Shown piece by piece: positions 1 to 64,000 of a stretch of 64,000 nucleotides of DNA. This DNA is from Gammaproteobacteria bacterium (GTDB lineage Bacteria; Pseudomonadota; Gammaproteobacteria; JAADGQ01): assembly GCA_021648145.1 (NCBI GenBank), contig JAKITI010000002.1, forward strand, positions 1 to 64,000. The letters are read 5' to 3'. Positions within the stretch are counted from its first letter, which is position 1. Each line of letters starts with the position of its first letter. Position numbers and translations under genes: made by a program. The notes beneath the pieces are model-generated. The model had not been told where the DNA came from. It did not search any database and worked only from the letters and a program-made list of their open reading frames with translations.

Positions 1-177
1 CACGAAGTGGGAAAACGTAATACTCAAAAGATTGAACGTAAGAATTTAAACTTAAGAACATGGATTAAGCGACTGACACGAAAAACAATTTGTTTTTCAA
101 AGTCAGAAAAAATGCATGATATTGTCACTGGTTTATTGATTAACAAAATCGAATTCGGTGTGGACATTCATGCTTAA
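1..177 (+). CDS. IS1-family transposase, C-terminal fragment
   Basis: The reading frame is open from the first base and ends with TAA at 175-177, giving 58 residues; the start lies outside the window. The block NTQKIERKNLNLRTWIKRLT followed by RKTICFSKSEKMHD closely matches the C-terminus of IS1 InsB-type DDE transposases from memory. In those enzymes this region carries the last catalytic glutamate, probably E12 of the fragment. It would catalyse cut-and-paste or copy-out movement of an IS1-type element. Whether the upstream part is intact cannot be seen, so it may be a functional element cut by the window edge or a remnant. Confidence 0.85.
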   Translation, partial: HEVGKRNTQKIERKNLNLRTWIKRLTRKTICFSKSEKMHDIVTGLLINKIEFGVDIHA

Positions 178-199
178 CGACAAATTCGATCCACCACCA
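1..199 (+). mobile_element. Right end of an IS1-family element (partial)
   Basis: The transposase fragment ends at 177. About 20 bases later, 181-199 read inward from the right as TGGTGGTGGATCGAATTTG. This is a plausible right terminal inverted repeat, since IS1-type ends begin with GG. The left end and any target duplication lie outside the window, so the exact border is a guess. Confidence 0.35.
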
Positions 200-394
200 T
201 TTTTTCAATAGTTGGGTAAATGATAAATTGACATACATTCCTGATCACCGATTTATACTTTTCCAATTAATAGCACAAGTACATTTGACTTATAAACATG
301 CCAAAATTAGTTTTTTTCTATCTGCTGATTACTTTTATTCCATATGACTTAACGACTATGGACTGAAAAACAAACAGTACCTATATAAAATTTT

Positions 395-448
395 GCACAA
401 CATCGTGAATCCAGCGGATTGCCAAAGGCTACATATCAACAACCCGCT
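395..448 (-). repeat. attC-like remnant, distal end of cassette array
   Basis: Read on the minus strand, this lies just downstream of the lipoprotein stop at 469. A hairpin pairs 413-420 (AGCGGATT) with 441-448 (AACCCGCT), with one G-T pair. It is followed by TTCACGATGTTGTGC, whose GTTGTGC resembles a degenerate attC right core. The nonamer CGTGAATCC (404-412) recurs at 3983-3991 at the other end of the array. It could instead be the terminator hairpin of the lipoprotein gene. I see no gene between the IS fragment and this site (178-394). Confidence 0.3.
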
Positions 449-468
449 TTTATATAAATTTTATAAAA

Positions 469-1356
469 TTAATTTTGAGGAAATATTTCGGCTCTCCCCT
501 GATAAGTAATAATACATTCACTGCAATTTGGAAAACTTATATGAATAATTTTGCCATCATCCAGCTTTATCTCAATTATTCCTGTTTGGACATTTCCATT
601 ATCGCATTGTGTAAAATTTGAAACATTAACATCGTAACGATTATTATTTTCATCCGAAATTATGCCTAACACGCTATAACCCGAACTTGCCGAACCTTCA
701 ATTTCGGCTTCTGAAAAAACATACTCTTCACCATTAGAGTCTTCATATAACGATGATGATGTGCACACTGCTTGTTTATCTTTTTCTTTAATGCAAGTTT
801 CATTTTCAGAAATTATGCCCGAAGGATAGAAAGGTATATTTGACTGGTAACTTATATTGTATCTATATATGAATGAATACTCACTATCTGATGGGTAGCT
901 CAAATCATACAAAAAAGTACCGTTGAATATTATATTATTCCCATTCTCACCTGTGCAATAGTCTTGGTAGTCTAATGTAACTTTGGTTGAAAAAGGAAAT
1001 ATTTGCTCTTCATTATCAGGCCTTGTCACAGTGGTACTTGTAGTCAATAGCCCTCCACAGTCACCAATTTCTGTTTCTGTTTCAACTGCTCGAATAGACT
1101 CTAAACCCATTCGTTGCATCTCAATTTTTTCATCGTTCTGACCACTTGTCCTTGAACTTCTCAATGATATCGGTGATGTTTCAGATGCTATTGCTCTTTT
1201 TACGATTTCGGTTGTGGCATAAGAAATATTTTCTGCATACTTACCAACAGAAGATTCCTCATGAGATGTGTTAGTGGTAGGTTCCGAGGAAGAGCCTCCT
1301 CCTCCACAAGCAGTTAAAAATAAAATAGCCACTAAGCAAGGTATTTTTTTGAACAT
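469..1356 (-). CDS. Hypothetical lipoprotein (cassette-type gene)
   Basis: This encodes 295 residues if it starts at the ATG at 1356, which has AAGGA about nine bases upstream. That start gives a classic lipoprotein signal, MFKKIPCLVAILFLTAC, with lipobox LTAC followed by GGGGSSS. The longer frame, to 1428, would put 24 unrelated residues before the signal and is rejected. The mature part is polar, rich in Ser, Asn and Glu, with several cysteines (for example CGG, CTGE and a C-terminal NCSEC), suggesting an exported disulfide-bonded protein. I recognise no domain. It is the last gene of a same-strand series with attC-like repeats on both sides, which suggests a captured gene cassette. Confidence 0.75.
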   Translation of the reverse strand: MFKKIPCLVAILFLTACGGGGSSSEPTTNTSHEESSVGKYAENISYATTEIVKRAIASETSPISLRSSRTSGQNDEKIEMQRMGLESIRAVETETEIGDCGGLLTTSTTVTRPDNEEQIFPFSTKVTLDYQDYCTGENGNNIIFNGTFLYDLSYPSDSEYSFIYRYNISYQSNIPFYPSGIISENETCIKEKDKQAVCTSSSLYEDSNGEEYVFSEAEIEGSASSGYSVLGIISDENNNRYDVNVSNFTQCDNGNVQTGIIEIKLDDGKIIHISFPNCSECIITYQGRAEIFPQN

Positions 1357-1424
1357 GTTTTTATTCCTTGTAATAATTAAGAAGGTAAACCGCCGGCTTT
1401 GTCGGAGACATTTAACTTTAAGAT

Positions 1425-1454
1425 GCATAACGCCAATGGAGAATTTTGTTAGGC
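1425..1454 (-). repeat. attC-like site, shortened
   Basis: On the minus strand the order is GCCTAAC, AAAAT, TCTCCATTGGC, GTTATGC. GCCTAAC fits the attC left core RYYYAAC, and GTTATGC resembles the right core GTTRRRY with one deviation. The two cores are nearly complementary. Only 30 bases separate the outer edges, shorter than a usual attC, so the central stem appears lost. The 15-mer at 1437-1451 recurs exactly at 3341-3355 after the toxin gene. Confidence 0.5.
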
Positions 1455-1517
1455 TTTTTTGATAAAACTACTTATAGCCTATTTATTGAGTTTTTTCTTT
1501 TCTGCATGATCTCATTA

Positions 1518-1946
1518 TTAGGAAATTTTAGCTTTCCTTTGCCTCATTGAAGCAGCAAAAAAAACCAAGTATAGGCCAATTAAAATATCAACGGCTCCAC
1601 AAAGTTCAGGCCACCATTGAGGTGTGCCAAGGTTATAAAAAAATGAATTATGTGCTACGTCATATACTGCATGAGCAATGTAACCAATAGCCAAAAGTAA
1701 CAGCCCCATAAAACTATTTAACTTATATGCCATGTAGGCTATTGCGAAAAAAACGAAACCAATAATTACTTCGATTGCTAAAGCATCATAATCTGAAGCA
1801 TATACAGCAAACACCCAGTAGTACACAGGAAATGTTGCGAGAACTACTGAATACGCCCATTTTTTATTCTCTAATCTCATTTTTCGAAATCTGATTACCA
1901 GATAAATTGCGATAACAATTCCAATGGCTAAAGCGTATAAATTCAT
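1518..1946 (-). CDS. Small integral membrane protein, unknown function
   Basis: This encodes 142 residues from the ATG at 1946. About five hydrophobic segments are visible: the N-terminal NLYALAIGIVIAIYLVI, VVLATFPVYYWVFAVYA, IEVIIGFVFFAIAYMA, FMGLLLLAIGYIAHAVYDV and ILIGLYLVFFAAS. The loop HNSFFYNLGTPQWWPELCG with paired Trp lies before the last segment. The His of YIAHAVYDVAH and the WWPELCG patch are possible functional residues. No function can be assigned. AttC-like repeats flank the gene on both sides, so it fits a single-gene integron cassette. Confidence 0.7.
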   Translation of the reverse strand: MNLYALAIGIVIAIYLVIRFRKMRLENKKWAYSVVLATFPVYYWVFAVYASDYDALAIEVIIGFVFFAIAYMAYKLNSFMGLLLLAIGYIAHAVYDVAHNSFFYNLGTPQWWPELCGAVDILIGLYLVFFAASMRQRKAKIS

Positions 1947-1953
1947 ATTTTTT

Positions 1954-2007
1954 GCCTAACACCATGCTCATGACGCTTTGCCACGTCCAATGGAGCATTT
2001 TTAGAAG
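1954..2007 (-). repeat. attC-like site, best preserved
   Basis: On the minus strand a degenerate left core TTCTAAA is followed by an imperfect hairpin and then by the right core GTTAGGC, which fits GTTRRRY exactly. The outer stem pairs ATGCTC (1993-1998) with GAGCAT (1964-1969). The inner stem pairs GACG (1984-1987) with CGTC (1972-1975). The total span of about 54 bases and the two-part stem with unpaired bases match the folded bottom-strand form of attC sites. It sits directly between the stop of the WYL-like gene and the start of the membrane protein gene. Confidence 0.6.
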
Positions 2008-2024
2008 CGACTTCACGCATGCAA

Positions 2025-2402
2025 CTAAATAATAAAAACCACTACCAAAACCAACTCTAAAACTAAACCCAAGACTAAAATACCAAAATTAGATTTCTTG
2101 TTCTTTGGGTCAGAAGAACCGATATTTTCTACTCGACGTACTACTGGCGTTGGTTCTATAAACTTTCGGAACTCATTTATATGTTTTATTTCTCTAGGAT
2201 CAATACTCTCACCAGTTGTAGTGTTAATCATGTTTCCAGAAACACCAACTAGCCTAAAAGTTCTAGGTTCATTCCGAAGCCTACAATGCCCTTTAAAATA
2301 AACTAAGCCAGCATCCTCCCAAGCTGTACTAACGTTCACTATCCTTGTCGTTTTTACATTCTCTTTATTTTTATAATCGAATTGAATATCTGCTCCTGTC
2401 AA
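2025..2402 (-). CDS. WYL-like domain protein with C-terminal membrane anchor
   Basis: This encodes 125 residues with stop TAG. The central stretch YFKGHCRLRNEPRTFRLVGV resembles the beta-strand pattern GxCxLRxxxRTFRLDRI of WYL-type domains, which bind ligands or nucleic acids in bacterial regulators. No DNA-binding domain precedes it. Residues of about 105-125 (FGILVLGLVLELVLVVVFII) form a hydrophobic C-terminal helix, suggesting a tail-anchored membrane protein. The family match is by eye only. The gene is bounded by attC-like repeats and fits a cassette. The 257 bases upstream (2403-2659) hold no gene I can support. Confidence 0.6.
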   Translation of the reverse strand: MTGADIQFDYKNKENVKTTRIVNVSTAWEDAGLVYFKGHCRLRNEPRTFRLVGVSGNMINTTTGESIDPREIKHINEFRKFIEPTPVVRRVENIGSSDPKNKKSNFGILVLGLVLELVLVVVFII

Positions 2403-2579
2403 ATCAATTTTCTTAGGCGGAGTCCTTTCCTTAGAATCTGAGTACGTCGTAGATTATGACAGCTACCCACTACAAATCACATAGAGCCATAATCTCTGAG
2501 ATCGTATAAATCTGTACAGTCCTTTATTTTTACCGACCCTTTGGTGAGAGGCAATCTTTTGGCTTTAAATTTTGCCAAG

Positions 2580-2640
2580 CTTCTAACAGTTGAACTATAC
2601 GGAATCTGTCAGAGTTCACTGTCGCACAGGCAGATTAGAG
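2580..2640 (-). repeat. Possible degenerate attC site
   Basis: On the minus strand ACAGTGAAC pairs with GTTCAACTGT with one unpaired base. GTTAGAAGC, a near match to the attC right core, follows immediately. An extrahelical base in the stem is a known feature of attC sites. A left core at the expected distance is not clear. The site lies between the GNAT gene and the WYL-like gene. Confidence 0.35.
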
Positions 2641-2659
2641 CTGTCGCGGCCGAACCTGG

Positions 2660-3310
2660 TCATAAATCCTGAACAAGCAGTTTAGCACCGAGAGTTCCAA
2701 ACAGCTCATTAAACGCTGGGCTTGTCTTCTGGGCCAGCACCTTGAATCCGTTGCGTTCAAATGCTTTCTGACCTGGCTCATTACCAATCAAACACAGGGT
2801 CTGCGTCCGTTTAAAGCCTCTCTTCCGCCCCTCTTCAAGGGTGTGCTCAAACAGGCGATCAAGCAACCCTTTGCCACGAAATTTCGGCAGGACGGCAACG
2901 TTTTCAATTCCCCAGGTATCGGGTAGATCTTCAGGAAACCCTAACGCTGCAATCGTGAGGCGGTTGCGGATTCCGGCCAGACGTGTTTCGGAGTAGTTGA
3001 ACTCTTGTTTCGCAACATCAAGCTCCAACTCAGCCAAAACGGGGGAGCTCTCAGTTAATGGTGCGAACCCACACATGGCAGCAGCCACCACCCCGTCCAC
3101 CTCGGCAATCCAGAACTTTGAAACGTAGGACCAAGGCAGGGCTGGGATTTGAGACATGCGCTCCAACAATATTCGGGTTCGTGCTTCGGGTTCATGGAAA
3201 ATCACGCTCCAAGGCGACTCGGCGAGGTGAGAGCGCGCAGCCGTAAACATCACCCAACCAAGGAAAGGGATGTCTTTGTTTCGCGCGGGTCGAATCTTCA
3301 CTTGCATCAT
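2660..3310 (-). CDS. GNAT-family N-acetyltransferase
   Basis: This encodes 216 residues from the ATG at 3310, which has AGGA about four bases upstream; a longer frame reaches 3334. The fold is that of GNAT acyltransferases using acetyl-CoA. N-terminal IRPARNKDIPFLGWVMFTAAR is typical of strand 1 and helix 1. The acetyl-CoA loop is NVAVLPKFRGKGLLDRLFEH, carrying the RxxGxG/A-type motif RGKGLL. LIGNEPGQKAFERNGFKV is the usual C-terminal motif. The substrate is unknown. Acetyltransferases are frequent integron cassette cargo, and this one sits in the same-strand series, ending 20 bases or so from the attC-like site behind the toxin gene. Confidence 0.85.
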   Translation of the reverse strand: MMQVKIRPARNKDIPFLGWVMFTAARSHLAESPWSVIFHEPEARTRILLERMSQIPALPWSYVSKFWIAEVDGVVAAAMCGFAPLTESSPVLAELELDVAKQEFNYSETRLAGIRNRLTIAALGFPEDLPDTWGIENVAVLPKFRGKGLLDRLFEHTLEEGRKRGFKRTQTLCLIGNEPGQKAFERNGFKVLAQKTSPAFNELFGTLGAKLLVQDL

Positions 3311-3330
3311 GTTTCCTGATGGACGTTTTA

Positions 3331-3358
3331 GCACACCCGTTGGAGAATTTTGTTATAA
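3331..3358 (-). repeat. attC-like left half overlapping the toxin stop codon
   Basis: On the minus strand the end of the toxin gene reads CGC TTA TAA followed by CAAAATTCTCCAACGGGTG. The stop codon lies inside TTATAAC, a near match to the attC left core. The next bases are identical to those after the left core at 1425-1454 (15-base match). The right half is not recognisable before the GNAT start. Confidence 0.45.
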
Positions 3359-3634
3359 GCGCCTTTCTTTGTGATGCCATATTCGCAGAATATGCACTTC
3401 GTTGGAATGCACTAAATAACGCACAATATAATGACCCATAATCAGATCTCGAATCATTTCAGGGTCAGGAGCCTCTTCAACTTCAACACCCATAAGCGGA
3501 AAAGTTTTTAGTTGTTGTATTTTGTTCCTTATGGTTTCGGCAACTCGTTGTGCTGCTTGTGGATTTTTATTCTCTATAAACTCTCTCAAGCGAATCAAGT
3601 CTCTAATAGCTTCAGGCGTGTATGTGATTTTCAT
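3353..3634 (-). CDS. RelE/ParE-family toxin
   Basis: This encodes 93 residues with the ParE/RelE layout: N-terminal strand MKITYTPEAI, two helices RDLIRLREFIENKNPQAAQRVAETIRNKI, then LKTFPLMGVEVEE and the C-terminal sheet GHYIVRYLVHSNEVHILRIWHHKERR. In this family the C-terminal basic and aromatic residues act on the ribosome (RelE) or on DNA gyrase (ParE). The helix-rich N-terminus and FPLMG element look more ParE-like, but the target is not certain. The start ATG overlaps the antitoxin stop by four bases (ATGA, 3631-3634), so the two are translationally coupled, antitoxin first. Confidence 0.88.
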   Translation of the reverse strand: MKITYTPEAIRDLIRLREFIENKNPQAAQRVAETIRNKIQQLKTFPLMGVEVEEAPDPEMIRDLIMGHYIVRYLVHSNEVHILRIWHHKERRL

Positions 3635-3897
3635 GTTTTTGGTGGCTTAAGCTCATTCGTTGTTCCCCAACTCTCAAGCCACTTATTTACACTCGCTTCT
3701 TCGACTAATTTGCCTGTTTTCACTGACTCAATAGCACCAAGGGTTTCAGCCCATCGCTGCTCACCAGTGCTTTTACGTTCTATGAACTCTTTAATGGCCT
3801 GATTTATTAGGTAATTTTTACTTCTATCTAGCTTTACAGACAAATTTTCAAGAGGACTTTCTATTTCAGGTTGCAATCTAATACTTGTAACACCCAT
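3631..3897 (-). CDS. Ribbon-helix-helix antitoxin
   Basis: This encodes 88 residues. The N-terminal half, MGVTSIRLQPEIESPLENLSVKLDRSKNYLINQAIKEFIE, is a ribbon-helix-helix DNA-binding domain of the CopG type (strand TSIRL, helices around ESPLENLSVKL and SKNYLINQAIKEFI). The C-terminal tail, KLVEEASVNKWLESWG, would wrap and neutralise the downstream ParE/RelE-type toxin. The pair probably represses its own promoter in the gap up to bioD. This is the first gene of the minus-strand series. Confidence 0.88.
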   Translation of the reverse strand: MGVTSIRLQPEIESPLENLSVKLDRSKNYLINQAIKEFIERKSTGEQRWAETLGAIESVKTGKLVEEASVNKWLESWGTTNELKPPKT

Positions 3898-3972
3898 GAC
3901 TTCACCTATATTAGTAATGATTTGTATTACATTGTATCTTGATGTTTATGGAAGCTCAATGTTTGGCATGAG

Positions 3973-4000
3973 CTTATAACGTCGTGAATCCGCTGGAGCA
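3973..4000 (-). repeat. attC- or attI-like site at the bioD end of the array
   Basis: On the minus strand this reads GTGCTCCAGCGGATTCACGACGTTATAAG. It shares the TGCTCCA element with the repeats at 1954-2007 and 3331-3358 and ends in a core-like GTTATAAG. The CGTGAATCC nonamer (3983-3991) matches 404-412 at the far end. It marks the border between the cassette-like series and the core gene bioD. Confidence 0.4.
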
Positions 4001-4026
4001 CTTTTAATAATTATAAGAGTGTATGA

Positions 4027-4728
<702 letters not shown>

Positions 4729-4729
4729 A

Positions 4730-4754
4730 AGACAGCAATCACTGGTTGCTGTCT
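4730..4754. terminator. Hairpin between convergent bioD and rpoH
   Basis: AGACAGCAA (4730-4738) pairs perfectly with TTGCTGTCT (4746-4754) across a 7-base loop. It lies between the two convergent stop codons, as expected for a shared bidirectional terminator. There is no long T run on either side, so termination strength is uncertain. Confidence 0.5.
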
Positions 4755-4764
4755 GCGGTTTGAA

Positions 4765-5616
4765 TTATGCTTCCAGCATATTTAGCCTGATTTTTTTCAT
4801 CGCATTTTTTTCCAGCTGTCGAATGCGCTCAGCGGATACTTGGTATTTCTCAGACAGCTCTTGCAGTGTTGTTTTTTGATCAGTTAACCAGCGCCGACCT
4901 AAAATATCACGGCTACGCTCATCCAGCTTACTGAGAGCACGATACAGTTTATCTGTATGGTGTGACTTCCAGTCATCATGCTCAAGCAGAGCGGCAGGCT
5001 CTTGTGAGCTGTCTTGTAGGTAAGAGGCGGGTGCTGTGTGAGTGTCTTCGTTATCGTTGGTTGAGGGATCAAATGAAGTGTCCTGTCCACTCATACGAGA
5101 TTCCATTTCGACAACAACCTCAGGTGAAACCCCTAGGTCTTTAGCCACTGTATTAATCTCTTCCTGATTAAACCAACCTAAACGCTTTTTTGACTTGCGT
5201 AAATTAAAGAACAGTTTGCGCTGTGCTTTAGTGGTCGCAACTTTTACAATACGCCAGTTTCGTAATATGAACTCATGAATTTCAGCACGAATCCAGTGCA
5301 CGGCAAAAGAGATCAAGCGTACATCCATGCTGGGGTCAAAGCGCTTAACGGCCTTCATCAAACCAATATTCCCTTCCTGGATTAAGTCTGCTTGAGACAG
5401 CCCGTAACCACTATAGCTGCGAGCAATATGTGCAACGAAGCGCAGGTGAGACATAATCAGGCGACGCGCCGCTTCCAGATCGTTATCTTTTTGTAAACGT
5501 AACGCCAGTACTTTTTCTTCTTCAGAACTGAGCACTTGAATGTGAGATATTTTTCTTAAATAGGCATCCAGGCTATCTGCTGAAAGGGGTTGTGTCATTG
5601 GCATATATTGGTTCAC
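4765..5616 (-). CDS. rpoH: RNA polymerase sigma-32 (heat-shock) factor
   Basis: This directs RNA polymerase to heat-shock promoters. Region 2 is intact: [18 protein letters not shown], then [17 protein letters not shown], then [20 protein letters not shown]. The RpoH box is [19 protein letters not shown]. Region 4 ends [19 protein letters not shown] at 5616, with AAGGA about nine bases upstream, gives 283 residues, close to the 284 of E. coli. ATGs at 5604 and 5598 are alternatives, and the longest frame reaches 5679. The gene follows ftsX by about 200 bases, in the usual ftsYEX-rpoH order. Confidence 0.95.
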
Positions 5617-5813
5617 AGAATGGTATTCCTTTTTCACTAATTCTAATAGGGTGTGTTCAAAAAACAGCTTCTGTAACACTCTTTGAACATTTCAGGCTTG
5701 AAAAATAATGGGTTAATCTTGACGGCTTTAATAAGATTCGTCTTTAAATTTATTATATTTATATGTTAACACTCGAACAGTAAGAGTGCACATTCTTGGG
5801 TAAAGTTCAGTTT

Positions 5814-6881
5814 TTAGCTAGGTTCAATTTCTCGTAAATGGCGGCCAACTGCCAGCCATGAACCAAGCCACCCCAGTAGTGCACTGATAATAAGTAGTTT
5901 GAGTGAGGTTGTAAAATCCAGAGCATGAAGTATAAATGCGCTGTCATAAAGCAGTGACAGGCGCTCGACAGGGGCGCTGAGCAGCCCGAAGGAACTTGTG
6001 ACCAGTAACCAGGCAATAATGCCTCCTGATAAACCATACCAAAGCCCACTATAAAGAAAGGGGCGACGAATAAAAGCGTCTGTTGCGCCAATGAGTTTGG
6101 TGATTTCAATTTCGTCACGGCGATTGTTGATTGCGAGGCGTATTGTATTTCCAACAACAAGAGGAACAGACATTGCCAGTAGTGCGGCAAGTATCAAAAC
6201 GCCTCGCTGGCTGGTTTCCAATAGAGCATTCAAGCGTTTAATCCATTGCATATCAAGCCGTACGCTTTCAACTTCGGGTGCTGTTTCCAGTTGCTCTAGC
6301 AGCGAACCTATGACTTCAGGTGTGGCAAAGCGATCAATCGGATTAATGACCAACACACTGGGTAACGGGTTTTCATCCAGCACTTCAAGTGCAGTATTGA
6401 AACCTGCATATTGACGAAACTCTTGGAGTGCTTCTTGTGGAGAAATATGCTCTATTGATTCAATCTCTTGCATTTTTTGAAGGCGGCTGGAGAGTTGCTG
6501 AGCCTGCTTTTCATTGATCTGTTTTTTTAGGAAAAGTGATATTTGGGTGACATCATCCATGGATGAGCTGACTTGTTGTACATTTTTTAGTAATACATAA
6601 AAGCCTGTGGGTAATGCGAGAGCGATGCCAATGACTGCGGCAGTCAGCAAGCTGGCGAATGGTTGGCGGCATATTTGCCCCAGTGTATAAAAAAAGACTT
6701 GAAGGTGACGGAGTAACCAGGGTAATAATGATGCTTTTTTTATAACTTGGGTAATTGATGTGCTGTTTGAGCGGCGTTCACGAAGGTTGTGCTGATTTTT
6801 TCCTTGCTTTTGCACTTTTGTGTTGCGACGCTCTGGGCTGTTTTTTCGGTGCGTTCTATTTTGTGAGCTTTTTTTGATCAT
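5814..6881 (-). CDS. ftsX: Cell division ABC transporter membrane protein FtsX
   Basis: This encodes 355 residues. It is the inner-membrane partner of FtsE and couples ATP hydrolysis to septal peptidoglycan hydrolase activation. A basic, low-complexity N-terminal tail of about 60 residues precedes the first membrane segment (ASLLTAAVIGIALALPTGFYV). A periplasmic domain with SLFLKKQINEKQAQQLSSRL follows, then three C-terminal membrane segments. NTIRLAINNRRDEIEITKLIGATDAFIRRPF is the typical FtsX cytoplasmic loop before the third segment. The start overlaps the ftsE stop by four bases (6878-6881). Confidence 0.95.
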   Translation of the reverse strand: MIKKSSQNRTHRKNSPERRNTKVQKQGKNQHNLRERRSNSTSITQVIKKASLLPWLLRHLQVFFYTLGQICRQPFASLLTAAVIGIALALPTGFYVLLKNVQQVSSSMDDVTQISLFLKKQINEKQAQQLSSRLQKMQEIESIEHISPQEALQEFRQYAGFNTALEVLDENPLPSVLVINPIDRFATPEVIGSLLEQLETAPEVESVRLDMQWIKRLNALLETSQRGVLILAALLAMSVPLVVGNTIRLAINNRRDEIEITKLIGATDAFIRRPFLYSGLWYGLSGGIIAWLLVTSSFGLLSAPVERLSLLYDSAFILHALDFTTSLKLLIISALLGWLGSWLAVGRHLREIEPS

Positions 6882-7552
6882 TCTGCTGCAACCTGTGAAT
6901 TATAGATCAGCTTGCCATGCTCCAGAGTTAATACACGTTGTTTCATCTGCTTGACTAATTCAAGATCATGGGTGGCGATCAATACGGAAACGCCCACTTG
7001 GTTGAATTGTTGAAACAGGTTCATGATCTCTTTTGAAAGTTCTGGGTCGAGGTTGCCTGTGGGTTCATCCGCGAGTAAAACGGGGGGTTTGTGAACCACT
7101 GCGCGTGCGATGCCGACACGTTGCTGTTCACCACCTGAAAGTGTAATCGGATAAAGTTTTTCTTTGCTCAGGAGTCCAACTTTGTCGAGTGCGCCTCTGA
7201 CTCGGCTGGTGATATCGTGTTGATGTTGGCCTGCGACGATGAGTGGTAAGGCAACATTATCGAACACAGTGCGGTCATAAAGCAGTTTGTGGTTTTGAAA
7301 AATAACACCAATATCTCGCCGGTGATGAGCAATTCCACGACGGCTGATGCGTGATAGATTCTTGTTATTAACCATAATTTGCCCGCCGCTGGCACGTTCA
7401 ATCAGGGCGATCAGCTTCATGATAGTCGATTTTCCTGCACCAGAATGACCTGTTAGAAAAGCCATCTCTCCTGTATCAAGCTGGAAACTGATATTTTCCA
7501 GGGCAATATGGCCGCTGGTGTAGCGTTTACTGACATTATCAAATTGAATCAT
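6878..7552 (-). CDS. ftsE: Cell division ATP-binding protein FtsE
   Basis: This encodes 224 residues and is the cytoplasmic ATPase of the FtsEX complex at the division ring. Walker A is GHSGAGKST (residues 35-43), the ABC signature is LSGGEQQR and Walker B is VLLADEPTGNLD, followed by the switch His in IATHD. All catalytic motifs are intact. It lies six bases downstream of ftsY and overlaps ftsX, so the three form one operon on the minus strand. Confidence 0.97.
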   Translation of the reverse strand: MIQFDNVSKRYTSGHIALENISFQLDTGEMAFLTGHSGAGKSTIMKLIALIERASGGQIMVNNKNLSRISRRGIAHHRRDIGVIFQNHKLLYDRTVFDNVALPLIVAGQHQHDITSRVRGALDKVGLLSKEKLYPITLSGGEQQRVGIARAVVHKPPVLLADEPTGNLDPELSKEIMNLFQQFNQVGVSVLIATHDLELVKQMKQRVLTLEHGKLIYNSQVAAE

Positions 7553-7558
7553 TGTGCG

Positions 7559-8563
7559 TTATTTTTCAAACAGGGCATCTACAAATTCTGCCGCATTAAA
7601 TTCACGTAAATCATCAATACTTTCACCGATACCAATAAAGCGGATGGGTAAGCCTGTTTTCTTGGCGATTGCAAAAATAATCCCCCCTTTTGCTGTGCCA
7701 TCCAATTTGGTTAAAGTGATTCCAGTCAGCCCGATCGCGCTATTAAATTGCTCAGCTTGTGCAAGTGCGTTTTGGCCTGTTCCAGCATCAATAATCAACA
7801 TGACTTCGTGTGGTGCGGCTGGGTCTATTTTGCCCATGACGCGCTTGATTTTTTTCAACTCCTCCATGAGGTTGGATTGAGTGTGCAGCCGTCCAGCCGT
7901 ATCAGCAATCAGTACATCAATATTGCGTGCCTGGGCTGCTTGTAACCCATCAAATGCGACGGCAGCGGGATCTGTTGCACCCGCAATGACAGGAATATCA
8001 TTGCGTTCCCCCCAAACTTGTAACTGCTCAACGGCCGCCGCACGAAAAGTATCACCTGCGGAGAGCATTACAGAAAGCCCCTGAGCCTGAAAACGTTTTG
8101 CCAGCTTGCCAATTGTGGTGGTTTTTCCTGCACCATTAATGCCGGTCATTAGAATGACAAATGGTTTGCCCGTTTTTGGAATCACGAGGGGTTGGCTGCT
8201 CGGTTCAAGAAGGCTCTGCATGTTTTCACGCAGTGCAATCATGAGCGATTCAGGATCTTTGAGTTGCTTACGAGCCAGCCGTTTTGTGAGTTCATCAATG
8301 ATCGCGCCCGTCGCATCAATGCCAACATCCGCGCTCAGTAATAAATCTTCAATCTCTTCAAATAACTCATCATCAATCGTTTTTTTACCCAGCACTAAAC
8401 TGGAAAGGCTGTCAGTGAGCCCTGAACGTGTGCGGGTTAAGCCACCTTTAAGGCGCGACCATAAACCACTTTTTTCAGGTTTTTCCTGTACAACTTGTAT
8501 TGCTTGTTCAGGGGGAAGTTCGGGTATTTTATCAGTCGATTTATTCTTTATGAAACCAAACAT
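7559..8563 (-). CDS. ftsY: Signal recognition particle receptor FtsY
   Basis: This encodes 334 residues. It is the membrane-associated SRP receptor GTPase that delivers ribosomes making membrane proteins to the translocon. The NG core is complete: G1 GINGAGKTT near residue 140, then DTFRAAAVEQL, DTAGRL, TKLDGTAKGG and the closing FIGIGESIDDLREF. The acidic N-terminal A domain of enteric FtsY is nearly absent; only about 40 residues precede LWSRLKGGLTRTR. It heads the ftsYEX operon. Confidence 0.97.
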   Translation of the reverse strand: MFGFIKNKSTDKIPELPPEQAIQVVQEKPEKSGLWSRLKGGLTRTRSGLTDSLSSLVLGKKTIDDELFEEIEDLLLSADVGIDATGAIIDELTKRLARKQLKDPESLMIALRENMQSLLEPSSQPLVIPKTGKPFVILMTGINGAGKTTTIGKLAKRFQAQGLSVMLSAGDTFRAAAVEQLQVWGERNDIPVIAGATDPAAVAFDGLQAAQARNIDVLIADTAGRLHTQSNLMEELKKIKRVMGKIDPAAPHEVMLIIDAGTGQNALAQAEQFNSAIGLTGITLTKLDGTAKGGIIFAIAKKTGLPIRFIGIGESIDDLREFNAAEFVDALFEK

Positions 8564-8688
8564 ATTTTTTGAGTCTCACTGTGCATTGTTTTATTTAGTC
8601 GGATGTAATTAAATAGGCTCTATCCTATCATTTTATAGATAAATATGGGCAAGAATACGCATCCAATGTAAAAACTGATCTCTTTTTA

Positions 8689-9123
8689 TTAGTCAGGGTA
8701 GAGTATAAAAGATTCGATATCATCAGGGTGAATATCGGCTTCCGAAACAGCCTTGCCTGAAACAGATATTCCAGCTTCATGAACGGATGCTGAGCTCTTT
8801 GAAATGAGAGGGTGCCATGCGGGAAGAGGCTTGCTTTCAAACAGCAAACGATAGGCGCAGCTCTCTGGAAGCCAAGGGTGGTCGGCAATGTTGTTTGCTG
8901 TTAAGGTCAAGCAGTCGGCAACATGTTGGGTGCGTGTTTCATAATGTTTGCAGTGGCACCGCTCTGTATCAAGTAGTTTGCAGGCGACGCGAGTGTAAAA
9001 AACATCCCCTGTTTCATGGTCTTCCAGCTTGTGCAGACAGCATAAGCCACAGCCATCACAAAGTGACTCCCACTCTTCAGTTGAAAGTTCTGTGAGAGCT
9101 TTGCTTTGCCAAAAATTGTTCAT
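8689..9123 (-). CDS. YcgN/UPF0260-family cysteine cluster protein
   Basis: This encodes 144 residues from ATG 9123 (MNNFWQSKAL, matching the family's FWQSK start); an ATG at 9150 in frame is also possible. The signature is LCDGCGLCCLHKL, then CKLLDTERCHCKHY and SCAYRLL, giving a set of conserved cysteines that probably bind metal. The biochemical role of the family is unknown. Its start lies a few bases after the Sel1-repeat gene stop, so the two are probably cotranscribed. Confidence 0.85.
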   Translation of the reverse strand: MNNFWQSKALTELSTEEWESLCDGCGLCCLHKLEDHETGDVFYTRVACKLLDTERCHCKHYETRTQHVADCLTLTANNIADHPWLPESCAYRLLFESKPLPAWHPLISKSSASVHEAGISVSGKAVSEADIHPDDIESFILYPD

Positions 9124-9127
9124 GAAG

Positions 9128-9964
9128 TTAGTGTAATGGTTGTTCGCCATCCTGTACTTTGTAGTGCTTCATCCACCACTCTTCAGCATTTTTGGTGGCT
9201 TCATCAATCTCATTTTGTTTGAGCAGAGCACTCAACTTTATTCTAGGGTCACCTTCTTGTAAGCCTTGATGTTCACTGTCATTCCAGACCGCAGCGATGG
9301 TGTACCACATATAGGCTGTCTTTATATTTTTAGTGACACCCTGCCCATTTTGATAGAGTGCGGCCAGCCTGTTTTGTGCACCAATATGATTATTTTGAGC
9401 GGCCTGTAAATACCAGTGGGCTGCTTTTTCATAGTCTTGGGGCAGGCCTGTTCCTGTTTCAAAAAGGTGAGCTAAGTTGGCTTGGGCATATGTATCTTTT
9501 TGCTGTGCGGCTTTTTGTAACCATTTTGCAGCTTCAGTTGGCTGCGCCTGAACTCCGAGCCCTTCTTTGTATATATATCCTAATTTGCTTTGTGCAATCG
9601 CATAGCCTGTTTGAGCTGCTTTTTTATACAAGTCAAGGCTTGACTTCATATTTTTAGTCACACCAATGCCTTGACTGTACATATGGGCGAGGGCTGTTTG
9701 TGCTCGGGCATCGCCCTGATCTGCGGATACACTGAGTAGTTGCAATGCACGTTTTGGATCGGCCTTGATAAAATCACCAAACAGATATTGAATTCCAAGT
9801 TCGGTATGGGCATGTTGGTTGCCTGCTTTCACTTGCCTTTCCAGTGTTTGTATTAATTTTTGTCGATCCGCTGTAACGGGGTCTGCATCGGGTGGTGGCG
9901 CTGCAAATGTATATTGCCCTGCAATCAATAGTGCTGTCAGGGCGAGTGTCCGTTTAAATTTCAT
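9128..9964 (-). CDS. Secreted Sel1-repeat (TPR-like) protein
   Basis: This encodes 278 residues. The signal peptide is MKFKRTLALTALLIAGQYTFA, cut before APPPD. About five Sel1 repeats follow, seen as AQTALAHMYSQGIGVTKN, AQSKLGYIYKEGLGV, AQANLAHLFETGTGLPQD and AQNRLAALYQNGQGVTKN. Such repeats form helical solenoids that bind partner proteins, often in the periplasm. No partner can be named. The C-terminal part (WYTIAAVWNDSEHQGLQEGDPRIKL) is non-repetitive. Confidence 0.85.
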   Translation of the reverse strand: MKFKRTLALTALLIAGQYTFAAPPPDADPVTADRQKLIQTLERQVKAGNQHAHTELGIQYLFGDFIKADPKRALQLLSVSADQGDARAQTALAHMYSQGIGVTKNMKSSLDLYKKAAQTGYAIAQSKLGYIYKEGLGVQAQPTEAAKWLQKAAQQKDTYAQANLAHLFETGTGLPQDYEKAAHWYLQAAQNNHIGAQNRLAALYQNGQGVTKNIKTAYMWYTIAAVWNDSEHQGLQEGDPRIKLSALLKQNEIDEATKNAEEWWMKHYKVQDGEQPLH

Positions 9965-9983
9965 GCGGTATCCTTTTGTATTC

Positions 9984-12638
9984 TTAAGGTGATATATTCA
10001 GGCTTTTACTGGCGATTTCATAAACATCTTTGGAAAGGTTATCGGTCTTGATTACTCTTTCTAATTCTATTTTCATCAAAGCTTGGCGGTTTTTATCGTA
10101 TCGATGCCAGCGAGTCAATGCCCCCAGCAGTCGTGCCGCAATTTGAGGATTGATGTTATTCAATTCAATCACTTTATCGGCAAGGAATTGGTAGCCTTGG
10201 CCGTCAGCACGATGAAAGTGAATTGGGTTGCTATTGCAAAATGCGCTGATCAATGATCGAACTCTGTTAGGGTTTTTGATGTCGAATGCTGCATGGGTCA
10301 TTAAGCGTAGAATATTATTAAAAGTATTTTTCAGGCTTGAAACGGCTTGAAGTGTGAACCATTTATCCAGTACGAGTGCTTCATTACGCCATTTGATAAA
10401 AAATGTATTGAGTGCAATTTTTCGTTCTGGGCAGTCACGCTGAGTAAGCGCACTGAGTGCGGCAATCGCATCAGTCATGTTTTTTGCCTGAGAAAATTGC
10501 TGACAACAAAGTTTGATGATTTTTTTGTCACCTGACTGCATTAAATAATCAAGAGCACAATTTTTGATTTTTCGCTGAGAAATGGCTTGTGTGTCGTTTT
10601 TATAGGAGCCGTCGTCACTGTTGTTTTGATAGATGGAAAGCAGTGTATCTTTCAGCTCACGAGCCAATGTCTGCTTTAAAAACTGACGGCAGTGATGAAT
10701 TGCATCGACATCAATGGTGGCCATCTGCTCGCCCAGATAGGTTTCTGAGGGCAGTGTGATGATCTCAGTAATGAGTGCTTTATCAAGAGTCTCATTATTG
10801 ATTGTTTTGGCAATGGCATCAATCAAGCCTTCAGGCAGTGTGAGCGCTTGACTACTATTATATTGTTCGATCAGATTTAAAATTGTTTTGGTAAAAAGCT
10901 GTTGGCCAGCCTCCCAGCGATTGAAGGTGTCTTGGTCATGTGTCAGCAAAAATATGAGATCTTCATCGCTTAAGTTGCTATTGAGTTTGACAGGAGCGGA
11001 GAATCCTCGGAGTAGTGATGGGGTGGGGTGCTCTGGAATATTTATAAAGTGAAACTGATTTTCATGGTCATGCAGCTCTAATAATCGAGTCGTTTGGGGT
11101 GATGTTTTATTATCATTATCACTTTCTAGTTGAAGGGGTAAGTCATTGCCATCTTTGTCCAGTAAACCGACAGCAACGGGAATATGTAAAGGGGGTTTAT
11201 TGTTTTGACCGGGGGTGTCAGGGCAAGATTGTTTGATGTTTAACGTAAACTTCTGCGCGGTAGCATCATAGTCGCTTGTTATATCGAGCTGTGGTGTGCC
11301 GGAAATTTCATACCACCGCTTAAAATGCTCAAGATCAATGCTGCTGGCATCTTCCATTGCTGTTACAAAATTTTCTATCGTCACAGCCTGGCCATCGTGG
11401 CGTTCAAAGTAGAGGTCAATTCCTTGGCGAAATTTTTGTTTGCCCAGCAGTGTGTGCATCATGCGAATCAACTCAGAGCCTTTTTCATAGATGGTCATCG
11501 TATAAAAATTACTGATCTCTATGTATGAGCTGGGGCGTACTGGGTGTGCCATTGGTCCGGCATCTTCAGTAAATTGCCATAAACGTAACATCCGTACATC
11601 GTTGATGCGCTTGACAGCTCGGCAGCCCATGTCAGCAGAGAATTGCTGGTCACGAAAAACAGTTAGGCCTTCTTTAAGGCTGAGCTGAAACCAGTCACGA
11701 CAGGTGACTCGATTACCTGTCCAGTTGTGAAAATATTCATGTGCAATGACCGCTTCAATGCGTTCATAATCGTTATCAGTGGCAGTTTCGGGTTTGGCTA
11801 AAATGCATTTGGTATTAAATATATTGAGTCCTTTATTTTCCATTGCACCCATATTGAAGTGACCCACGGCGACAATCATGTAGATATCAAGATCGTATTC
11901 AAGACCAAAAGTTTCTTCATCCCATTTCATCGAATTTTTTAATGATTGCATGGCGTGATCGCACTTGTCGGCATCGTGCGCTTCAACAAAAATATGCAGA
12001 TCAATCACTCGGCCTGAGCAAGTGGTGAATTGGTCTTCGATCTTGACGAGGTCACCTGCGACCATCGCAAATAGATAGCAGGGTTTTGGAAATGGGTCAT
12101 GCCATGTTGCCCAGTGACGACCATTTTCTAATTCACCATGATCTGTTTTGTTGCCATTTGATAGCAGAACGGGGTAGCGCTTTTTATCTGCCACAATGGT
12201 TGTTGTATAAACCGCCATGACATCGGGACGATCCAGGAAGTAAGTGATTTTACGGAAACCCTCAGCTTCACATTGGGTGCAAAACATACCGTTTGATTTA
12301 TATAGGCCTTCAAGGGATGTGTTGTTTTGAGGCTGAATTGAGGTCTCTATTTCAAGGGTGAATGTATCCGGTAGCTGTGTAATGGTTAGCTGCCCGTTAT
12401 CTATTTGGTATCTATTTGATTCTAAGGGTTGATCATCTAATATGATGCGACATAACTCCATCGTCTGACCCATGAGTTGTAGTGACCGTTGATGTTCGCC
12501 ATTACGCGTTAGAGTGAGTTTGGATGTCACTCTTGTGGAATGTTCTTTGAGATCAAAATGAAGGTGAACTGAATGAATGAGGTAGTCAGGTTGCTTATAG
12601 TCTTTGAGGTAAGTGGTGTGGGGTTTTCTATTCGTCAT
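9984..12638 (-). CDS. pepN: Aminopeptidase N (M1 metallopeptidase)
   Basis: This encodes 884 residues, close to the usual bacterial PepN length. It removes N-terminal residues from peptides in the cytoplasm. The substrate-binding GAMEN motif is at 264-268. The zinc site is HEYFH (His300, Glu301, His304) with the third ligand Glu323 in SLKEGLTVF. The C-terminal DUF3458-type domains extend to the end. No truncation is visible. It is transcribed toward the Sel1 gene, 19 bases away, and divergently from the M23 peptidase. Confidence 0.97.
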   Translation of the reverse strand: MTNRKPHTTYLKDYKQPDYLIHSVHLHFDLKEHSTRVTSKLTLTRNGEHQRSLQLMGQTMELCRIILDDQPLESNRYQIDNGQLTITQLPDTFTLEIETSIQPQNNTSLEGLYKSNGMFCTQCEAEGFRKITYFLDRPDVMAVYTTTIVADKKRYPVLLSNGNKTDHGELENGRHWATWHDPFPKPCYLFAMVAGDLVKIEDQFTTCSGRVIDLHIFVEAHDADKCDHAMQSLKNSMKWDEETFGLEYDLDIYMIVAVGHFNMGAMENKGLNIFNTKCILAKPETATDNDYERIEAVIAHEYFHNWTGNRVTCRDWFQLSLKEGLTVFRDQQFSADMGCRAVKRINDVRMLRLWQFTEDAGPMAHPVRPSSYIEISNFYTMTIYEKGSELIRMMHTLLGKQKFRQGIDLYFERHDGQAVTIENFVTAMEDASSIDLEHFKRWYEISGTPQLDITSDYDATAQKFTLNIKQSCPDTPGQNNKPPLHIPVAVGLLDKDGNDLPLQLESDNDNKTSPQTTRLLELHDHENQFHFINIPEHPTPSLLRGFSAPVKLNSNLSDEDLIFLLTHDQDTFNRWEAGQQLFTKTILNLIEQYNSSQALTLPEGLIDAIAKTINNETLDKALITEIITLPSETYLGEQMATIDVDAIHHCRQFLKQTLARELKDTLLSIYQNNSDDGSYKNDTQAISQRKIKNCALDYLMQSGDKKIIKLCCQQFSQAKNMTDAIAALSALTQRDCPERKIALNTFFIKWRNEALVLDKWFTLQAVSSLKNTFNNILRLMTHAAFDIKNPNRVRSLISAFCNSNPIHFHRADGQGYQFLADKVIELNNINPQIAARLLGALTRWHRYDKNRQALMKIELERVIKTDNLSKDVYEIASKSLNISP

Positions 12639-12866
12639 TCTTTATCCCTTGATCGTCATCAACTTTTGGTTACTCTATCAGTTTTAATCTGTAATGGTCG
12701 AAAATAGTTATTGTATAAAAATAAACTTTAATGTGACATTGCCCATGATTTTTATCCTGTTTTAGAGTAGAGTTATGCAACGGGGCTCCGCAGGGTGTTT
12801 GATAGCGGTCGGTAGATCTAGTATCTGTCGGTCAAGCAATTGAGTTCAAAGTATAATAATAAGCAT

Positions 12867-13781
12867 ATGAAAGATAGATTAACAATAACCATTACAGACG
12901 TTAATGGGTCTAAACACTACACTACGCATAAAATTGCTCAAAAGCTGGCTTTATACTTGGCTTCATTTCTTTTTGTCGTGATTGCGATTGGCATAACGAT
13001 GATTTTGGTTTTGCAGAGTGAAGTGTCTGCTATGGAAGATAAAAAAGTTGAAATTCAGCAGGAAGTTGCACAGTTATTGAATGAAAATACAGGTCTGAAG
13101 CTTAATGTTGCTGATAAAGCTGAAGAGCTGGATGTGTTGAGTTTGAAGTTGGACGATATTGAAGAGATGGTTGGGCTCAAGTATCAAGGGCATCTTGATG
13201 TTGCAAGCCGTATTGAATTGGCTAGCCTGACATCTGCGGAAAAAGCGGTTGTATTTCAAAATATACCGAGTGGTTCTCCTTTGGGTGAGACGATCGTCAC
13301 GAGCCATTTTGGTAAAAGAATTCACCCTCTTTCAGGTGTCGAAGAGAAGCACGGTGGTGTTGATTTACGCGCAAAAATGAATACGGAAGTTTTTTCAACA
13401 GCTGATGGGGTGGTGGAATACGCTGCGCCTCATAAACAGAGTGGTTATGGAAAGCTACTTATTATTAGCCATAATTATGGGTTTAAGACATTTTATGGGC
13501 ATTTGAACGGATTCGAAGTTAAGCAGGGTGATTTCATTCAAAAAGGTGATTTGGTTGCACTGAGTGGGAATAGCGGGAAAAGCAGTGCTCCTCACCTTCA
13601 TTATGAAATTAGGTATATTCAAAGGCGAGCTGATCCCATGAGCTTTATTCAATGGGATATGCAATCTTATGAATCCATTTTTTCCAAGGAGAAGTACATA
13701 AAATGGCCATCTTTAGTTCAAGCAATCACACGACCAATGTTTCAGTTGCCGCAACAGTTATTGCAAACGGCACAAAAATAA
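12867..13781 (+). CDS. Membrane-anchored M23 (LytM-type) peptidase
   Basis: This encodes 304 residues from ATG 12867 (MKDRLTITITDVNG); a TTG at 12840 in frame is possible. One membrane segment, LALYLASFLFVVIAIGITMI, is followed by a coiled coil (about 60-110) and a LytM domain. Zinc ligands are His162 and Asp166 (HGGVDL) and the HLH pair at His243/His245 (APHLHYEIRY), so the peptidase site looks active on peptidoglycan cross-links. The last 79 bases overlap the bactofilin gene in another frame. M23 peptidase and bactofilin neighbours usually act together in cell-shape control. Confidence 0.92.
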   Translation: MKDRLTITITDVNGSKHYTTHKIAQKLALYLASFLFVVIAIGITMILVLQSEVSAMEDKKVEIQQEVAQLLNENTGLKLNVADKAEELDVLSLKLDDIEEMVGLKYQGHLDVASRIELASLTSAEKAVVFQNIPSGSPLGETIVTSHFGKRIHPLSGVEEKHGGVDLRAKMNTEVFSTADGVVEYAAPHKQSGYGKLLIISHNYGFKTFYGHLNGFEVKQGDFIQKGDLVALSGNSGKSSAPHLHYEIRYIQRRADPMSFIQWDMQSYESIFSKEKYIKWPSLVQAITRPMFQLPQQLLQTAQK

Positions 13782-14134
13782 AAGGTGAGATCAATATTGA
13801 GTGCAACCTTCATTTAGATGGGGAGTTTGACGGGACTGTTCGATCAAACGGTGTCATTACGATTGGCAAGGATGGTGTTGCAGCGGGAGAATTTCATGCG
13901 AATTCGATTATCGTCAGTGGGCAATTAAATGGAACATTAACAGCCGAGACTGTAGAGATACTCGCTTCAGGAAAGGTGGCTGCTAAAGTCGTTGCCAAAG
14001 ACTTTACGATTGAAAAAGGTGGGATCTTCGAAGGAGAAGCACTGATAAAGTCTGATGAAGTATCACTAAGGGAAAATCTAGCCAAATTAAAAGATAGTTC
14101 AGTGGTCGCGGAGAAAAAGCTAAAAGCGATTTAG
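13703..14134 (+). CDS. Bactofilin (polymer-forming cytoskeletal protein)
   Basis: This encodes 143 residues. The core shows the right-handed beta-helix pattern of bactofilins with regular glycines: ATVIANGTKIKGEINIECNL, LDGEFDGTVRSNGVITIG, AAGEFHANSIIVSGQLNG, TLTAETVEILASGKVAA. It forms membrane-associated filaments that place cell-wall enzymes. AAGGAG lies eight to ten bases before the ATG, inside the M23 coding frame, which supports this start despite the 79-base overlap. Confidence 0.93.
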   Translation: MAIFSSSNHTTNVSVAATVIANGTKIKGEINIECNLHLDGEFDGTVRSNGVITIGKDGVAAGEFHANSIIVSGQLNGTLTAETVEILASGKVAAKVVAKDFTIEKGGIFEGEALIKSDEVSLRENLAKLKDSSVVAEKKLKAI

Positions 14135-14164
14135 GCACGCACACGAAATATTCTGAGCAGTTTT

Positions 14165-14737
14165 TTAACTCAGTGATCTTCCAATATCAGAGATGGGTGC
14201 CACTAAGAGCATTTTAAGTAGTTGCAGAAAAATAATGGCTACAATCGGTGAAAGGTCCAGACCTGATATTGGCGGAATGATGCGACGCGCTCGCCCCATA
14301 ATAGGCTCTGTCAAGCTGTAGAGCAGACCTGTTATCGGGTTGTTTGTTTGTGGGCTGACCCAGCTCAGAACAACCTGTATTAAAATGGCAAATAGAAAAA
14401 TATTGATGGTCAGCGATAGTAAATCGGCAAAAGCCATAATAGATAGGCCAGTGATCGCTGGAATTACGCCGTGCCCTAGTGTGCTTGTCAGTGCTATTTC
14501 AGCGATTGTGAGCAGATAAGCTAAAACAACAGCGGCCATATCAACCCCTAGAAACCCAGGTACTATGCGCCTTAATGGCAACAGCGGTGGATTGGTTGCT
14601 TTGACCAAAAACTGTGAAAATGGGTTGTAAAAATCAGCGCGTACGCATTGAAGCAGAAAGCGTAGCATGATGATTAGAATATAAAGCCCGAATAGGGTGT
14701 GAATTAAAAAAACACCTGAGTTTGAAAGGTATTCCAC
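14165..14737 (-). CDS. yggT: YggT-family membrane protein
   Basis: This encodes 190 residues with two copies of the YGGT unit. Each has a membrane segment, then NPFSQFLVKATNPPLLPLRRIVP in the first copy and NPITGLLYSLTEPIMGRARRIIPP in the second, then another segment. The role is not established; homologues are linked to osmotic or cell-division functions. It starts six bases after proC, in the common yggS-proC-yggT order. Confidence 0.92.
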   Translation of the reverse strand: MEYLSNSGVFLIHTLFGLYILIIMLRFLLQCVRADFYNPFSQFLVKATNPPLLPLRRIVPGFLGVDMAAVVLAYLLTIAEIALTSTLGHGVIPAITGLSIMAFADLLSLTINIFLFAILIQVVLSWVSPQTNNPITGLLYSLTEPIMGRARRIIPPISGLDLSPIVAIIFLQLLKMLLVAPISDIGRSLS

Positions 14738-14742
14738 TGAAT

Positions 14743-15570
14743 TTAATCTCCTAGTATTTTTGCGAGCTCAATGGATCGTGTGTGGGCTGCTTTAAGAGCG
14801 TTATCAAACACGGCAAAAATTTCTCCGTCAATTAATGTATTTATTGCTTGCTCTGTTGTGCCGCCTGGTGAGGTGACATGTGCACGTAATGTTTCACAGT
14901 TTTCGTCACTTTCCAGTGCCATTTTTGCTGCACCGAATGCTGTCTGTAGCGTGAGTAAGCGTGCTGTTTCCTGAGTTAATCCAAGGTTGACTCCTGATTT
15001 TTCTATGGCTTCCATGATAAGAAAAAAATAAGCAGGGCCACTGCCGGATACTGCAGTGACTGCATTCATCTGCTCTTCATTGTCAACCCATAAAGTCAAG
15101 CCGACGGCACGCATAATTGATTCCGCCTGGTTGCGTTGCTCTGTCGAAGTATGGGTGTTGGCGTAAAGTGCTGTCGCACCACTTTGAACGAATGCTGGCG
15201 TGTTGGGCATCGCTCTGACGATTGGGTGGTGATTGCCAAGCCATTTGTTTATATCAGCTTCTTTAATGCCAGCAGCAATTGATACAATAAGTGCTTTTGA
15301 TGTGCTTAGAGTTTTTTCAAGCGTTTGTGCAGCAGATTTGAATATCTGTGGTTTTACAGCAAATACAACAATATCAGCGTGCTGGGCGGCGGTTTCATTT
15401 GAGTTTGTGGTGTTGATTCCTGGGAAGTTGACATGAAGCGCAGCAATCCGCTCATTATCCGGATCTGAAACATATATTTTTTTTGGAGAGTAGCCATCGC
15501 TAAGTAAGCCACCAATCAGGCTGCAAGCCATGTTGCCGCCGCCAATAAATGTAATTTTTATATTTTTCAT
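14743..15570 (-). CDS. proC: Pyrroline-5-carboxylate reductase
   Basis: This encodes 275 residues. It reduces 1-pyrroline-5-carboxylate to proline with NAD(P)H, the last step of proline synthesis. The N-terminal dinucleotide fold is ITFIGGGNMACSLIGGL, followed by VFAVKPQ. The C-terminal signature AVSGSGPAYFFLIMEAIEKSGV and VTSPGGTTEQAI are complete. A 220-base gap without a gene (15571-15790) separates it from yggS. Confidence 0.97.
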   Translation of the reverse strand: MKNIKITFIGGGNMACSLIGGLLSDGYSPKKIYVSDPDNERIAALHVNFPGINTTNSNETAAQHADIVVFAVKPQIFKSAAQTLEKTLSTSKALIVSIAAGIKEADINKWLGNHHPIVRAMPNTPAFVQSGATALYANTHTSTEQRNQAESIMRAVGLTLWVDNEEQMNAVTAVSGSGPAYFFLIMEAIEKSGVNLGLTQETARLLTLQTAFGAAKMALESDENCETLRAHVTSPGGTTEQAINTLIDGEIFAVFDNALKAAHTRSIELAKILGD

Positions 15571-15790
15571 AAGCTAAGGGTTGTGAGTTTTATGTATTCA
15601 AGATAGGCCTGTTTTTGTACCTTTCTCATGCGTTGTTCAAGAGGGTGGTATAGCATGGCGATGTGTCGTCTGTTTGAACGCGCTTGCCCCCAAGGGCATG
15701 CCATAATCATGTGACAATTTTGGATGTTATTGCATTCTTGATCTTAAAGATACAAGTTTGTTGCAGTGAGTGCTATTAATTTTTTTGTTT

Positions 15791-16474
15791 TTAATCTCGA
15801 CGGCCAAACAGGGCTGTACCAATACGAACAATTGTTGCGCCCTCTGCGATTGCGGCTTCAAAATTTCCAGACATGCCCATTGAGAGCGTGTCGAGTAAAT
15901 AGCCGTTTTTAATGAGCGTCTGTTGCAAGCTTTTTAGTTGGCGAAAAGATTTGCGTTGATTCTCTCTATTTTTTGTGGCCTCTGGGATAGCCATTAAACC
16001 ACGCAACCGTATGTTTGGCATGAGTGATAATGCTTCGACCATTGGAAATAACTCTTCAGGGTGTATGCCGGACTTGCTTTTTTCATGGCTCATATTAATC
16101 TGTAAACAGATATTGAGAGGTTTTAACTCTGTAGGGCGCTGATCATTAAGGCGTTGTGCGATTTTAATGCGATCAACACTGTGCACCCAGGAAAAATGAG
16201 TCGCAATGGCTCGGGTTTTATTTGATTGGATCGGGCCAGTGAAGTGCCATTCGATATCGTAATTTGCAAGTGCTCGAATCTTCGGTAAGGCATCTTGCAA
16301 ATAGCTCTCACCAAAGAGGCGCTGCCCCGCATTAAATGCTGTCAATACTGCGCTGGTGGGCTTGGTTTTACTTATGGCGAGTAAAGAAACCGAGCCAAGA
16401 GGGCGGTTGTAGCGCTTTTCTGCGACATTAATGCGTTGTCTGACCTGATTTAGGCGAGCTGTAATCGTATTCAT
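15791..16474 (-). CDS. yggS: PLP homeostasis protein YggS
   Basis: This encodes 227 residues, the usual length. It is a single-domain alanine-racemase-fold protein that binds pyridoxal phosphate. The PLP lysine lies in LLAISKTKP near residue 36. GESYLQDALPKI, WHFTGPIQSNKTR, SGIHPEEL and LSMGMSGNFEAAIAEGATIVRIGTALFG are the family signatures. It is divergent from ccmA with about 140 bases between start codons. Confidence 0.95.
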   Translation of the reverse strand: MNTITARLNQVRQRINVAEKRYNRPLGSVSLLAISKTKPTSAVLTAFNAGQRLFGESYLQDALPKIRALANYDIEWHFTGPIQSNKTRAIATHFSWVHSVDRIKIAQRLNDQRPTELKPLNICLQINMSHEKSKSGIHPEELFPMVEALSLMPNIRLRGLMAIPEATKNRENQRKSFRQLKSLQQTLIKNGYLLDTLSMGMSGNFEAAIAEGATIVRIGTALFGRRD

Positions 16475-16612
16475 AGATTAGCTTGTTTATATCATTCGTT
16501 GCTTTTTTTGTCGATCATAATTGTTCAAGTTATTTCGTGCGTGGTTCCATGGGCGCAAATTGTCCGCGTGATGTATAATTACGCCAAATTGAATTTGGGA
16601 TGTGTGGTTTTA

Positions 16613-17230
16613 ATGTTGAAAGTGACTGGGCTGGAGTGTGTTCGTGGTGACCGTCAGCTGTTTTCATCGCTCGATTTTTCTTTGGAAGCTGGCGAGCTAT
16701 TGCATGTTCATGGGCATAATGGCAGTGGTAAAACAACGTTGCTGCGTACACTTTGTGGTTTGTTAACCCCTTCTCAAGGTGAAATACTTTGGGGTGAAAA
16801 GAGCATTCACTCTCTTGGTGATGAATATCGTAAGGACGTGGCCTATTTTGGCCATAATAATGGCATTAAAGATGATTTGACGGGTGTTGAAAACCTGCAT
16901 GTGTTATCCATTATGGACGGTGTAGACTCCGATAAAAACCGAGAGTGGGGCGCACTTAAAGAGATGGGTTTGTCGGGCTATGAAGATCTGCCGACCGGAA
17001 TGCTCTCCCAAGGGCAAAAAAAACGCGTTGCACTTGCACGCCTACTACTCAGCAAATCTCTACTATGGATATTGGACGAACCTTTTACCGCTTTGGATAA
17101 GGCGGCTGTTGATCACTTGCAAGGAGTGATTAGCTCACATTTGGGGAGTGGCGGTCTGGTGGTTTTGACGACGCATCAAGATGTTCGGCTTACTTCCGGC
17201 CAAACTCGTCAACTTCAGCTGGGGTCATAA
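16613..17230 (+). CDS. ccmA: Heme exporter ATP-binding protein CcmA
   Basis: This encodes 205 residues from ATG 16613, which fits the family N-terminus MLKVTGLECVRGDR; a longer frame to 16499 has no CcmA-like sequence. It is the ATPase of the CcmAB complex that releases holo-CcmE during cytochrome c maturation. Walker A is GHNGSGKTT (34-42), the signature is LSQGQKKR and Walker B is LWILDEPFTALD. It is the first gene of the ccm operon and lies three bases before ccmB. Confidence 0.95.
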   Translation: MLKVTGLECVRGDRQLFSSLDFSLEAGELLHVHGHNGSGKTTLLRTLCGLLTPSQGEILWGEKSIHSLGDEYRKDVAYFGHNNGIKDDLTGVENLHVLSIMDGVDSDKNREWGALKEMGLSGYEDLPTGMLSQGQKKRVALARLLLSKSLLWILDEPFTALDKAAVDHLQGVISSHLGSGGLVVLTTHQDVRLTSGQTRQLQLGS

Positions 17231-17233
17231 CAG

Positions 17234-17902
17234 ATGTTTGCTGCATTCCAGTGTGTGATTCGACGTGATTTATTGTTGGCTCTGCGTCGTCGCTCAGATA
17301 TTTTTACGACTCTTTTCTTTTTTATTATTGTTGTCAGCCTGTTTCCTTTAGGTGTTGGGCCTGATGCTGATATTTTGCGTCTGATTGCCCCAGGAATTAT
17401 GTGGGTTGCTGCGCTCTTGGCTTCAATGTTGGCGCTTGAGCGATTGTTTGCAAATGACTATGCTGATGGCTCACTTGAGCAGATGATGTTGACTCCTCAG
17501 CCACTGTTTCTTTTGGTGTTAGGTAAAGTGATCGCGCACTGGTTGGTGACGGGTTTGCCTCTGGTATTAATTGCGCCTTTATTAGGTGTTCAATATGATC
17601 TTTCTAGTGAAGGCATCACAGTTCTTTTGTTGACATTGTTGCTGGGAACTCCCGTTTTAAGTCTGATTGGGGCGATTGGTGCAGCACTGACATTGGGTGT
17701 GCGTGGAGGTGGAGTGCTTGTTTCATTGCTGGTGTTGCCTCTCTATATTCCTGTGTTAATCTTCGGTGCAGGTGCCGTTGAAGCGAGTGTTTCAGGTCTT
17801 GGTGCAGAGGGGCATATTTATTTGTTAGGTGCTATTTTGATCATGGCTTTATGTTTTGCGCCTTTGGCTGCAGCGGCTGCTTTGCGAATTTCGATGGAAT
17901 AA
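17234..17902 (+). CDS. ccmB: Heme exporter membrane protein CcmB
   Basis: This encodes 222 residues with six hydrophobic segments. RRDLLLALRRRSDIFTTLFFFIIVVSLFPL at the N-terminus and LERLFANDYADGSLEQMML are family marks. It is the membrane partner of CcmA. The gene is intact and flanked by ccmA and ccmC. Confidence 0.95.
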   Translation: MFAAFQCVIRRDLLLALRRRSDIFTTLFFFIIVVSLFPLGVGPDADILRLIAPGIMWVAALLASMLALERLFANDYADGSLEQMMLTPQPLFLLVLGKVIAHWLVTGLPLVLIAPLLGVQYDLSSEGITVLLLTLLLGTPVLSLIGAIGAALTLGVRGGGVLVSLLVLPLYIPVLIFGAGAVEASVSGLGAEGHIYLLGAILIMALCFAPLAAAAALRISME

Positions 17903-17955
17903 GTATGGCACTTTTTGGTTTTTAAGCACTCTATATTAGTTTTTTTGGATAAAGT

Positions 17956-18711
17956 ATGGCTTCAGGCTCAATAAATTGGTTTAAATATTCAGCGCCTTCT
18001 AACTTTTATGTGTTGGCTGGGCGCATTGTTCCATGGGCTGCGCTGCTTGCTGTTGTATTGGGGGTGGCAGGGCTTTATCTTAGCTTTTTTGTCGCACCCA
18101 CCGACTTTCGGCAAGGCGAAGGTTATCGTATTATTTTTATTCATGTGCCTGCAGCCTGGATGTCAATGTTCATTTATCTCGTAATGGCCTGTTGGGCGGC
18201 AGTCGGCCTTGTTATGAACACGCGAGTGTCATACATGATGGTGACTGCGTTGGCACCGACAGGGGCGATGTTTACTTTTATCGCGTTATGGAGCGGTGCC
18301 CTTTGGGGAAAACCGATGTGGGGGACTTGGTGGGTATGGGATGCGCGTTTGACTTCTGAGCTGATTCTATTGTTTCTTTATATTGGTTTTATGGCATTAC
18401 AGTCATCAATTAGTGATTCGCGCCGCGCGGATCGGGCGGGTGCTTTGCTTATATTGGTTGGTGTGGTGAATATTCCGATTATTTATTACTCTGTGAAGTG
18501 GTGGAATACGCTGCATCAAGGGGCATCCATCAGCTTGAATGCTGCGCCGACAATGGCTTTAATCATGTTCTGGACATTGATTGTAATGACGCTGGCATGT
18601 TGGGCTTACACAATTGCAGTGGTCTATGCACGGGCACGTTGCATTGTGCTTGAACGTGAGCGTAATACAACCTGGGTGAAAGAGTTGGTTGGAGGAAAAC
18701 AGCATGACTGA
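17956..18711 (+). CDS. ccmC: Heme-handling protein CcmC
   Basis: This encodes 251 residues with six membrane segments. The tryptophan-rich heme-binding motif is WGTWWVWDARLTSELILLF. Histidines flanking it (FIHVPAAW and WNTLHQGASI) are the axial heme ligands known for this family. CcmC loads heme onto CcmE in the periplasm. Its end overlaps the ccmD start by eight bases. Confidence 0.96.
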   Translation: MASGSINWFKYSAPSNFYVLAGRIVPWAALLAVVLGVAGLYLSFFVAPTDFRQGEGYRIIFIHVPAAWMSMFIYLVMACWAAVGLVMNTRVSYMMVTALAPTGAMFTFIALWSGALWGKPMWGTWWVWDARLTSELILLFLYIGFMALQSSISDSRRADRAGALLILVGVVNIPIIYYSVKWWNTLHQGASISLNAAPTMALIMFWTLIVMTLACWAYTIAVVYARARCIVLERERNTTWVKELVGGKQHD

Positions 18712-18877
18712 ATTTTTTGCGATGGGCGGTTATGCCTTTTATGTGTGGGGATCGTTTGGTGTATTTGCATTATGTGTATTGATAGAAGTAGTCGCTGTAC
18801 GCCAGCGTAAGCGAACTATTTTTCAAAGGTTAGGTCGTATGATTCGTTTAGAGGTAGAGGTGAAAAATGAAAAATAG
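18704..18877 (+). CDS. ccmD: Heme exporter protein CcmD
   Basis: This encodes 57 residues: a single membrane helix (GGYAFYVWGSFGVFALCVLIEVV) followed by a basic tail RQRKRTIFQRL. It releases holo-CcmE from CcmABC. ATG 18704 overlaps the end of ccmC (ATGACTGA), and the gene overlaps ccmE by eleven bases. Confidence 0.93.
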   Translation: MTEFFAMGGYAFYVWGSFGVFALCVLIEVVAVRQRKRTIFQRLGRMIRLEVEVKNEK

Positions 18878-19313
18878 GCATAAACGTTTGATCTTTGTGT
18901 TGGCTGGTTTAGCTGGTTTAGCTGTTGCGGCAACACTGGTATTTAAAGCGCTTGATTCAAATTTATCCTACTTTTTTTCACCGACCGAAGTGGCTGCGGG
19001 AAGTGCACCAAAGGATAGTGTGTTTCGTTTGGGTGGTATTGTTGAAGTCGGCAGTGTCCAGCAGACTGGTGAAGGTCTAACGGTGCATTTTAGTGTAACG
19101 GATAATGCAAATAGCATCATGATCAGTTATACCGGTATTTTACCTGACCTGTTTGAAGAGGGGCAGGGTGTGATTACGCAAGGTAAATTAGGTGAGGGTG
19201 GTCTATTTTATGCAGATGAAGTACTTGCAAAGCATGATGAAACCTACATGCCTCCTGAGGTTGCGGATGCACTGGAAGAAAGCAAGAAAAAACTGGAGAG
19301 TAATGACTTATGA
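18867..19313 (+). CDS. ccmE: Periplasmic heme chaperone CcmE
   Basis: This encodes 148 residues. An N-terminal signal anchor (LIFVLAGLAGLAVAATLVF) precedes the OB-fold domain. The covalent heme-binding His123 and the Tyr127 ligand lie in LAKHDETYMPPEV. It carries heme from CcmC to CcmF. The stop overlaps the ccmF start (ATGA). Confidence 0.96.
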   Translation: MKNRHKRLIFVLAGLAGLAVAATLVFKALDSNLSYFFSPTEVAAGSAPKDSVFRLGGIVEVGSVQQTGEGLTVHFSVTDNANSIMISYTGILPDLFEEGQGVITQGKLGEGGLFYADEVLAKHDETYMPPEVADALEESKKKLESNDL

Positions 19314-21307
19314 TTCCTGAAATTGGAAACTTTGCATTAATATTGGCGCTTTGTCTGGCTTTGATTCAGGGGACATTGCCATTAATTGGTGCGGCAACGG
19401 GTCGAAGGGTCTGGATGAATTTGGGACGATCGACTGTATTAGGGCAATTTTTGATGGTTTCCATTGCGTTTGTCTGTCTGACGTATGCTTTTATTGTTAA
19501 TGATTTTTCTGTTTTATATGCGGCAATGAACTCTAATTCACAGTTGCCTCTGCAGTATCGTATTGCAGCCGTTTGGGGCGGTCATGAAGGGTCGTTGTTA
19601 CTGTGGGCTTTGCTATTGGCTGCCTGGGCTTTAGCTGTCAGCATGTTCAGTCGTAGCTTACCTGAGGAAATGGTCGCGCGCGTGTTAGGTGTTATGGGTC
19701 TTCTTAGCGTGGGTTTTTTGCTGTTTGTATTGTTGACATCCAATCCATTTGAGCGCTTGCTGCCTGCCGCATTGGATGGTCGTGATCTGAATCCATTGTT
19801 ACAAGACCCTGGTCTGATCTTTCACCCTCCTATGCTCTATATGGGCTATGTCGGTTTTTCTGTCGCATTTTCCTTTGCTATCGCTGCGCTTCTCGGTGGA
19901 AAACTGGATGCATCCTGGGCGCGTTGGTCTCGCCCTTGGACAACCATTGCGTGGGTTTTTCTGACTTTTGGTGTTGGTTTGGGCAGTTGGTGGGCCTATT
20001 ACGAGCTAGGTTGGGGCGGCTGGTGGTTCTGGGATCCTGTTGAAAACTCTTCATTCATGCCTTGGTTGGTGGGGACTGCATTAATCCATTCACTGGCGGT
20101 CACTGAAAAACGAGGCTGCTTTAGAAACTGGACTATTTTGTTAGCGATTCTTACATTCTCCTTGAGTCTGTTGGGAGCTTTTTTGGTACGTTCTGGCGTG
20201 CTAACTTCTGTGCATGCGTTCGCAACCGATCCTGAACGCGGTGTTTTCATTCTTGGATTTCTTGTTACTGTCATTGGAACTTCGTTAGCACTTTATGCTT
20301 GGCGTGCTCCTAAAGTAGGTATGGGGGGAGCTTTTCATTGGTCGTCACGCGAAACCATGTTGTTGACAAATAATGTGTTGTTGGTTGTTGTGGCAGGAAT
20401 GGTGCTGTTAGGAACACTGTACCCACTACTATTAGATGCATTGAATTTAGGAAAAATATCAGTTGGCCCTCCCTATTTTGACGCAGTGTTTGTGCCATTA
20501 ATGCTACCACTGGTTTTTCTATGCGGTTTAGGTTCACTGGTACGCTGGAAACATGACAACCTGGCTGAGTTGATGATTCGCTTGCGCTGGGTGTTTATTT
20601 TGAGCTTGCTGCTCTCTATTGTGATCCCTTTTATGATGGGGCACTTTTCAATCATGGTCTGTTTGGGGTTGTTGGTTGCAATCTGGGTGATTACAACAAC
20701 GTTTTACGGTCTATGGCAACGTATTGTTGGGCGCTCTGGGAATCGTAGTTTTGTTGCTGGATTTCGTAGCTTAACAGCCTCTTATCTCGGTATGGTATTA
20801 GCTCATATTGGTGTGGCCATTGGTGTCATTGGTATAACCTTGGTTTCAGGTTATGAGATTGAGAAGGATGTACGCATGGATATAGGTGATACGCTCACAA
20901 TGGGAGGGTATGAGTTTAAGTTTGAAGGTATCGAAAATATTGAAGGGCCGAATTACAGTGCGAGTCGCGGCTTAATTCAAGTGAGTGAGAATGGAGAGGT
21001 ATTGACTATGTTGCATCCTGAAAAGCGTATTTATAATGTTCAAACAATGCCGATGACGGAAGCTGCCATTGATTCAAGTATTTTTAGGGATCTTTATGTC
21101 TCTATGGGTGATTCATTAGGCGGAACGGCTTGGGCTGTACGAGTCTATTACAAACCTTTTATCAGCTGGTTGTGGATGGGTTGTTTTTTGATGGGACTGG
21201 GTGGCCTCTTGGCGGTGAGTGATCGCCGATACCGGCTGGCTCAACGCAAAAACAAAAAAAAGGTTGTTGTGCCAGAAATGGGTATGGCTGAAGGAGTGAA
21301 AAGTTAA
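19310..21307 (+). CDS. ccmF: Cytochrome c heme lyase subunit CcmF
   Basis: This encodes 665 residues and is a polytopic membrane protein. The WWD domain is GWGGWWFWDPVENSSFMPWL. AAVWGGHEGSLLLWALL and LVRSGVLTSVHAFATDP are further family signatures. With CcmH and CcmI it ligates heme to CxxCH motifs of apocytochromes. No break is seen. It is joined to ccmG by a one-base overlap. Confidence 0.97.
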   Translation: MIPEIGNFALILALCLALIQGTLPLIGAATGRRVWMNLGRSTVLGQFLMVSIAFVCLTYAFIVNDFSVLYAAMNSNSQLPLQYRIAAVWGGHEGSLLLWALLLAAWALAVSMFSRSLPEEMVARVLGVMGLLSVGFLLFVLLTSNPFERLLPAALDGRDLNPLLQDPGLIFHPPMLYMGYVGFSVAFSFAIAALLGGKLDASWARWSRPWTTIAWVFLTFGVGLGSWWAYYELGWGGWWFWDPVENSSFMPWLVGTALIHSLAVTEKRGCFRNWTILLAILTFSLSLLGAFLVRSGVLTSVHAFATDPERGVFILGFLVTVIGTSLALYAWRAPKVGMGGAFHWSSRETMLLTNNVLLVVVAGMVLLGTLYPLLLDALNLGKISVGPPYFDAVFVPLMLPLVFLCGLGSLVRWKHDNLAELMIRLRWVFILSLLLSIVIPFMMGHFSIMVCLGLLVAIWVITTTFYGLWQRIVGRSGNRSFVAGFRSLTASYLGMVLAHIGVAIGVIGITLVSGYEIEKDVRMDIGDTLTMGGYEFKFEGIENIEGPNYSASRGLIQVSENGEVLTMLHPEKRIYNVQTMPMTEAAIDSSIFRDLYVSMGDSLGGTAWAVRVYYKPFISWLWMGCFLMGLGGLLAVSDRRYRLAQRKNKKKVVVPEMGMAEGVKS

Positions 21308-21840
21308 TGAAGTCTTCAATGCGATACCTGCTTCCTCTGGCTCTATTCTTAGGTGTCGTTGTTTTTTTATTTAAAGGCTTGTCGTTAAATCCACGTGAAG
21401 TTCCTTCACCACTTGTGAATAAGGCTGCCCCCGATTTTGATATGCCACAACTGCATAACTCTGAGGCTCGATTTTCTAAAGAAGAGATGCTCGGTAAGGT
21501 GTGGCTTTTGAATGTGTGGGCATCTTGGTGCGTGTCGTGCCGACAAGAACATCCTGTTTTGATGGAGTTGCAACGGCAAAATATTTTACCAATTTATGGA
21601 TTGAACTATAAAGATACGCAGCAAGATGGTATTCGTTGGTTGCGTGAGTTTGGTAATCCATATGTGCTGAGTGGGCAGGATCCTGAAGGGAAAGTGGGCT
21701 TTGATTATGGGGTGTATGGTGTGCCAGAAACTTATCTTGTTGATAAAGAAGGTATTATTCGTCATAAATTTATCGGGCCAGTTGTGCCTGATGATATCGA
21801 ACAAATAATTAAACCGATGGTACAGGAGCTCTCTTTATGA
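21307..21840 (+). CDS. ccmG: Thiol:disulfide protein CcmG/DsbE
   Basis: This encodes 177 residues: an N-terminal membrane anchor and a thioredoxin fold. The redox motif is WASWCVSCRQEHP (Cys75 and Cys78). The usual GVYGVPETYLVDKEGIIRHK follows with the cis-Pro. It keeps apocytochrome cysteines reduced for heme attachment. It overlaps ccmH by four bases. Confidence 0.96.
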   Translation: MKSSMRYLLPLALFLGVVVFLFKGLSLNPREVPSPLVNKAAPDFDMPQLHNSEARFSKEEMLGKVWLLNVWASWCVSCRQEHPVLMELQRQNILPIYGLNYKDTQQDGIRWLREFGNPYVLSGQDPEGKVGFDYGVYGVPETYLVDKEGIIRHKFIGPVVPDDIEQIIKPMVQELSL

Positions 21841-22328
21841 CAAAGCAGCGTATCTTAATGAGTTGCTCGTTCGTGCTCTCTTTTTGTTTTTTATGGTCTT
21901 CAGTCGCTTTTGCAAAAGAGGCAACGCCTCTGGTTGATGATCCTGTCTTGGAGGTGCGTGTTATGGCGCTATCTGAAGAGTTGCGTTGTTTGGTTTGTCA
22001 AAATCAAACAATCGCTGACTCTGATGCTGATTTAGCGGTTGATATGCGTGATGAAGTACGTAATAAGATGAAGGAGGGGTGGAGTGACCAACAAATTGTT
22101 GACTATCTGGTTGATCGTTATGGGAACTTTGTACGTTACAATCCGCCCCTAAATGTAACAACGTTTCTCTTATGGTTTGGCCCCGCACTATTTTTAGTTT
22201 TGGGGGCGGTGTTATTGTTTTATAGTTTACGTAATCGGCGCAAGCAAGCGACAGTCACGACACCGTTGTCCGAACAGGATCAACAGCGAGCACAAGCGTT
22301 GCTGAATGAAGAGGAAGATAAAAAATGA
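21837..22328 (+). CDS. ccmH: Cytochrome c maturation protein CcmH
   Basis: This encodes 163 residues. The signal peptide ends near AFAKEA. The redox motif is LRCLVCQNQTIADSDADLA (Cys51 and Cys54). RYGNFVRYNPP and one membrane helix (LLWFGPALFLVLGAVLLF) follow. This is the short CcmH; the TPR part is the separate ccmI gene. It overlaps ccmI by four bases. Confidence 0.96.
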   Translation: MTKQRILMSCSFVLSFCFLWSSVAFAKEATPLVDDPVLEVRVMALSEELRCLVCQNQTIADSDADLAVDMRDEVRNKMKEGWSDQQIVDYLVDRYGNFVRYNPPLNVTTFLLWFGPALFLVLGAVLLFYSLRNRRKQATVTTPLSEQDQQRAQALLNEEEDKK

Positions 22329-23590
22329 TGTGGTTGTTTGGTTTTATTGCAACACTTTTAGTTGTTGTCGCGTTACTGTTTACTGTGCTTCCTTTGCTTC
22401 GTTCTAGCCCTGATAAAGTGGGTTTGGAAAGACGAGCACTTAATATCTCTGTTTATAAAGATCAGATGACTGAGCTGGAAGCAGACTTGGAGCAAGGTGT
22501 ATTAACTGAATCAGAAAAACAGACGGCTCGTAACGAACTGGAAAGTCGTTTGCTGGATGACGTTGAGCAAAGTGATGAGGTTGCCATTGCTGAAAATAAT
22601 CAGCCATCGAAAAAAACAGCGATTATTTTAGCAGTGGCGGTGCCTATTCTAGCTATTTATCTGTATCAATTCATAGGCAATCCCGATGGAATGGAGCCGC
22701 AGTCACAGAAAGTCGTTGGTGAATCGGCTGAAGGGGACCATAGTGTGACCGCCGATCAAATTGAAGTAATGGTGACGGGTCTTGCTGAAAAATTAAAAGA
22801 AAATCCAAATGATCTGGATGGTTGGGTGATGTTGGCTCGTTCTTATAGTGCGTTACAGCGTTACGATCGCGCATCATTTGCATTTGCAGAGGCGACTAAA
22901 CTTTCACCGACTGATCCTAATTTGCTGGTGGATTATGCTGATGCGCTGGCAATGGCTAATAATGAAAGTTTGGAAGGTTCGCCGATGAGCCTAGTGCAAC
23001 GTGCTTTGGAAATTAACCCTAACCATCAGAAAGGTTTGTGGCTAATGGGAACAGGTGCGTTTGATCAAGGTGATTTTCAGGGCGCAGTGCAATACTGGCG
23101 TAAACTTGAAGCTTTAATGGCTCCAGGTTCGCAAGGTGCGAACTCTATTGCAGGCAGTATTGCTCAAGCTGAGCAATATATTGTAAAAAATGGTGGCCAG
23201 GTTCAACCCAGTGAAACACAAGCCCAAGCCGCTCCAGTGGTGGGAGGCGCTTTTATAGAAGGCTCCGTGACAATTTCTTCTGAATTGGAAAAATTAATGG
23301 GTGAAAATTCGGTGCTGTTTGTTTTCGCAAAACCTGTCGATGGATCACGTGTGCCCGTTGCTGTTTTTAGAAAGCCACTCACAGACTTACCTATTGATTT
23401 TCGACTGGATGATACAATGTCATTGATGCCTTCAGCACGCCTGTCTAATCATCAAAAAGTCGAGATTGTTGCACGTATTTCAAAAAGTGGTGACGCTGTA
23501 CCTGCTTCAGGTGATCTTGAGGGGAGCAGTAATGCGGTGGCTGTCGGTGTTGATGGTATTAATATCGTAATTAATAAGGTGATCCCCTGA
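22325..23590 (+). CDS. ccmI: Cytochrome c maturation protein CcmI (TPR)
   Basis: This encodes 421 residues. The N-terminal membrane helix is followed by the CcmI heptad-rich loop (LNISVYKDQMTELEADLEQG), a second membrane helix near residue 100, TPR repeats (LDGWVMLARSYSALQRYDRASFAFAEA) and a C-terminal beta domain (GSVTISSELEKLMGENSVLFVFAKP). It presents apocytochrome C-termini to the lyase. Its TGA overlaps the apparent CTG start of the next gene. Confidence 0.94.
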   Translation: MMWLFGFIATLLVVVALLFTVLPLLRSSPDKVGLERRALNISVYKDQMTELEADLEQGVLTESEKQTARNELESRLLDDVEQSDEVAIAENNQPSKKTAIILAVAVPILAIYLYQFIGNPDGMEPQSQKVVGESAEGDHSVTADQIEVMVTGLAEKLKENPNDLDGWVMLARSYSALQRYDRASFAFAEATKLSPTDPNLLVDYADALAMANNESLEGSPMSLVQRALEINPNHQKGLWLMGTGAFDQGDFQGAVQYWRKLEALMAPGSQGANSIAGSIAQAEQYIVKNGGQVQPSETQAQAAPVVGGAFIEGSVTISSELEKLMGENSVLFVFAKPVDGSRVPVAVFRKPLTDLPIDFRLDDTMSLMPSARLSNHQKVEIVARISKSGDAVPASGDLEGSSNAVAVGVDGINIVINKVIP

Positions 23591-24114
23591 CTCTTCGATG
23601 TCTGTTTCTTGTTATTGTTTTAAATATGATTGGCTGCGGCCAAAAAGAAGAGGTCGCGCTTGGTGGGGTTGTTGCTGGTTATGATTTTCCAGCGGTTGAG
23701 TTTGTAGATTTAGAAGGCAGTACAAGCTCCTTTTCTGAGTATGAAGGAAAGCTGGTTATATTGAATGTTTGGGCAACTTGGTGCCCACCATGTCGGCGTG
23801 AATTACCATCTTTAGAGCGACTTGGAGAAGCCCTTGATGAAAATCGCTTTGCCGTGAAATTTCTTTCAGTGGATAGTGATGAGCATGTAGTCAGAGAGTA
23901 TTTGATTGATGTGGGTTTTAAAATGAATAGCTTTATCGACAAGGAAGTGGAAATTGCAGGACAAGTTCTAGAGGTGATCTCTTACCCTGTGACCTATCTG
24001 ATATCACCACAAGGAAAAGTCATGCAAGTGGTCTATGGTGAGCGAGAGTGGGATAATGCAGTCGTTGTTGAAAAGCTGAAGCGTGCTTTTAGTAGTGGTA
24101 CTATTTCAATTTAA
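23587..24114 (+). CDS. TlpA/ResA-like thioredoxin lipoprotein, apparent CTG start
   Basis: The first in-frame ATG (23626) lies inside a hydrophobic signal. In frame upstream the sequence reads LTLRCLFLVIVLNMIGC, a lipoprotein signal with lipobox-like MIGC, and the only candidate start that keeps it is CTG at 23587. AGGTGATC (23577-23584) is well placed as a ribosome binding site, and the CTG overlaps the ccmI stop as CTGA, like the ATGA joints elsewhere in the operon. The thioredoxin motif is WATWCPPCRRELP (Cys66 and Cys69, counted from the CTG). It gives 175 residues, probably an extra periplasmic thiol reductase for cytochrome maturation. Confidence 0.85.
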   Translation: MTLRCLFLVIVLNMIGCGQKEEVALGGVVAGYDFPAVEFVDLEGSTSSFSEYEGKLVILNVWATWCPPCRRELPSLERLGEALDENRFAVKFLSVDSDEHVVREYLIDVGFKMNSFIDKEVEIAGQVLEVISYPVTYLISPQGKVMQVVYGEREWDNAVVVEKLKRAFSSGTISI

Positions 24115-24129
24115 TTTGAGGGTAAGTCA

Positions 24130-24447
24130 ATGAATTTAACCTTGTCTTTATGGGTCGTCCTTTGTCTTTTTTTATCTGTTTCAGGGGGCAGTGGCGATGT
24201 CTATGCAGCCGATTCGATAAAAGGCGGTAAAATATATCAACAACACTGCTCTAATTGCCATGGCTCACGGGGTGTGAGCAACATACCTGGGGTGGCTGAT
24301 TTTTCGCGTGGAGAAGGGCTGTTTAAATCTGATATTGAGTTGTTGAAATTATTGCAACGTGGTGTGGGCATGATGCCAGCCTACCAAGGTCGCCTTTCAG
24401 ATAAAAAGTTACTGGATGTTATTGCTTATATGAGAACTTTACGTTAA
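24130..24447 (+). CDS. Small monoheme cytochrome c
   Basis: This encodes 105 residues. The signal peptide ends near DVYAAD. The heme site is HCSNCHG (Cys40, Cys43, His44). The likely Met ligand is in GVGMMPAYQGRLSDKKLLDVIAYMRTL, the usual class I cytochrome c C-terminus. It is a periplasmic electron carrier, 15 bases after the TlpA-like gene and touching the next one, so probably in the same transcript. Confidence 0.92.
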   Translation: MNLTLSLWVVLCLFLSVSGGSGDVYAADSIKGGKIYQQHCSNCHGSRGVSNIPGVADFSRGEGLFKSDIELLKLLQRGVGMMPAYQGRLSDKKLLDVIAYMRTLR

Positions 24448-25610
24448 TGCCGTTTCGAATAATATTTTCAGGTCTGCTTGTATTGATGCTTGCGGGCTGC
24501 AGCTCTTCTGATGATAGTGAAGTAAAAGTATCTCAAGCTCCAGCTTCTTCAAATGACGAACAAAAAAGTATGCCTTTAAAAGCCGTTGCTTCGACTGTAA
24601 AGGCAAAAAACAGTCATGCTGTGCTAGATACTTTCGGTGTAGGCGAGAATGTTTATGTGCGTGCTTTAGCGGTCGAGTCATCGAACAATCATTTGTGGGT
24701 CGGTTCATCTGTCGGTGTGCTGGATATTGATTTGGAAAATCGGTCTCTTGTAAAAACACTGACGCGTGATGATGGGCTTGCAAATGAGTATGTTTTTGCA
24801 ATTGATATCGACAGTCAGGGTTATAAATGGTTTGGTACCAATGGTGGCGGAATGTCGCGTTATCGTGACGGGGAGTGGAAAACCTATTTTCCAATGCATG
24901 GTTTGGCCGATTATTGGATTTATGCTTTTGATGAAATGGCTAATGGTGATTTATGGATAGGCACATGGGCGGGTGCAAATCTCTTGAAAGCATCGACTGG
25001 AAAGTTGGAAACTTATGTTAAAGAGTTGGTGAATGAGTGGGTTTATGGCGTTGCAATTGATCAAAAACAGCGCGTCTGGTTTGCGACTGAAGGGGGCGTT
25101 TCCATGTTGGATGGGGATCAGTGGTCTTCATTTACGCATGCGGATGGTGTCGGCGCATCCAATGAATCAAATTTACCGATCAGTATTAACACAGGTCTTG
25201 GAACACGTTCACGCCATGACCTGAATATATTGTCAGAAGGCCGAGCCACATATAACCCAAGTTATGTATTTTGTGTCATGGTGGCTGCTGATGAGACTGT
25301 TTGGGCGGGTACATGGGGCGGCGGCGTTTCCTATTACGATGGCAGGGGCTGGAAAAACCTGACCGAGAACGATGGTTTAGCGGGTAATATTGTATACAGT
25401 ATTGCTCAAGATAAGAGTGGAGTCTTCTGGTTTGGAACGAATAAAGGCTTGTCAAGATTTGATGGGCAAACGTGGCAGACTTTTAATCGACATAATGGGC
25501 TCTTGGGGAATAGCGTCTATAGCGTGATTTCAACACCTGATGGTGAAATATGGGCGGGCACTAAGGGCGGCGTAGTACGGATTGGGAGAAAAATGGATGA
25601 AAATAAATGA
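24447..25610 (+). CDS. Reg_prop beta-propeller lipoprotein
   Basis: This encodes 387 residues. Lipoprotein signal: MPFRIIFSGLLVLMLAGC. At least six Reg_prop-type blades are visible, each ending with the pattern W-G/A-T-x-G-G: WVGSSVGVL, WFGTNGGGMSRY, WIGTWAGANLL, WFATEGGVSML, WAGTWGGGVSYY, WFGTNKGLSRF, WAGTKGGVVRI. An insertion of about 45 residues before YNPSYVFCV splits two blades. Reg_prop domains normally sense ligands in hybrid two-component sensors; here the propeller stands alone at a membrane. It overlaps the paralogous gene by four bases. Confidence 0.88.
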   Translation: MPFRIIFSGLLVLMLAGCSSSDDSEVKVSQAPASSNDEQKSMPLKAVASTVKAKNSHAVLDTFGVGENVYVRALAVESSNNHLWVGSSVGVLDIDLENRSLVKTLTRDDGLANEYVFAIDIDSQGYKWFGTNGGGMSRYRDGEWKTYFPMHGLADYWIYAFDEMANGDLWIGTWAGANLLKASTGKLETYVKELVNEWVYGVAIDQKQRVWFATEGGVSMLDGDQWSSFTHADGVGASNESNLPISINTGLGTRSRHDLNILSEGRATYNPSYVFCVMVAADETVWAGTWGGGVSYYDGRGWKNLTENDGLAGNIVYSIAQDKSGVFWFGTNKGLSRFDGQTWQTFNRHNGLLGNSVYSVISTPDGEIWAGTKGGVVRIGRKMDENK

Positions 25611-26839
25611 ATAGTAAACAGGAAACCAAAATTTTTGTACTTGTTATATTTGTAACATTTTTATTAATGATCGGTGCTTATTGTGTTGGTAAAAGTAAAG
25701 TTGAGCCGCCTGCTACTGTTGCAGACAAAGTATCAATATCGACTTCTCATGATGTGGCTTCAAAGAGTGAGCCAGCGGCTCACCCTGAAAAAAACCAGTT
25801 TACCCAGTTTGAAGTGGGTAACAGTAATGTTAAAACCATTTTGGTTGATGGCGATGTTGTCTGGATAGGAACATCTGGGGGGGTTATTCGTTATGATACG
25901 AGCAACGATAGTTACAAAATTTTTGATAATAAAATAGAAGGTCTTTTGTCCAATGGTATTTTCTACCTGAGAAAAATAGATCATCACTTATTTGTAGGAA
26001 CGTATGGTGGTGGGCTGTCTGTTTATAACACTGTGTTGGAGAAATGGAAAAATTATAGTGTGCCCCAAGGGTTAGGTGATCAGTTTGTTTATGATGTTAA
26101 ACAAGTATCTAACGGTGATATATGGATTGCGACCTGGTCAGGTGCTAATCGAATCAAAAAGGGTCAAATGGATGATTCAAAAAGCTGGGAAACTTATACA
26201 GTAGAAAATACACAAGGGGGTCTGCCTAATTTATGGGTGTATGGCATTCAGGAAGGAAAGAATGGTGAAATCTGGTTTGCGACCGAAGATGGTTTGGCTC
26301 GATATCATGATGGCAAATGGCAAAACTGGAAACACAAAGATGGGCTGGGTGCTTCGTACGATATTGTAAAAGATTCAATTCAGTTCACTAATGACCCAGG
26401 AAAAGTATCAACACATCATGCGCAGCAAAAAGTTGAGCAAGGTTTGAGTGATGTGGAGGTGGCATATAATCCAAACTACATTATTTCACTGGTCGTCGAC
26501 TCGAGCGGTATTGTCTGGTGTGGTACCTGGGGCGGAGGATTGGCACGCTTCGATGGCAAACATTGGAAAAACTACACAACCCGAGATGGTTTGCCTGCCA
26601 ATCATGTATTTATGCTTCATATTGATAAGAGTGAACAGCTGTGGATTGGAACCAGTAAAGGTTTGGCGCAGTTTAATAAGAAATCAGAAAGCTTTTCTGT
26701 GCTGACAACGGCGGATGGCCTGTATGCAGATAATGTTTTTTCAATGAGCGAGGCTGCAGATGGAAGTTTATGGGTGGGAAGTTTTGGGGGGGTCACGCAT
26801 TTAACTTTGTCTGGAATGGAACGGATAAAAAACAAGTAA
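25607..26839 (+). CDS. Reg_prop beta-propeller protein, membrane-anchored paralogue
   Basis: This encodes 410 residues and is related to the preceding gene over its whole propeller (WIGTSGGVIRY, GTYGGGLSVY, WIATWSGANRI, WFATEDGLARY, WCGTWGGGLARF, WIGTSKGLAQF, WVGSFGGVTHL). It has the same insertion before YNPNYIISL. It differs in the N-terminus, where an uncleaved helix (IFVLVIFVTFLLMIGAYCVG) replaces the lipobox signal. The tandem pair probably arose by duplication. Function is unknown; a sensory or scaffolding role in the periplasm is likely. The 200 bases that follow hold no gene. Confidence 0.87.
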   Translation: MNSKQETKIFVLVIFVTFLLMIGAYCVGKSKVEPPATVADKVSISTSHDVASKSEPAAHPEKNQFTQFEVGNSNVKTILVDGDVVWIGTSGGVIRYDTSNDSYKIFDNKIEGLLSNGIFYLRKIDHHLFVGTYGGGLSVYNTVLEKWKNYSVPQGLGDQFVYDVKQVSNGDIWIATWSGANRIKKGQMDDSKSWETYTVENTQGGLPNLWVYGIQEGKNGEIWFATEDGLARYHDGKWQNWKHKDGLGASYDIVKDSIQFTNDPGKVSTHHAQQKVEQGLSDVEVAYNPNYIISLVVDSSGIVWCGTWGGGLARFDGKHWKNYTTRDGLPANHVFMLHIDKSEQLWIGTSKGLAQFNKKSESFSVLTTADGLYADNVFSMSEAADGSLWVGSFGGVTHLTLSGMERIKNK

Positions 26840-27039
26840 ATATAAAACTATTGATTGTCATATTGAGATCTCTGTCATAAAACTCTGGTGAGGTTTGGTG
26901 TTAATGTGAGTAGCCAAGTGAATTTTTAAGTCAGGACTGATTGGAGCCGGAACAAGATGGATGTGGTTTGGTGTAATCAATGCTTATTGACGTATGATAC
27001 AAAATCAATAATCATCAGGTCGAATGTAGGGAGACTTAA

Positions 27040-29016
27040 ATGAATAGTCTGGGCATTCGTATTGTATTCATGGTTGCTTTCGTGCTGGCATTTCTTATGC
27101 TGCTAAGTGGCTTGTGGATCGACTGGCAGTTAAAATTGATTATCCTTGGGTGTTTCTTATGGGTCGCGTTTCAATACGGCGTAATCAGTTCTGTGGCACC
27201 GCTAAGAAACTTATTGATGCGTGTCGGAGGAGGGGGTCGCAGCGCGGCTTTACCTGAAACTCGAGTAGACGATGCTGAGTTTAATCGAATGAAGCGAGAG
27301 CTGGTTCGAAAAGAGAATCATATTCGCGGCATTATGGATAGTGTGGCAGACTCTATCGTGGTGACAGATGAGCAGGGTGTTATTGAATCTGTAAATTTAG
27401 TGGTATACAAAATGTTTGGTTACCAATCAAATGAGTTGGTAGGTCGTTCGATTAATGTATTAGTGCCTGAGCTCTTTGCTCAATCTCACGATCACTATGT
27501 TGAAAAATACCTTGTAAATGGAGCTGTGCCGATGGTCGGTGTGGAGCGTGAGCTTATAGGGCGGCGTAAAGATGCATCGACTTTTCCGGTAGAAATTTTT
27601 CTCAATGAAATAAATCTAGACCATCATCGCTATTTTGTTGCGACATTGTGCGATATTACAGAGAAAAAAAATCAGACTGCAATTTTAGAGTATCAGGCAT
27701 TACATGATGGTTTGACTGGGTTGGCCAATCGTGTTTTGTTTGGTGACTACCTTTATAAAGCAATTGCTGATGCGCGTCGTGATGATTCACGATTTGCACT
27801 GTTACTAATGGATCTGGATCGGTTTAAAGACATTAATGATACGCTTGGTCATCAAATCGGTGATATTTTGCTAAAAAAAGTTGCAGGGTTATTGCAAAAA
27901 ACTTTAAGTGAAGCAGATATGATTTCCCGCTTAGGTGGAGACGAATTTGCAATTTTATTGCATGGTTTTGATCGTGAGGCTGCGATTGAAGTCGCGCTAA
28001 AGCTTTATGAAGTGCTTGATCTACCTTTTGTTGTTGATGAGCAAGAAGGTTTAGCTTTGCATGTTGGGGTCAGCATAGGAATTACACTTTACCCTGAGCA
28101 TGGTGATGAAAGTGCTGCTGACTTATTGCGTAGAGCAGAAGTTGCAATGTACTGCGCAAAGCGCAGTCAAGATAATTATGCTGTCTATGATCCTGAGGAA
28201 GATGCTCATAGCCTTCAAAATTTGGCACTATTTGGACAATTACGCCATGCCGTTCGAAATGATCAGCTACAACTGTATTATCAGCCTAAAGTTAACGCAA
28301 AAAGTGGAGAGGCATCTAAGCTAGAGGTTTTGTTGCGTTGGATGCATCCTAAAAATGGCCTGATTTCTCCCGATCACTTTATTCCTCTTGCCGAACGTAC
28401 AGGCTTGATTGGTGAAATAACTTTGTGGGTCATTAAGGAGGCATTGGCGCAGTGCCGGGAATGGCGCAAGAAAGGTTTTGACTTAAGTGTTGCGGTTAAT
28501 ATATCAGTCATTAATTTGCAGGAGACTGGGTTTTCACAGGCTGTTGAGCAGCTCCTAGATAAAGAGTGCAGAGAACAGCAGTTACTCAGTTTTGAAATTA
28601 CTGAAACATCAATCATGCTTGAGCCAGAACGTGCTCTTAAAACCCTTGCATCTTTCAGTGATTTAGGAATCCGTTTATCAGTTGATGATTTTGGTACGGG
28701 CTATTCATCTTTAGCTTATTTAAAACAATTGCCTGTAAACGAGCTGAAAATTGATAAATCATTTATTCTCGGAGTGGCTAAAGATGCTGATGATGTAACC
28801 TTAGTGCGTTCAATGATTGATTTGGCGCATAATATGGGGTTGTCAGTGGTTGCTGAGGGTGTTGAAAACAGAGAAACTTGTGAAATGTTAACTGATTTTG
28901 GTTGTGAAGAGTTGCAAGGTAATTATATTTGCCCCCCTTTTCCTGCCAAGATACTAGAGCGCTGGTTGATTGAAAATCTCTCGACCTCTAAGCAGTTATG
29001 CCCTGTGGTGACATGA
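27040..29016 (+). CDS. Membrane PAS-GGDEF-EAL cyclic di-GMP protein
   Basis: This encodes 658 residues. Two N-terminal membrane helices are followed by a PAS domain (about 90-205, IRGIMDSVADSIVVTDEQG), a GGDEF domain (RLGGDEF, 297-303) and an EAL domain (LEVLLRW at 428-434). The GGDEF active site is intact and I see no RxxD inhibitory site upstream of it. EAL residues are also kept: NISVINL, EITET, DDFGTGYSSL, KIDKSF and AEGVEN; EVL replaces EAL, a common active variant. It probably makes or degrades c-di-GMP in response to a PAS signal. Its TGA stop is part of the target duplication of the element that follows. Confidence 0.93.
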   Translation: MNSLGIRIVFMVAFVLAFLMLLSGLWIDWQLKLIILGCFLWVAFQYGVISSVAPLRNLLMRVGGGGRSAALPETRVDDAEFNRMKRELVRKENHIRGIMDSVADSIVVTDEQGVIESVNLVVYKMFGYQSNELVGRSINVLVPELFAQSHDHYVEKYLVNGAVPMVGVERELIGRRKDASTFPVEIFLNEINLDHHRYFVATLCDITEKKNQTAILEYQALHDGLTGLANRVLFGDYLYKAIADARRDDSRFALLLMDLDRFKDINDTLGHQIGDILLKKVAGLLQKTLSEADMISRLGGDEFAILLHGFDREAAIEVALKLYEVLDLPFVVDEQEGLALHVGVSIGITLYPEHGDESAADLLRRAEVAMYCAKRSQDNYAVYDPEEDAHSLQNLALFGQLRHAVRNDQLQLYYQPKVNAKSGEASKLEVLLRWMHPKNGLISPDHFIPLAERTGLIGEITLWVIKEALAQCREWRKKGFDLSVAVNISVINLQETGFSQAVEQLLDKECREQQLLSFEITETSIMLEPERALKTLASFSDLGIRLSVDDFGTGYSSLAYLKQLPVNELKIDKSFILGVAKDADDVTLVRSMIDLAHNMGLSVVAEGVENRETCEMLTDFGCEELQGNYICPPFPAKILERWLIENLSTSKQLCPVVT

Positions 29017-29148
29017 TTTTGTAGCCGTTCAGAGCCCTTCTGAAACTCGCAATTTCTGCATTAAAAAATGATCATCTGCACTTGTAAACTCAAATTTTTC
29101 GCCTTGAACTGATGAATTTCAGAAGGACTCTGAACGGCTACTGATTTT
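29014..29148. mobile_element. Candidate MITE with 25-bp inverted repeats and 7-bp target duplication
   Basis: The 25-base arm at 29021-29045 (starts GTAGCCGTTCAGAG) matches the reverse complement of 29117-29141 at 24 of 25 positions. The 71-base interior has no reading frame. TGATTTT at 29014-29020 is repeated directly after the right arm at 29142-29148, as expected for a target duplication. The element lies between two convergent genes. In RNA the arms would form a long hairpin that could also end transcription from both sides. Confidence 0.75.
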
Positions 29149-29160
29149 AGGTATAAAGGT

Positions 29161-30252
29161 TTATTTTGGATCGACAGAGAAGGTCGCATACCCTTGGTTT
29201 TTATCGAGTGTGGCGGGCCTGAAAACATCAACCTTTCTGAAAAATTGATCTACGATATAGATACGTCCATCTTCATCCACATCAATATCTGCGGGTAACA
29301 TATACTTACCTGGAGAGCCTGCCTGGCTACGCTCACCGATGAACATGAGTAGTTCTCCTTGGCTGTTGAATATCTGGAAATTACCAAAGGCTGTATCAAC
29401 AACATATATGTTGCCAGCAGCATCAGTTGCGATGCCTTTAGGTCGTGCAAATTGCCCTGGCATTCTCCCAACAGAGCCGAAAGATTGCAGTACATTTCCA
29501 TTAGAGTCAAATTGTTGAACCCGAAAATTACCACCGTCAACGACATAAATTGAGCCATCAGGCGCTGTTGCTGCTTGTAATGGCAGGTTGAGTTCTCCTT
29601 GATCAGAGCCGCGCTTGCTGATTGTTTTGATGTGTTCTCCAGTCGTTGTATCAAATATCACGATCTGGTGATTCCTTGATGTGATGCCACCATTGTCTAC
29701 AACATAGGTGAGATTATTGGCAACAGCAACACTGACTGGGCGCTGTAACAACTGGCTGTTGCCAATGGTGCGCAAATAGCGCCCGTCACGATCATAGACT
29801 CTGATATGGCGAGCACTGATATCACAAACAAAAACCTCTCCCGACTCAGAGGTGTCAATGCCAATTGGCTTGATCAATTCACCGGGTGATTCAGTTCCGA
29901 TTGTAAAAAACCGCCCTTCAGGAATGTCGAATACAAATACAGTACGTTGAACCGTGTCTGTAACAAAAACTCGCCCTTGGTGAACCGATACGCCGTAGGG
30001 TTTAACCAGTCCTTTTACTTTAAGAGAGGTGCCAGTCGCAAAAGATTTGAAGCGCTCCAGTGAGCTTAATTGTTCGACATCGCTGCTGTAAATCAAGGTT
30101 CGTTCATAAATGAAGCGAGGTTGATCGGGCGCTGGCGGAAAAACAATAGGCGCAGATGCCTTGGGTTGCTCTGGTGTGGTTGAGCAGGCAGCGATGATTA
30201 ATGTGATGCAACTTAATAGTATCAGTATGTAGGTTCTGTATGAGTGAGTCAT
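29161..30252 (-). CDS. NHL-repeat beta-propeller lipoprotein
   Basis: This encodes 363 residues from ATG 30252, giving the lipoprotein signal MTHSYRTYILILLSCITLI followed by IAAC; a longer frame to 30276 adds eight residues. NHL repeats are seen as LVKPYGVSVHQGRVFVTDT, LIKPIGIDTSESGEVFVCD, LNLPLQAATAPDGSIYVVD, FARPKGIATDAAGNIYVVD and YMLPADIDVDEDGRIYIVD, making a six-bladed propeller. It is an exported lipoprotein. Its start overlaps the stop of the pentaheme cytochrome (TAATG), so the two are cotranscribed and may work as a pair. Confidence 0.88.
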   Translation of the reverse strand: MTHSYRTYILILLSCITLIIAACSTTPEQPKASAPIVFPPAPDQPRFIYERTLIYSSDVEQLSSLERFKSFATGTSLKVKGLVKPYGVSVHQGRVFVTDTVQRTVFVFDIPEGRFFTIGTESPGELIKPIGIDTSESGEVFVCDISARHIRVYDRDGRYLRTIGNSQLLQRPVSVAVANNLTYVVDNGGITSRNHQIVIFDTTTGEHIKTISKRGSDQGELNLPLQAATAPDGSIYVVDGGNFRVQQFDSNGNVLQSFGSVGRMPGQFARPKGIATDAAGNIYVVDTAFGNFQIFNSQGELLMFIGERSQAGSPGKYMLPADIDVDEDGRIYIVDQFFRKVDVFRPATLDKNQGYATFSVDPK

Positions 30253-30995
30253 TATTTGATATGGCAGGTTTCGCAAAGTCGGTCAGTACTGGTGCGCAGT
30301 AATAGGGCAACATCTGGGTTATGTACATTATGGCAAGTGGCACACTCCACTTTACCATCATAAAGTTTCACGCCGTTATCGAATCCATTCGGATTTTCTA
30401 TTGGCCAAAAGTCAGGATCTTTATGGTTTAGTCCTGCATACTCTATTGAAATGGGGTGGTCGTTGGCCAGCTCGGGACCAATTTGTTTAACCGCGATGTT
30501 GTGTGCTGCCTGGCCATTATGGCATTTGCCGCAGCTATTCAAATCATTTGAATCATTGATGGCCATATGTAGCGCAGCATCTTCACTGCTATTCCAGCCG
30601 TTTGGTTGAAATAGTGTCATATCAACGGCCATGGTGCCGTCATGGCAAGAGAGGCAAAGCAGGCTGATTGGGCTGGGCGTGCGAACCTTGTTATCGAGCA
30701 TTAAGCTGTCGTATAGCTCATAGCTGTCTGTTGCTGGGGTTAATCGATTCCAGCCAGGAATACCGCCAGCTTCAGAAGTATCCTCGTTTACCTTGTCTTC
30801 AGGTAAGTGGCAGTAAATACAAGATGAGCCGTAATCAGAAAAAGCAAGGCCAGACATCGCTTCAACACCCGCGCGAGCATTTAGTCCTGTAAAGTCATGT
30901 TTTGAACCAAGGATTGCATCACTATACGCTGATGAGCACCACAATCCAGCAAAAACAGTGAATAAAAAACATTCCTGAATTAGCTTTTTATGCAT
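30252..30995 (-). CDS. Pentaheme cytochrome c
   Basis: This encodes 247 residues from ATG 30995, giving the signal peptide MHKKLIQECFLFTVFAGLWC before SSAYSDA. Five CxxCH sites are present: CIYCH, CLSCH, CGKCH, CATCH and the near-terminal CETCH, the last two in the doubled-CxxCH style. No catalytic signature is visible, so it is most likely an electron-transfer protein. It is divergent from the other multiheme cytochrome and sits just upstream of the NHL lipoprotein gene. A longer frame to 31073 would overlap the opposite promoter region and is rejected. Confidence 0.9.
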   Translation of the reverse strand: MHKKLIQECFLFTVFAGLWCSSAYSDAILGSKHDFTGLNARAGVEAMSGLAFSDYGSSCIYCHLPEDKVNEDTSEAGGIPGWNRLTPATDSYELYDSLMLDNKVRTPSPISLLCLSCHDGTMAVDMTLFQPNGWNSSEDAALHMAINDSNDLNSCGKCHNGQAAHNIAVKQIGPELANDHPISIEYAGLNHKDPDFWPIENPNGFDNGVKLYDGKVECATCHNVHNPDVALLLRTSTDRLCETCHIK

Positions 30996-31151
30996 GTTAT
31001 TAAGCAGCCTTCTGACAGATCTGTTATGAAAAAAATAATTGTTTGGGTATTCGCTCTTTTTAGAGTAGCGCAAATAAGGATTTTACGCCACAATGGAGTA
31101 TTTGACTCGACTAAATTCAAGGGGCTATCAAGAGTGATCTATCGGACTTTT

Positions 31152-31982
31152 ATGAGGCAAACTTTGAGAGTAATTTTTATTGCAGGGATTTTTACAGCTT
31201 CATCTGCTGTGTGTGCAGAAGAGGGTGGTGCGGAGGCGGCTGTAAAAAAAGCGGTGGCGACGGCTGTAATGAAAAGTACATCGGACTTGGCTCGTGGCCA
31301 GAAAATTTATGCGGATAACTGTTCTGTATGTCATGGTGATAAAGGGGTGGGTTCAAAATGGACGCGCAATACGTTGAATCCATCGCCTCGTGACTTCACA
31401 TCTCCGTTAGCGGTGACTGAATTAACTCGTGAACGAATGTTGCAGGCAGTGATCGCTGGGCGAGAAGGGAGTGCCATGGTCTCTTATTTGGGTGATTTAT
31501 CTATCTCTGATGTGATTGCCGTAGTTGATTTTATTCGCAGTGAATTCATGAGACCACAGTCTGAAAACAATCACCCTCATGTAGCAGGGGCGCATCAGTC
31601 TACACGCGAGATACAGAAAGCTGTTGATATGCAACTTCCTTTTGATGATAGTTTTGTTGGTGAGGTGATTACTGGACGTCATCTCTATCTGGGGAATTGC
31701 GCGGCATGTCATGGTGTGGATGGCGATGGACTGGGTGATCGAAAGTCAGCGAGTCAGCCACTTCCGCGTAATTTTTTATCTACTGAGTCACGTCAAATAT
31801 TGAATCGCCCCGCTTTATATAAAGGTATCGCTGAAGGTAAGAATGGAACCGTAATGCCTTCATGGGCGCGCGTTTTTACCAATCAGGAAATAGTCGATGT
31901 AGCAGAGTACGTTTTTCAAACCTTTATTGACCCCGTTGAGAGTCATGTTGATGAAGGAAAAAAAAAAGTGATAACGCATTAG
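31152..31982 (+). CDS. Multiheme cytochrome c, N-terminal part (two hemes)
   Basis: This encodes 276 residues from ATG 31152, giving the signal peptide MRQTLRVIFIAGIFTASSAV ending before CAEE. Two class I cytochrome c domains follow, with CSVCH (residue 57) and CAACH (residue 183). The frame runs through ten A residues at 31958-31967 and stops four codons later (VITH, then TAG). The -1 frame carries on into the next open frame without a stop. I think this is the front part of a five-heme protein of about 571 residues, interrupted by a frameshift. Confidence 0.85.
   Translation: MRQTLRVIFIAGIFTASSAVCAEEGGAEAAVKKAVATAVMKSTSDLARGQKIYADNCSVCHGDKGVGSKWTRNTLNPSPRDFTSPLAVTELTRERMLQAVIAGREGSAMVSYLGDLSISDVIAVVDFIRSEFMRPQSENNHPHVAGAHQSTREIQKAVDMQLPFDDSFVGEVITGRHLYLGNCAACHGVDGDGLGDRKSASQPLPRNFLSTESRQILNRPALYKGIAEGKNGTVMPSWARVFTNQEIVDVAEYVFQTFIDPVESHVDEGKKKVITH
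31958..31967 (+). other. A10 run at the frameshift point of the cytochrome gene
   Basis: Ten consecutive A residues lie four codons before the stop of the upstream frame. Shifting by -1 here continues as KSDNALDLLAQGREIYNLRC, directly into the CYFCH heme domain. It could be a slippage site for polymerase or ribosome, a real indel, or a homopolymer sequencing error. Confidence 0.7.
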
Positions 31983-31984
31983 AT

Positions 31985-32866
31985 TTGTTAGCTCAAGGGC
32001 GAGAAATTTATAATTTACGCTGTTATTTTTGTCATGGTTACAGTGGTAATGCAAAAACATTAGCGACGACTTATTTGAAACCAGAGCCTCGTGACTTTAC
32101 AGCAATGCAGTCTGGTGAAATGAGTGCACAGTCAATGTTTGATGTTGTAAAAAATGGCAAACTGGGAACTGCTATGAATGGTTTTAGTTATTTGTTGAGC
32201 GATCAGGAGATAATGGCAGTGGTTAAGTTTATTACTGCAGCATTTATGGAAAATAAGCAAATTAATACCTATTACCATATAGATGAAAATGGCTGGGGAG
32301 AGCATGAGCGTTATGCGGTTGCTTTTCCTTTTGTTCGAGGTGAAATTTTGCTCGATACGCCATGGGAGCATTTAACTGAAGAGCAAGTGGAAGGGAAGCG
32401 GTTATTTATGTCGGGGTGTGTGACCTGTCATGATCGGGCTTATGTGAATAACAAAGAGGTTAAGTGGCAGTCTCGTTCTGTTTCATATCCTCGTGGTAAA
32501 TATTCTCACAAAGATGCAGTGTCTTTAGTTGATGATGTGTTAGGTGCCAGCCCATTCTCTGCACATGATCTCTCTCCTCAAATTCCAGATTTAACAGTGA
32601 AGGAGCGGCAGGGGCAATCACTTTTTGTTGAAAATTGTGCTTTTTGTCATGGCGGTGATGGAAAAGGAGTAAACTGGATTGGTAGCTTTTTAGAGTCTCG
32701 GCCACGTGATTTGACCAGTGATGATGTTGAATCCGTTTCGGATTTGGTTTTGTTTAATATGATTCGAGAAGGTGTACCAAATACAACAATGCCTGCTTGG
32801 AAAAATGTATTAACTGATGAGCAGATTGAAACTTTGATGGTTTATATTCGTCGTGCTTTTCACTGA
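31985..32866 (+). CDS. Multiheme cytochrome c, C-terminal part (three hemes)
   Basis: This frame encodes 293 residues from a TTG at 31985, but no ribosome binding site or signal peptide precedes it. CYFCH (residue 13), CVTCH (145) and CAFCH (218) mark three heme sites. The first cytochrome domain would begin at the very first residue, so the natural protein must start upstream. The frame is open back to the A10 run of the preceding gene. Without export by the upstream signal peptide this part could not receive heme from the Ccm system, so it is best read as the continuation of that gene. Confidence 0.8.
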   Translation: MLAQGREIYNLRCYFCHGYSGNAKTLATTYLKPEPRDFTAMQSGEMSAQSMFDVVKNGKLGTAMNGFSYLLSDQEIMAVVKFITAAFMENKQINTYYHIDENGWGEHERYAVAFPFVRGEILLDTPWEHLTEEQVEGKRLFMSGCVTCHDRAYVNNKEVKWQSRSVSYPRGKYSHKDAVSLVDDVLGASPFSAHDLSPQIPDLTVKERQGQSLFVENCAFCHGGDGKGVNWIGSFLESRPRDLTSDDVESVSDLVLFNMIREGVPNTTMPAWKNVLTDEQIETLMVYIRRAFH

Positions 32867-32934
32867 ATTGGATTAGTTTTATAGTTTGGTGGTTATTTGT
32901 TAGATGGTAGCGGTGTTGTTTTTTTGTCTGTATA

Positions 32935-32957
32935 AAAACTATGTAAATTATAGTTTT
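32935..32957. promoter_or_regulatory. Dyad upstream of the roadblock gene, possible operator
   Basis: AAAACTAT (32935-32942) and ATAGTTTT (32950-32957) form a perfect inverted repeat with a 7-base spacer, ending 21 bases before the roadblock ATG. Size and symmetry suit a dimeric repressor or activator site. No regulator gene lies next to it. Confidence 0.35.
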
Positions 32958-32978
32958 CTAATAGTATAGGGAGAGATT

Positions 32979-33344
32979 ATGAACTTTGAAGGGAGAGTAG
33001 AAAACATATTGAAAGAGCTAAAGTATAGAAATCCCAGTATCAGAGGGAGTGCGTTAGTTTCTGGAGATGGTTTGGCTATTGTCAGTATGTTGCCAAATGA
33101 ATTTGAAGCCGATCGGGTTGCGGGTATGAATTCAGTGCTTTTGAGTATTGGTATTAGTTCAAGTGCGGAGTTAAATCTGGGTAATGTAGAGCAGCTAATG
33201 ATTCGTGGTGAAAATGGACATTTGATTGTTTCAAGTGTTGCAGATGGTGCAATGTTACTTGTGCTGACGGATGAAGATGTGAAACTGGGCGCTGTATTCT
33301 ACTTTATGAAGCGTGCGCTAAAAGAACTTCGAGAAGTGCTTTAA
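32979..33344 (+). CDS. Roadblock/LC7-domain protein
   Basis: This encodes 121 residues, a single roadblock/LC7 domain: VENILKELKYRNPSIRGSAL, VSGDGLAIVSMLPN, then the central helix and VEQLMIRGENGHLIVSSVADGAMLLVLTDEDVKLGAVFYFMKRA. Such proteins usually dimerise and regulate small Ras-like GTPases such as MglA. No GTPase gene is in the window. GGGAGAG precedes the ATG. It lies 35 bases before the metallo-beta-lactamase-fold gene and is probably cotranscribed. Confidence 0.88.
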   Translation: MNFEGRVENILKELKYRNPSIRGSALVSGDGLAIVSMLPNEFEADRVAGMNSVLLSIGISSSAELNLGNVEQLMIRGENGHLIVSSVADGAMLLVLTDEDVKLGAVFYFMKRALKELREVL

Positions 33345-33379
33345 ATTCAACTAGTGAAGTAAATTAGAGGGCGTTCTTC

Positions 33380-34141
33380 ATGTCATCAAAGGTATTGTTT
33401 GAAAGTGGGCAACATAAAAACATTTTATTGGAAGATTTTGGGCGTGGTGAGGCTGTTCAGGCAAATCAGCACCTTATTATTCACGGTAATGAGTCGATCA
33501 TTCTTGATCCTGGTGGGCATAAAGTGTTTGCTAAAGCACTGTCTGAGGCGAAAAAACAGTTATCAGGTGTGCCAATAACTTATCTATTTTTTTCTCACCA
33601 AGATCCCGATATTGTTGCAGCGGCAAATGGTTGGTTGATGACAACGCGTGCGACTGCATATGCGCCTGAAATATGGATGCGTTTTATTCCTCATTTTGGA
33701 GTTGATAAGTTCGTGATTAACCAGCTCAACGGGATCCCTGATGAAGGAATGCGCCTTAATATGGGAGGGGCAGAGTTGATTTTTTTACCCGCACACTACC
33801 TGCATTCTTGTGGTAATTTTCATGTATATGATTCAGTATCCAAAATTTTGTATAGTGGTGACTTAGGGGCATCACTCGGCATGGATTATTACAAAGTTTC
33901 TGATTTTGATGATCATGTTCAGTATATGGAAGGTTTTCATCGGCGCTATATGACGAGTAATGTGGCTATGAAAGCGTGGGCTAAAATGGTTCGAAGCCTT
34001 GATATAGAGATGATAGCGCCTCAGCATGGGGCGTATTTTGAAGGAAAAACTATGGTTAATCAATTTATTGATTGGTGTGATCAGTTGCAGTGTGGGCTTG
34101 ATATTAATGGGGGTATTTATAAAGTGCCTAGTTCTGTTTAG
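33380..34141 (+). CDS. Diiron metallo-beta-lactamase-fold protein (ODP-like)
   Basis: This encodes 253 residues. Metal ligands fit flavodiiron-type beta-lactamase folds: SHQDPD with His73, Asp75 and Asp77, then His139 in LPAHYLHSCGNFH, Asp in YSGDLGAS near 158 and His216 in APQHGAYF. No flavodoxin domain follows, so it resembles the stand-alone oxygen-binding diiron proteins described as sensors in chemotaxis. The residue after HQDPD is Ile, where many relatives have His. The role is inferred: O2 or NO sensing, or reduction. Confidence 0.8.
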   Translation: MSSKVLFESGQHKNILLEDFGRGEAVQANQHLIIHGNESIILDPGGHKVFAKALSEAKKQLSGVPITYLFFSHQDPDIVAAANGWLMTTRATAYAPEIWMRFIPHFGVDKFVINQLNGIPDEGMRLNMGGAELIFLPAHYLHSCGNFHVYDSVSKILYSGDLGASLGMDYYKVSDFDDHVQYMEGFHRRYMTSNVAMKAWAKMVRSLDIEMIAPQHGAYFEGKTMVNQFIDWCDQLQCGLDINGGIYKVPSSV

Positions 34142-34151
34142 GAGCGAGCAG

Positions 34152-34189
34152 GAAATAACTTATTCAAGTCATAATGCATAAGTTATTTC
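34152..34189. terminator. Hairpin after the ODP-like gene
   Basis: GAAATAACTTAT (34152-34163) pairs perfectly with ATAAGTTATTTC (34178-34189) across 14 bases, starting about ten bases after the stop codon. The position suits a terminator, but no T run follows, so it could instead act before the sugar transferase gene. Confidence 0.45.
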
Positions 34190-34233
34190 GTGACCGTTCC
34201 TTTAAGTTATTAATCTTGATTTAGGAAAATTTT

Positions 34234-35622
34234 ATGCAGCAATATGGAATGGCAGTTGTGAATGCATCACGATTGTTTGATATTGGATTGGTTGGTGTCA
34301 GTTTATGGTTGTCATCTCTTATTTATGACGGGCGCTGGGATGAGTTTTATTCCATTACTTTGTTGTCAGCAGTGGGGCTGTTTGTTCTGTTTTCTCATCT
34401 GCATAACCTGTATAGCTCGTGGAGTATCACCTCCCTGAGGCAGCAAGCGGTAAAGATCTGGGTTGTGTGGTTGATGGTCGTCCTCGGGTTATTGTTGCTC
34501 GGTTATGCAACAAAGACATCAGAAACTTATTCGCGTCTAATTATGATGACATGGTTTTTGATTACGCCACTTGTATTGGTTGTATGGCGTATCATCTTAA
34601 AGCAAATTCTTGGCTATCTTTATCGTGGTGGAAAATATACTCGTAGTGTTGCGATTGTCGGTGCCAGAGAGCTGGGCGCGCAGTTAGCTCGATCAATTAT
34701 TAATGGACCGTGGATGGGTTTGAAGCCTATCGGTTTCTTTGATGACAGGAGTCCTGTGGGTTCTCGTCCACTCGTTAATGATCCACTACCTATTATAGGT
34801 AACTTTGATGCTTTGCTTAAATTAGCACGAGAAGGCGGTGTTGATGTGATTTACATTGCATTGCCGATGAAGGCAGAGGAGCGCATCAAGAAGCTTGTCG
34901 GGGGGTTGTCGGACACGACGGCATCTGTTTATTTAGTGCCTGATTTTTTTATGTCTGACTTGATGAAATCACGCTGGAGTAATGTTGGAAGTTTGCCGGC
35001 GATTAGTATTTTTGAAACACCATTTTATGGCGTTGATGGCGTAGTGAAACGCATCGAAGATTTTATTTTGGCGACTATTATTTTGGTTTTAATTGCGTTG
35101 CCAATGCTTCTGATTGCAATTGGAATCAAGTATTCATCACCCGGAAGTATTATTTTTAAACAGAATCGATATGGATTGCGTGGCGATAAAATAGAGGTGT
35201 GGAAATTTCGTACGATGACAGTGAGTGAAAACAGTGATCACTTGGTTCAAGCTAAAAAACACGACAGTCGAATATATCCTTTCGGTGCTTTTTTGAGGCG
35301 TACATCGCTTGATGAATTACCGCAGTTTATTAATGTTTTGCAGGGGCGAATGTCTATAGTGGGTCCGCGGCCACATGCTGTTGTACATAATGAGCAATAC
35401 CGCAAATTGATTTCAGGATACATGTTGCGTCACAAAGTCAGGCCGGGAATTACGGGTTTAGCGCAAATAGAAGGCTGGCGTGGAGAGACCGATACGTTGG
35501 ATAAAATGCAACGGCGAGTCGAGTATGATTTAGCCTATATTAGACGTTGGTCTGTATGGTTTGATTTAAAGATAATTTTCTTGACTATTTTTAAAGGTTT
35601 TATCAATAAAAATGCGTATTGA
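34234..35622 (+). CDS. Undecaprenyl-phosphate sugar phosphotransferase
   Basis: This encodes 462 residues. Four N-terminal membrane segments are followed by a cytoplasmic CoA-binding-type domain (SVAIVGARELGAQLARSII), a fifth membrane segment (FILATIILVLIALPMLLIAI) and the bacterial sugar transferase domain with KFRTM, LRRTSLDELPQFINVLQGRM, VGPRPHA and RPGITGLAQIEGWRGET. It transfers a hexose-1-phosphate to undecaprenyl phosphate to start an exopolysaccharide unit; the WcaJ-like layout suggests glucose. No other polysaccharide gene apart from galE is near. Confidence 0.92.
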   Translation: MQQYGMAVVNASRLFDIGLVGVSLWLSSLIYDGRWDEFYSITLLSAVGLFVLFSHLHNLYSSWSITSLRQQAVKIWVVWLMVVLGLLLLGYATKTSETYSRLIMMTWFLITPLVLVVWRIILKQILGYLYRGGKYTRSVAIVGARELGAQLARSIINGPWMGLKPIGFFDDRSPVGSRPLVNDPLPIIGNFDALLKLAREGGVDVIYIALPMKAEERIKKLVGGLSDTTASVYLVPDFFMSDLMKSRWSNVGSLPAISIFETPFYGVDGVVKRIEDFILATIILVLIALPMLLIAIGIKYSSPGSIIFKQNRYGLRGDKIEVWKFRTMTVSENSDHLVQAKKHDSRIYPFGAFLRRTSLDELPQFINVLQGRMSIVGPRPHAVVHNEQYRKLISGYMLRHKVRPGITGLAQIEGWRGETDTLDKMQRRVEYDLAYIRRWSVWFDLKIIFLTIFKGFINKNAY

Positions 35623-35662
35623 TTAGCGCACCTCGCGTGGGGGTGCGCCAGATATTTTTTGA

Positions 35663-36652
35663 TTACGCCAGTTTGTGTAGCTTGCGTTCCCAGGCAAGTG
35701 AAGTTTTTACAATAAATTCCAGATTGTCGTGTTGTGGTTGCCAGTTAAGTAAGCTTCTCACTTTTTCAGCAGTTGCTATCAATGCCGGTGGATCGCCTGC
35801 TCTGCGTGGTTCCTCACAAATATTCAATTTGGTTTGGCTGACTTTTTCAACGGTGTTCAGTACTTGTCTAACACTGTAGCCATGGCCATAGCCACAGTTT
35901 AGAGTAATAGAATCACCGCCTGATTTTAAATAATCGAGTGCTTTTAGGTGAGCAGAAGCCAAGTCTTCTACGTGAATGTAGTCACGTATTCCAGTGCCAT
36001 CCTCAGTTGGGTAGTCTGTGCCAAAGACAGAAATTTTATCGCGAACTCCAATTGCGGCTTCAACAGCAACCTTGATCAAGAGCGTGGCGTTTTTTGTAGA
36101 TTGCCCGATGCGGCATTGCGGATCAGAGCCAGCGACATTGAAGTAACGTAAAATAACGCAACGCAAATTACTGGCAGCAGCTAAATCACGCAGCATCCAC
36201 TCACTCATTAGTTTGGATGTGCCGTAAGGGTTGATTGGGTTTGTTGGTGTCTCTTCAGTAATGTATGAGTTATCGGGAATGCCATACACTGCCGCTGTAG
36301 AAGAAAACACAAAGTTTTTAACACTTGCTTTGGCGCAACACTCCAGTAGGTTACGGGTGCAACAGGTGTTGTTGCCATAATACTTGAGTGGGTCTGATAC
36401 AGATTCAGGCACAATGGTGTTTGCAGCAAAGTGCATGACGGTGTCTATTTGGTGTGTTTCCAAAATTTTTGAGACAAGGGCTTTGTCGCCGCAACTGCCA
36501 ACAATAAGCTCACCGCATAATACGGACTCCTTAAAACCAGTGTAAAGATTGTCTAGAATAATAACGTTGTATCCCGCTTCACCTAACTGTCGGACTGCGT
36601 GGCTGCCAATATAACCTGCACCGCCTGTAACTAAGATCTTCTTTTGGTTCAT
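35663..36652 (-). CDS. galE: UDP-glucose 4-epimerase
   Basis: This encodes 329 residues. It interconverts UDP-glucose and UDP-galactose. The NAD site is GGAGYIGSHAVRQLGEAG at the N-terminus. The catalytic pair is in YGTSKLMSEW (YxxxK) with the upstream SSTAAVYG. DYIHVEDLASAHLKAL and NCGYGHGYSVRQV are further family marks. It converges on the sugar transferase and supplies substrates for surface sugars. Confidence 0.95.
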   Translation of the reverse strand: MNQKKILVTGGAGYIGSHAVRQLGEAGYNVIILDNLYTGFKESVLCGELIVGSCGDKALVSKILETHQIDTVMHFAANTIVPESVSDPLKYYGNNTCCTRNLLECCAKASVKNFVFSSTAAVYGIPDNSYITEETPTNPINPYGTSKLMSEWMLRDLAAASNLRCVILRYFNVAGSDPQCRIGQSTKNATLLIKVAVEAAIGVRDKISVFGTDYPTEDGTGIRDYIHVEDLASAHLKALDYLKSGGDSITLNCGYGHGYSVRQVLNTVEKVSQTKLNICEEPRRAGDPPALIATAEKVRSLLNWQPQHDNLEFIVKTSLAWERKLHKLA

Positions 36653-36779
36653 GTATATCCCTTTTAATTTCTTGGTGTTTTATCGTATGTTACCCTATTC
36701 TAACACTGTAGATTCTTATCAGAAAAGTTGTTTGTTGGTCGAGGGTGGCGCATTGTATGTTAAAAAATAAAATTAACTA

Positions 36780-36808
36780 TTGACAGCTGTTGTGATATTA
36801 AGCAAAAT
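36780..36808 (+). promoter_or_regulatory. Sigma70 promoter of the tRNA-tuf unit
   Basis: TTGACA (36780-36785) is followed after 17 bases by CAAAAT (36803-36808), a four-of-six -10 match. A GC-rich stretch (GCCCCGC) follows at the discriminator position, typical of stringently controlled stable-RNA promoters. The first tRNA begins about 16 bases later. Confidence 0.6.
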
Positions 36809-36823
36809 GCCCCGCTTGCTGCT

Positions 36824-36908
36824 GGAGGGGTTCCCGAGTGGCCAAAGGGATCAGACTGTAAATCTGACGGCTCCGCCTTCGGAGGTTCGAATCCTCCCCC
36901 CTCCACCA
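36824..36908 (+). tRNA. tRNA-Tyr (GTA)
   Basis: This is 85 bases including the encoded CCA. Acceptor GGAGGGG pairs with CCCCTCC. The anticodon GTA is in the loop of GACTGTAAATC. The long variable arm (GGCTCCGCCTTCGGAG region) and TTCGAAT are as expected for tyrosine tRNA. It is the first of three tRNAs before tuf. Confidence 0.97.
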
Positions 36909-36913
36909 AATAT

Positions 36914-36987
<74 letters not shown>

Positions 36988-37070
36988 ATTTAGAGTGTTT
37001 GGAAGGTAGTATACGTGGCACATTTGTCGCCGCATTTATGTATGATTTGTTGTTATTTGAATGTAGGTTT

Positions 37071-37146
37071 GCCCATATAGCTCAGTCGGTAGAGCACTTC
37101 CTTGGTAGGGAAGAGGTCATCGGTTCAATTCCGATTATGGGCTCCA
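37071..37146 (+). tRNA. tRNA-Thr (GGT)
   Basis: This is 76 bases including CCA. Acceptor GCCCATA pairs with TATGGGC. The anticodon stem CTTCC/GGAAG encloses TTGGTAG, giving anticodon GGT. It lies 60 bases before tuf, as in many gammaproteobacteria. Confidence 0.97.
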
Positions 37147-37206
37147 GCCTTATTTGGTTGGTTTTGGTCTTTTGACATCAACTTTAAATTTATGGGGGCG
37201 CTTAAA

Positions 37207-38397
37207 GTGTCTAAGGAAAAGTTTGAACGCACGAAGCCGCATATAAACGTAGGTACGATTGGTCACGTAGATCACGGTAAAACGACGTTGACAGCGGCAT
37301 TAACAAAAGTATTAGCAGAGCTGCATGGTGGTGAGTTTAAAGCTTACGATCAAATAGATAATGCTCCAGAAGAGCGCGCACGTGGTATCACGATTGCGAC
37401 CGCCCATGTTGAGTATGAATCTGCAAATCGTCACTATGCGCATGTTGACTGTCCTGGACATGCTGATTATGTAAAAAACATGATCACCGGCGCAGCGCAG
37501 ATGGATGGAGCCATTCTGGTCTGTTCAGCAGCCGATGGTCCAATGCCACAAACGCGAGAGCATATTTTGTTATCACGCCAAGTCGGTGTACCCTATATCG
37601 TCGTGTTTCTGAATAAAGCCGACATGGTTGACGATGAAGAGCTGCTTGAACTGGTTGAAATGGAAGTGCGTGAACTTCTGGATAGCTATGACTTTCCAGG
37701 GGATGACACCCCGGTTATTATCGGCTCAGCACTGAAAGCAATTGAAGGCGACACCAGCGATATCGGTGTTCCAGCTATAATGAAGCTGGTAGAAGCGATG
37801 GATACCTATTTTCCGGAGCCAGAGAGAGCCATTGATGGTGACTTTCTGATGCCAGTGGAAGATGTGTTCTCGATCTCAGGTCGAGGCACAGTGGTAACAG
37901 GTCGAATTGAGCGCGGTATTGTCAAAGTAGGCGAAGAGATTGCTATTGTTGGTATCAAAGACACCGTCAACACGACTTGTACTGGAGTGGAAATGTTCCG
38001 CAAGTTGCTTGACGAAGGTCGAGCGGGTGACAATGTAGGTGTGCTTTTACGTGGAACCAAGCGAGAAGAAGTCGAGCGTGGCCAGGTATTGGCTAAGCCA
38101 GAGTCAATTACACCGCATACGAAATTTGAAGCAGAAGTTTACGTTCTGTCGAAAGATGAAGGAGGGCGTCATACGCCATTTTTTAATGGTTACCGTCCGC
38201 AGTTCTATTTTCGTACGACGGATGTCACAGGAGCTTGTGATCTTCCAGAAGGAGTTGAAATGGTCATGCCGGGTGATAATGTGCAAATGACAGTGAGTCT
38301 GATTGCTCCGATTGCAATGGAAGACGGATTGCGATTTGCAATTCGCGAAGGTGGACGTACCGTAGGTGCGGGTGTTGTTGCAAAAATTATTGAGTAG
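37207..38397 (+). CDS. tuf: Elongation factor Tu (first copy)
   Basis: This encodes 396 residues. It brings aminoacyl-tRNA to the ribosome as a GTP complex. The start is GTG at 37207 ([12 protein letters not shown]). The G1 motif is GHVDHGKT (19-26), with DCPGHADY and NKADMVDD also intact. It follows the three tRNAs, the tRNA-linked tuf arrangement. I found no base difference from the second copy at 53845-55035 wherever I compared them, although the flanks differ. Confidence 0.97.
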
Positions 38398-38420
38398 GTT
38401 TTTTGCTTGACAGTGTAACA

Positions 38421-38450
38421 ATAGAGGGGTGGATTGTTTCTGCTCCTCTA
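38421..38450 (+). terminator. Hairpin between tuf and tRNA-Trp
   Basis: ATAGAGGGG pairs with CTCCTCTAT, with one G-T pair, across a short loop. No clear T tract follows. It may attenuate transcription after tuf or guide processing of the tRNA-Trp precursor. Confidence 0.35.
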
Positions 38451-38458
38451 TACTTTAT

Positions 38459-38534
<76 letters not shown>

Positions 38535-38570
38535 TTTTTATTTCTATGGAAATTATTAGTAGACGATTAG

Positions 38571-38918
38571 ATGGCAGATAAGATTAAAATATTCATCGCT
38601 ATATTGGTAGTTTTTGGTGGTGTGAGTCTCTTTTATTATTTTGGTGATCAATCACTATTGCTTCGTGTAGTAGGGTTGATTGTAATGATTGGAGTGGCTT
38701 TTGCAGTATTTTTCCAAACAAACCTTGGTCGGATGGCTTGGGGGTTTATTGGTGATGCTAAAATGGAAGCAGCTAAAGTTGTGTGGCCGAGTATGAAAGA
38801 AACTCGTCAGACAACACTGATTGTTATGATTATGGTGATCTTGGTTGGGTTGATGTTATGGGCGTTTGACTCATTTTTACTGTGGGCGGTTAAGCAGTTA
38901 ACTGGTCAAGGGAGCTAG
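38571..38918 (+). CDS. secE: Preprotein translocase subunit SecE
   Basis: This encodes 115 residues with three membrane segments, the longer gammaproteobacterial form. The conserved core is EAAKVVWPSMKETRQTTLIV before the last helix. It clamps SecY in the translocon. It lies four bases before nusG. Confidence 0.95.
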   Translation: MADKIKIFIAILVVFGGVSLFYYFGDQSLLLRVVGLIVMIGVAFAVFFQTNLGRMAWGFIGDAKMEAAKVVWPSMKETRQTTLIVMIMVILVGLMLWAFDSFLLWAVKQLTGQGS

Positions 38919-38921
38919 GCT

Positions 38922-39455
38922 ATGTCTTTACGATGGTATGTAATACATGCCTATTCTGGTTATGAAAAGCATGTAGTTCGTTCGCTCAAGGAGCGTTTGA
39001 GCCTGAGCGGTCTGGAATCCAGCTTTGGTGAGATTCTTGTTCCTACTGAAGAAGTTGTTGAAATGCGTTCAGGGCAAAAACGTAAGAGTGAACGAAAATT
39101 TTTTCCTGGTTACGTGCTTGTTCAGATGGAGATGAATGATGATACGTGGCATTTAGTGCGAGATATTCCTCGTGTTATGGGGTTTGTTGGTGGTACAGGA
39201 GACCGGCCTGTTCCTATCACTGAAAAAGAAGCAAACAATATATTGCAGCGTGTTCAGGATAGTGTTGAGCAACCGAAGCCTAAAGTATTGTTTGAGGCGG
39301 GAGAGGTTGTGCGCGTTCTTGAGGGGCCATTTGCGGACTTTAATGGTGTGGTTGAAGAGGTTGATTACGAAAAAAACAAGCTTCGGGTTGCCGTATCAAT
39401 TTTTGGTCGCTCTACACCTGTTGAGTTGGAATTTGGGCAGGTAGAAAAAGGTTAG
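38922..39455 (+). CDS. nusG: Transcription termination/antitermination protein NusG
   Basis: This encodes 177 residues. The NGN domain starts with [20 protein letters not shown] and includes [14 protein letters not shown]. The KOW motif is [24 protein letters not shown]. It binds RNA polymerase and couples it to Rho or the ribosome. Confidence 0.97.
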
Positions 39456-39515
39456 TTTATTTTTATACTGGCTTTAGCTCGGGAGTCGTGTGATGGCTGT
39501 CGAGATTTTTGTTTT

Positions 39516-39543
39516 GGGGAGCCTGTGTCAGGCGTTTGAACCC
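39516..39543 (+). promoter_or_regulatory. Probable L1-binding leader of rplK
   Basis: The transcript reads GGGGAGCCTG, TGT, CAGGCGTTTGAACCC: a 5-base stem with an outer GGG/CCC and an asymmetric GTTTGAA bulge. This resembles the L1 target on 23S rRNA and on rplK-rplA leaders, through which L1 represses both genes. It lies 16 bases before the rplK ATG. The match is from memory. Confidence 0.5.
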
Positions 39544-39559
39544 ATTTTAGGAGTGATTG

Positions 39560-39994
39560 ATGGCTAAGAAAGTACAAGCTTATATTAAGCTGCAGGTTAA
39601 GGCGGGTCAAGCAAACCCGAGCCCCCCCGTAGGTCCTGCATTAGGTCAGCATGGTGTAAATATCATGGAGTTTTGTAAAGCATTTAATGCTAAGACTCAA
39701 GGTTTGGAAGCGGGTATGCCCATTCCCGTTGTTATCACAGTCTATGGTGATAGAAGCTTTACATTTATCACTAAAACACCACCGGCCTCTATATTATTGA
39801 AAAAAGCAGCGGGCATTAAGAGTGGTAGCAAGACACCTCATACGGAAAAGGTTGGTAAGGTGACACGTCAACAATTGGAAGAGATTGCAAATACAAAAAT
39901 GCCAGACTTGAATGCACAAGATTTGGATGCTGCGGTTAGAATTATTGCAGGCAGTGCGCGCAGTATGGGGATTGAGACGGAGGGGGTTAAGTAA
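39560..39994 (+). CDS. rplK: 50S ribosomal protein L11
   Basis: This encodes 144 residues from ATG 39560, with AGGAG nearby. It forms the GTPase-associated region of the large subunit. [20 protein letters not shown] and [10 protein letters not shown] are the family signatures. The stop overlaps the rplA start by one base. Confidence 0.97.
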
Positions 39995-40689
39995 TGGCAA
40001 AATTAACTAAACGTATCAAATCTTATGGTGAGCGTGTTGATGCTGAAAAAGCATACTCTATTGAAGATGCTTTTAAGTTATTAAAAGATCTCTCGTCTGT
40101 GAAGTTTGTCGAGTCTGTTGATGTAAGTGTTAATCTTGGAGTTGATCCGCGGAAATCAGATCAGGTTGTGCGTAGCTCTACTGTATTGCCTCATGGTACA
40201 GGTAAAACAGTTCGGGTTGCTGTGTTTGCTCAAGGTGCAAATGTTGACGCTGCGAAAGAAGCGGGTGCTGATATCGTTGGTATGGACGATTTAGCTGAAG
40301 CTGTTAAAAGTGGCCAAATGGATTTTGATGTCGTTATTGCTTCACCTGATGCTATGCGAGTTGTCGGTCAGCTAGGTCAAATACTAGGCCCGCGTGGTCT
40401 CATGCCTAACCCTAAAGTGGGTACTGTAACGCCTAATGTGGCGGCGGCAGTAAAAAATGCCAAGTCAGGTCAAGTGCGCTATCGTGCAGATAAAGCAGGA
40501 ATTATTCATTGCTCACTAGGTAAGGTTGGTTTTGATGTTCAGCACTTAAAAGAAAATCTTGAAGCGTTACTTTCTGACTTGATTAAAGCAAAGCCTAGCT
40601 CCGCAAAAGGGATTTATATTAAAAAAATTAATGTTTCTACAACAATGGGGCCTGGTCTTAGTGTTGATTTATCAACACTTACGATGTAA
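39994..40689 (+). CDS. rplA: 50S ribosomal protein L1
   Basis: This encodes 231 residues. It is the L1-stalk protein and translational repressor of its own operon. [23 protein letters not shown] and [16 protein letters not shown] are characteristic. Confidence 0.97.
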
Positions 40690-40709
40690 AAGGTTATTGT
40701 TTGACTTTG

Positions 40710-40850
40710 GGCTATCGGGTTTCGGTAGCCGTCAAAGACCGTAGGTGTTTTTTTAAACTTAAATTGGATCTGTTTCAATCCTACGCAGGCGGTGCATGCC
40801 GGCCAAGGTAAAGCCTTGACTAAATCACCGTGATACCTCCTCCAATGAAA
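40710..40850 (+). promoter_or_regulatory. L10-type ribosomal leader before rplJ
   Basis: The 324-base gap after rplA contains a hairpin GGCTATC/GGTAGCC, then GTCAAAGACCGTAGG and CAATCCTACGCAGGCGGTG, pairing GTAGG with CCTAC, as in the L10 leader family. L10 bound to L7/L12 would bind here and repress rplJ-rplL translation. The rest of the gap up to 41013 has no gene. Confidence 0.75.
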
Positions 40851-41013
40851 GAGTGCAATTAACGGCTCTGGTGTTGGAGTTGAAATGGGTGAGATGCTTC
40901 AAGTAAGTATCTCGTATTTTTTAATAAGTTAAGTATGGTCAAGTCAAGCTTGTGTTTATTACTTGAATAATTTTAGTAGGACAGGCAACACTTGCATTAC
41001 AGGAGATTGACGT

Positions 41014-41538
41014 TTGCTAACACTCGAAAGTAAAAAAACGATTGTTGCGGAAGTAGCGGAAGTTGTAAATAAAGCTCAGTCTGTGATTGCGGCGGAGTAT
41101 CGAGGTTTGACAGTTGCAGAAATCACCGAGCTTCGTGGGAAAGCGCGGGAAGCAGGTGTTTATTTGCGAATTGTCAGAAACACCTTGGCTCGTCGAGCAG
41201 TGGAAGGTACGGACTATGCTTGTATAGCGAACTCATTATCGGGGCCCTTGATGCTGGCATTTTCTAGTGAAGAGCCTAGTGCAGCAGCAAGAGTGCTTTC
41301 TGATTTTGCTAAAGAGCATGACAAACTGGTTGTTAAAATTGTTGCACTTCAAGGTCAGTTACTTAATGTTTCTGACTTAAGCGTGGTTGCCAAATTGCCT
41401 ACACGCGATGAAGCAATCAGTCAGCTTATGGCTACAATGAAAGCACCTGTTGAGAAGTTGGTACAAACTTTGGCTGCTACACCAACCAAGTTGGTGAGAA
41501 CTTTGGTCGCATTGAAAGACCAAAAAGAAGCTGCGTAA
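41014..41538 (+). CDS. rplJ: 50S ribosomal protein L10
   Basis: This encodes 174 residues from TTG 41014, with AGGAG eight bases upstream. KKTIVAEVAEVVNKAQSVIAAEYRGLTV is the typical N-terminus. It anchors the L7/L12 dimers and autoregulates through the leader just upstream. Confidence 0.96.
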   Translation: MLTLESKKTIVAEVAEVVNKAQSVIAAEYRGLTVAEITELRGKAREAGVYLRIVRNTLARRAVEGTDYACIANSLSGPLMLAFSSEEPSAAARVLSDFAKEHDKLVVKIVALQGQLLNVSDLSVVAKLPTRDEAISQLMATMKAPVEKLVQTLAATPTKLVRTLVALKDQKEAA

Positions 41539-41590
41539 TTAATCTAAGTGTTCTATACGCTTTAATAATAGTAATATTTTGGGGAAAAAA

Positions 41591-41965
41591 ATGGCTGTAA
41601 CTACAGAAGAAATTTTAGAAAGTATTTCAAATATGTCAGTAATGGAAGTCGTAGAACTTATTTCTGCGATGGAAGAAAAATTTGGTGTGACTGCGGCTGT
41701 TGCAGTTGCGGCGGCAGCTCCAGCTGCGGGTGGTGGTGAAGCTGCAGCAGAAAAAACTGAATTTGATGTTGTTATGACAAGTTTTGGTGGAAACAAAATT
41801 GCTGTTATTAAAGCAATTCGTGCAATTACCGGTTTAGGCTTGAAAGAAGCTAAAACAATGGTTGAAGGTGTACCTGCAACTATTAAAGAAGGTGTTGCTA
41901 AAGAAGAAGCAGAAGAAACTGTTAAACAGCTGGAAGAAGCTGGCGCAACTGTCGAAATTAAGTGA
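41591..41965 (+). CDS. rplL: 50S ribosomal protein L7/L12
   Basis: This encodes 124 residues from ATG 41591; an upstream in-frame TTG is ignored. The N-terminal dimer domain, an Ala-rich hinge ([15 protein letters not shown]) and the factor-binding C-terminal domain ([20 protein letters not shown]) are complete. It forms the stalk that recruits translation factors. Confidence 0.97.
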
Positions 41966-41983
41966 TTTTGACAGATTTTCTTT

Positions 41984-42035
41984 GCAGGTATTGCCTGCCT
42001 TGAAGCAGGGTCGGTGATTTTTAAAGTCACCGGCC
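41984..42035 (+). terminator. Attenuator hairpins between rplL and rpoB
   Basis: Two hairpins follow rplL: GCAGG/CCTGC (41984-41998), and GGTCGGTGA with TCACCGGCC (42009-42017 and 42027-42035) followed by TTTCGCC. The position matches the partial terminator that lowers rpoBC expression relative to rplJL in enterics. The weak T run fits partial read-through. Confidence 0.55.
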
Positions 42036-42102
42036 TTTCGCCGTTTGTTTATTTATAAAGTTATTGCTCTGATAACTCATGACATCAAGCTGAGGAAACC
42101 TG

Positions 42103-45100
42103 ATGGCCTATTCTTTCACAGATAAAAAATGTATTCGAAATGATTTTGGGGTGCATGAAAGTGTACTTGACGTGCCCTTTTTATTGGCAACCCAACTGGA
42201 GTCTTTTCGTAAATTTTTACAGGCAGATACATCACCTGATAAAAGGGACAAAACAGGTCTTCAAGCTGCTTTCAGTTCGGTATTTCCTATTTCAAGTTAT
42301 TCAGGCACGGCTGAATTGCAATATGTAAGTTACAGGCTTTGTGAGCCTGCATTTGATGTGAAAGAGTGTCAGATGCGTGGTGCTGTTTATTCTGCGCCAT
42401 TGCGAGTTAAAATTCGTCTTGTTATCTATGGCAAAGAAGGTTCTGGTGATTCTCGCACCGTCAAAGATATAAAAGAGCAAGAAGTTTATATGGGCGAACT
42501 TCCGCTGATGACTGATAGTGGTACGTTTATTATTAATGGTACCGAGCGAGTTATTGTATCGCAGCTACATCGTTCGCCAGGTGTGTTTTTTGAACATGAT
42601 AAAGGGAAGACACACTCTTCAGGAAAATTACTTTATTCTGCCCGTATTATACCTTATCGGGGTTCATGGCTGGATTTTGAGTTTGATCCGAAAGATTGTG
42701 TGTTTGTTCGTATTGACCGTCGCCGTAAACTACCTGTATCTATTTTACTGCGAGCTTTAGGTTACACTGCGGAAGATATTCTCGGTATGTTTTTTGAAAC
42801 GAATACTCTTAATCTATCGCATGAACTTGTGAAATTAGATTTAGTGGTCGAGCGTTTACGTGGTGAGACACTATCATTTGATATTAAAGATAGCAGTGGT
42901 GAAGTTGTCGTTGAGGCAGGTCGCCGTATCACATCGCGTCATCTACGAAAAATTGAAAAAGAAGGCATTACGTCACTTGTCGTTCCTGATGAATTTGTTA
43001 TCGAAAAAGTCATATCGCATGATGTTATTGATGTGGAGAGCGGTGAAATTATTGCCAACGCTAATGCTGTTATAACAGAGGAGCTTTTGGCCGCACTTAA
43101 AGAGTCAACAGTAGAAACAATCAAAGTGCTTTATACGAATGACTTTGATCGTGGTTCATATATTTCAGATACGTTGCGTATTGAACAGGCAACCAATGAG
43201 TTGGAAGCCAAAATTGAAATATATCGGATGATGCGTCCTGGTGATCCACCAACTGAAGATGCTGCCGTCAATCTTTTCAAAAATCTATTTTTTACTTCTG
43301 ACCGGTATGACTTGTCATCGGTTGGTCGCATGAAGTTCAATCGTCGATTGGGTCGTGAAGGTGATAGTGGGCCTGGAATTTTATCCAATGAAGATATTAT
43401 TGCGGTTCTTTCCGAGCTCATTAACATCAAAAATGGTAAAGGGATTGTTGATGATATTGACCATTTAGGAAATCGACGAATCCGTAGTGTTGGTGAGATG
43501 GTTGAAAATCAGTTTCGCATCGGTCTTGTTCGTGTGGAGCGTGCGGTTAAAGAGCGTTTGAGTCTGGCTGAATCGGAAGGTTTGATGCCACAAGAACTTA
43601 TTAATGCAAAACCCGTCGCGGCTGTGATTAAAGAGTTTTTTGGCTCAAGTCAGCTGTCACAGTTTATGGATCAAAATAATCCACTATCTGAAGTCACTCA
43701 TAAACGGCGTGTTTCTGCATTAGGGCCTGGTGGTTTAACTCGTGAACGTGCTGGTTTTGAGGTTCGTGATGTTCATACAACGCATTATGGGCGTGTCTGT
43801 CCAATTGAGACACCAGAAGGGCCTAATATAGGGCTGATTAACTCTTTAGCGGTATATGCCAGAACTAATGAATATGGCTTTCTTGAAACACCTTATCAGG
43901 TTGTAAAAGATTGCAAAACAACGGATGAAGTGCGTTACCTTTCAGCAATTGAAGAAGGTAAATACGTTATAGCGCAAGCCAGTACTGAGATGAATAATGA
44001 TGGTGAATTAGTCAGTGATATGATCTCTTGTCGTCATCAGAATGAAACTATTTTTGCAACATCGGATCGAGTTCAATTGATGGATGTCTCGCCTCGTCAA
44101 ATAGTTTCTGTAGCGGCATCACTGATCCCATTTTTGGAACACGATGATGCTAATCGTGCGCTAATGGGTTCCAACATGCAACGTCAGGCTGTTCCTACCT
44201 TGATCGCAGAGAAGCCACTGGTAGGTACGGGTATGGAGCGCACCGTTGCTGTAGATTCAGGTGTCACTGTTGTAGCTAAGCGTGGTGGTTTGGTGGACTC
44301 TGTTGACGCTGGGCGAATTGTGGTTCGTGTCAATGATGAAGAAGCGGTGGCTGGAGAAGCTGGTGTCGATATTTATACGCTGACTAAATATCAGCGCTCA
44401 AATCAGAATACCTGTATTAATCAGAGACCTTTGGTTAATCCAGGTGATGTCATTGCTCGTGGTGATGTGCTTGCTGATGGGCCATCAACAGATATGGCCG
44501 ATCTTGCTTTAGGGCAAAATATGCTCGTCGCTTTTATGCCTTGGAATGGGTATAACTTTGAAGATTCTATCTTGATTTCTGAGCGAGTCGTTCAAGAAGA
44601 TCGTTTTACAACGATTCATATTGAAGAGCTGACCTGTATGGCTCGTGATACAAAGCTGGGCTCAGAAGAGATTACCGCTGACATCCCTAATGTTGGTGAA
44701 GGTGCTCTGTCCAAGCTGGATGAGACGGGTATTGTTCATATTGGTGCAGAAGTAAATCCGGGTGATATTCTTGTTGGAAAAGTGACTCCAAAAGGTGAAA
44801 CCCAGCTTACACCCGAAGAAAAACTTCTAAGAGCTATTTTTGGTGAAAAAGCATCTGATGTAAAAGATACTTCTTTGCGTGTTCCATCAGGTAAAATTGG
44901 CTCAGTAATTGATGTTCGTGTGTTTACACGTGATGGTGTTGAGAAAGACAGTCGGGCATTGGCGAATGAAGCTGCTGAATTGAAAAAAATCAAGAAGGAT
45001 TTGGCTGATCAGTTCCGTATCGTAGAGGAAGATACCTATCAGCGTGTGGAAAGTATACTGCTAGGGAAAAAATCAGTTAAAGGCCCTCGTGGATTTAAAA

Positions 45101-46182
45101 AAGGTACAAAAATTACTCTGGAAGGCTTGGCTGAACTTCCTCGTGACAAGTGGTTTGAAATCCGTGTGGGTGATGATGCATTGGATACACAGCTCGAACA
45201 GTTGAATGAACAGTTGAAACAAGAGCAGAAAAACTTCGATGAGCGCTATGAAGAAAAGCGTAAAAAAATCAGTGCAGGAGACGACTTGGCTCCAGGCGTA
45301 TTGAAAATGGTCAAAGTTTACCTTGCTGTGAAACGTCGTATTCAACCAGGTGATAAAATGGCGGGTCGCCATGGAAATAAAGGTGTTATTTCCATGATTG
45401 TTCCAGTTGAGGATATGCCTTATATGGAAGATGGGACACCTGTTGATGTCGTTTTGAATCCGCTAGGCGTACCATCACGGATGAATATTGGGCAGATTCT
45501 TGAAACCCATCTTGGGTGGGCTGCCAAAGGTTTGGGCGCTAAAATTGGTAAAATGCTGGATACGCAATCAAGCCCTGAAGATATACGTAGTTTCTTGGAT
45601 CGTATTTATAACTCAAGTGGTAAAAAAGAAAATCTGAGCGAATTAACAAAAAAAGAAGTGATGACACTTGCCGGTAATTTACGTAGTGGTGTTCCAATGG
45701 CGACTCCAGTATTCGATGGCGCGGCTGAAACTGAAATAAAATATATGCTTAATTTGGCAGATTTGCCTGAGAGTGGTCAAACGACACTTTATGATGGCCG
45801 TACAGGTGAGGCATTTGATCGACCGGTCACCGTGGGCTATATGTACATGCTAAAACTTAATCACCTTGTTGATGATAAAATGCATGCGCGCTCTACAGGG
45901 CCATATAGTCTGGTTACGCAGCAGCCATTGGGTGGTAAAGCTCAGTTTGGTGGTCAGCGTTTTGGTGAAATGGAAGTCTGGGCGCTTGAGGCATACGGTG
46001 CGGCTTATACATTGAGTGAAATGTTGACGGTTAAATCGGATGATGTGGCAGGCAGAACAAAAATGTATAAAAATATTGTTGACGGAGATTATCGTATGGA
46101 AGCGGGCATGCCTGAATCATTTAATGTTCTACTGAAAGAGATCAGAGCGCTTGGTATCGATATCGAACTCGAACAAAAATAG
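42103..46182 (+). CDS. rpoB: DNA-directed RNA polymerase beta subunit
   Basis: This encodes 1359 residues and is full length. The rifampicin region ([33 protein letters not shown], given in two parts here) shows the usual sensitive-type residues. [13 protein letters not shown] near 1083 and the C-terminal [20 protein letters not shown] are intact. It forms part of the catalytic site with RpoC. Confidence 0.98.
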
Positions 46183-46199
46183 CGACTATTGTGAAATAT

Positions 46200-46226
46200 C
46201 TGCCTTCATTAGTATAGTGAAGGCAG
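46200..46226 (+). other. Hairpin in the rpoB-rpoC gap (first)
   Basis: CTGCCTTCA (46200-46208) pairs perfectly with TGAAGGCAG (46218-46226) across nine bases, 18 bases after the rpoB stop. No T run follows. It may protect or process the transcript end. Confidence 0.45.
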
Positions 46227-46251
46227 GTAGACAAATTTATTAAAAGATTTA

Positions 46252-46280
46252 GTAACTATTCAGGTGAGCTGAATAGTTAC
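46252..46280 (+). other. Perfect 12-bp hairpin before rpoC
   Basis: GTAACTATTCAG (46252-46263) pairs perfectly with CTGAATAGTTAC (46269-46280) across a 5-base loop, 32 bases before the rpoC start. There is no T tract, so this is not a typical terminator; an RNA-processing or translational control role is possible. Confidence 0.5.
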
Positions 46281-46312
46281 AAGATTTATAACCTCGCGCA
46301 GGAGAAACGACG

Positions 46313-49300
46313 TTGAAAGACTTACTTAAGCTAATTCAACAAGGGCAGCCCGAAGAATTTGACCTTATTCGTATCGGTCTGGCTTCACCAGAAAAGATTC
46401 GTTCATGGTCATTTGGTGAGGTAAAAAAACCAGAAACTATTAATTACCGTACTTTTAAACCAGAGCGTGACGGACTGTTTTGTGCCAAAATTTTTGGCCC
46501 AATAAAAGACTATGAGTGTCTGTGTGGTAAATATAAACGATTAAAACACCGTGGTGTTATCTGTGAAAAATGTGGTGTAGAAGTTACACAGACTAAAGTT
46601 CGTCGTGAGCGTATGGCGCATATTGAACTGGCCAGTCCAGTGGCTCATATCTGGTTCTTGAAATCATTGCCTTCGCGTATGGGTCTTTTATTGGATATGA
46701 CTCTGCGTGATATTGAGCGCGTACTCTATTTTGAAGGGTTTGTTGTTATTGATCCTGGCATGACTACGTTAGAGCGTGGCCAATTAATGTCGGATGAAAC
46801 TTACTTTGAAGCGATTGAAGAGTTTGGTGATGAGTTTGATGCTCGAATGGGAGCTGAAGCTATACTTGAACTTTTGCGTTCATTAGACCTTGGGGCGGAA
46901 GTTGAAATACTTCGTGAAGAGATTGAAGCGAGTGGTTCGGAAAGCAAGATCAAAAAAATGCGGAAACGGCTTAAGTTGATTGAGGCATTTACTGAGTCAG
47001 ATAATAAACCTGAATGGATGATTATGAAGGTGCTGCCCATTCTGCCACCTGAATTGCGCCCTTTGGTACCGTTGGATGGAGGTCGTTTTGCAACATCAGA
47101 TTTAAATGATCTGTATCGTCGGGTTATTAACCGTAATAATCGATTGAAACGTCTGCTTGATTTGAATGCTCCTGATATTATCGTACGTAATGAAAAGCGT
47201 ATGTTGCAAGAATCAGTTGATGCACTATTGGACAATGGCCGTCGAGGTAAAGCGATTACAGGTTCTAATAAACGTCCGTTAAAATCATTAGCCGATATGA
47301 TTAAAGGCAAACAAGGACGTTTTCGTCAAAATCTTTTGGGCAAACGTGTTGATTACTCAGGTCGTTCAGTCATTGTGGTCGGGCCGACATTGCGCTTACA
47401 TCAGTGTGGTTTGCCTAAGAAAATGGCGTTGGAATTATTTAAACCATTTGTATTTGGCAAGCTTGAGCGCTTAGGTAAGGCGACAACGATTAAAGCAGCT
47501 AAAAAAATGGTTGAGCGTGAAGGGTCAGAAGTTTGGGGCGTGTTAGAGGATGTGATCCGTGAGCATCCAGTCATGCTTAATCGTGCACCTACTTTGCATC
47601 GTTTGGGTATTCAAGCATTTGAGCCTATTTTGATTGAAGGTAAAGCGATTCAGTTGCACCCCCTGGTTTGCACAGCATTTAATGCAGACTTTGATGGCGA
47701 TCAAATGGCCGTGCACGTACCGCTGTCTATTGAAGCACAGCTTGAAGCACGTGCATTGATGATGGCGACTAATAATATTCTATCTCCTGCCAGTGGTGAG
47801 CCGATTATCGTTCCTAGCCAGGATGTTGTTTTGGGTCTTTATTATATGACTCGAGAACGCATTAATGCTAAAGGTGAAGGAATGATCTTTAGTGGTGTTG
47901 ATGAAGTTCAGCGCGCCCGTGATTTAGGGGTTGTTGAAACACAAGCGAAAGTAACGGTGCGAATTACCGAGTGTCAGATAGATGAATCGGGTCATAAAAC
48001 AAGAAGTACTCGCCGCATTGAAACAACCGTAGGTCGAGCGATATTGTCATCCATTCTTCCTGAAGGTCTCTCCTTTGATCTTGTTAATCAAAGGATGACT
48101 AAGAAAAATATTTCAGCATTAATTAATACCTGTTATCGCCAATTAGAACTGAAAGAAACGGTTATTTTTGCTGATCAGTTAATGTACATGGGCTTCAGGC
48201 AGGCAACTCTTTCCGGTGTTTCGGTCTGTGCTAACGATATGGAAGTGCCAGAGGAAAAAAAATCTATTATTGATGCGGCTGAAACGGAAGTTAAAGAAAT
48301 TGAAAGTCAGTATACGTCTGGCTTGCTGACGAATGGTGAGCGCTATAACAAGGTGGTTGATATTTGGTCGCGTACTAATGATCAAGTTGCCAATGCAATG
48401 ATGGAAAAATTGGGTAGTGAGATCGTTGCTGACAAAGATGGTAAAGACGTTAGGCAAGACAGCTTTAATTCTATCTATATGATGGCCGATTCAGGTGCTC
48501 GTGGTAGTGCCGCACAAATTCGGCAATTAGCAGGTATGCGTGGCTTGATGGCAAAACCAGATGGTTCAATTATTGAGACTCCGATTACTGCAAATTTCCG
48601 TGAAGGTCTGAATGTATTGCAATACTTTATTTCGACGCATGGTGCTCGTAAAGGTCTGGCCGATACGGCACTTAAAACGGCTAACTCAGGGTATTTAACG
48701 CGCCGTCTGGTTGATATTGCTCAAGATCTTGTTGTTTCGGAAGATGATTGTGGAACGGTTCATGGTTTGCAGATGACTCCGCTCGTTGAAGGGAGTGAGG
48801 TTGTTGAGCCATTACGCGAACGTGTGTTGGGTCGTGTTGTTGTAGAAGACGTTATGACGCCAGGTGCAGAAGATGAAGTTGCTGTGCCGGTCGGTACCTT
48901 GCTTGATGAGGCGTGGGTTGATCATCTTGAGTCATTAAGTGTTGACCAGGTTGTTGTGCGCTCCCCGATTACTTGTGAAACACGTTATGGGATCTGTGCC
49001 AAATGTTATGGGCGTGATCTTGGTCGTGGTCACTTAGTAAATCGCGGTGAGTCTGTGGGTGTTATTGCCGCACAATCTATCGGTGAACCAGGTACGCAGT
49101 TAACAATGCGTACATTCCATATTGGTGGTGCGGCATCTCGTGCGGCAGCTGATAACAATATCGAAATTAAAACTGTTGGAATAGGCCACCTGCACAACAT
49201 TAAGCTGGTTAAACATGCCAGTGGTGATAATGTTGCAGTATCTCGTTCAGGTGAATTAACTGTTGTCGATGAGTTTGGTCGAGAAAAAGAGCGTTATAAA

Positions 49301-50530
49301 GTGCCTTACGGTGCGATTTTATCAATTAGTGATGGTGATACTGTTGAGTCACGTCAAGTTGTTGCAACATGGGATCCGCATACACACCCTGTAATTACAG
49401 AGGTTGCTGGATATTTGAAATACAGTGACTTTGTTGATGGTGTTACAGTTGAAAGGCATACAGATGAAATAACAGGTCTTTCAAGTCTGGTAGTTTCTGA
49501 TCCTAAACAGCGTGGCAGTATGGCAAAAGATTTGCGCCCAATGGTTAAGCTTGTTGATGAAAATGGTGAAGATTTGTGTATCGCAGGCACAAATATTCCT
49601 GCAGTATACTTTTTACCAGTCGGTGCTATCGTTAGTATTGATAACGGTGCGGAAGTGGGTGTAGGTGATGTTATTGCACGTATTCCGCAAGAAACATCAA
49701 AAACACGTGATATTACCGGTGGTTTACCGCGTGTTGCCGATTTGTTTGAGGCGCGTAAGCCAAAAGAGCCGTTTGTATTGGCAGAAATTTCAGGTACTTT
49801 CAGTTTTGGTAAGGAGACAAAAGGTAAGCGCAGACTTGTGATTACTCCTAAGGATGGTGAAGTATATGAAGAGTTGATTCCAAAATGGCGTCATGTGCTT
49901 GTCTTCGAAGGTGAAACGGTTGAACGTGGTGAAGTTATTGTTGATGGCTCTCCAAACCCTCATGATATTTTGAGACTGCTTGGGATTTCAGAGGTCTCAA
50001 CCTATATTATTAATGAAGTACAAGAAGTGTATCGTTTGCAGGGCGTTAAGATTAACGATAAGCATATTGAGTGTATTGTTCGTCAAATGTTGCGGAAAGT
50101 TGAAATTTCTGATGAAGGGGATACCCGCTTTATTAAAGACGAGCAGATGGATTGGCCGCGTGTTCTTGAAGCAAACGAGCTTTTGAAGAAAGGGCAGCGT
50201 CCAGCCAGCTATCAAACGTTATTGTTAGGGATTACTAAAGCTTCATTGGCAACCGAGTCTTTTATTTCTGCGGCTTCGTTCCAAGAGACAACGCGGGTCT
50301 TGACTGAGGCGGCGGTACGAGGTAAAACGGATGATTTACAAGGGTTGAAAGAAAATGTAATTGTCGGTCGATTGATTCCAGCCGGTACTGGTATGGCTCA
50401 TCATGATGAATGCCAGAAGCGAATGGATCAATTGAAGGGGAAAGGTAGCCCGTCTGATTCGCCAGGAAAGATTACAACGACTGAAGTAGAAGAGGCTCTT
50501 ACTCAAGCCTTGAATGCGTCAGAGTTATAG
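46313..50530 (+). CDS. rpoC: DNA-directed RNA polymerase beta-prime subunit
   Basis: This encodes 1405 residues from TTG 46313, with CAGGAG upstream. The magnesium-binding NADFDGDQM is at 457-465 (Asp459, Asp461, Asp463). Zinc sites [21 protein letters not shown] near the N-terminus and the [16 protein letters not shown] region are intact. Confidence 0.98.
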
Positions 50531-50654
50531 TTTAAATAGTTGTGAAATAGCAATTTATCTTGATTTTTACTTTCAAGTAAATTGCTGCTTCTTTGTTATT
50601 GCGGCCTGTTTGAAAAGAAAGTTATAAAAAGAGGTTATATTTTATAATTTCTTC

Positions 50655-50683
50655 TTGACAGTGTCGCAATAGATCACTAGAAT
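50655..50683 (+). promoter_or_regulatory. Sigma70 promoter of the str operon
   Basis: TTGACA (50655-50660), a 17-base spacer and TAGAAT (50678-50683) form a near-consensus promoter, followed by a GC-rich CTGCGGAC start region. It lies 125 bases before rpsL and should drive rpsL-rpsG-fusA-tuf and beyond. Confidence 0.75.
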
Positions 50684-50808
50684 CTGCGGACTTTGTTGGC
50701 AGGTGTCAGCGTAAAATTTACATTGTTTGTTGGGCGTTAATTTGCTGGATTATCAGGTGAGGTCTGGGTAGGTGAGCGTTTGGCTATTTATAGTTGGTCG
50801 GAGATTTC

Positions 50809-51183
50809 ATGACAACAATTAACCAGTTAGTTCGCAAGCCTCGGAGTCGCAAAAAGGTAAAAAGTAATGTGCCTGCGCTTGAGGGTTGTCCGCAAAAGCG
50901 AGGGGTGTGTACGAGGGTCTACACCACTACACCAAAAAAACCAAACTCCGCGATGCGTAAAGTGGCTCGTGTGCGCTTAACTAACGGTATGGAAGTGACC
51001 AGTTATATTGGTGGTGAAGGTCATAATCTTCAAGAGCATTCAGTGATTTTGATTCGAGGAGGTCGCGTAAAAGATCTTCCTGGTGTTCGTTATCACACTG
51101 TTCGAGGGAGTTTGGATACCTCAGGTGTGAGTGACCGTCGTCAAGGTCGCTCAAAATACGGTGCTAAGCGCCCTAAATCATAA
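50809..51183 (+). CDS. rpsL: 30S ribosomal protein S12
   Basis: This encodes 124 residues from ATG 50809. It sits at the decoding centre. The streptomycin-related residues look wild type: [15 protein letters not shown] and [12 protein letters not shown]. Confidence 0.97.
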
Positions 51184-51208
51184 ATGAATTTTTTGGATAT
51201 ATAGCGGA

Positions 51209-51682
51209 ATGTCAAGAAGAAGAGTTGCTGGTAAGCGTAAGATCCTTCCCGAGCCTAAGTTCGGTGATCTTGTTTTAGCTAAATTTATAAATATCGTTAT
51301 GCAAGACGGTAAGAAGTCTGTTGCTGAAAAGATTGTTTATGGTGCGCTTGATGTGGTAAGTGAGCGGAAAAAAACGGATGAAGTGCTTGTTTTGTTTAAT
51401 AATGCTCTTGAGGCGATAAGTCCTATGGTTGAGGTTAAATCTCGCCGTGTAGGTGGAGCAACTTATCAGGTTCCGATCGAAGTTCGTGCTGATCGTCGTG
51501 TGGCACTAGCAATGCGTTGGTTGGTGGATGCTTCTCAGCGTCGTAATGAAAAAACAATGCGTTTGCGTTTGGCAGGTGAGATTGTTGATGCTTGTGAAGG
51601 TCGTGGTTCAGCGGTCAAAAAGCGTGAAGATACACATAGAATGGCTGAGGCAAATAAAGCATTTTCACACTACCGTTGGTAG
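51209..51682 (+). CDS. rpsG: 30S ribosomal protein S7
   Basis: This encodes 157 residues. It starts 3' domain assembly of 16S r[23 protein letters not shown] and [20 protein letters not shown] are typical. It is 25 bases from rpsL, too short for the long S7-binding spacer of E. coli. Confidence 0.97.
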
Positions 51683-51694
51683 AAAGGTGTTTGT

Positions 51695-53794
51695 GTGGTG
51701 CGCAATACGCCTATTGATAGGTATCGGAATGTCGGGGTTATGGCTCATATTGATGCCGGAAAAACGACGACCACAGAGCGTATTCTCTACTATACGGGAG
51801 TATCTCACAAAATAGGCGAAGTCCATGATGGTGCGGCAGCCATGGATTGGATGGAGCAAGAACAGGAGCGGGGGATTACGATTACCTCTGCTGCAACAAC
51901 TTGTTATTGGTCGGGTATGGCGGGGCAGTTTTCGTCGCATCGAATTAATATTATAGATACACCGGGGCATGTAGATTTTACTGTCGAGGTGGAACGCTCA
52001 TTGCGAGTGCTTGATGGCGTTATAGCTGTTTTTTGTTCTGTGGGTGGTGTCGAGCCTCAGTCCGAAACGGTGTGGCGTCAAGCGAATAAGTATAATATTC
52101 CGCGAATAGCTTTTGTTAATAAGATGGATCGCTCTGGTGCAGATTTTTTTCGAGTTGTTAGGCAGCTTGAAGAGCGTCTTGGGGCAAAGCCATTGCCAAC
52201 GCAGTTGCCGATTGGTGCTGAAGATCAATTTGAGGGCGTGGTTGATCTTATTGAAATGAAGGCCATATATTGGGATGATTCAACCCAAGGTATGAAGTTC
52301 AGAGAGTGTGAGATCCCAGAATCGATGCTGGAAGAATGTCAGGAGTGGCGTGAAAGTTTGGTTGAGGCTGCGGCCGAAGCTGATGAGGCGTTGATAGATA
52401 AATATCTGGAAACAGGTGGATTGTCAGCTGACGAAATAAAGGCTGGATTGAGAGTCCGTACGCTTAAGGCTGAAGTGGTTCCCGTGATGTGCGGGTCAGC
52501 TTTTAAAAATAAAGGTGTGCAAACTGTTCTGGATGGATGTATAGAATATTTGCCGAGTCCAGTGGATAGACCGGCAATTGAAGGAGTTGTTGAAGATTCT
52601 GATGATGAGCCAGTTGTGCGTAAAGCCTCTGATGCTGAGCCTTTTTCGGCACTTGCTTTTAAAATAGCTTCTGACCCATTTGTTGGTACGTTGATATTTT
52701 TTCGTGTTTATTCTGGTGTTATAAAGGCTGGGGACACTATTTATAACGCGACTCGTGGAAAGAAAGAGAGGATTGGACGGTTGGTGCAGATGCACTCCAA
52801 TACTCGTGAAGATGTTAAAGAAGTTTGTGCAGGTGATATTGCCGCTGCAATTGGTTTGAAAAGTGTTGCGACTGGCGATACGTTATGTGAAATAGGAAAG
52901 CCGATCATTCTGGAAAAAATGGATTTTCCAGTGCCAGTAATATCGGTCGCAGTAGAGCCAAGAACTCTAGCAGATCAAGAAAAGATGGGGGTCGCTCTGG
53001 GTAAGTTAGCCCAAGAGGATCCTACTTTTAAAGTCGCTACAGATGAAGAGTCTGGGCAGCTAATTATTTCAGGAATGGGTGAGTTGCATCTTGATATAAT
53101 TGTTGATCGGATGCGTCGCGAATTTGGGGTTGAGGCCAATATTGGTGAGCCGCAGGTTGCGTATCGAGAAACAGTTCGTTTGTCAGTAGAGCAAGAAGGT
53201 AAGTTTGTCCGTCAGTCTGGAGGGCGTGGTCAATATGGTCATGTGTGGTTGCGTATAGAGCCATTGCCGTCTGGATCTGGGTATGAGTTTGTTAATGAAA
53301 TTGTTGCTGGATCAGTGCCTAAAGAATTTATTCCTGCAGTGGATAAAGGTGTGCAGGAGCAGATGGAAGGCGGGGTTGTCGCCGGTTTTCCAGTTGTTGA
53401 TATAAAGGTTACGCTCTATGACGGTTCATTTCATGATGTAGACTCAAATGAAATGGCATTTAAAATTGCTGGTTCTATGGCGTTTAGAGAAGGTGTTAGT
53501 CGAGCGAATCCTGTGCTTCTGGAGCCAGTTATGAAAGTTGAGGTTGTTAGTCCCGAGGATTATGTGGGGGATGTGATGGGTGATTTGAACCGCCGAAGGG
53601 GGCTGGTTCAAGGGATGGATAACTCACCGTCAGGTACTATTGTTAAAGCAGAAGTACCTTTGAAAGAGATGTTTGGGTATGCGACATCTTTACGTTCTGC
53701 AACGCAAGGGCGTGCGACTTACAGTATGAAGTTTTCTGAATACGCCGAGGTGCCTGCAAATATCGCCAGCGAATTTTTAGAGAGATTTGCCTAG
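51695..53794 (+). CDS. fusA: Elongation factor G
   Basis: This encodes 699 residues from a GTG start ([12 protein letters not shown]). It drives translocation with GTP. G1 is AHIDAGKTT (17-25); DTPGHVDF and [10 protein letters not shown] are intact, as are domains IV and V ([33 protein letters not shown]). Confidence 0.97.
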
Positions 53795-53844
53795 TACAAA
53801 GGTGAAAACAGGGTTGAAAATTAATATTAACGAGGTAACAGTCA

Positions 53845-55035
53845 GTGTCTAAGGAAAAGTTTGAACGCACGAAGCCGCATATAAACGTAGGTACGATTGG
53901 TCACGTAGATCACGGTAAAACGACGTTGACAGCGGCATTAACAAAAGTATTAGCAGAGCTGCATGGTGGTGAGTTTAAAGCTTACGATCAAATAGATAAT
54001 GCTCCAGAAGAGCGCGCACGTGGTATCACGATTGCGACCGCCCATGTTGAGTATGAATCTGCAAATCGTCACTATGCGCATGTTGACTGTCCTGGACATG
54101 CTGATTATGTAAAAAACATGATCACCGGCGCAGCGCAGATGGATGGAGCCATTCTGGTCTGTTCAGCAGCCGATGGTCCAATGCCACAAACGCGAGAGCA
54201 TATTTTGTTATCACGCCAAGTCGGTGTACCCTATATCGTCGTGTTTCTGAATAAAGCCGACATGGTTGACGATGAAGAGCTGCTTGAACTGGTTGAAATG
54301 GAAGTGCGTGAACTTCTGGATAGCTATGACTTTCCAGGGGATGACACCCCGGTTATTATCGGCTCAGCACTGAAAGCAATTGAAGGCGACACCAGCGATA
54401 TCGGTGTTCCAGCTATAATGAAGCTGGTAGAAGCGATGGATACCTATTTTCCGGAGCCAGAGAGAGCCATTGATGGTGACTTTCTGATGCCAGTGGAAGA
54501 TGTGTTCTCGATCTCAGGTCGAGGCACAGTGGTAACAGGTCGAATTGAGCGCGGTATTGTCAAAGTAGGCGAAGAGATTGCTATTGTTGGTATCAAAGAC
54601 ACCGTCAACACGACTTGTACTGGAGTGGAAATGTTCCGCAAGTTGCTTGACGAAGGTCGAGCGGGTGACAATGTAGGTGTGCTTTTACGTGGAACCAAGC
54701 GAGAAGAAGTCGAGCGTGGCCAGGTATTGGCTAAGCCAGAGTCAATTACACCGCATACGAAATTTGAAGCAGAAGTTTACGTTCTGTCGAAAGATGAAGG
54801 AGGGCGTCATACGCCATTTTTTAATGGTTACCGTCCGCAGTTCTATTTTCGTACGACGGATGTCACAGGAGCTTGTGATCTTCCAGAAGGAGTTGAAATG
54901 GTCATGCCGGGTGATAATGTGCAAATGACAGTGAGTCTGATTGCTCCGATTGCAATGGAAGACGGATTGCGATTTGCAATTCGCGAAGGTGGACGTACCG
55001 TAGGTGCGGGTGTTGTTGCAAAAATTATTGAGTAA
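53845..55035 (+). CDS. tuf: Elongation factor Tu (second copy)
   Basis: This encodes 396 residues, start GTG 53845, with a protein identical to the first copy at 37207-38397. The base sequences agree from the GTG through the last sense codon wherever I compared them and diverge right outside. This is the fus-linked tuf of the str operon. It runs six bases before rpsJ. Confidence 0.97.
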
Positions 55036-55041
55036 TAGATA

Positions 55042-55353
55042 ATGACAAACCAAAAAATTAGAATTAGCCTAAGTGCTTTTGATCATCGATTGATCGATTT
55101 TTCTGCTGCAGAAATTGCGGAGACGGCTAAGCGAACAGGTGCGCGCGTAGTGGGCCCTATTCCTTTGCCAACTCGTAAGGAAAAATTTACAATTTTAATT
55201 TCACCTCATGTCAATAAAGATGCACGTGATCAGTATGAAATTAGAACTCATAAGCGTTTGATTGATATCGTTGAGCCGACAGAAAAAACAGTTGATGCGC
55301 TGATGCGCCTTGATCTGGCTGCGGGTGTTGACGTTCGTATTAAGCTCAATTAA
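55042..55353 (+). CDS. rpsJ: 30S ribosomal protein S10
   Basis: This encodes 103 residues and is also the NusB partner in antitermination (NusE). [20 protein letters not shown] and [20 protein letters not shown] are typical. The six-base gap after tuf leaves no room for the L4-controlled S10 leader known in E. coli. Confidence 0.97.
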
Positions 55354-55398
55354 TTGACTGTTTAAAATAGTCAGAATTGTTTGTAGAGGATTAGATCG

Positions 55399-56043
55399 AT
55401 GGCGATCGGATTGGTAGGGCGAAAGCTCGGAATGACTCGGGTTTTTACTGAGAATGGTGCTTCAACTCCAGTGACGGTAGTAAGTGTTGAGTTAAATCGA
55501 ATAACACAAATTAAGACGCTGGAAAATGATGGTTATTATGCGTTGCAAGTGGCAACAGGGGAGCGACGTGCTTCGCGTGTCACAAAACCAATGGCGGGTC
55601 ACTATTCAAAAGCAGGTGTTGCCGCAGGCCGTGGTTTATGGGAGTTTCGTATTGATGAGTCTGAGGTTTCAGATTTTGAAGTGGGCGGTTCTCTGGATGC
55701 GACACAATTTGAGGTTGGTCAAAAGATTGATGTGATTGGCACAACGATTGGTAAGGGTTTTGCAGGAACAATAAAGCGTCATAACTTTGCTATGGGTGAT
55801 GCAACTCATGGTAACTCGCTTTCTCATAGATCTGCTGGTGCCATTGGCCAATGCCAGACTCCTGGGCGAGTATTTAAAGGAAAGAAAATGGCTGGTCACA
55901 TGGGCAATGTTAGACGTACGATTCAAAATCTTGAGATTGTTAAGGTTGATGTAGATCGAAACTTTATTTTGGTAAAAGGCGCTGTTCCTGGAGCTAAGAA
56001 TGGTGACCTCTTTATTCAGCCAGCAGTTAAAGCTAAGAAATAG
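55399..56043 (+). CDS. rplC: 50S ribosomal protein L3
   Basis: This encodes 214 residues. It is an early assembly protein near the peptidyl-transferase centre. [17 protein letters not shown] and [20 protein letters not shown] carry the family pattern, including the Gln that PrmB methylates in relatives. Confidence 0.97.
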
Positions 56044-56055
56044 TAGGAGTTATCT

Positions 56056-56676
56056 GTGGAATTAACAATTCATAGTTTTGGTGGTGGCGCAAAAGGTGAT
56101 GCGTTGACTGTGTCTGATATAGTATTTGATAGTAGTTTCAATGAGCCATTGGTGCATCAGGTGGTTACTGCGTATTTGGCAACGGGTCGAAGTGGAACTG
56201 TGGCACAAAAAACACGCTCACAAGTAAGTGGGGGTGGAGCCAAGCCATTTCGTCAGAAAGGAACAGGTCGTGCACGAGCTGGAACAATTCGGAGCCCATT
56301 GTGGCGTTCAGGCGGCGTGACATTTGCAGCTGCTCCGCGTGACTATAGTCAGAAAGTCAATCGTAAAATGTATATTCGTGCATTTCGTTCGATTTTTTCT
56401 GAGTTGGTTCGCCAGGATCGCTTGAAGGTTGTTGAAAATTTTTTAATTGAAGCACCTAAAACCAAGATTTTAATTGAAAAGTTAAAAGGCATGGGTTTAG
56501 GTAAAGTGTTATTAGTTCAGGATGTCGAAAGTGCAGATCTTGAGTTGGCATCAAGGAATATTCCTAATGTTTTGGTCTCTAATGTGAGGTCACTTTCACC
56601 AGCAACATTGATTGGTTTTGATCATGTTCTTGTATCAGCCAGTGCGCTGAAGAGTGTGGAGGAGAAGTTCTCATGA
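56056..56676 (+). CDS. rplD: 50S ribosomal protein L4
   Basis: This encodes 206 residues from GTG 56056, with AGGAG upstream. It lines the exit tunnel. The tunnel loop [18 protein letters not shown] is intact. It overlaps rplW by four bases. In enterics L4 represses the S10 operon. Confidence 0.96.
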
Positions 56677-56966
56677 ACAAAGAACGTTTGTTAAGTATTA
56701 TTTTGGCTCCTGTTGTTTCAGAAAAAAGTACAATTTGTGCAGAATCGAGTAATCGTTTTGTTTTTAAAGTAGCCAAAGAAGCAACAAAACCAGAAATAAA
56801 ACGTGCAATAAATTTATTGTTTGATGTTGATGTTGAGTCAGTATCTACAAGTAACGTAAAAGGCAAGCGTAAGCGCTTTGGTGCAATTCAAGGACGTCGC
56901 GCAAATTGGAAAAAAGCTTTTGTTAAGCTTAAACCAGGCCAGGATATAGATTTTTCTTTAACATAA
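56673..56966 (+). CDS. rplW: 50S ribosomal protein L23
   Basis: This encodes 97 residues. It sits at the tunnel exit and docks trigger factor and [18 protein letters not shown] and [20 protein letters not shown] are typical. Confidence 0.97.
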
Positions 56967-57019
56967 GACTTGTTTTATATCTGCTTAGAAGTTGAATTTG
57001 AAATTTACGGAAGTTTAAA

Positions 57020-57847
57020 ATGGCGCTAGTCAAAGTAAAACCAACATCTGCGGGACGTCGCTTTGTTGTTAAAGTGGTTAATCCTGATCTCCATAAAGGA
57101 GCACCGCATGCACCGCTTTTAGAAAAGCTCTCTAAAAGTGGTGGGCGCAATAATATGGGGCGCATTACTGTTCGTCATCGTGGTGGTGGTCATAAGCGCC
57201 ACTATCGCATTATTGACTTCAAAAGAACTAAAGACGGTGTCCCAGCTCAAGTAGAGCGAATTGAGTATGATCCTAATCGTACAGCAAATATCGCTTTGCT
57301 CTTGTATGTTGATGGTGAAAGACGTTATATTGTCGCGCCTGATAAATTGAAAGTGGGTGATGAGGTTATTTCGGGATCAGAGTCACCTATTAAAACAGGA
57401 AATTGTCTGTCCCTGCGTAACATACCATTGGGTACGGTCATTCACTGTGTTGAAATGAAAGTCGGAAAAGGCGCTCAGATTGCAAGAAGCGCTGGGTCAT
57501 CGGCTCAGCTGGTTGCTAAAGAGGGTGTTCATGCTACTTTGAGGTTACGCTCAGGTGAGATGCGTAAAATACGCATTGAATGTCGTGCTGTGATTGGAAG
57601 TGTGGGTAATGCTGAGCATGGCTTGCGTTCTTACGGGAAGGCGGGCGCTAAACGTTGGAAAGGTATACGTCCCACGGTGAGGGGTGTCGTGATGAATCCG
57701 GTAGATCATCCCCACGGTGGAGGTGAAGGACGCACATCAGGTGGTCGTCATCCAGTCACTCCATGGGGTGTTCCGACGAAAGGTTATAAGACACGAAAAA
57801 ACAAGCGTACAGATGGTTTGATTGTATCGCGTCGCAAAAAACGTTAA
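57020..57847 (+). CDS. rplB: 50S ribosomal protein L2
   Basis: This encodes 275 residues. It is needed for peptidyl-transferase activity and subunit joining. [19 protein letters not shown] and the C-terminal [20 protein letters not shown] with its functional His are intact. Confidence 0.98.
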
Positions 57848-57877
57848 ATAAAATTAAGTTAACATAGGAGCTTGTAG

Positions 57878-58153
57878 GTGCCACGTTCAATTAAAAAAGG
57901 CCCTTTTGTCGATCTTCATCTAGCAAAAAAGATAGATAAGGCCGTTACAGAAAATAATAAACGTCCCATTAAAACATGGTCTAGGCGTTCAATGGTTACG
58001 CCAGAGATGTTGAGTTTGACTATTGCTGTACATAATGGCCGCCAACATGTTCCTGTGTTGATTACTGAAAATATGGTTGGTCATAAGTTGGGTGAATTTG
58101 CAGCAACCCGGCTATATCGTGGTCATGTTGCTGATAAAAAAGCGAAGAGATAG
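57878..58153 (+). CDS. rpsS: 30S ribosomal protein S19
   Basis: This encodes 91 residues from GTG 57878, with AGGAG upstream. [20 protein letters not shown] and [16 protein letters not shown] are typical of the head protein. Confidence 0.97.
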
Positions 58154-58167
58154 CGGAGCACAGTTAA

Positions 58168-58500
58168 ATGGAAACAATAGCAAAGTTGAGAAATGCTCAT
58201 ATTTCTGCACAAAAAGTACGTTTAGTCGCTGATATGATTCGTGGTGTACCTGTAGATCGTGCCATTAATACATTGAGTTTTAGTACTAAGAAAGCAGCGG
58301 CCATCATGAAGAAGGTTCTTGAATCAGCAATTGCTAATGCTGAGCATAATGATGGTGCTGATATTGATGAGTTGAAAGTGTCTCGGGTGTTTGTTGATGA
58401 AGCGACAACACATAAAAGGATGCGTGCACGAGCTAAAGGTCGTGCTAATCGTATTTTGAAAAGAACGAGCCACATTACAGTCGAAGTTTCAGATAAATAA
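58168..58500 (+). CDS. rplV: 50S ribosomal protein L22
   Basis: This encodes 110 residues. [19 protein letters not shown] and the tunnel hairpin [16 protein letters not shown] are intact, so no macrolide-type deletion is visible. Confidence 0.97.
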
Positions 58501-58512
58501 GGCGAAAAAATT

Positions 58513-59196
58513 ATGGGACAAAAAGTACACCCCATTGGAATGCGACTCGGTATCGTCAAAGAGTGGACATCAACCTGGTATGCGGATTCAAAAAATTATG
58601 CAGATAATTTACATAACGACTTGCAAGTGCGCGAATTTATTCGCTCCAAGCTTAAAAATGCGTCTGTAAGCCGCATTCAAATTGAGCGCCCAGCAAAAAA
58701 CGCACGAATTACTATTCATACCGCACGTCCAGGTATTGTTATTGGCAAAAAAGGTGAAGACATTGAGTCTTTGCGCAAAGCCATAAGCAAGATAATGGGA
58801 ATTCCGGTTCACGTTAATATAGAAGAAATAAGGAAGCCAGAACTTGATGCATATCTTGTTGCAGAAGGGATTGCACAGCAGCTAGAAAAACGTATCATGT
58901 TCCGTCGAGCGATGAAACGCGCTGTTGCAAATACGATGCGTTTTGGTGCTAAAGGTGTTCGCATTAATGTTGCTGGGCGTTTGAATGGTGCAGAAATAGC
59001 TCGTACCGAATGGTATAGAGAGGGTCGAGTGCCTTTACATACTTTGCGTGCTGATATTGATTATGGTACAGCAGAGGCGCACACCACTTATGGGATTATT
59101 GGCGTAAAAGTCTGGATTTTTAAAGGTGAAATTTTTGGGGGCTCTGAGATTACATCACCTAAAGAAACTAAACCTAAGCACACAACAAAAAAGTAA
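58513..59196 (+). CDS. rpsC: 30S ribosomal protein S3
   Basis: This encodes 227 residues. The KH domain has [37 protein letters not shown] follows. It lines the mRNA entry site. Confidence 0.97.
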
Positions 59197-59211
59197 GAGA
59201 GTTGAACCCCG

Positions 59212-59625
59212 ATGTTACAACCAAAAAGAACTAAATTTCGTAAACAGCATAAAGGTCGAAATCGTGGTTTGGCTACGACTGGCAATAAAGTCAGTTTTGG
59301 AGAATTCGGTTTAAAGGCTACGACACGTGGGAGAGTGACTGCGCGTCAAATTGAAGCGGCTCGAAGAGCTATGACACGTTACATAAAGCGTGGTGGCAAT
59401 ATCTGGATTCGTATATTTCCTGATAAACCTATTTCTAATAAACCATTGGAAGTTCGTATGGGTAAAGGTAAAGGTAATGTTGAGTATTGGGTGGCGCAAA
59501 TTAAGCCTGGTGCCGTGATGTATGAAATGGAAGGTGTTCCTGAGGAGGTTGCTCGTGAAGCATTTAAGCTTGCAGCAGCAAAACTACCAGTGAAAACAAC
59601 TTTTGTAACTCGGATGGTGATGTGA
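59212..59625 (+). CDS. rplP: 50S ribosomal protein L16
   Basis: This encodes 137 residues. [19 protein letters not shown] and [19 protein letters not shown] are typical. The stop overlaps an in-frame GTG of the rpmC frame, but rpmC probably starts at 59628. Confidence 0.97.
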
Positions 59626-59627
59626 TC

Positions 59628-59825
59628 ATGCAAACAAGCGAGTTGAAAAGCAAGACTGTAATTGAATTAAACGATGAGCTTCTGGCTTTGAGAAAAGAGC
59701 AATTTAATTTAAGAATGCAAAAAGCAACGGGTCAAATGACTAGTAACCACTTAATTAAGAATGTACGTAAAAATATTGCTCGTGCAAAAACAGTTTTAAA
59801 GCAAAAAGTGAGTGAGTCAGCATGA
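59628..59825 (+). CDS. rpmC: 50S ribosomal protein L29
   Basis: This encodes 65 residues from ATG 59628 ([19 protein letters not shown]), two bases after the rplP stop. [17 protein letters not shown] is the family core. It overlaps rpsQ by four bases. Confidence 0.95.
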
Positions 59826-60085
59826 GTGAAAATAGCAAAGTATCTCGTACTTTAGTCGGGCGAGTTGTCAGTGATAAAATGGATAAGACTATTACGATCC
59901 TTTTAGAGCGTAAGTTGCCTCACCCAATTTATAAAAAGTACATTCGTCGCTCAACTAAGTTGCATGCTCATGATGAAAAAAATGAATGCAAAATGGGTGA
60001 TCTGGTTTCAATTGTTCAATGTCGTCCATTATCAAAATCTAAAAGTTGGCGCTTAAAAGAGATTGTTAAGCAGGCAGAAAGCTAG
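59822..60085 (+). CDS. rpsQ: 30S ribosomal protein S17
   Basis: This encodes 87 residues. [20 protein letters not shown] and the [16 protein letters not shown]-terminus are typical of this OB-fold protein. Confidence 0.97.
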
Positions 60086-60133
60086 AAAGTGGTTTGTAAT
60101 AAATTAAGAATTAAATCTGGAGTATAAAGTGCC

Positions 60134-60502
60134 ATGATACAGATGCAATCAATGTTGGATGTTGCTGATAATAGTGGAGCACGTCGACTTATGTGTATTA
60201 AAGTGCTTGGCGGGTCACATCGACGGTATGCTGGGGTTGGTGATATTATTAAAGTCAGCATTAAAGAGGCGATGCCTCGCGGTAAAGTAAAAAAAGGTGA
60301 AGTCTATAGTGCTGTTGTTGTACGCACGAGGAAAGGTGTTCGACGCTCTGATGGCTCATTGATTCGTTTTGATGGAAATGCTGCAGTATTGCTAAATGGT
60401 CAAAAACAAATGATTGGAACACGTATCTTTGGTCCGGTAACGCGTGAATTACGGGGCGAAAGTTTTATGAAAATTATTTCATTGGCTCCTGAAGTTCTTT
60501 GA
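60134..60502 (+). CDS. rplN: 50S ribosomal protein L14
   Basis: This encodes 122 residues. [20 protein letters not shown] and [24 protein letters not shown] match the family closely. It begins the spc set; the gap from rpsQ is only 48 bases, so S10 and spc genes form one block. Confidence 0.97.
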
Positions 60503-60523
60503 GCTCTGTTAGGTATTATAGTA

Positions 60524-60841
60524 ATGCGTAAAATTAAGAAAAATGATGATGTAATTATCCTTGCAGGTAAGGATAAAGGTCAGCGGGGTACGGTGCTCAG
60601 TGTCGCTCCGGATGGTCGAGCTATCGTGGAGGGGATTAATATGGCAAAGCGCCATACTAAACCGAATCCTAATGCTGAGCAGCCTGGTGGTATTATTCAT
60701 AAAGAGATGCCTATTCAGCTCTCTAATATTGCACTCATTAATCCTGGAACAAATAAAGCTGATAGAGTCGGCTTTAAATTGCTGGATGATGGGCGAAAAG
60801 TTCGTTACTTTAAATCCAACGGTGAAGTCGTTGATGTCTAA
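60524..60841 (+). CDS. rplX: 50S ribosomal protein L24
   Basis: This encodes 105 residues. The KOW motif is [19 protein letters not shown]. It helps start 50S assembly. Confidence 0.97.
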
Positions 60842-60855
60842 TTGCAGGTAACATG

Positions 60856-61395
60856 ATGGCAAGATTAAAAAATTACTATTTAGAAACGATTGTTCCAAAG
60901 TTAATGGAGCAGTTTAAATATAAAAATATTATGGAAGTTCCAAAAATCACTAAGGTCACTCTGAATATGGGTGTAGGTGAAGCAGTGGGTGATAAAAAAG
61001 CCATGATAGGTGCGGTTGATGATATGACTCAAATATCTGGACAAAAACCGGTTATTTGTAAGTCTCGAAAATCTGTTGCCAGCTTTAAAATAAGAGACGA
61101 TATACCTATAGGTTGCAAAGTAACATTGCGGCGCGAACGTATGTATGAATTTGTCGATCGTTTAGTTAATGTTTCTATTCCTAGGATTCGTGATTTTCGT
61201 GGTTTAAATCCAAAATCTTTTGATGGTAGAGGAAATTACAGTATGGGTGTTCGTGAGCAAATTATGTTTCCAGAGATTGATTATGACAAAATTGATACTT
61301 TGCGAGGCATGGATATCTGCATCACAACGTCGGCTAAAAATGATGAAGAGGGAAGGGCTTTACTTGAAGCGTTTAACTTCCCATTGAAAAACTAG
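60856..61395 (+). CDS. rplE: 50S ribosomal protein L5
   Basis: This encodes 179 residues from the second of two adjacent ATGs, which matches the usual length and gives better spacing to AGGT; ATG 60853 is the alternative. [16 protein letters not shown] and [17 protein letters not shown] are typical. It binds 5S rRNA. Confidence 0.96.
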
Positions 61396-61405
61396 AGGTT
61401 AAAAA

Positions 61406-61711
61406 ATGGCTAAGGTTTCAATGGTTAACCGAGAGGTTAAGCGCAGTAAAACAGTTAAAAAATTTGCAGTTAAGCGTGCCGAGTTAAAGTCGCGTATGTT
61501 TGATGAGTCTTTGACTGAAGAAGAGCGTTCAGATGCATATCGAAAATTCCACTCTTTACCGCGTGATTCAAGTTCGGTACGTATGCGTAATCGCTGTCGT
61601 GTCAGTGGTAGGCCGCATGGATTCTATCGTAAATTTGGTTTGGCACGAAATAAACTTCGCGAAGCTGCAATGCGTGGTGATGTTCCAGGGCTTGTTAAAA
61701 GTAGTTGGTAA
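61406..61711 (+). CDS. rpsN: 30S ribosomal protein S14
   Basis: This encodes 101 residues, the zinc-free long form, since no CxxC pair is present. [20 protein letters not shown] is the family core. Confidence 0.97.
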
Positions 61712-61785
61712 AACTTTCAAAGATAATTAATGATTGTTGTAATTCTCAAAATATAGAGAGTAGAGATAACGTAGGGTTTATTAAA

Positions 61786-62178
61786 ATGACTATGACCGAT
61801 CCAATTGCGGACATGCTTACGCGTATTCGTAATGCGCATATGGCTCAAAAAATTGAGACCAGCATGCCATCTTCAAAAATAAAGAAAGCGATTGCTAAGG
61901 TGCTTATTGAAGAAGGTTACATTGAGAGCTTTAGTGTAACCGAAGAGGCTAAGCCGACTTTGAAGCTGATATTGAAATACTATGAAGGCAGGCCGGTTAT
62001 TGCGAGTATTGATCGTGTTAGTAAACCAGGTTTACGGATTTATAAAGGCAAAAGTGAAATTCCTAAAGTGATGTCTGGTTTAGGGGTCGCTATTGTCTCT
62101 ACCTCTGGTGGGGTTATGACAGATAAATCTGCTCGTGCTGCCGGTCTCGGTGGTGAAGTTTTGTGTTATGTTTCATAG
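61786..62178 (+). CDS. rpsH: 30S ribosomal protein S8
   Basis: This encodes 130 residues from ATG 61786 ([17 protein letters not shown]); the longer frame to 61705 overlaps rpsN and is rejected. [18 protein letters not shown] and [16 protein letters not shown] are typical. In E. coli S8 represses the spc operon. Confidence 0.96.
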
Positions 62179-62192
62179 CAGGTAAAAACAAG

Positions 62193-62723
62193 ATGTCCAG
62201 AATTGCAAAAAGTCCAGTTAACATCCCTGCCGGTGTTCAAGTGGTATTAAAAGATAGTGAAGTGACTGTTAAAGGCCCTAAAGGCGAGTTAGTTTTTAAT
62301 ATTCATCATTCTGTAGATGTTTTGCAGGATGGGAATGTGTTAAAGTTCGCTCCCAAAAATCCTTCATCAGGTTTAGCTATAGTCGCTACAACTCGCTCTT
62401 TATTGAATAATATGGTTGTAGGGGTGACATCTGGGTTTGAGAAGAAATTAGAACTGGTTGGGGTTGGTTATCGTGCACAATCTAAAGGAAAGCAGCTGAG
62501 TTTGTCTTTAGGTTTTTCTCATCCAGTTGAATATATGATTCCAGAAGGAATTGTTGTTGAAACGCCAAGTCAGACTGAAATTTTGATCAAAGGTTCGGAT
62601 AAACAGAAAGTTGGGCAGGTTGCAGCAGATATAAGAAGTTACAGACCGCCTGAGCCATATAAAGGAAAAGGGGTTCGTTATTCAGACGAAACCATTGTTA
62701 GAAAAGAAGCCAAGAAAAAATAA
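62193..62723 (+). CDS. rplF: 50S ribosomal protein L6
   Basis: This encodes 176 residues from ATG 62193 (MSRIAKSPVNIPAGVQVVLK). LVGVGYRAQSKGKQLSLSLG and RPPEPYKGKGVRYSDE are family marks. Confidence 0.97.
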   Translation: MSRIAKSPVNIPAGVQVVLKDSEVTVKGPKGELVFNIHHSVDVLQDGNVLKFAPKNPSSGLAIVATTRSLLNNMVVGVTSGFEKKLELVGVGYRAQSKGKQLSLSLGFSHPVEYMIPEGIVVETPSQTEILIKGSDKQKVGQVAADIRSYRPPEPYKGKGVRYSDETIVRKEAKKK

Positions 62724-62748
62724 GCCAAGAGAAAATTAAGGGGTTGTA

Positions 62749-63102
62749 GTGAATAAGAAAACTTCTCGTATACGCCGGTCTCGCCGAGGGCGCGCTAAAA
62801 TAAAAGCGCTTGGCATGCACCGTTTGTGTGTTAATCGTACACCTCGTCATATATATGCCCAAATTATTGCTCCTTCTGGATCAGAGGTGCTGGCATCGGC
62901 ATCAAGCCTTGATAAGGACGTGAAAGAAAGCATTTCTTCTGGTGGTAATGTTGATGCGGCAGCATTGATCGGTAAGATCATTGCAGAGCGTGCAAAATCA
63001 GCTGGGATTGAACGTGTTGCGTTTGATCGCTCTGGTTATAGATATCATGGTCGTGTTCAAGCGCTTGCAGAAGCTGCACGTGAGCATGGTTTGAAAATTT
63101 AA
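62749..63102 (+). CDS. rplR: 50S ribosomal protein L18
   Basis: This encodes 117 residues from GTG 62749. [20 protein letters not shown] and [20 protein letters not shown] are typical. It binds 5S rRNA. Confidence 0.97.
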
Positions 63103-63117
63103 AGGGCGTATTAAGTA

Positions 63118-63621
63118 ATGGCGAATGTAAATTCTCAAGTATCCGACGGGCTGGTAGAGAAACTAGTTAATATCAGGCGGGTTGCTAAAGTTGTTAAAGG
63201 TGGTCGTCAATTCGGTTTTTCTGCACTGACTGTGGTTGGTGATGGTGAGGGTCGGGTTGGTATTGGGCGAGGTAAAGCCAGAGAGGTTCCTGCTGCAATT
63301 CAAAAAGCAATGGAAGATGCTCGCCGCAACTTGAAAACAATTAGCCTTAAAGGTAGTACATTGCAATATGCTATTACTGCACACTATGGCGCTACAAAAG
63401 TGTTTATGCAGCCTGCCTCAGAAGGTACTGGAATTATTGCAGGTGGTGCGATGCGTGCAGTCTTTGAGGTGCTCGGTGTTAAAGATGTTCTTGCCAAAAG
63501 TATCGGCTCGACGAGTCAAATAAATGTTGTACGTGCAACAATTCGTGGCTTGGAAGAGATGATGGATGTTGAGTCCGTGGCGCTTAAACGTAATAAATCT
63601 ATTGAAGATATTCTGGAGTAA
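63118..63621 (+). CDS. rpsE: 30S ribosomal protein S5
   Basis: This encodes 167 residues. [40 protein letters not shown] and [20 protein letters not shown] are intact. It helps decoding accuracy. Confidence 0.97.
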
Positions 63622-63626
63622 AAGTC

Positions 63627-63812
63627 ATGTCAAAGAATACACTCGGCGTTACGCTGGTTCGTAGCTTGGCTAAACGATTACCTTCTCATAAAGCTTGCGC
63701 TCGTGGCTTAGGGATTCGTCGTATGCATCAAACTGTTGAAGTAGAAGATACCGCTTGTAATCGTGGAATGATTAATAAAATCTCCTATATGCTTAAAATT
63801 GAGGGTAAATAA
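63627..63812 (+). CDS. rpmD: 50S ribosomal protein L30
   Basis: This encodes 61 residues. [20 protein letters not shown] and [20 protein letters not shown] are typical. The stop overlaps the rplO start by one base. Confidence 0.96.
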
Positions 63813-64000
63813 TGTACTTAAATACAATCAAGCCAGCATTAGGTAGTAATAAATCTTCCAAACGCGTAGGTCGTGGAATTGGCTCTGGTAGTGGCAAGAC
63901 ATGTGGTCGTGGTCATAAAGGTCAGCGTTCTCGTTCTGGTGGGTTTCATAAGGTTGGTTTTGAAGGTGGTCAAATGCCTTTGCAACGTCGCTTGCCTAAG
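63812..64000 (+). CDS. rplO: 50S ribosomal protein L15 (partial, cut by window end)
   Basis: The first 63 residues are present: [20 protein letters not shown], then [20 protein letters not shown] and [15 protein letters not shown], the N-terminal signature of L15. The 3' end lies outside the window. Confidence 0.96.

Follow-up and report, generated by a model that had tools for sequence, protein, structure and literature searches.

The split cytochrome gene and its neighbourhood

On the forward strand of the window, that is, the whole 64,000-nucleotide stretch of DNA analysed, two adjoining open reading frames in different phase resemble the halves of one multiheme cytochrome c. ORF1 (31152..31982, 276 aa), the N-terminal half, matches Pfam Cytochrome_CBB3 / Cytochrom_C and carries a Sec signal peptide predicted by inspection of the sequence (MRQTLRVIFIAGIFTASSAVCA, 31152..31217) and two CxxCH heme sites, CSVCH (31320..31334) and CAACH (31698..31712). 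Near its end lies a candidate slippage run of ten A residues (A10, 31958..31967), the only A-run of at least nine in the window, which frame 0 reads as (GG)A AAA AAA AAA. Across the junction this frame runs ...GAA GGA AAA AAA AAA GTG ATA ACG CAT TAG, with the tail GTG ATA ACG CAT TAG at 31968..31982 and the stop codon at 31980-31982, and the short form terminates in KKKVITH. ORF2 (31968..32866), the C-terminal half, recognized by Pfam and by tblastn to relatives, lies in the -1 frame, which is open from 31967 through the stop ending at 32866, and holds three CxxCH sites, CYFCH (32021..32035), CVTCH (32417..32431) and CAFCH (32636..32650). It opens directly at a heme domain, has no signal peptide, and the earliest start codon in its open frame, TTG at 31985, is not preceded by a Shine-Dalgarno sequence. 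A -1 shift within A10 joins the halves without an intervening stop into 571 residues with five CxxCH sites. Both halves score above the Pfam cut-offs (PF00034 / PF13442), their CxxCH sites standing in a class-I-type domain context (2 + 3). No solved structure of the shifted cytochrome was found. The first-pass annotation of this DNA had been accurate on these points: its coordinates and counts for ORF1 (a signal peptide, two CxxCH sites, a stop four codons past A10) were right, the reading frame confirmed its ORF2 with three CxxCH sites, a heme domain at the start and neither signal peptide nor ribosome site, and the approximately 571 residues it expected of a -1 shift correspond to the joined product.

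Two reverse-strand genes adjoin the shifted gene in divergent orientation, in the window as in most surveyed loci: one for a doubled-CXXCH multiheme cytochrome with five CxxCH sites (30252..30989; Pfam Paired_CXXCH_1; cluster in 55 surveyed loci) and one for an NHL-repeat beta-propeller, a probable lipoprotein (29161..30276; Pfam NHL; cluster in 65 surveyed loci). Two regulator-propeller proteins, a monoheme cytochrome and a thioredoxin-like protein are also encoded upstream in the window. As read from its sequence, the neighbourhood fits an electron-transfer cluster, within which the shifted protein may act as an electron carrier. The Uet cluster for extracellular electron uptake combines undecaheme and tetraheme cytochromes, a peptidylprolyl isomerase, a porin and NHL proteins, and the NHL protein and the multiheme neighbour are reminiscent of it. 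The complete interval 23626-30989 comprises genes for the thioredoxin-like protein, the monoheme cytochrome c, the two regulator-propeller proteins, a PAS-GGDEF-EAL protein, the NHL protein and the five-CxxCH cytochrome. On the other side, at 32979-34141, a Roadblock/LC7 protein is followed by an ODP-family protein of the metallo-beta-lactamase fold, each of which clusters with one other surveyed locus only.

The junction and the two halves in relatives

We surveyed 370 gammaproteobacterial genomes for ORF2 at a threshold of E <= 1e-50 and found homologues in 41; in 30 of these, spanning 13 families, an unbroken A9 or A10 marks the junction and the halves stand in the -1 relation. A scan in which each species was represented by one genome returned 80 loci, and many of the surveyed loci come from metagenome-assembled genomes. 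Because loci were picked through ORF2 homology, the run itself was not a selection criterion. Among 47 distinct junction sequences, a count that includes one added by hand (L086), the run measures just 9 or 10 residues, never of a frame-joining length, and the same shift is always needed. A9 occurs in phase 0 at 38 junctions and in phase 1 at 3, and A10 in phase 1 at 3, in phase 2 at 2 and in phase 0 at 1. A protein search of related genomes revealed the two-piece -1 layout also in the other genome of the window's genus, although its ORF2 is only 80% identical, and in the family; the run length in close relatives, a check proposed in the first-pass annotation, is A9 or A10 there with the same -1 relation. 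The annotation had erred in taking 9 or 12 A as in-frame lengths; it is 8 or 11 A that would align the halves.

At the 38 phase-0 A9 junctions, the exclusive use of AAA for the lysine codons corresponds to log10 P of about -40, calculated with each locus's own codon use and ignoring shared ancestry. Only four other A/T runs of at least nine occur in 385 kb flanking 31 shifted loci. The window's genome (41% GC) has about 72 such A/T runs, and of 30 inspected, 22 lie inside ORFs, mostly undisrupted. Thus A9 is not very rare and is tolerated in coding sequence, so the run alone proves nothing and conservation has to carry the argument. A further A9 of this genome, close to the end of an ORF (G000:C8:49032, L199), was rejected as a candidate, with no long open frame beyond it in the shifted frames. 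In the ORF2 tree the shifted class is spread over deep gammaproteobacterial lineages and about six changes are needed; as the root was not inferred, we make no claim on which state is ancestral.

The dN/dS values of nine pairs, about 0.08-0.23 for ORF1 and about 0.04-0.24 for ORF2, indicate that purifying selection acts on both halves. Three CxxCH sites are present in ORF2 in 46/46 shifted loci, while ORF1 has three in 41 and two in the window's genus. With a crude scan for signal peptides (a start codon, then a hydrophobic stretch), a signal peptide-like start was detected on ORF2 in 0/46 shifted loci versus 47/47 loci in which ORF2 is a separate gene, the latter mostly from Betaproteobacteria with some from Gammaproteobacteria and Magnetococcales. 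Since c-type cytochromes receive their heme in the periplasm, a shifted ORF2 without a signal peptide would be useful only within the fusion, which would be the sole route for export of the C-terminal hemes. The fusion is evidently what selection maintains. Relatives with two signal-peptide genes, put forward in the first-pass annotation as a refutation, do exist in the form of these 47 loci, but they refute nothing, because a comparable number of loci keep the shifted layout with no signal peptide on ORF2.

Other layouts were also encountered. In L142 (genome G177), a single open frame of 664 codons, which includes a signal peptide but lacks a poly-A run, encodes a cytochrome with all six hemes. 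Three more loci taken for in-frame fusions (L068, L090, L102) were rejected as chance open frames with no CxxCH upstream. In a distinct lineage (L134, L141, L146), a lone ORF2 with its own signal peptide directly follows a regulator-propeller-like gene, and ORF1 was not found beside it.

A second kind of site was identified in one genus, g68 of family f66, where two loci (L135, L148) have the -1 overlap and an ORF2 without signal peptide at a junction with no poly-A run. These stood as unexplained overlaps until further genomes of the family revealed a common heptamer, G_GGA_AAG. A9 is retained by the genera of f66 other than g68. Nine g68 loci were read, and they form a supported clade (100/99): one has A9 alone (L159), L162 has A9 and L161 has A8 together with G_GGA_AAG, and six have the heptamer alone (L135, L148, L157, L163, L166, L169). 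All eight loci bearing the heptamer have it in the correct phase, and GGAG or GGGG is located 11-14 nt upstream in 8/8; a stimulatory role of this element is only suggestive, as it may reflect the coding of the shared tail. An A-run shorter than nine appears solely where G_GGA_AAG is also present, as would be expected of functional redundancy. As G_GGA_AAG has been named highly shift-prone in E. coli (PMC5009743), ribosomes would be expected to shift at it in g68.

Proposed transcriptional slippage and its alternatives

We interpret the two frames as a single gene encoding a periplasmic multiheme cytochrome c of class-I type, with a programmed -1 transition that would be accomplished by RNA polymerase slippage, a reading to which we assign a probability of roughly 0.8. 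RNA polymerase slipping on A9 or A10 would insert one A in part of the transcripts. mRNA without the slip would yield a short exported protein with two hemes (three in most relatives) that ends in KKK and a few residues, and mRNA with the slip the fusion, in which the three further hemes of ORF2 follow behind the single signal peptide; the ratio of short to long product would presumably be set at this step. In the poly-A members we favour RNA polymerase over the ribosome as the probable slipping agent because runs of at least nine occur in three codon phases, whereas a ribosome needs just 7 or 8 residues in two, and because nine is the efficient slippage length in bacteria, insertion of a single A is usual and no stimulator stands out. 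A/T runs of nine slip efficiently in bacterial transcription (PMC1088944, PMC5009743), and the usual slip at E. coli A/T runs is the insertion of a single A (PMC5574713), which is exactly the shift required at the cytochrome junction. An upstream Shine-Dalgarno-like element of at least 5 nt was found in 4/45 loci of the poly-A class, not above background, and no clear structure was detected downstream (mean z of -0.71 vs -0.33 in the control region; z = -1.04 for the fold downstream of the run in the window). Among the causes suggested in the first-pass annotation, the one that conservation across Gammaproteobacteria strongly supports is programmed slippage with a short and a long form as its products.

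The same two products would arise without any RNA polymerase slippage if ribosomes underwent a programmed -1 shift on A_AAA_AAA, a heptamer that every member has in frame. Frameshifting in E. coli cassettes amounted to 10% at an A7 site and 40% at an A9 site, values whose cause is not separated in the passage that gives them (PMC3711429), and a ribosomal-type heptamer stands at the same junction in g68. Nevertheless, 7 A in phase 2 or 8 in phase 1 would suffice for a ribosomal site, and runs below nine are absent from the 47 junctions; the sole A8, found later, comes with a second heptamer. The background-level upstream element and the lack of clear downstream structure in the poly-A class also speak against purely ribosomal shifting, which we regard as unlikely. 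Since both mechanisms give the same shift and A_AAA_AAA is present in every run, sequence alone does not separate RNA polymerase from the ribosome, and a mixed mechanism may operate.

The remaining alternatives deny a programmed shift. Homopolymers are prone to error and the genomes include many draft assemblies from metagenomes, yet the out-of-frame relation recurs in independent assemblies across 13 families, including G219, a genome of two contigs in which it lies on one of 3.66 Mb. Within the window's genus both genomes agree despite their divergence in ORF2, other A9 runs sampled in the window's genome leave their frames intact, and purifying selection on both halves opposes an error as much as a decaying pseudogene. 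A sequencing or assembly error or a pseudogene is thus hardly credible for the window and already refuted for the family; the frameshift is real. Homopolymers are also hypermutable, and changes of run length between cells could toggle the fusion by phase variation at the DNA level. A phase-variable tract would, however, sample all three frames, while the 47 junctions never have an in-frame length and always use the same off frame, which makes phase variation very improbable. Mutation with phase variation and sequencing error, the other two causes suggested in the first-pass annotation, are therefore both contradicted by the constancy of run length and frame relation. Finally, ORF2 might be translated on its own, by internal initiation or by re-initiation past the ORF1 stop, and separate ORF1 and ORF2 genes are indeed the rule in Betaproteobacteria and occur in some Gammaproteobacteria. 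All such separate ORF2 genes bear a signal peptide, in contrast to the shifted ones, and an ORF2 product left in the cytoplasm could not receive c-type hemes; we give independent translation next to no weight.

Taking slippage by RNA polymerase as the preferred reading for the poly-A members, we lean towards a wider scenario in which an old slippage site sets the ratio of short to long carrier across much of Gammaproteobacteria. One genus would be shifting to ribosomal frameshifting through intermediates that combine an A-run with G_GGA_AAG, the product being kept.

Comparison with known systems

With other proteins of the Cytochrome_CBB3 / Cytochrom_C type (PF13442, PF00034), such as CcoP and the cytochrome subunits of quinone-dependent alcohol dehydrogenases, the cytochrome shares serial monoheme class-I-type domains, and it differs from them in having no equivalog-level NCBIfam match, all scores being far below cut-off. 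The list of bacterial slippage genes is dominated by IS elements, and the cytochrome would add a respiratory or electron-transfer protein to it. Because such genes resemble two proteins or one broken one, in many genomes one half of a conserved cytochrome may go unnoticed or be misinterpreted. Slippage in transcription and frameshifting on the ribosome are both already known mechanisms; the unusual feature is the switch within a genus. No report of either for this cytochrome family was found in the main texts of the literature searched.

The magnesium chelatase fs-genes (Antonov et al. 2013, PMC3711429) likewise have a -1 transition at a poly-A run of 7-11, are annotated as two neighbouring genes, exist as in-frame fusions in other taxa and include an A9 site for which a 40% shift was measured in E. 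coli. They encode a different protein and their runs vary in length (7, 9 and 11 residues), whereas the cytochrome run is held at 9-10; no cytochrome is named in the main text of that study. G_GGA_AAG, which we take to be phage lambda's own frameshift site, is confined to the genus g68, and the window is without this heptamer. The likeness to lambda gpG/gpGT is a -1 ribosomal frameshift that yields a short and a C-terminally extended protein (PMC5009743).

A close parallel in mechanism is dnaX, which relies on A9 transcriptional slippage in Thermus thermophilus and on a ribosomal -1 frameshift in E. coli (PMC1088944, PMC5009743). Common to both systems are a nine-A run and, for the cytochrome on our reading, a short and a long product of one gene and homologues that use either RNA polymerase or the ribosome. 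The gene families are unrelated, and in dnaX the long form is that of the unslipped frame, while the long cytochrome requires the slip. Furthermore, the cytochrome has both kinds of site within one genus, and in some members within one gene. The genus g68 could serve as a natural experiment for following the replacement of one recoding mechanism by another, a change for which dnaX provides examples only between distant taxa.
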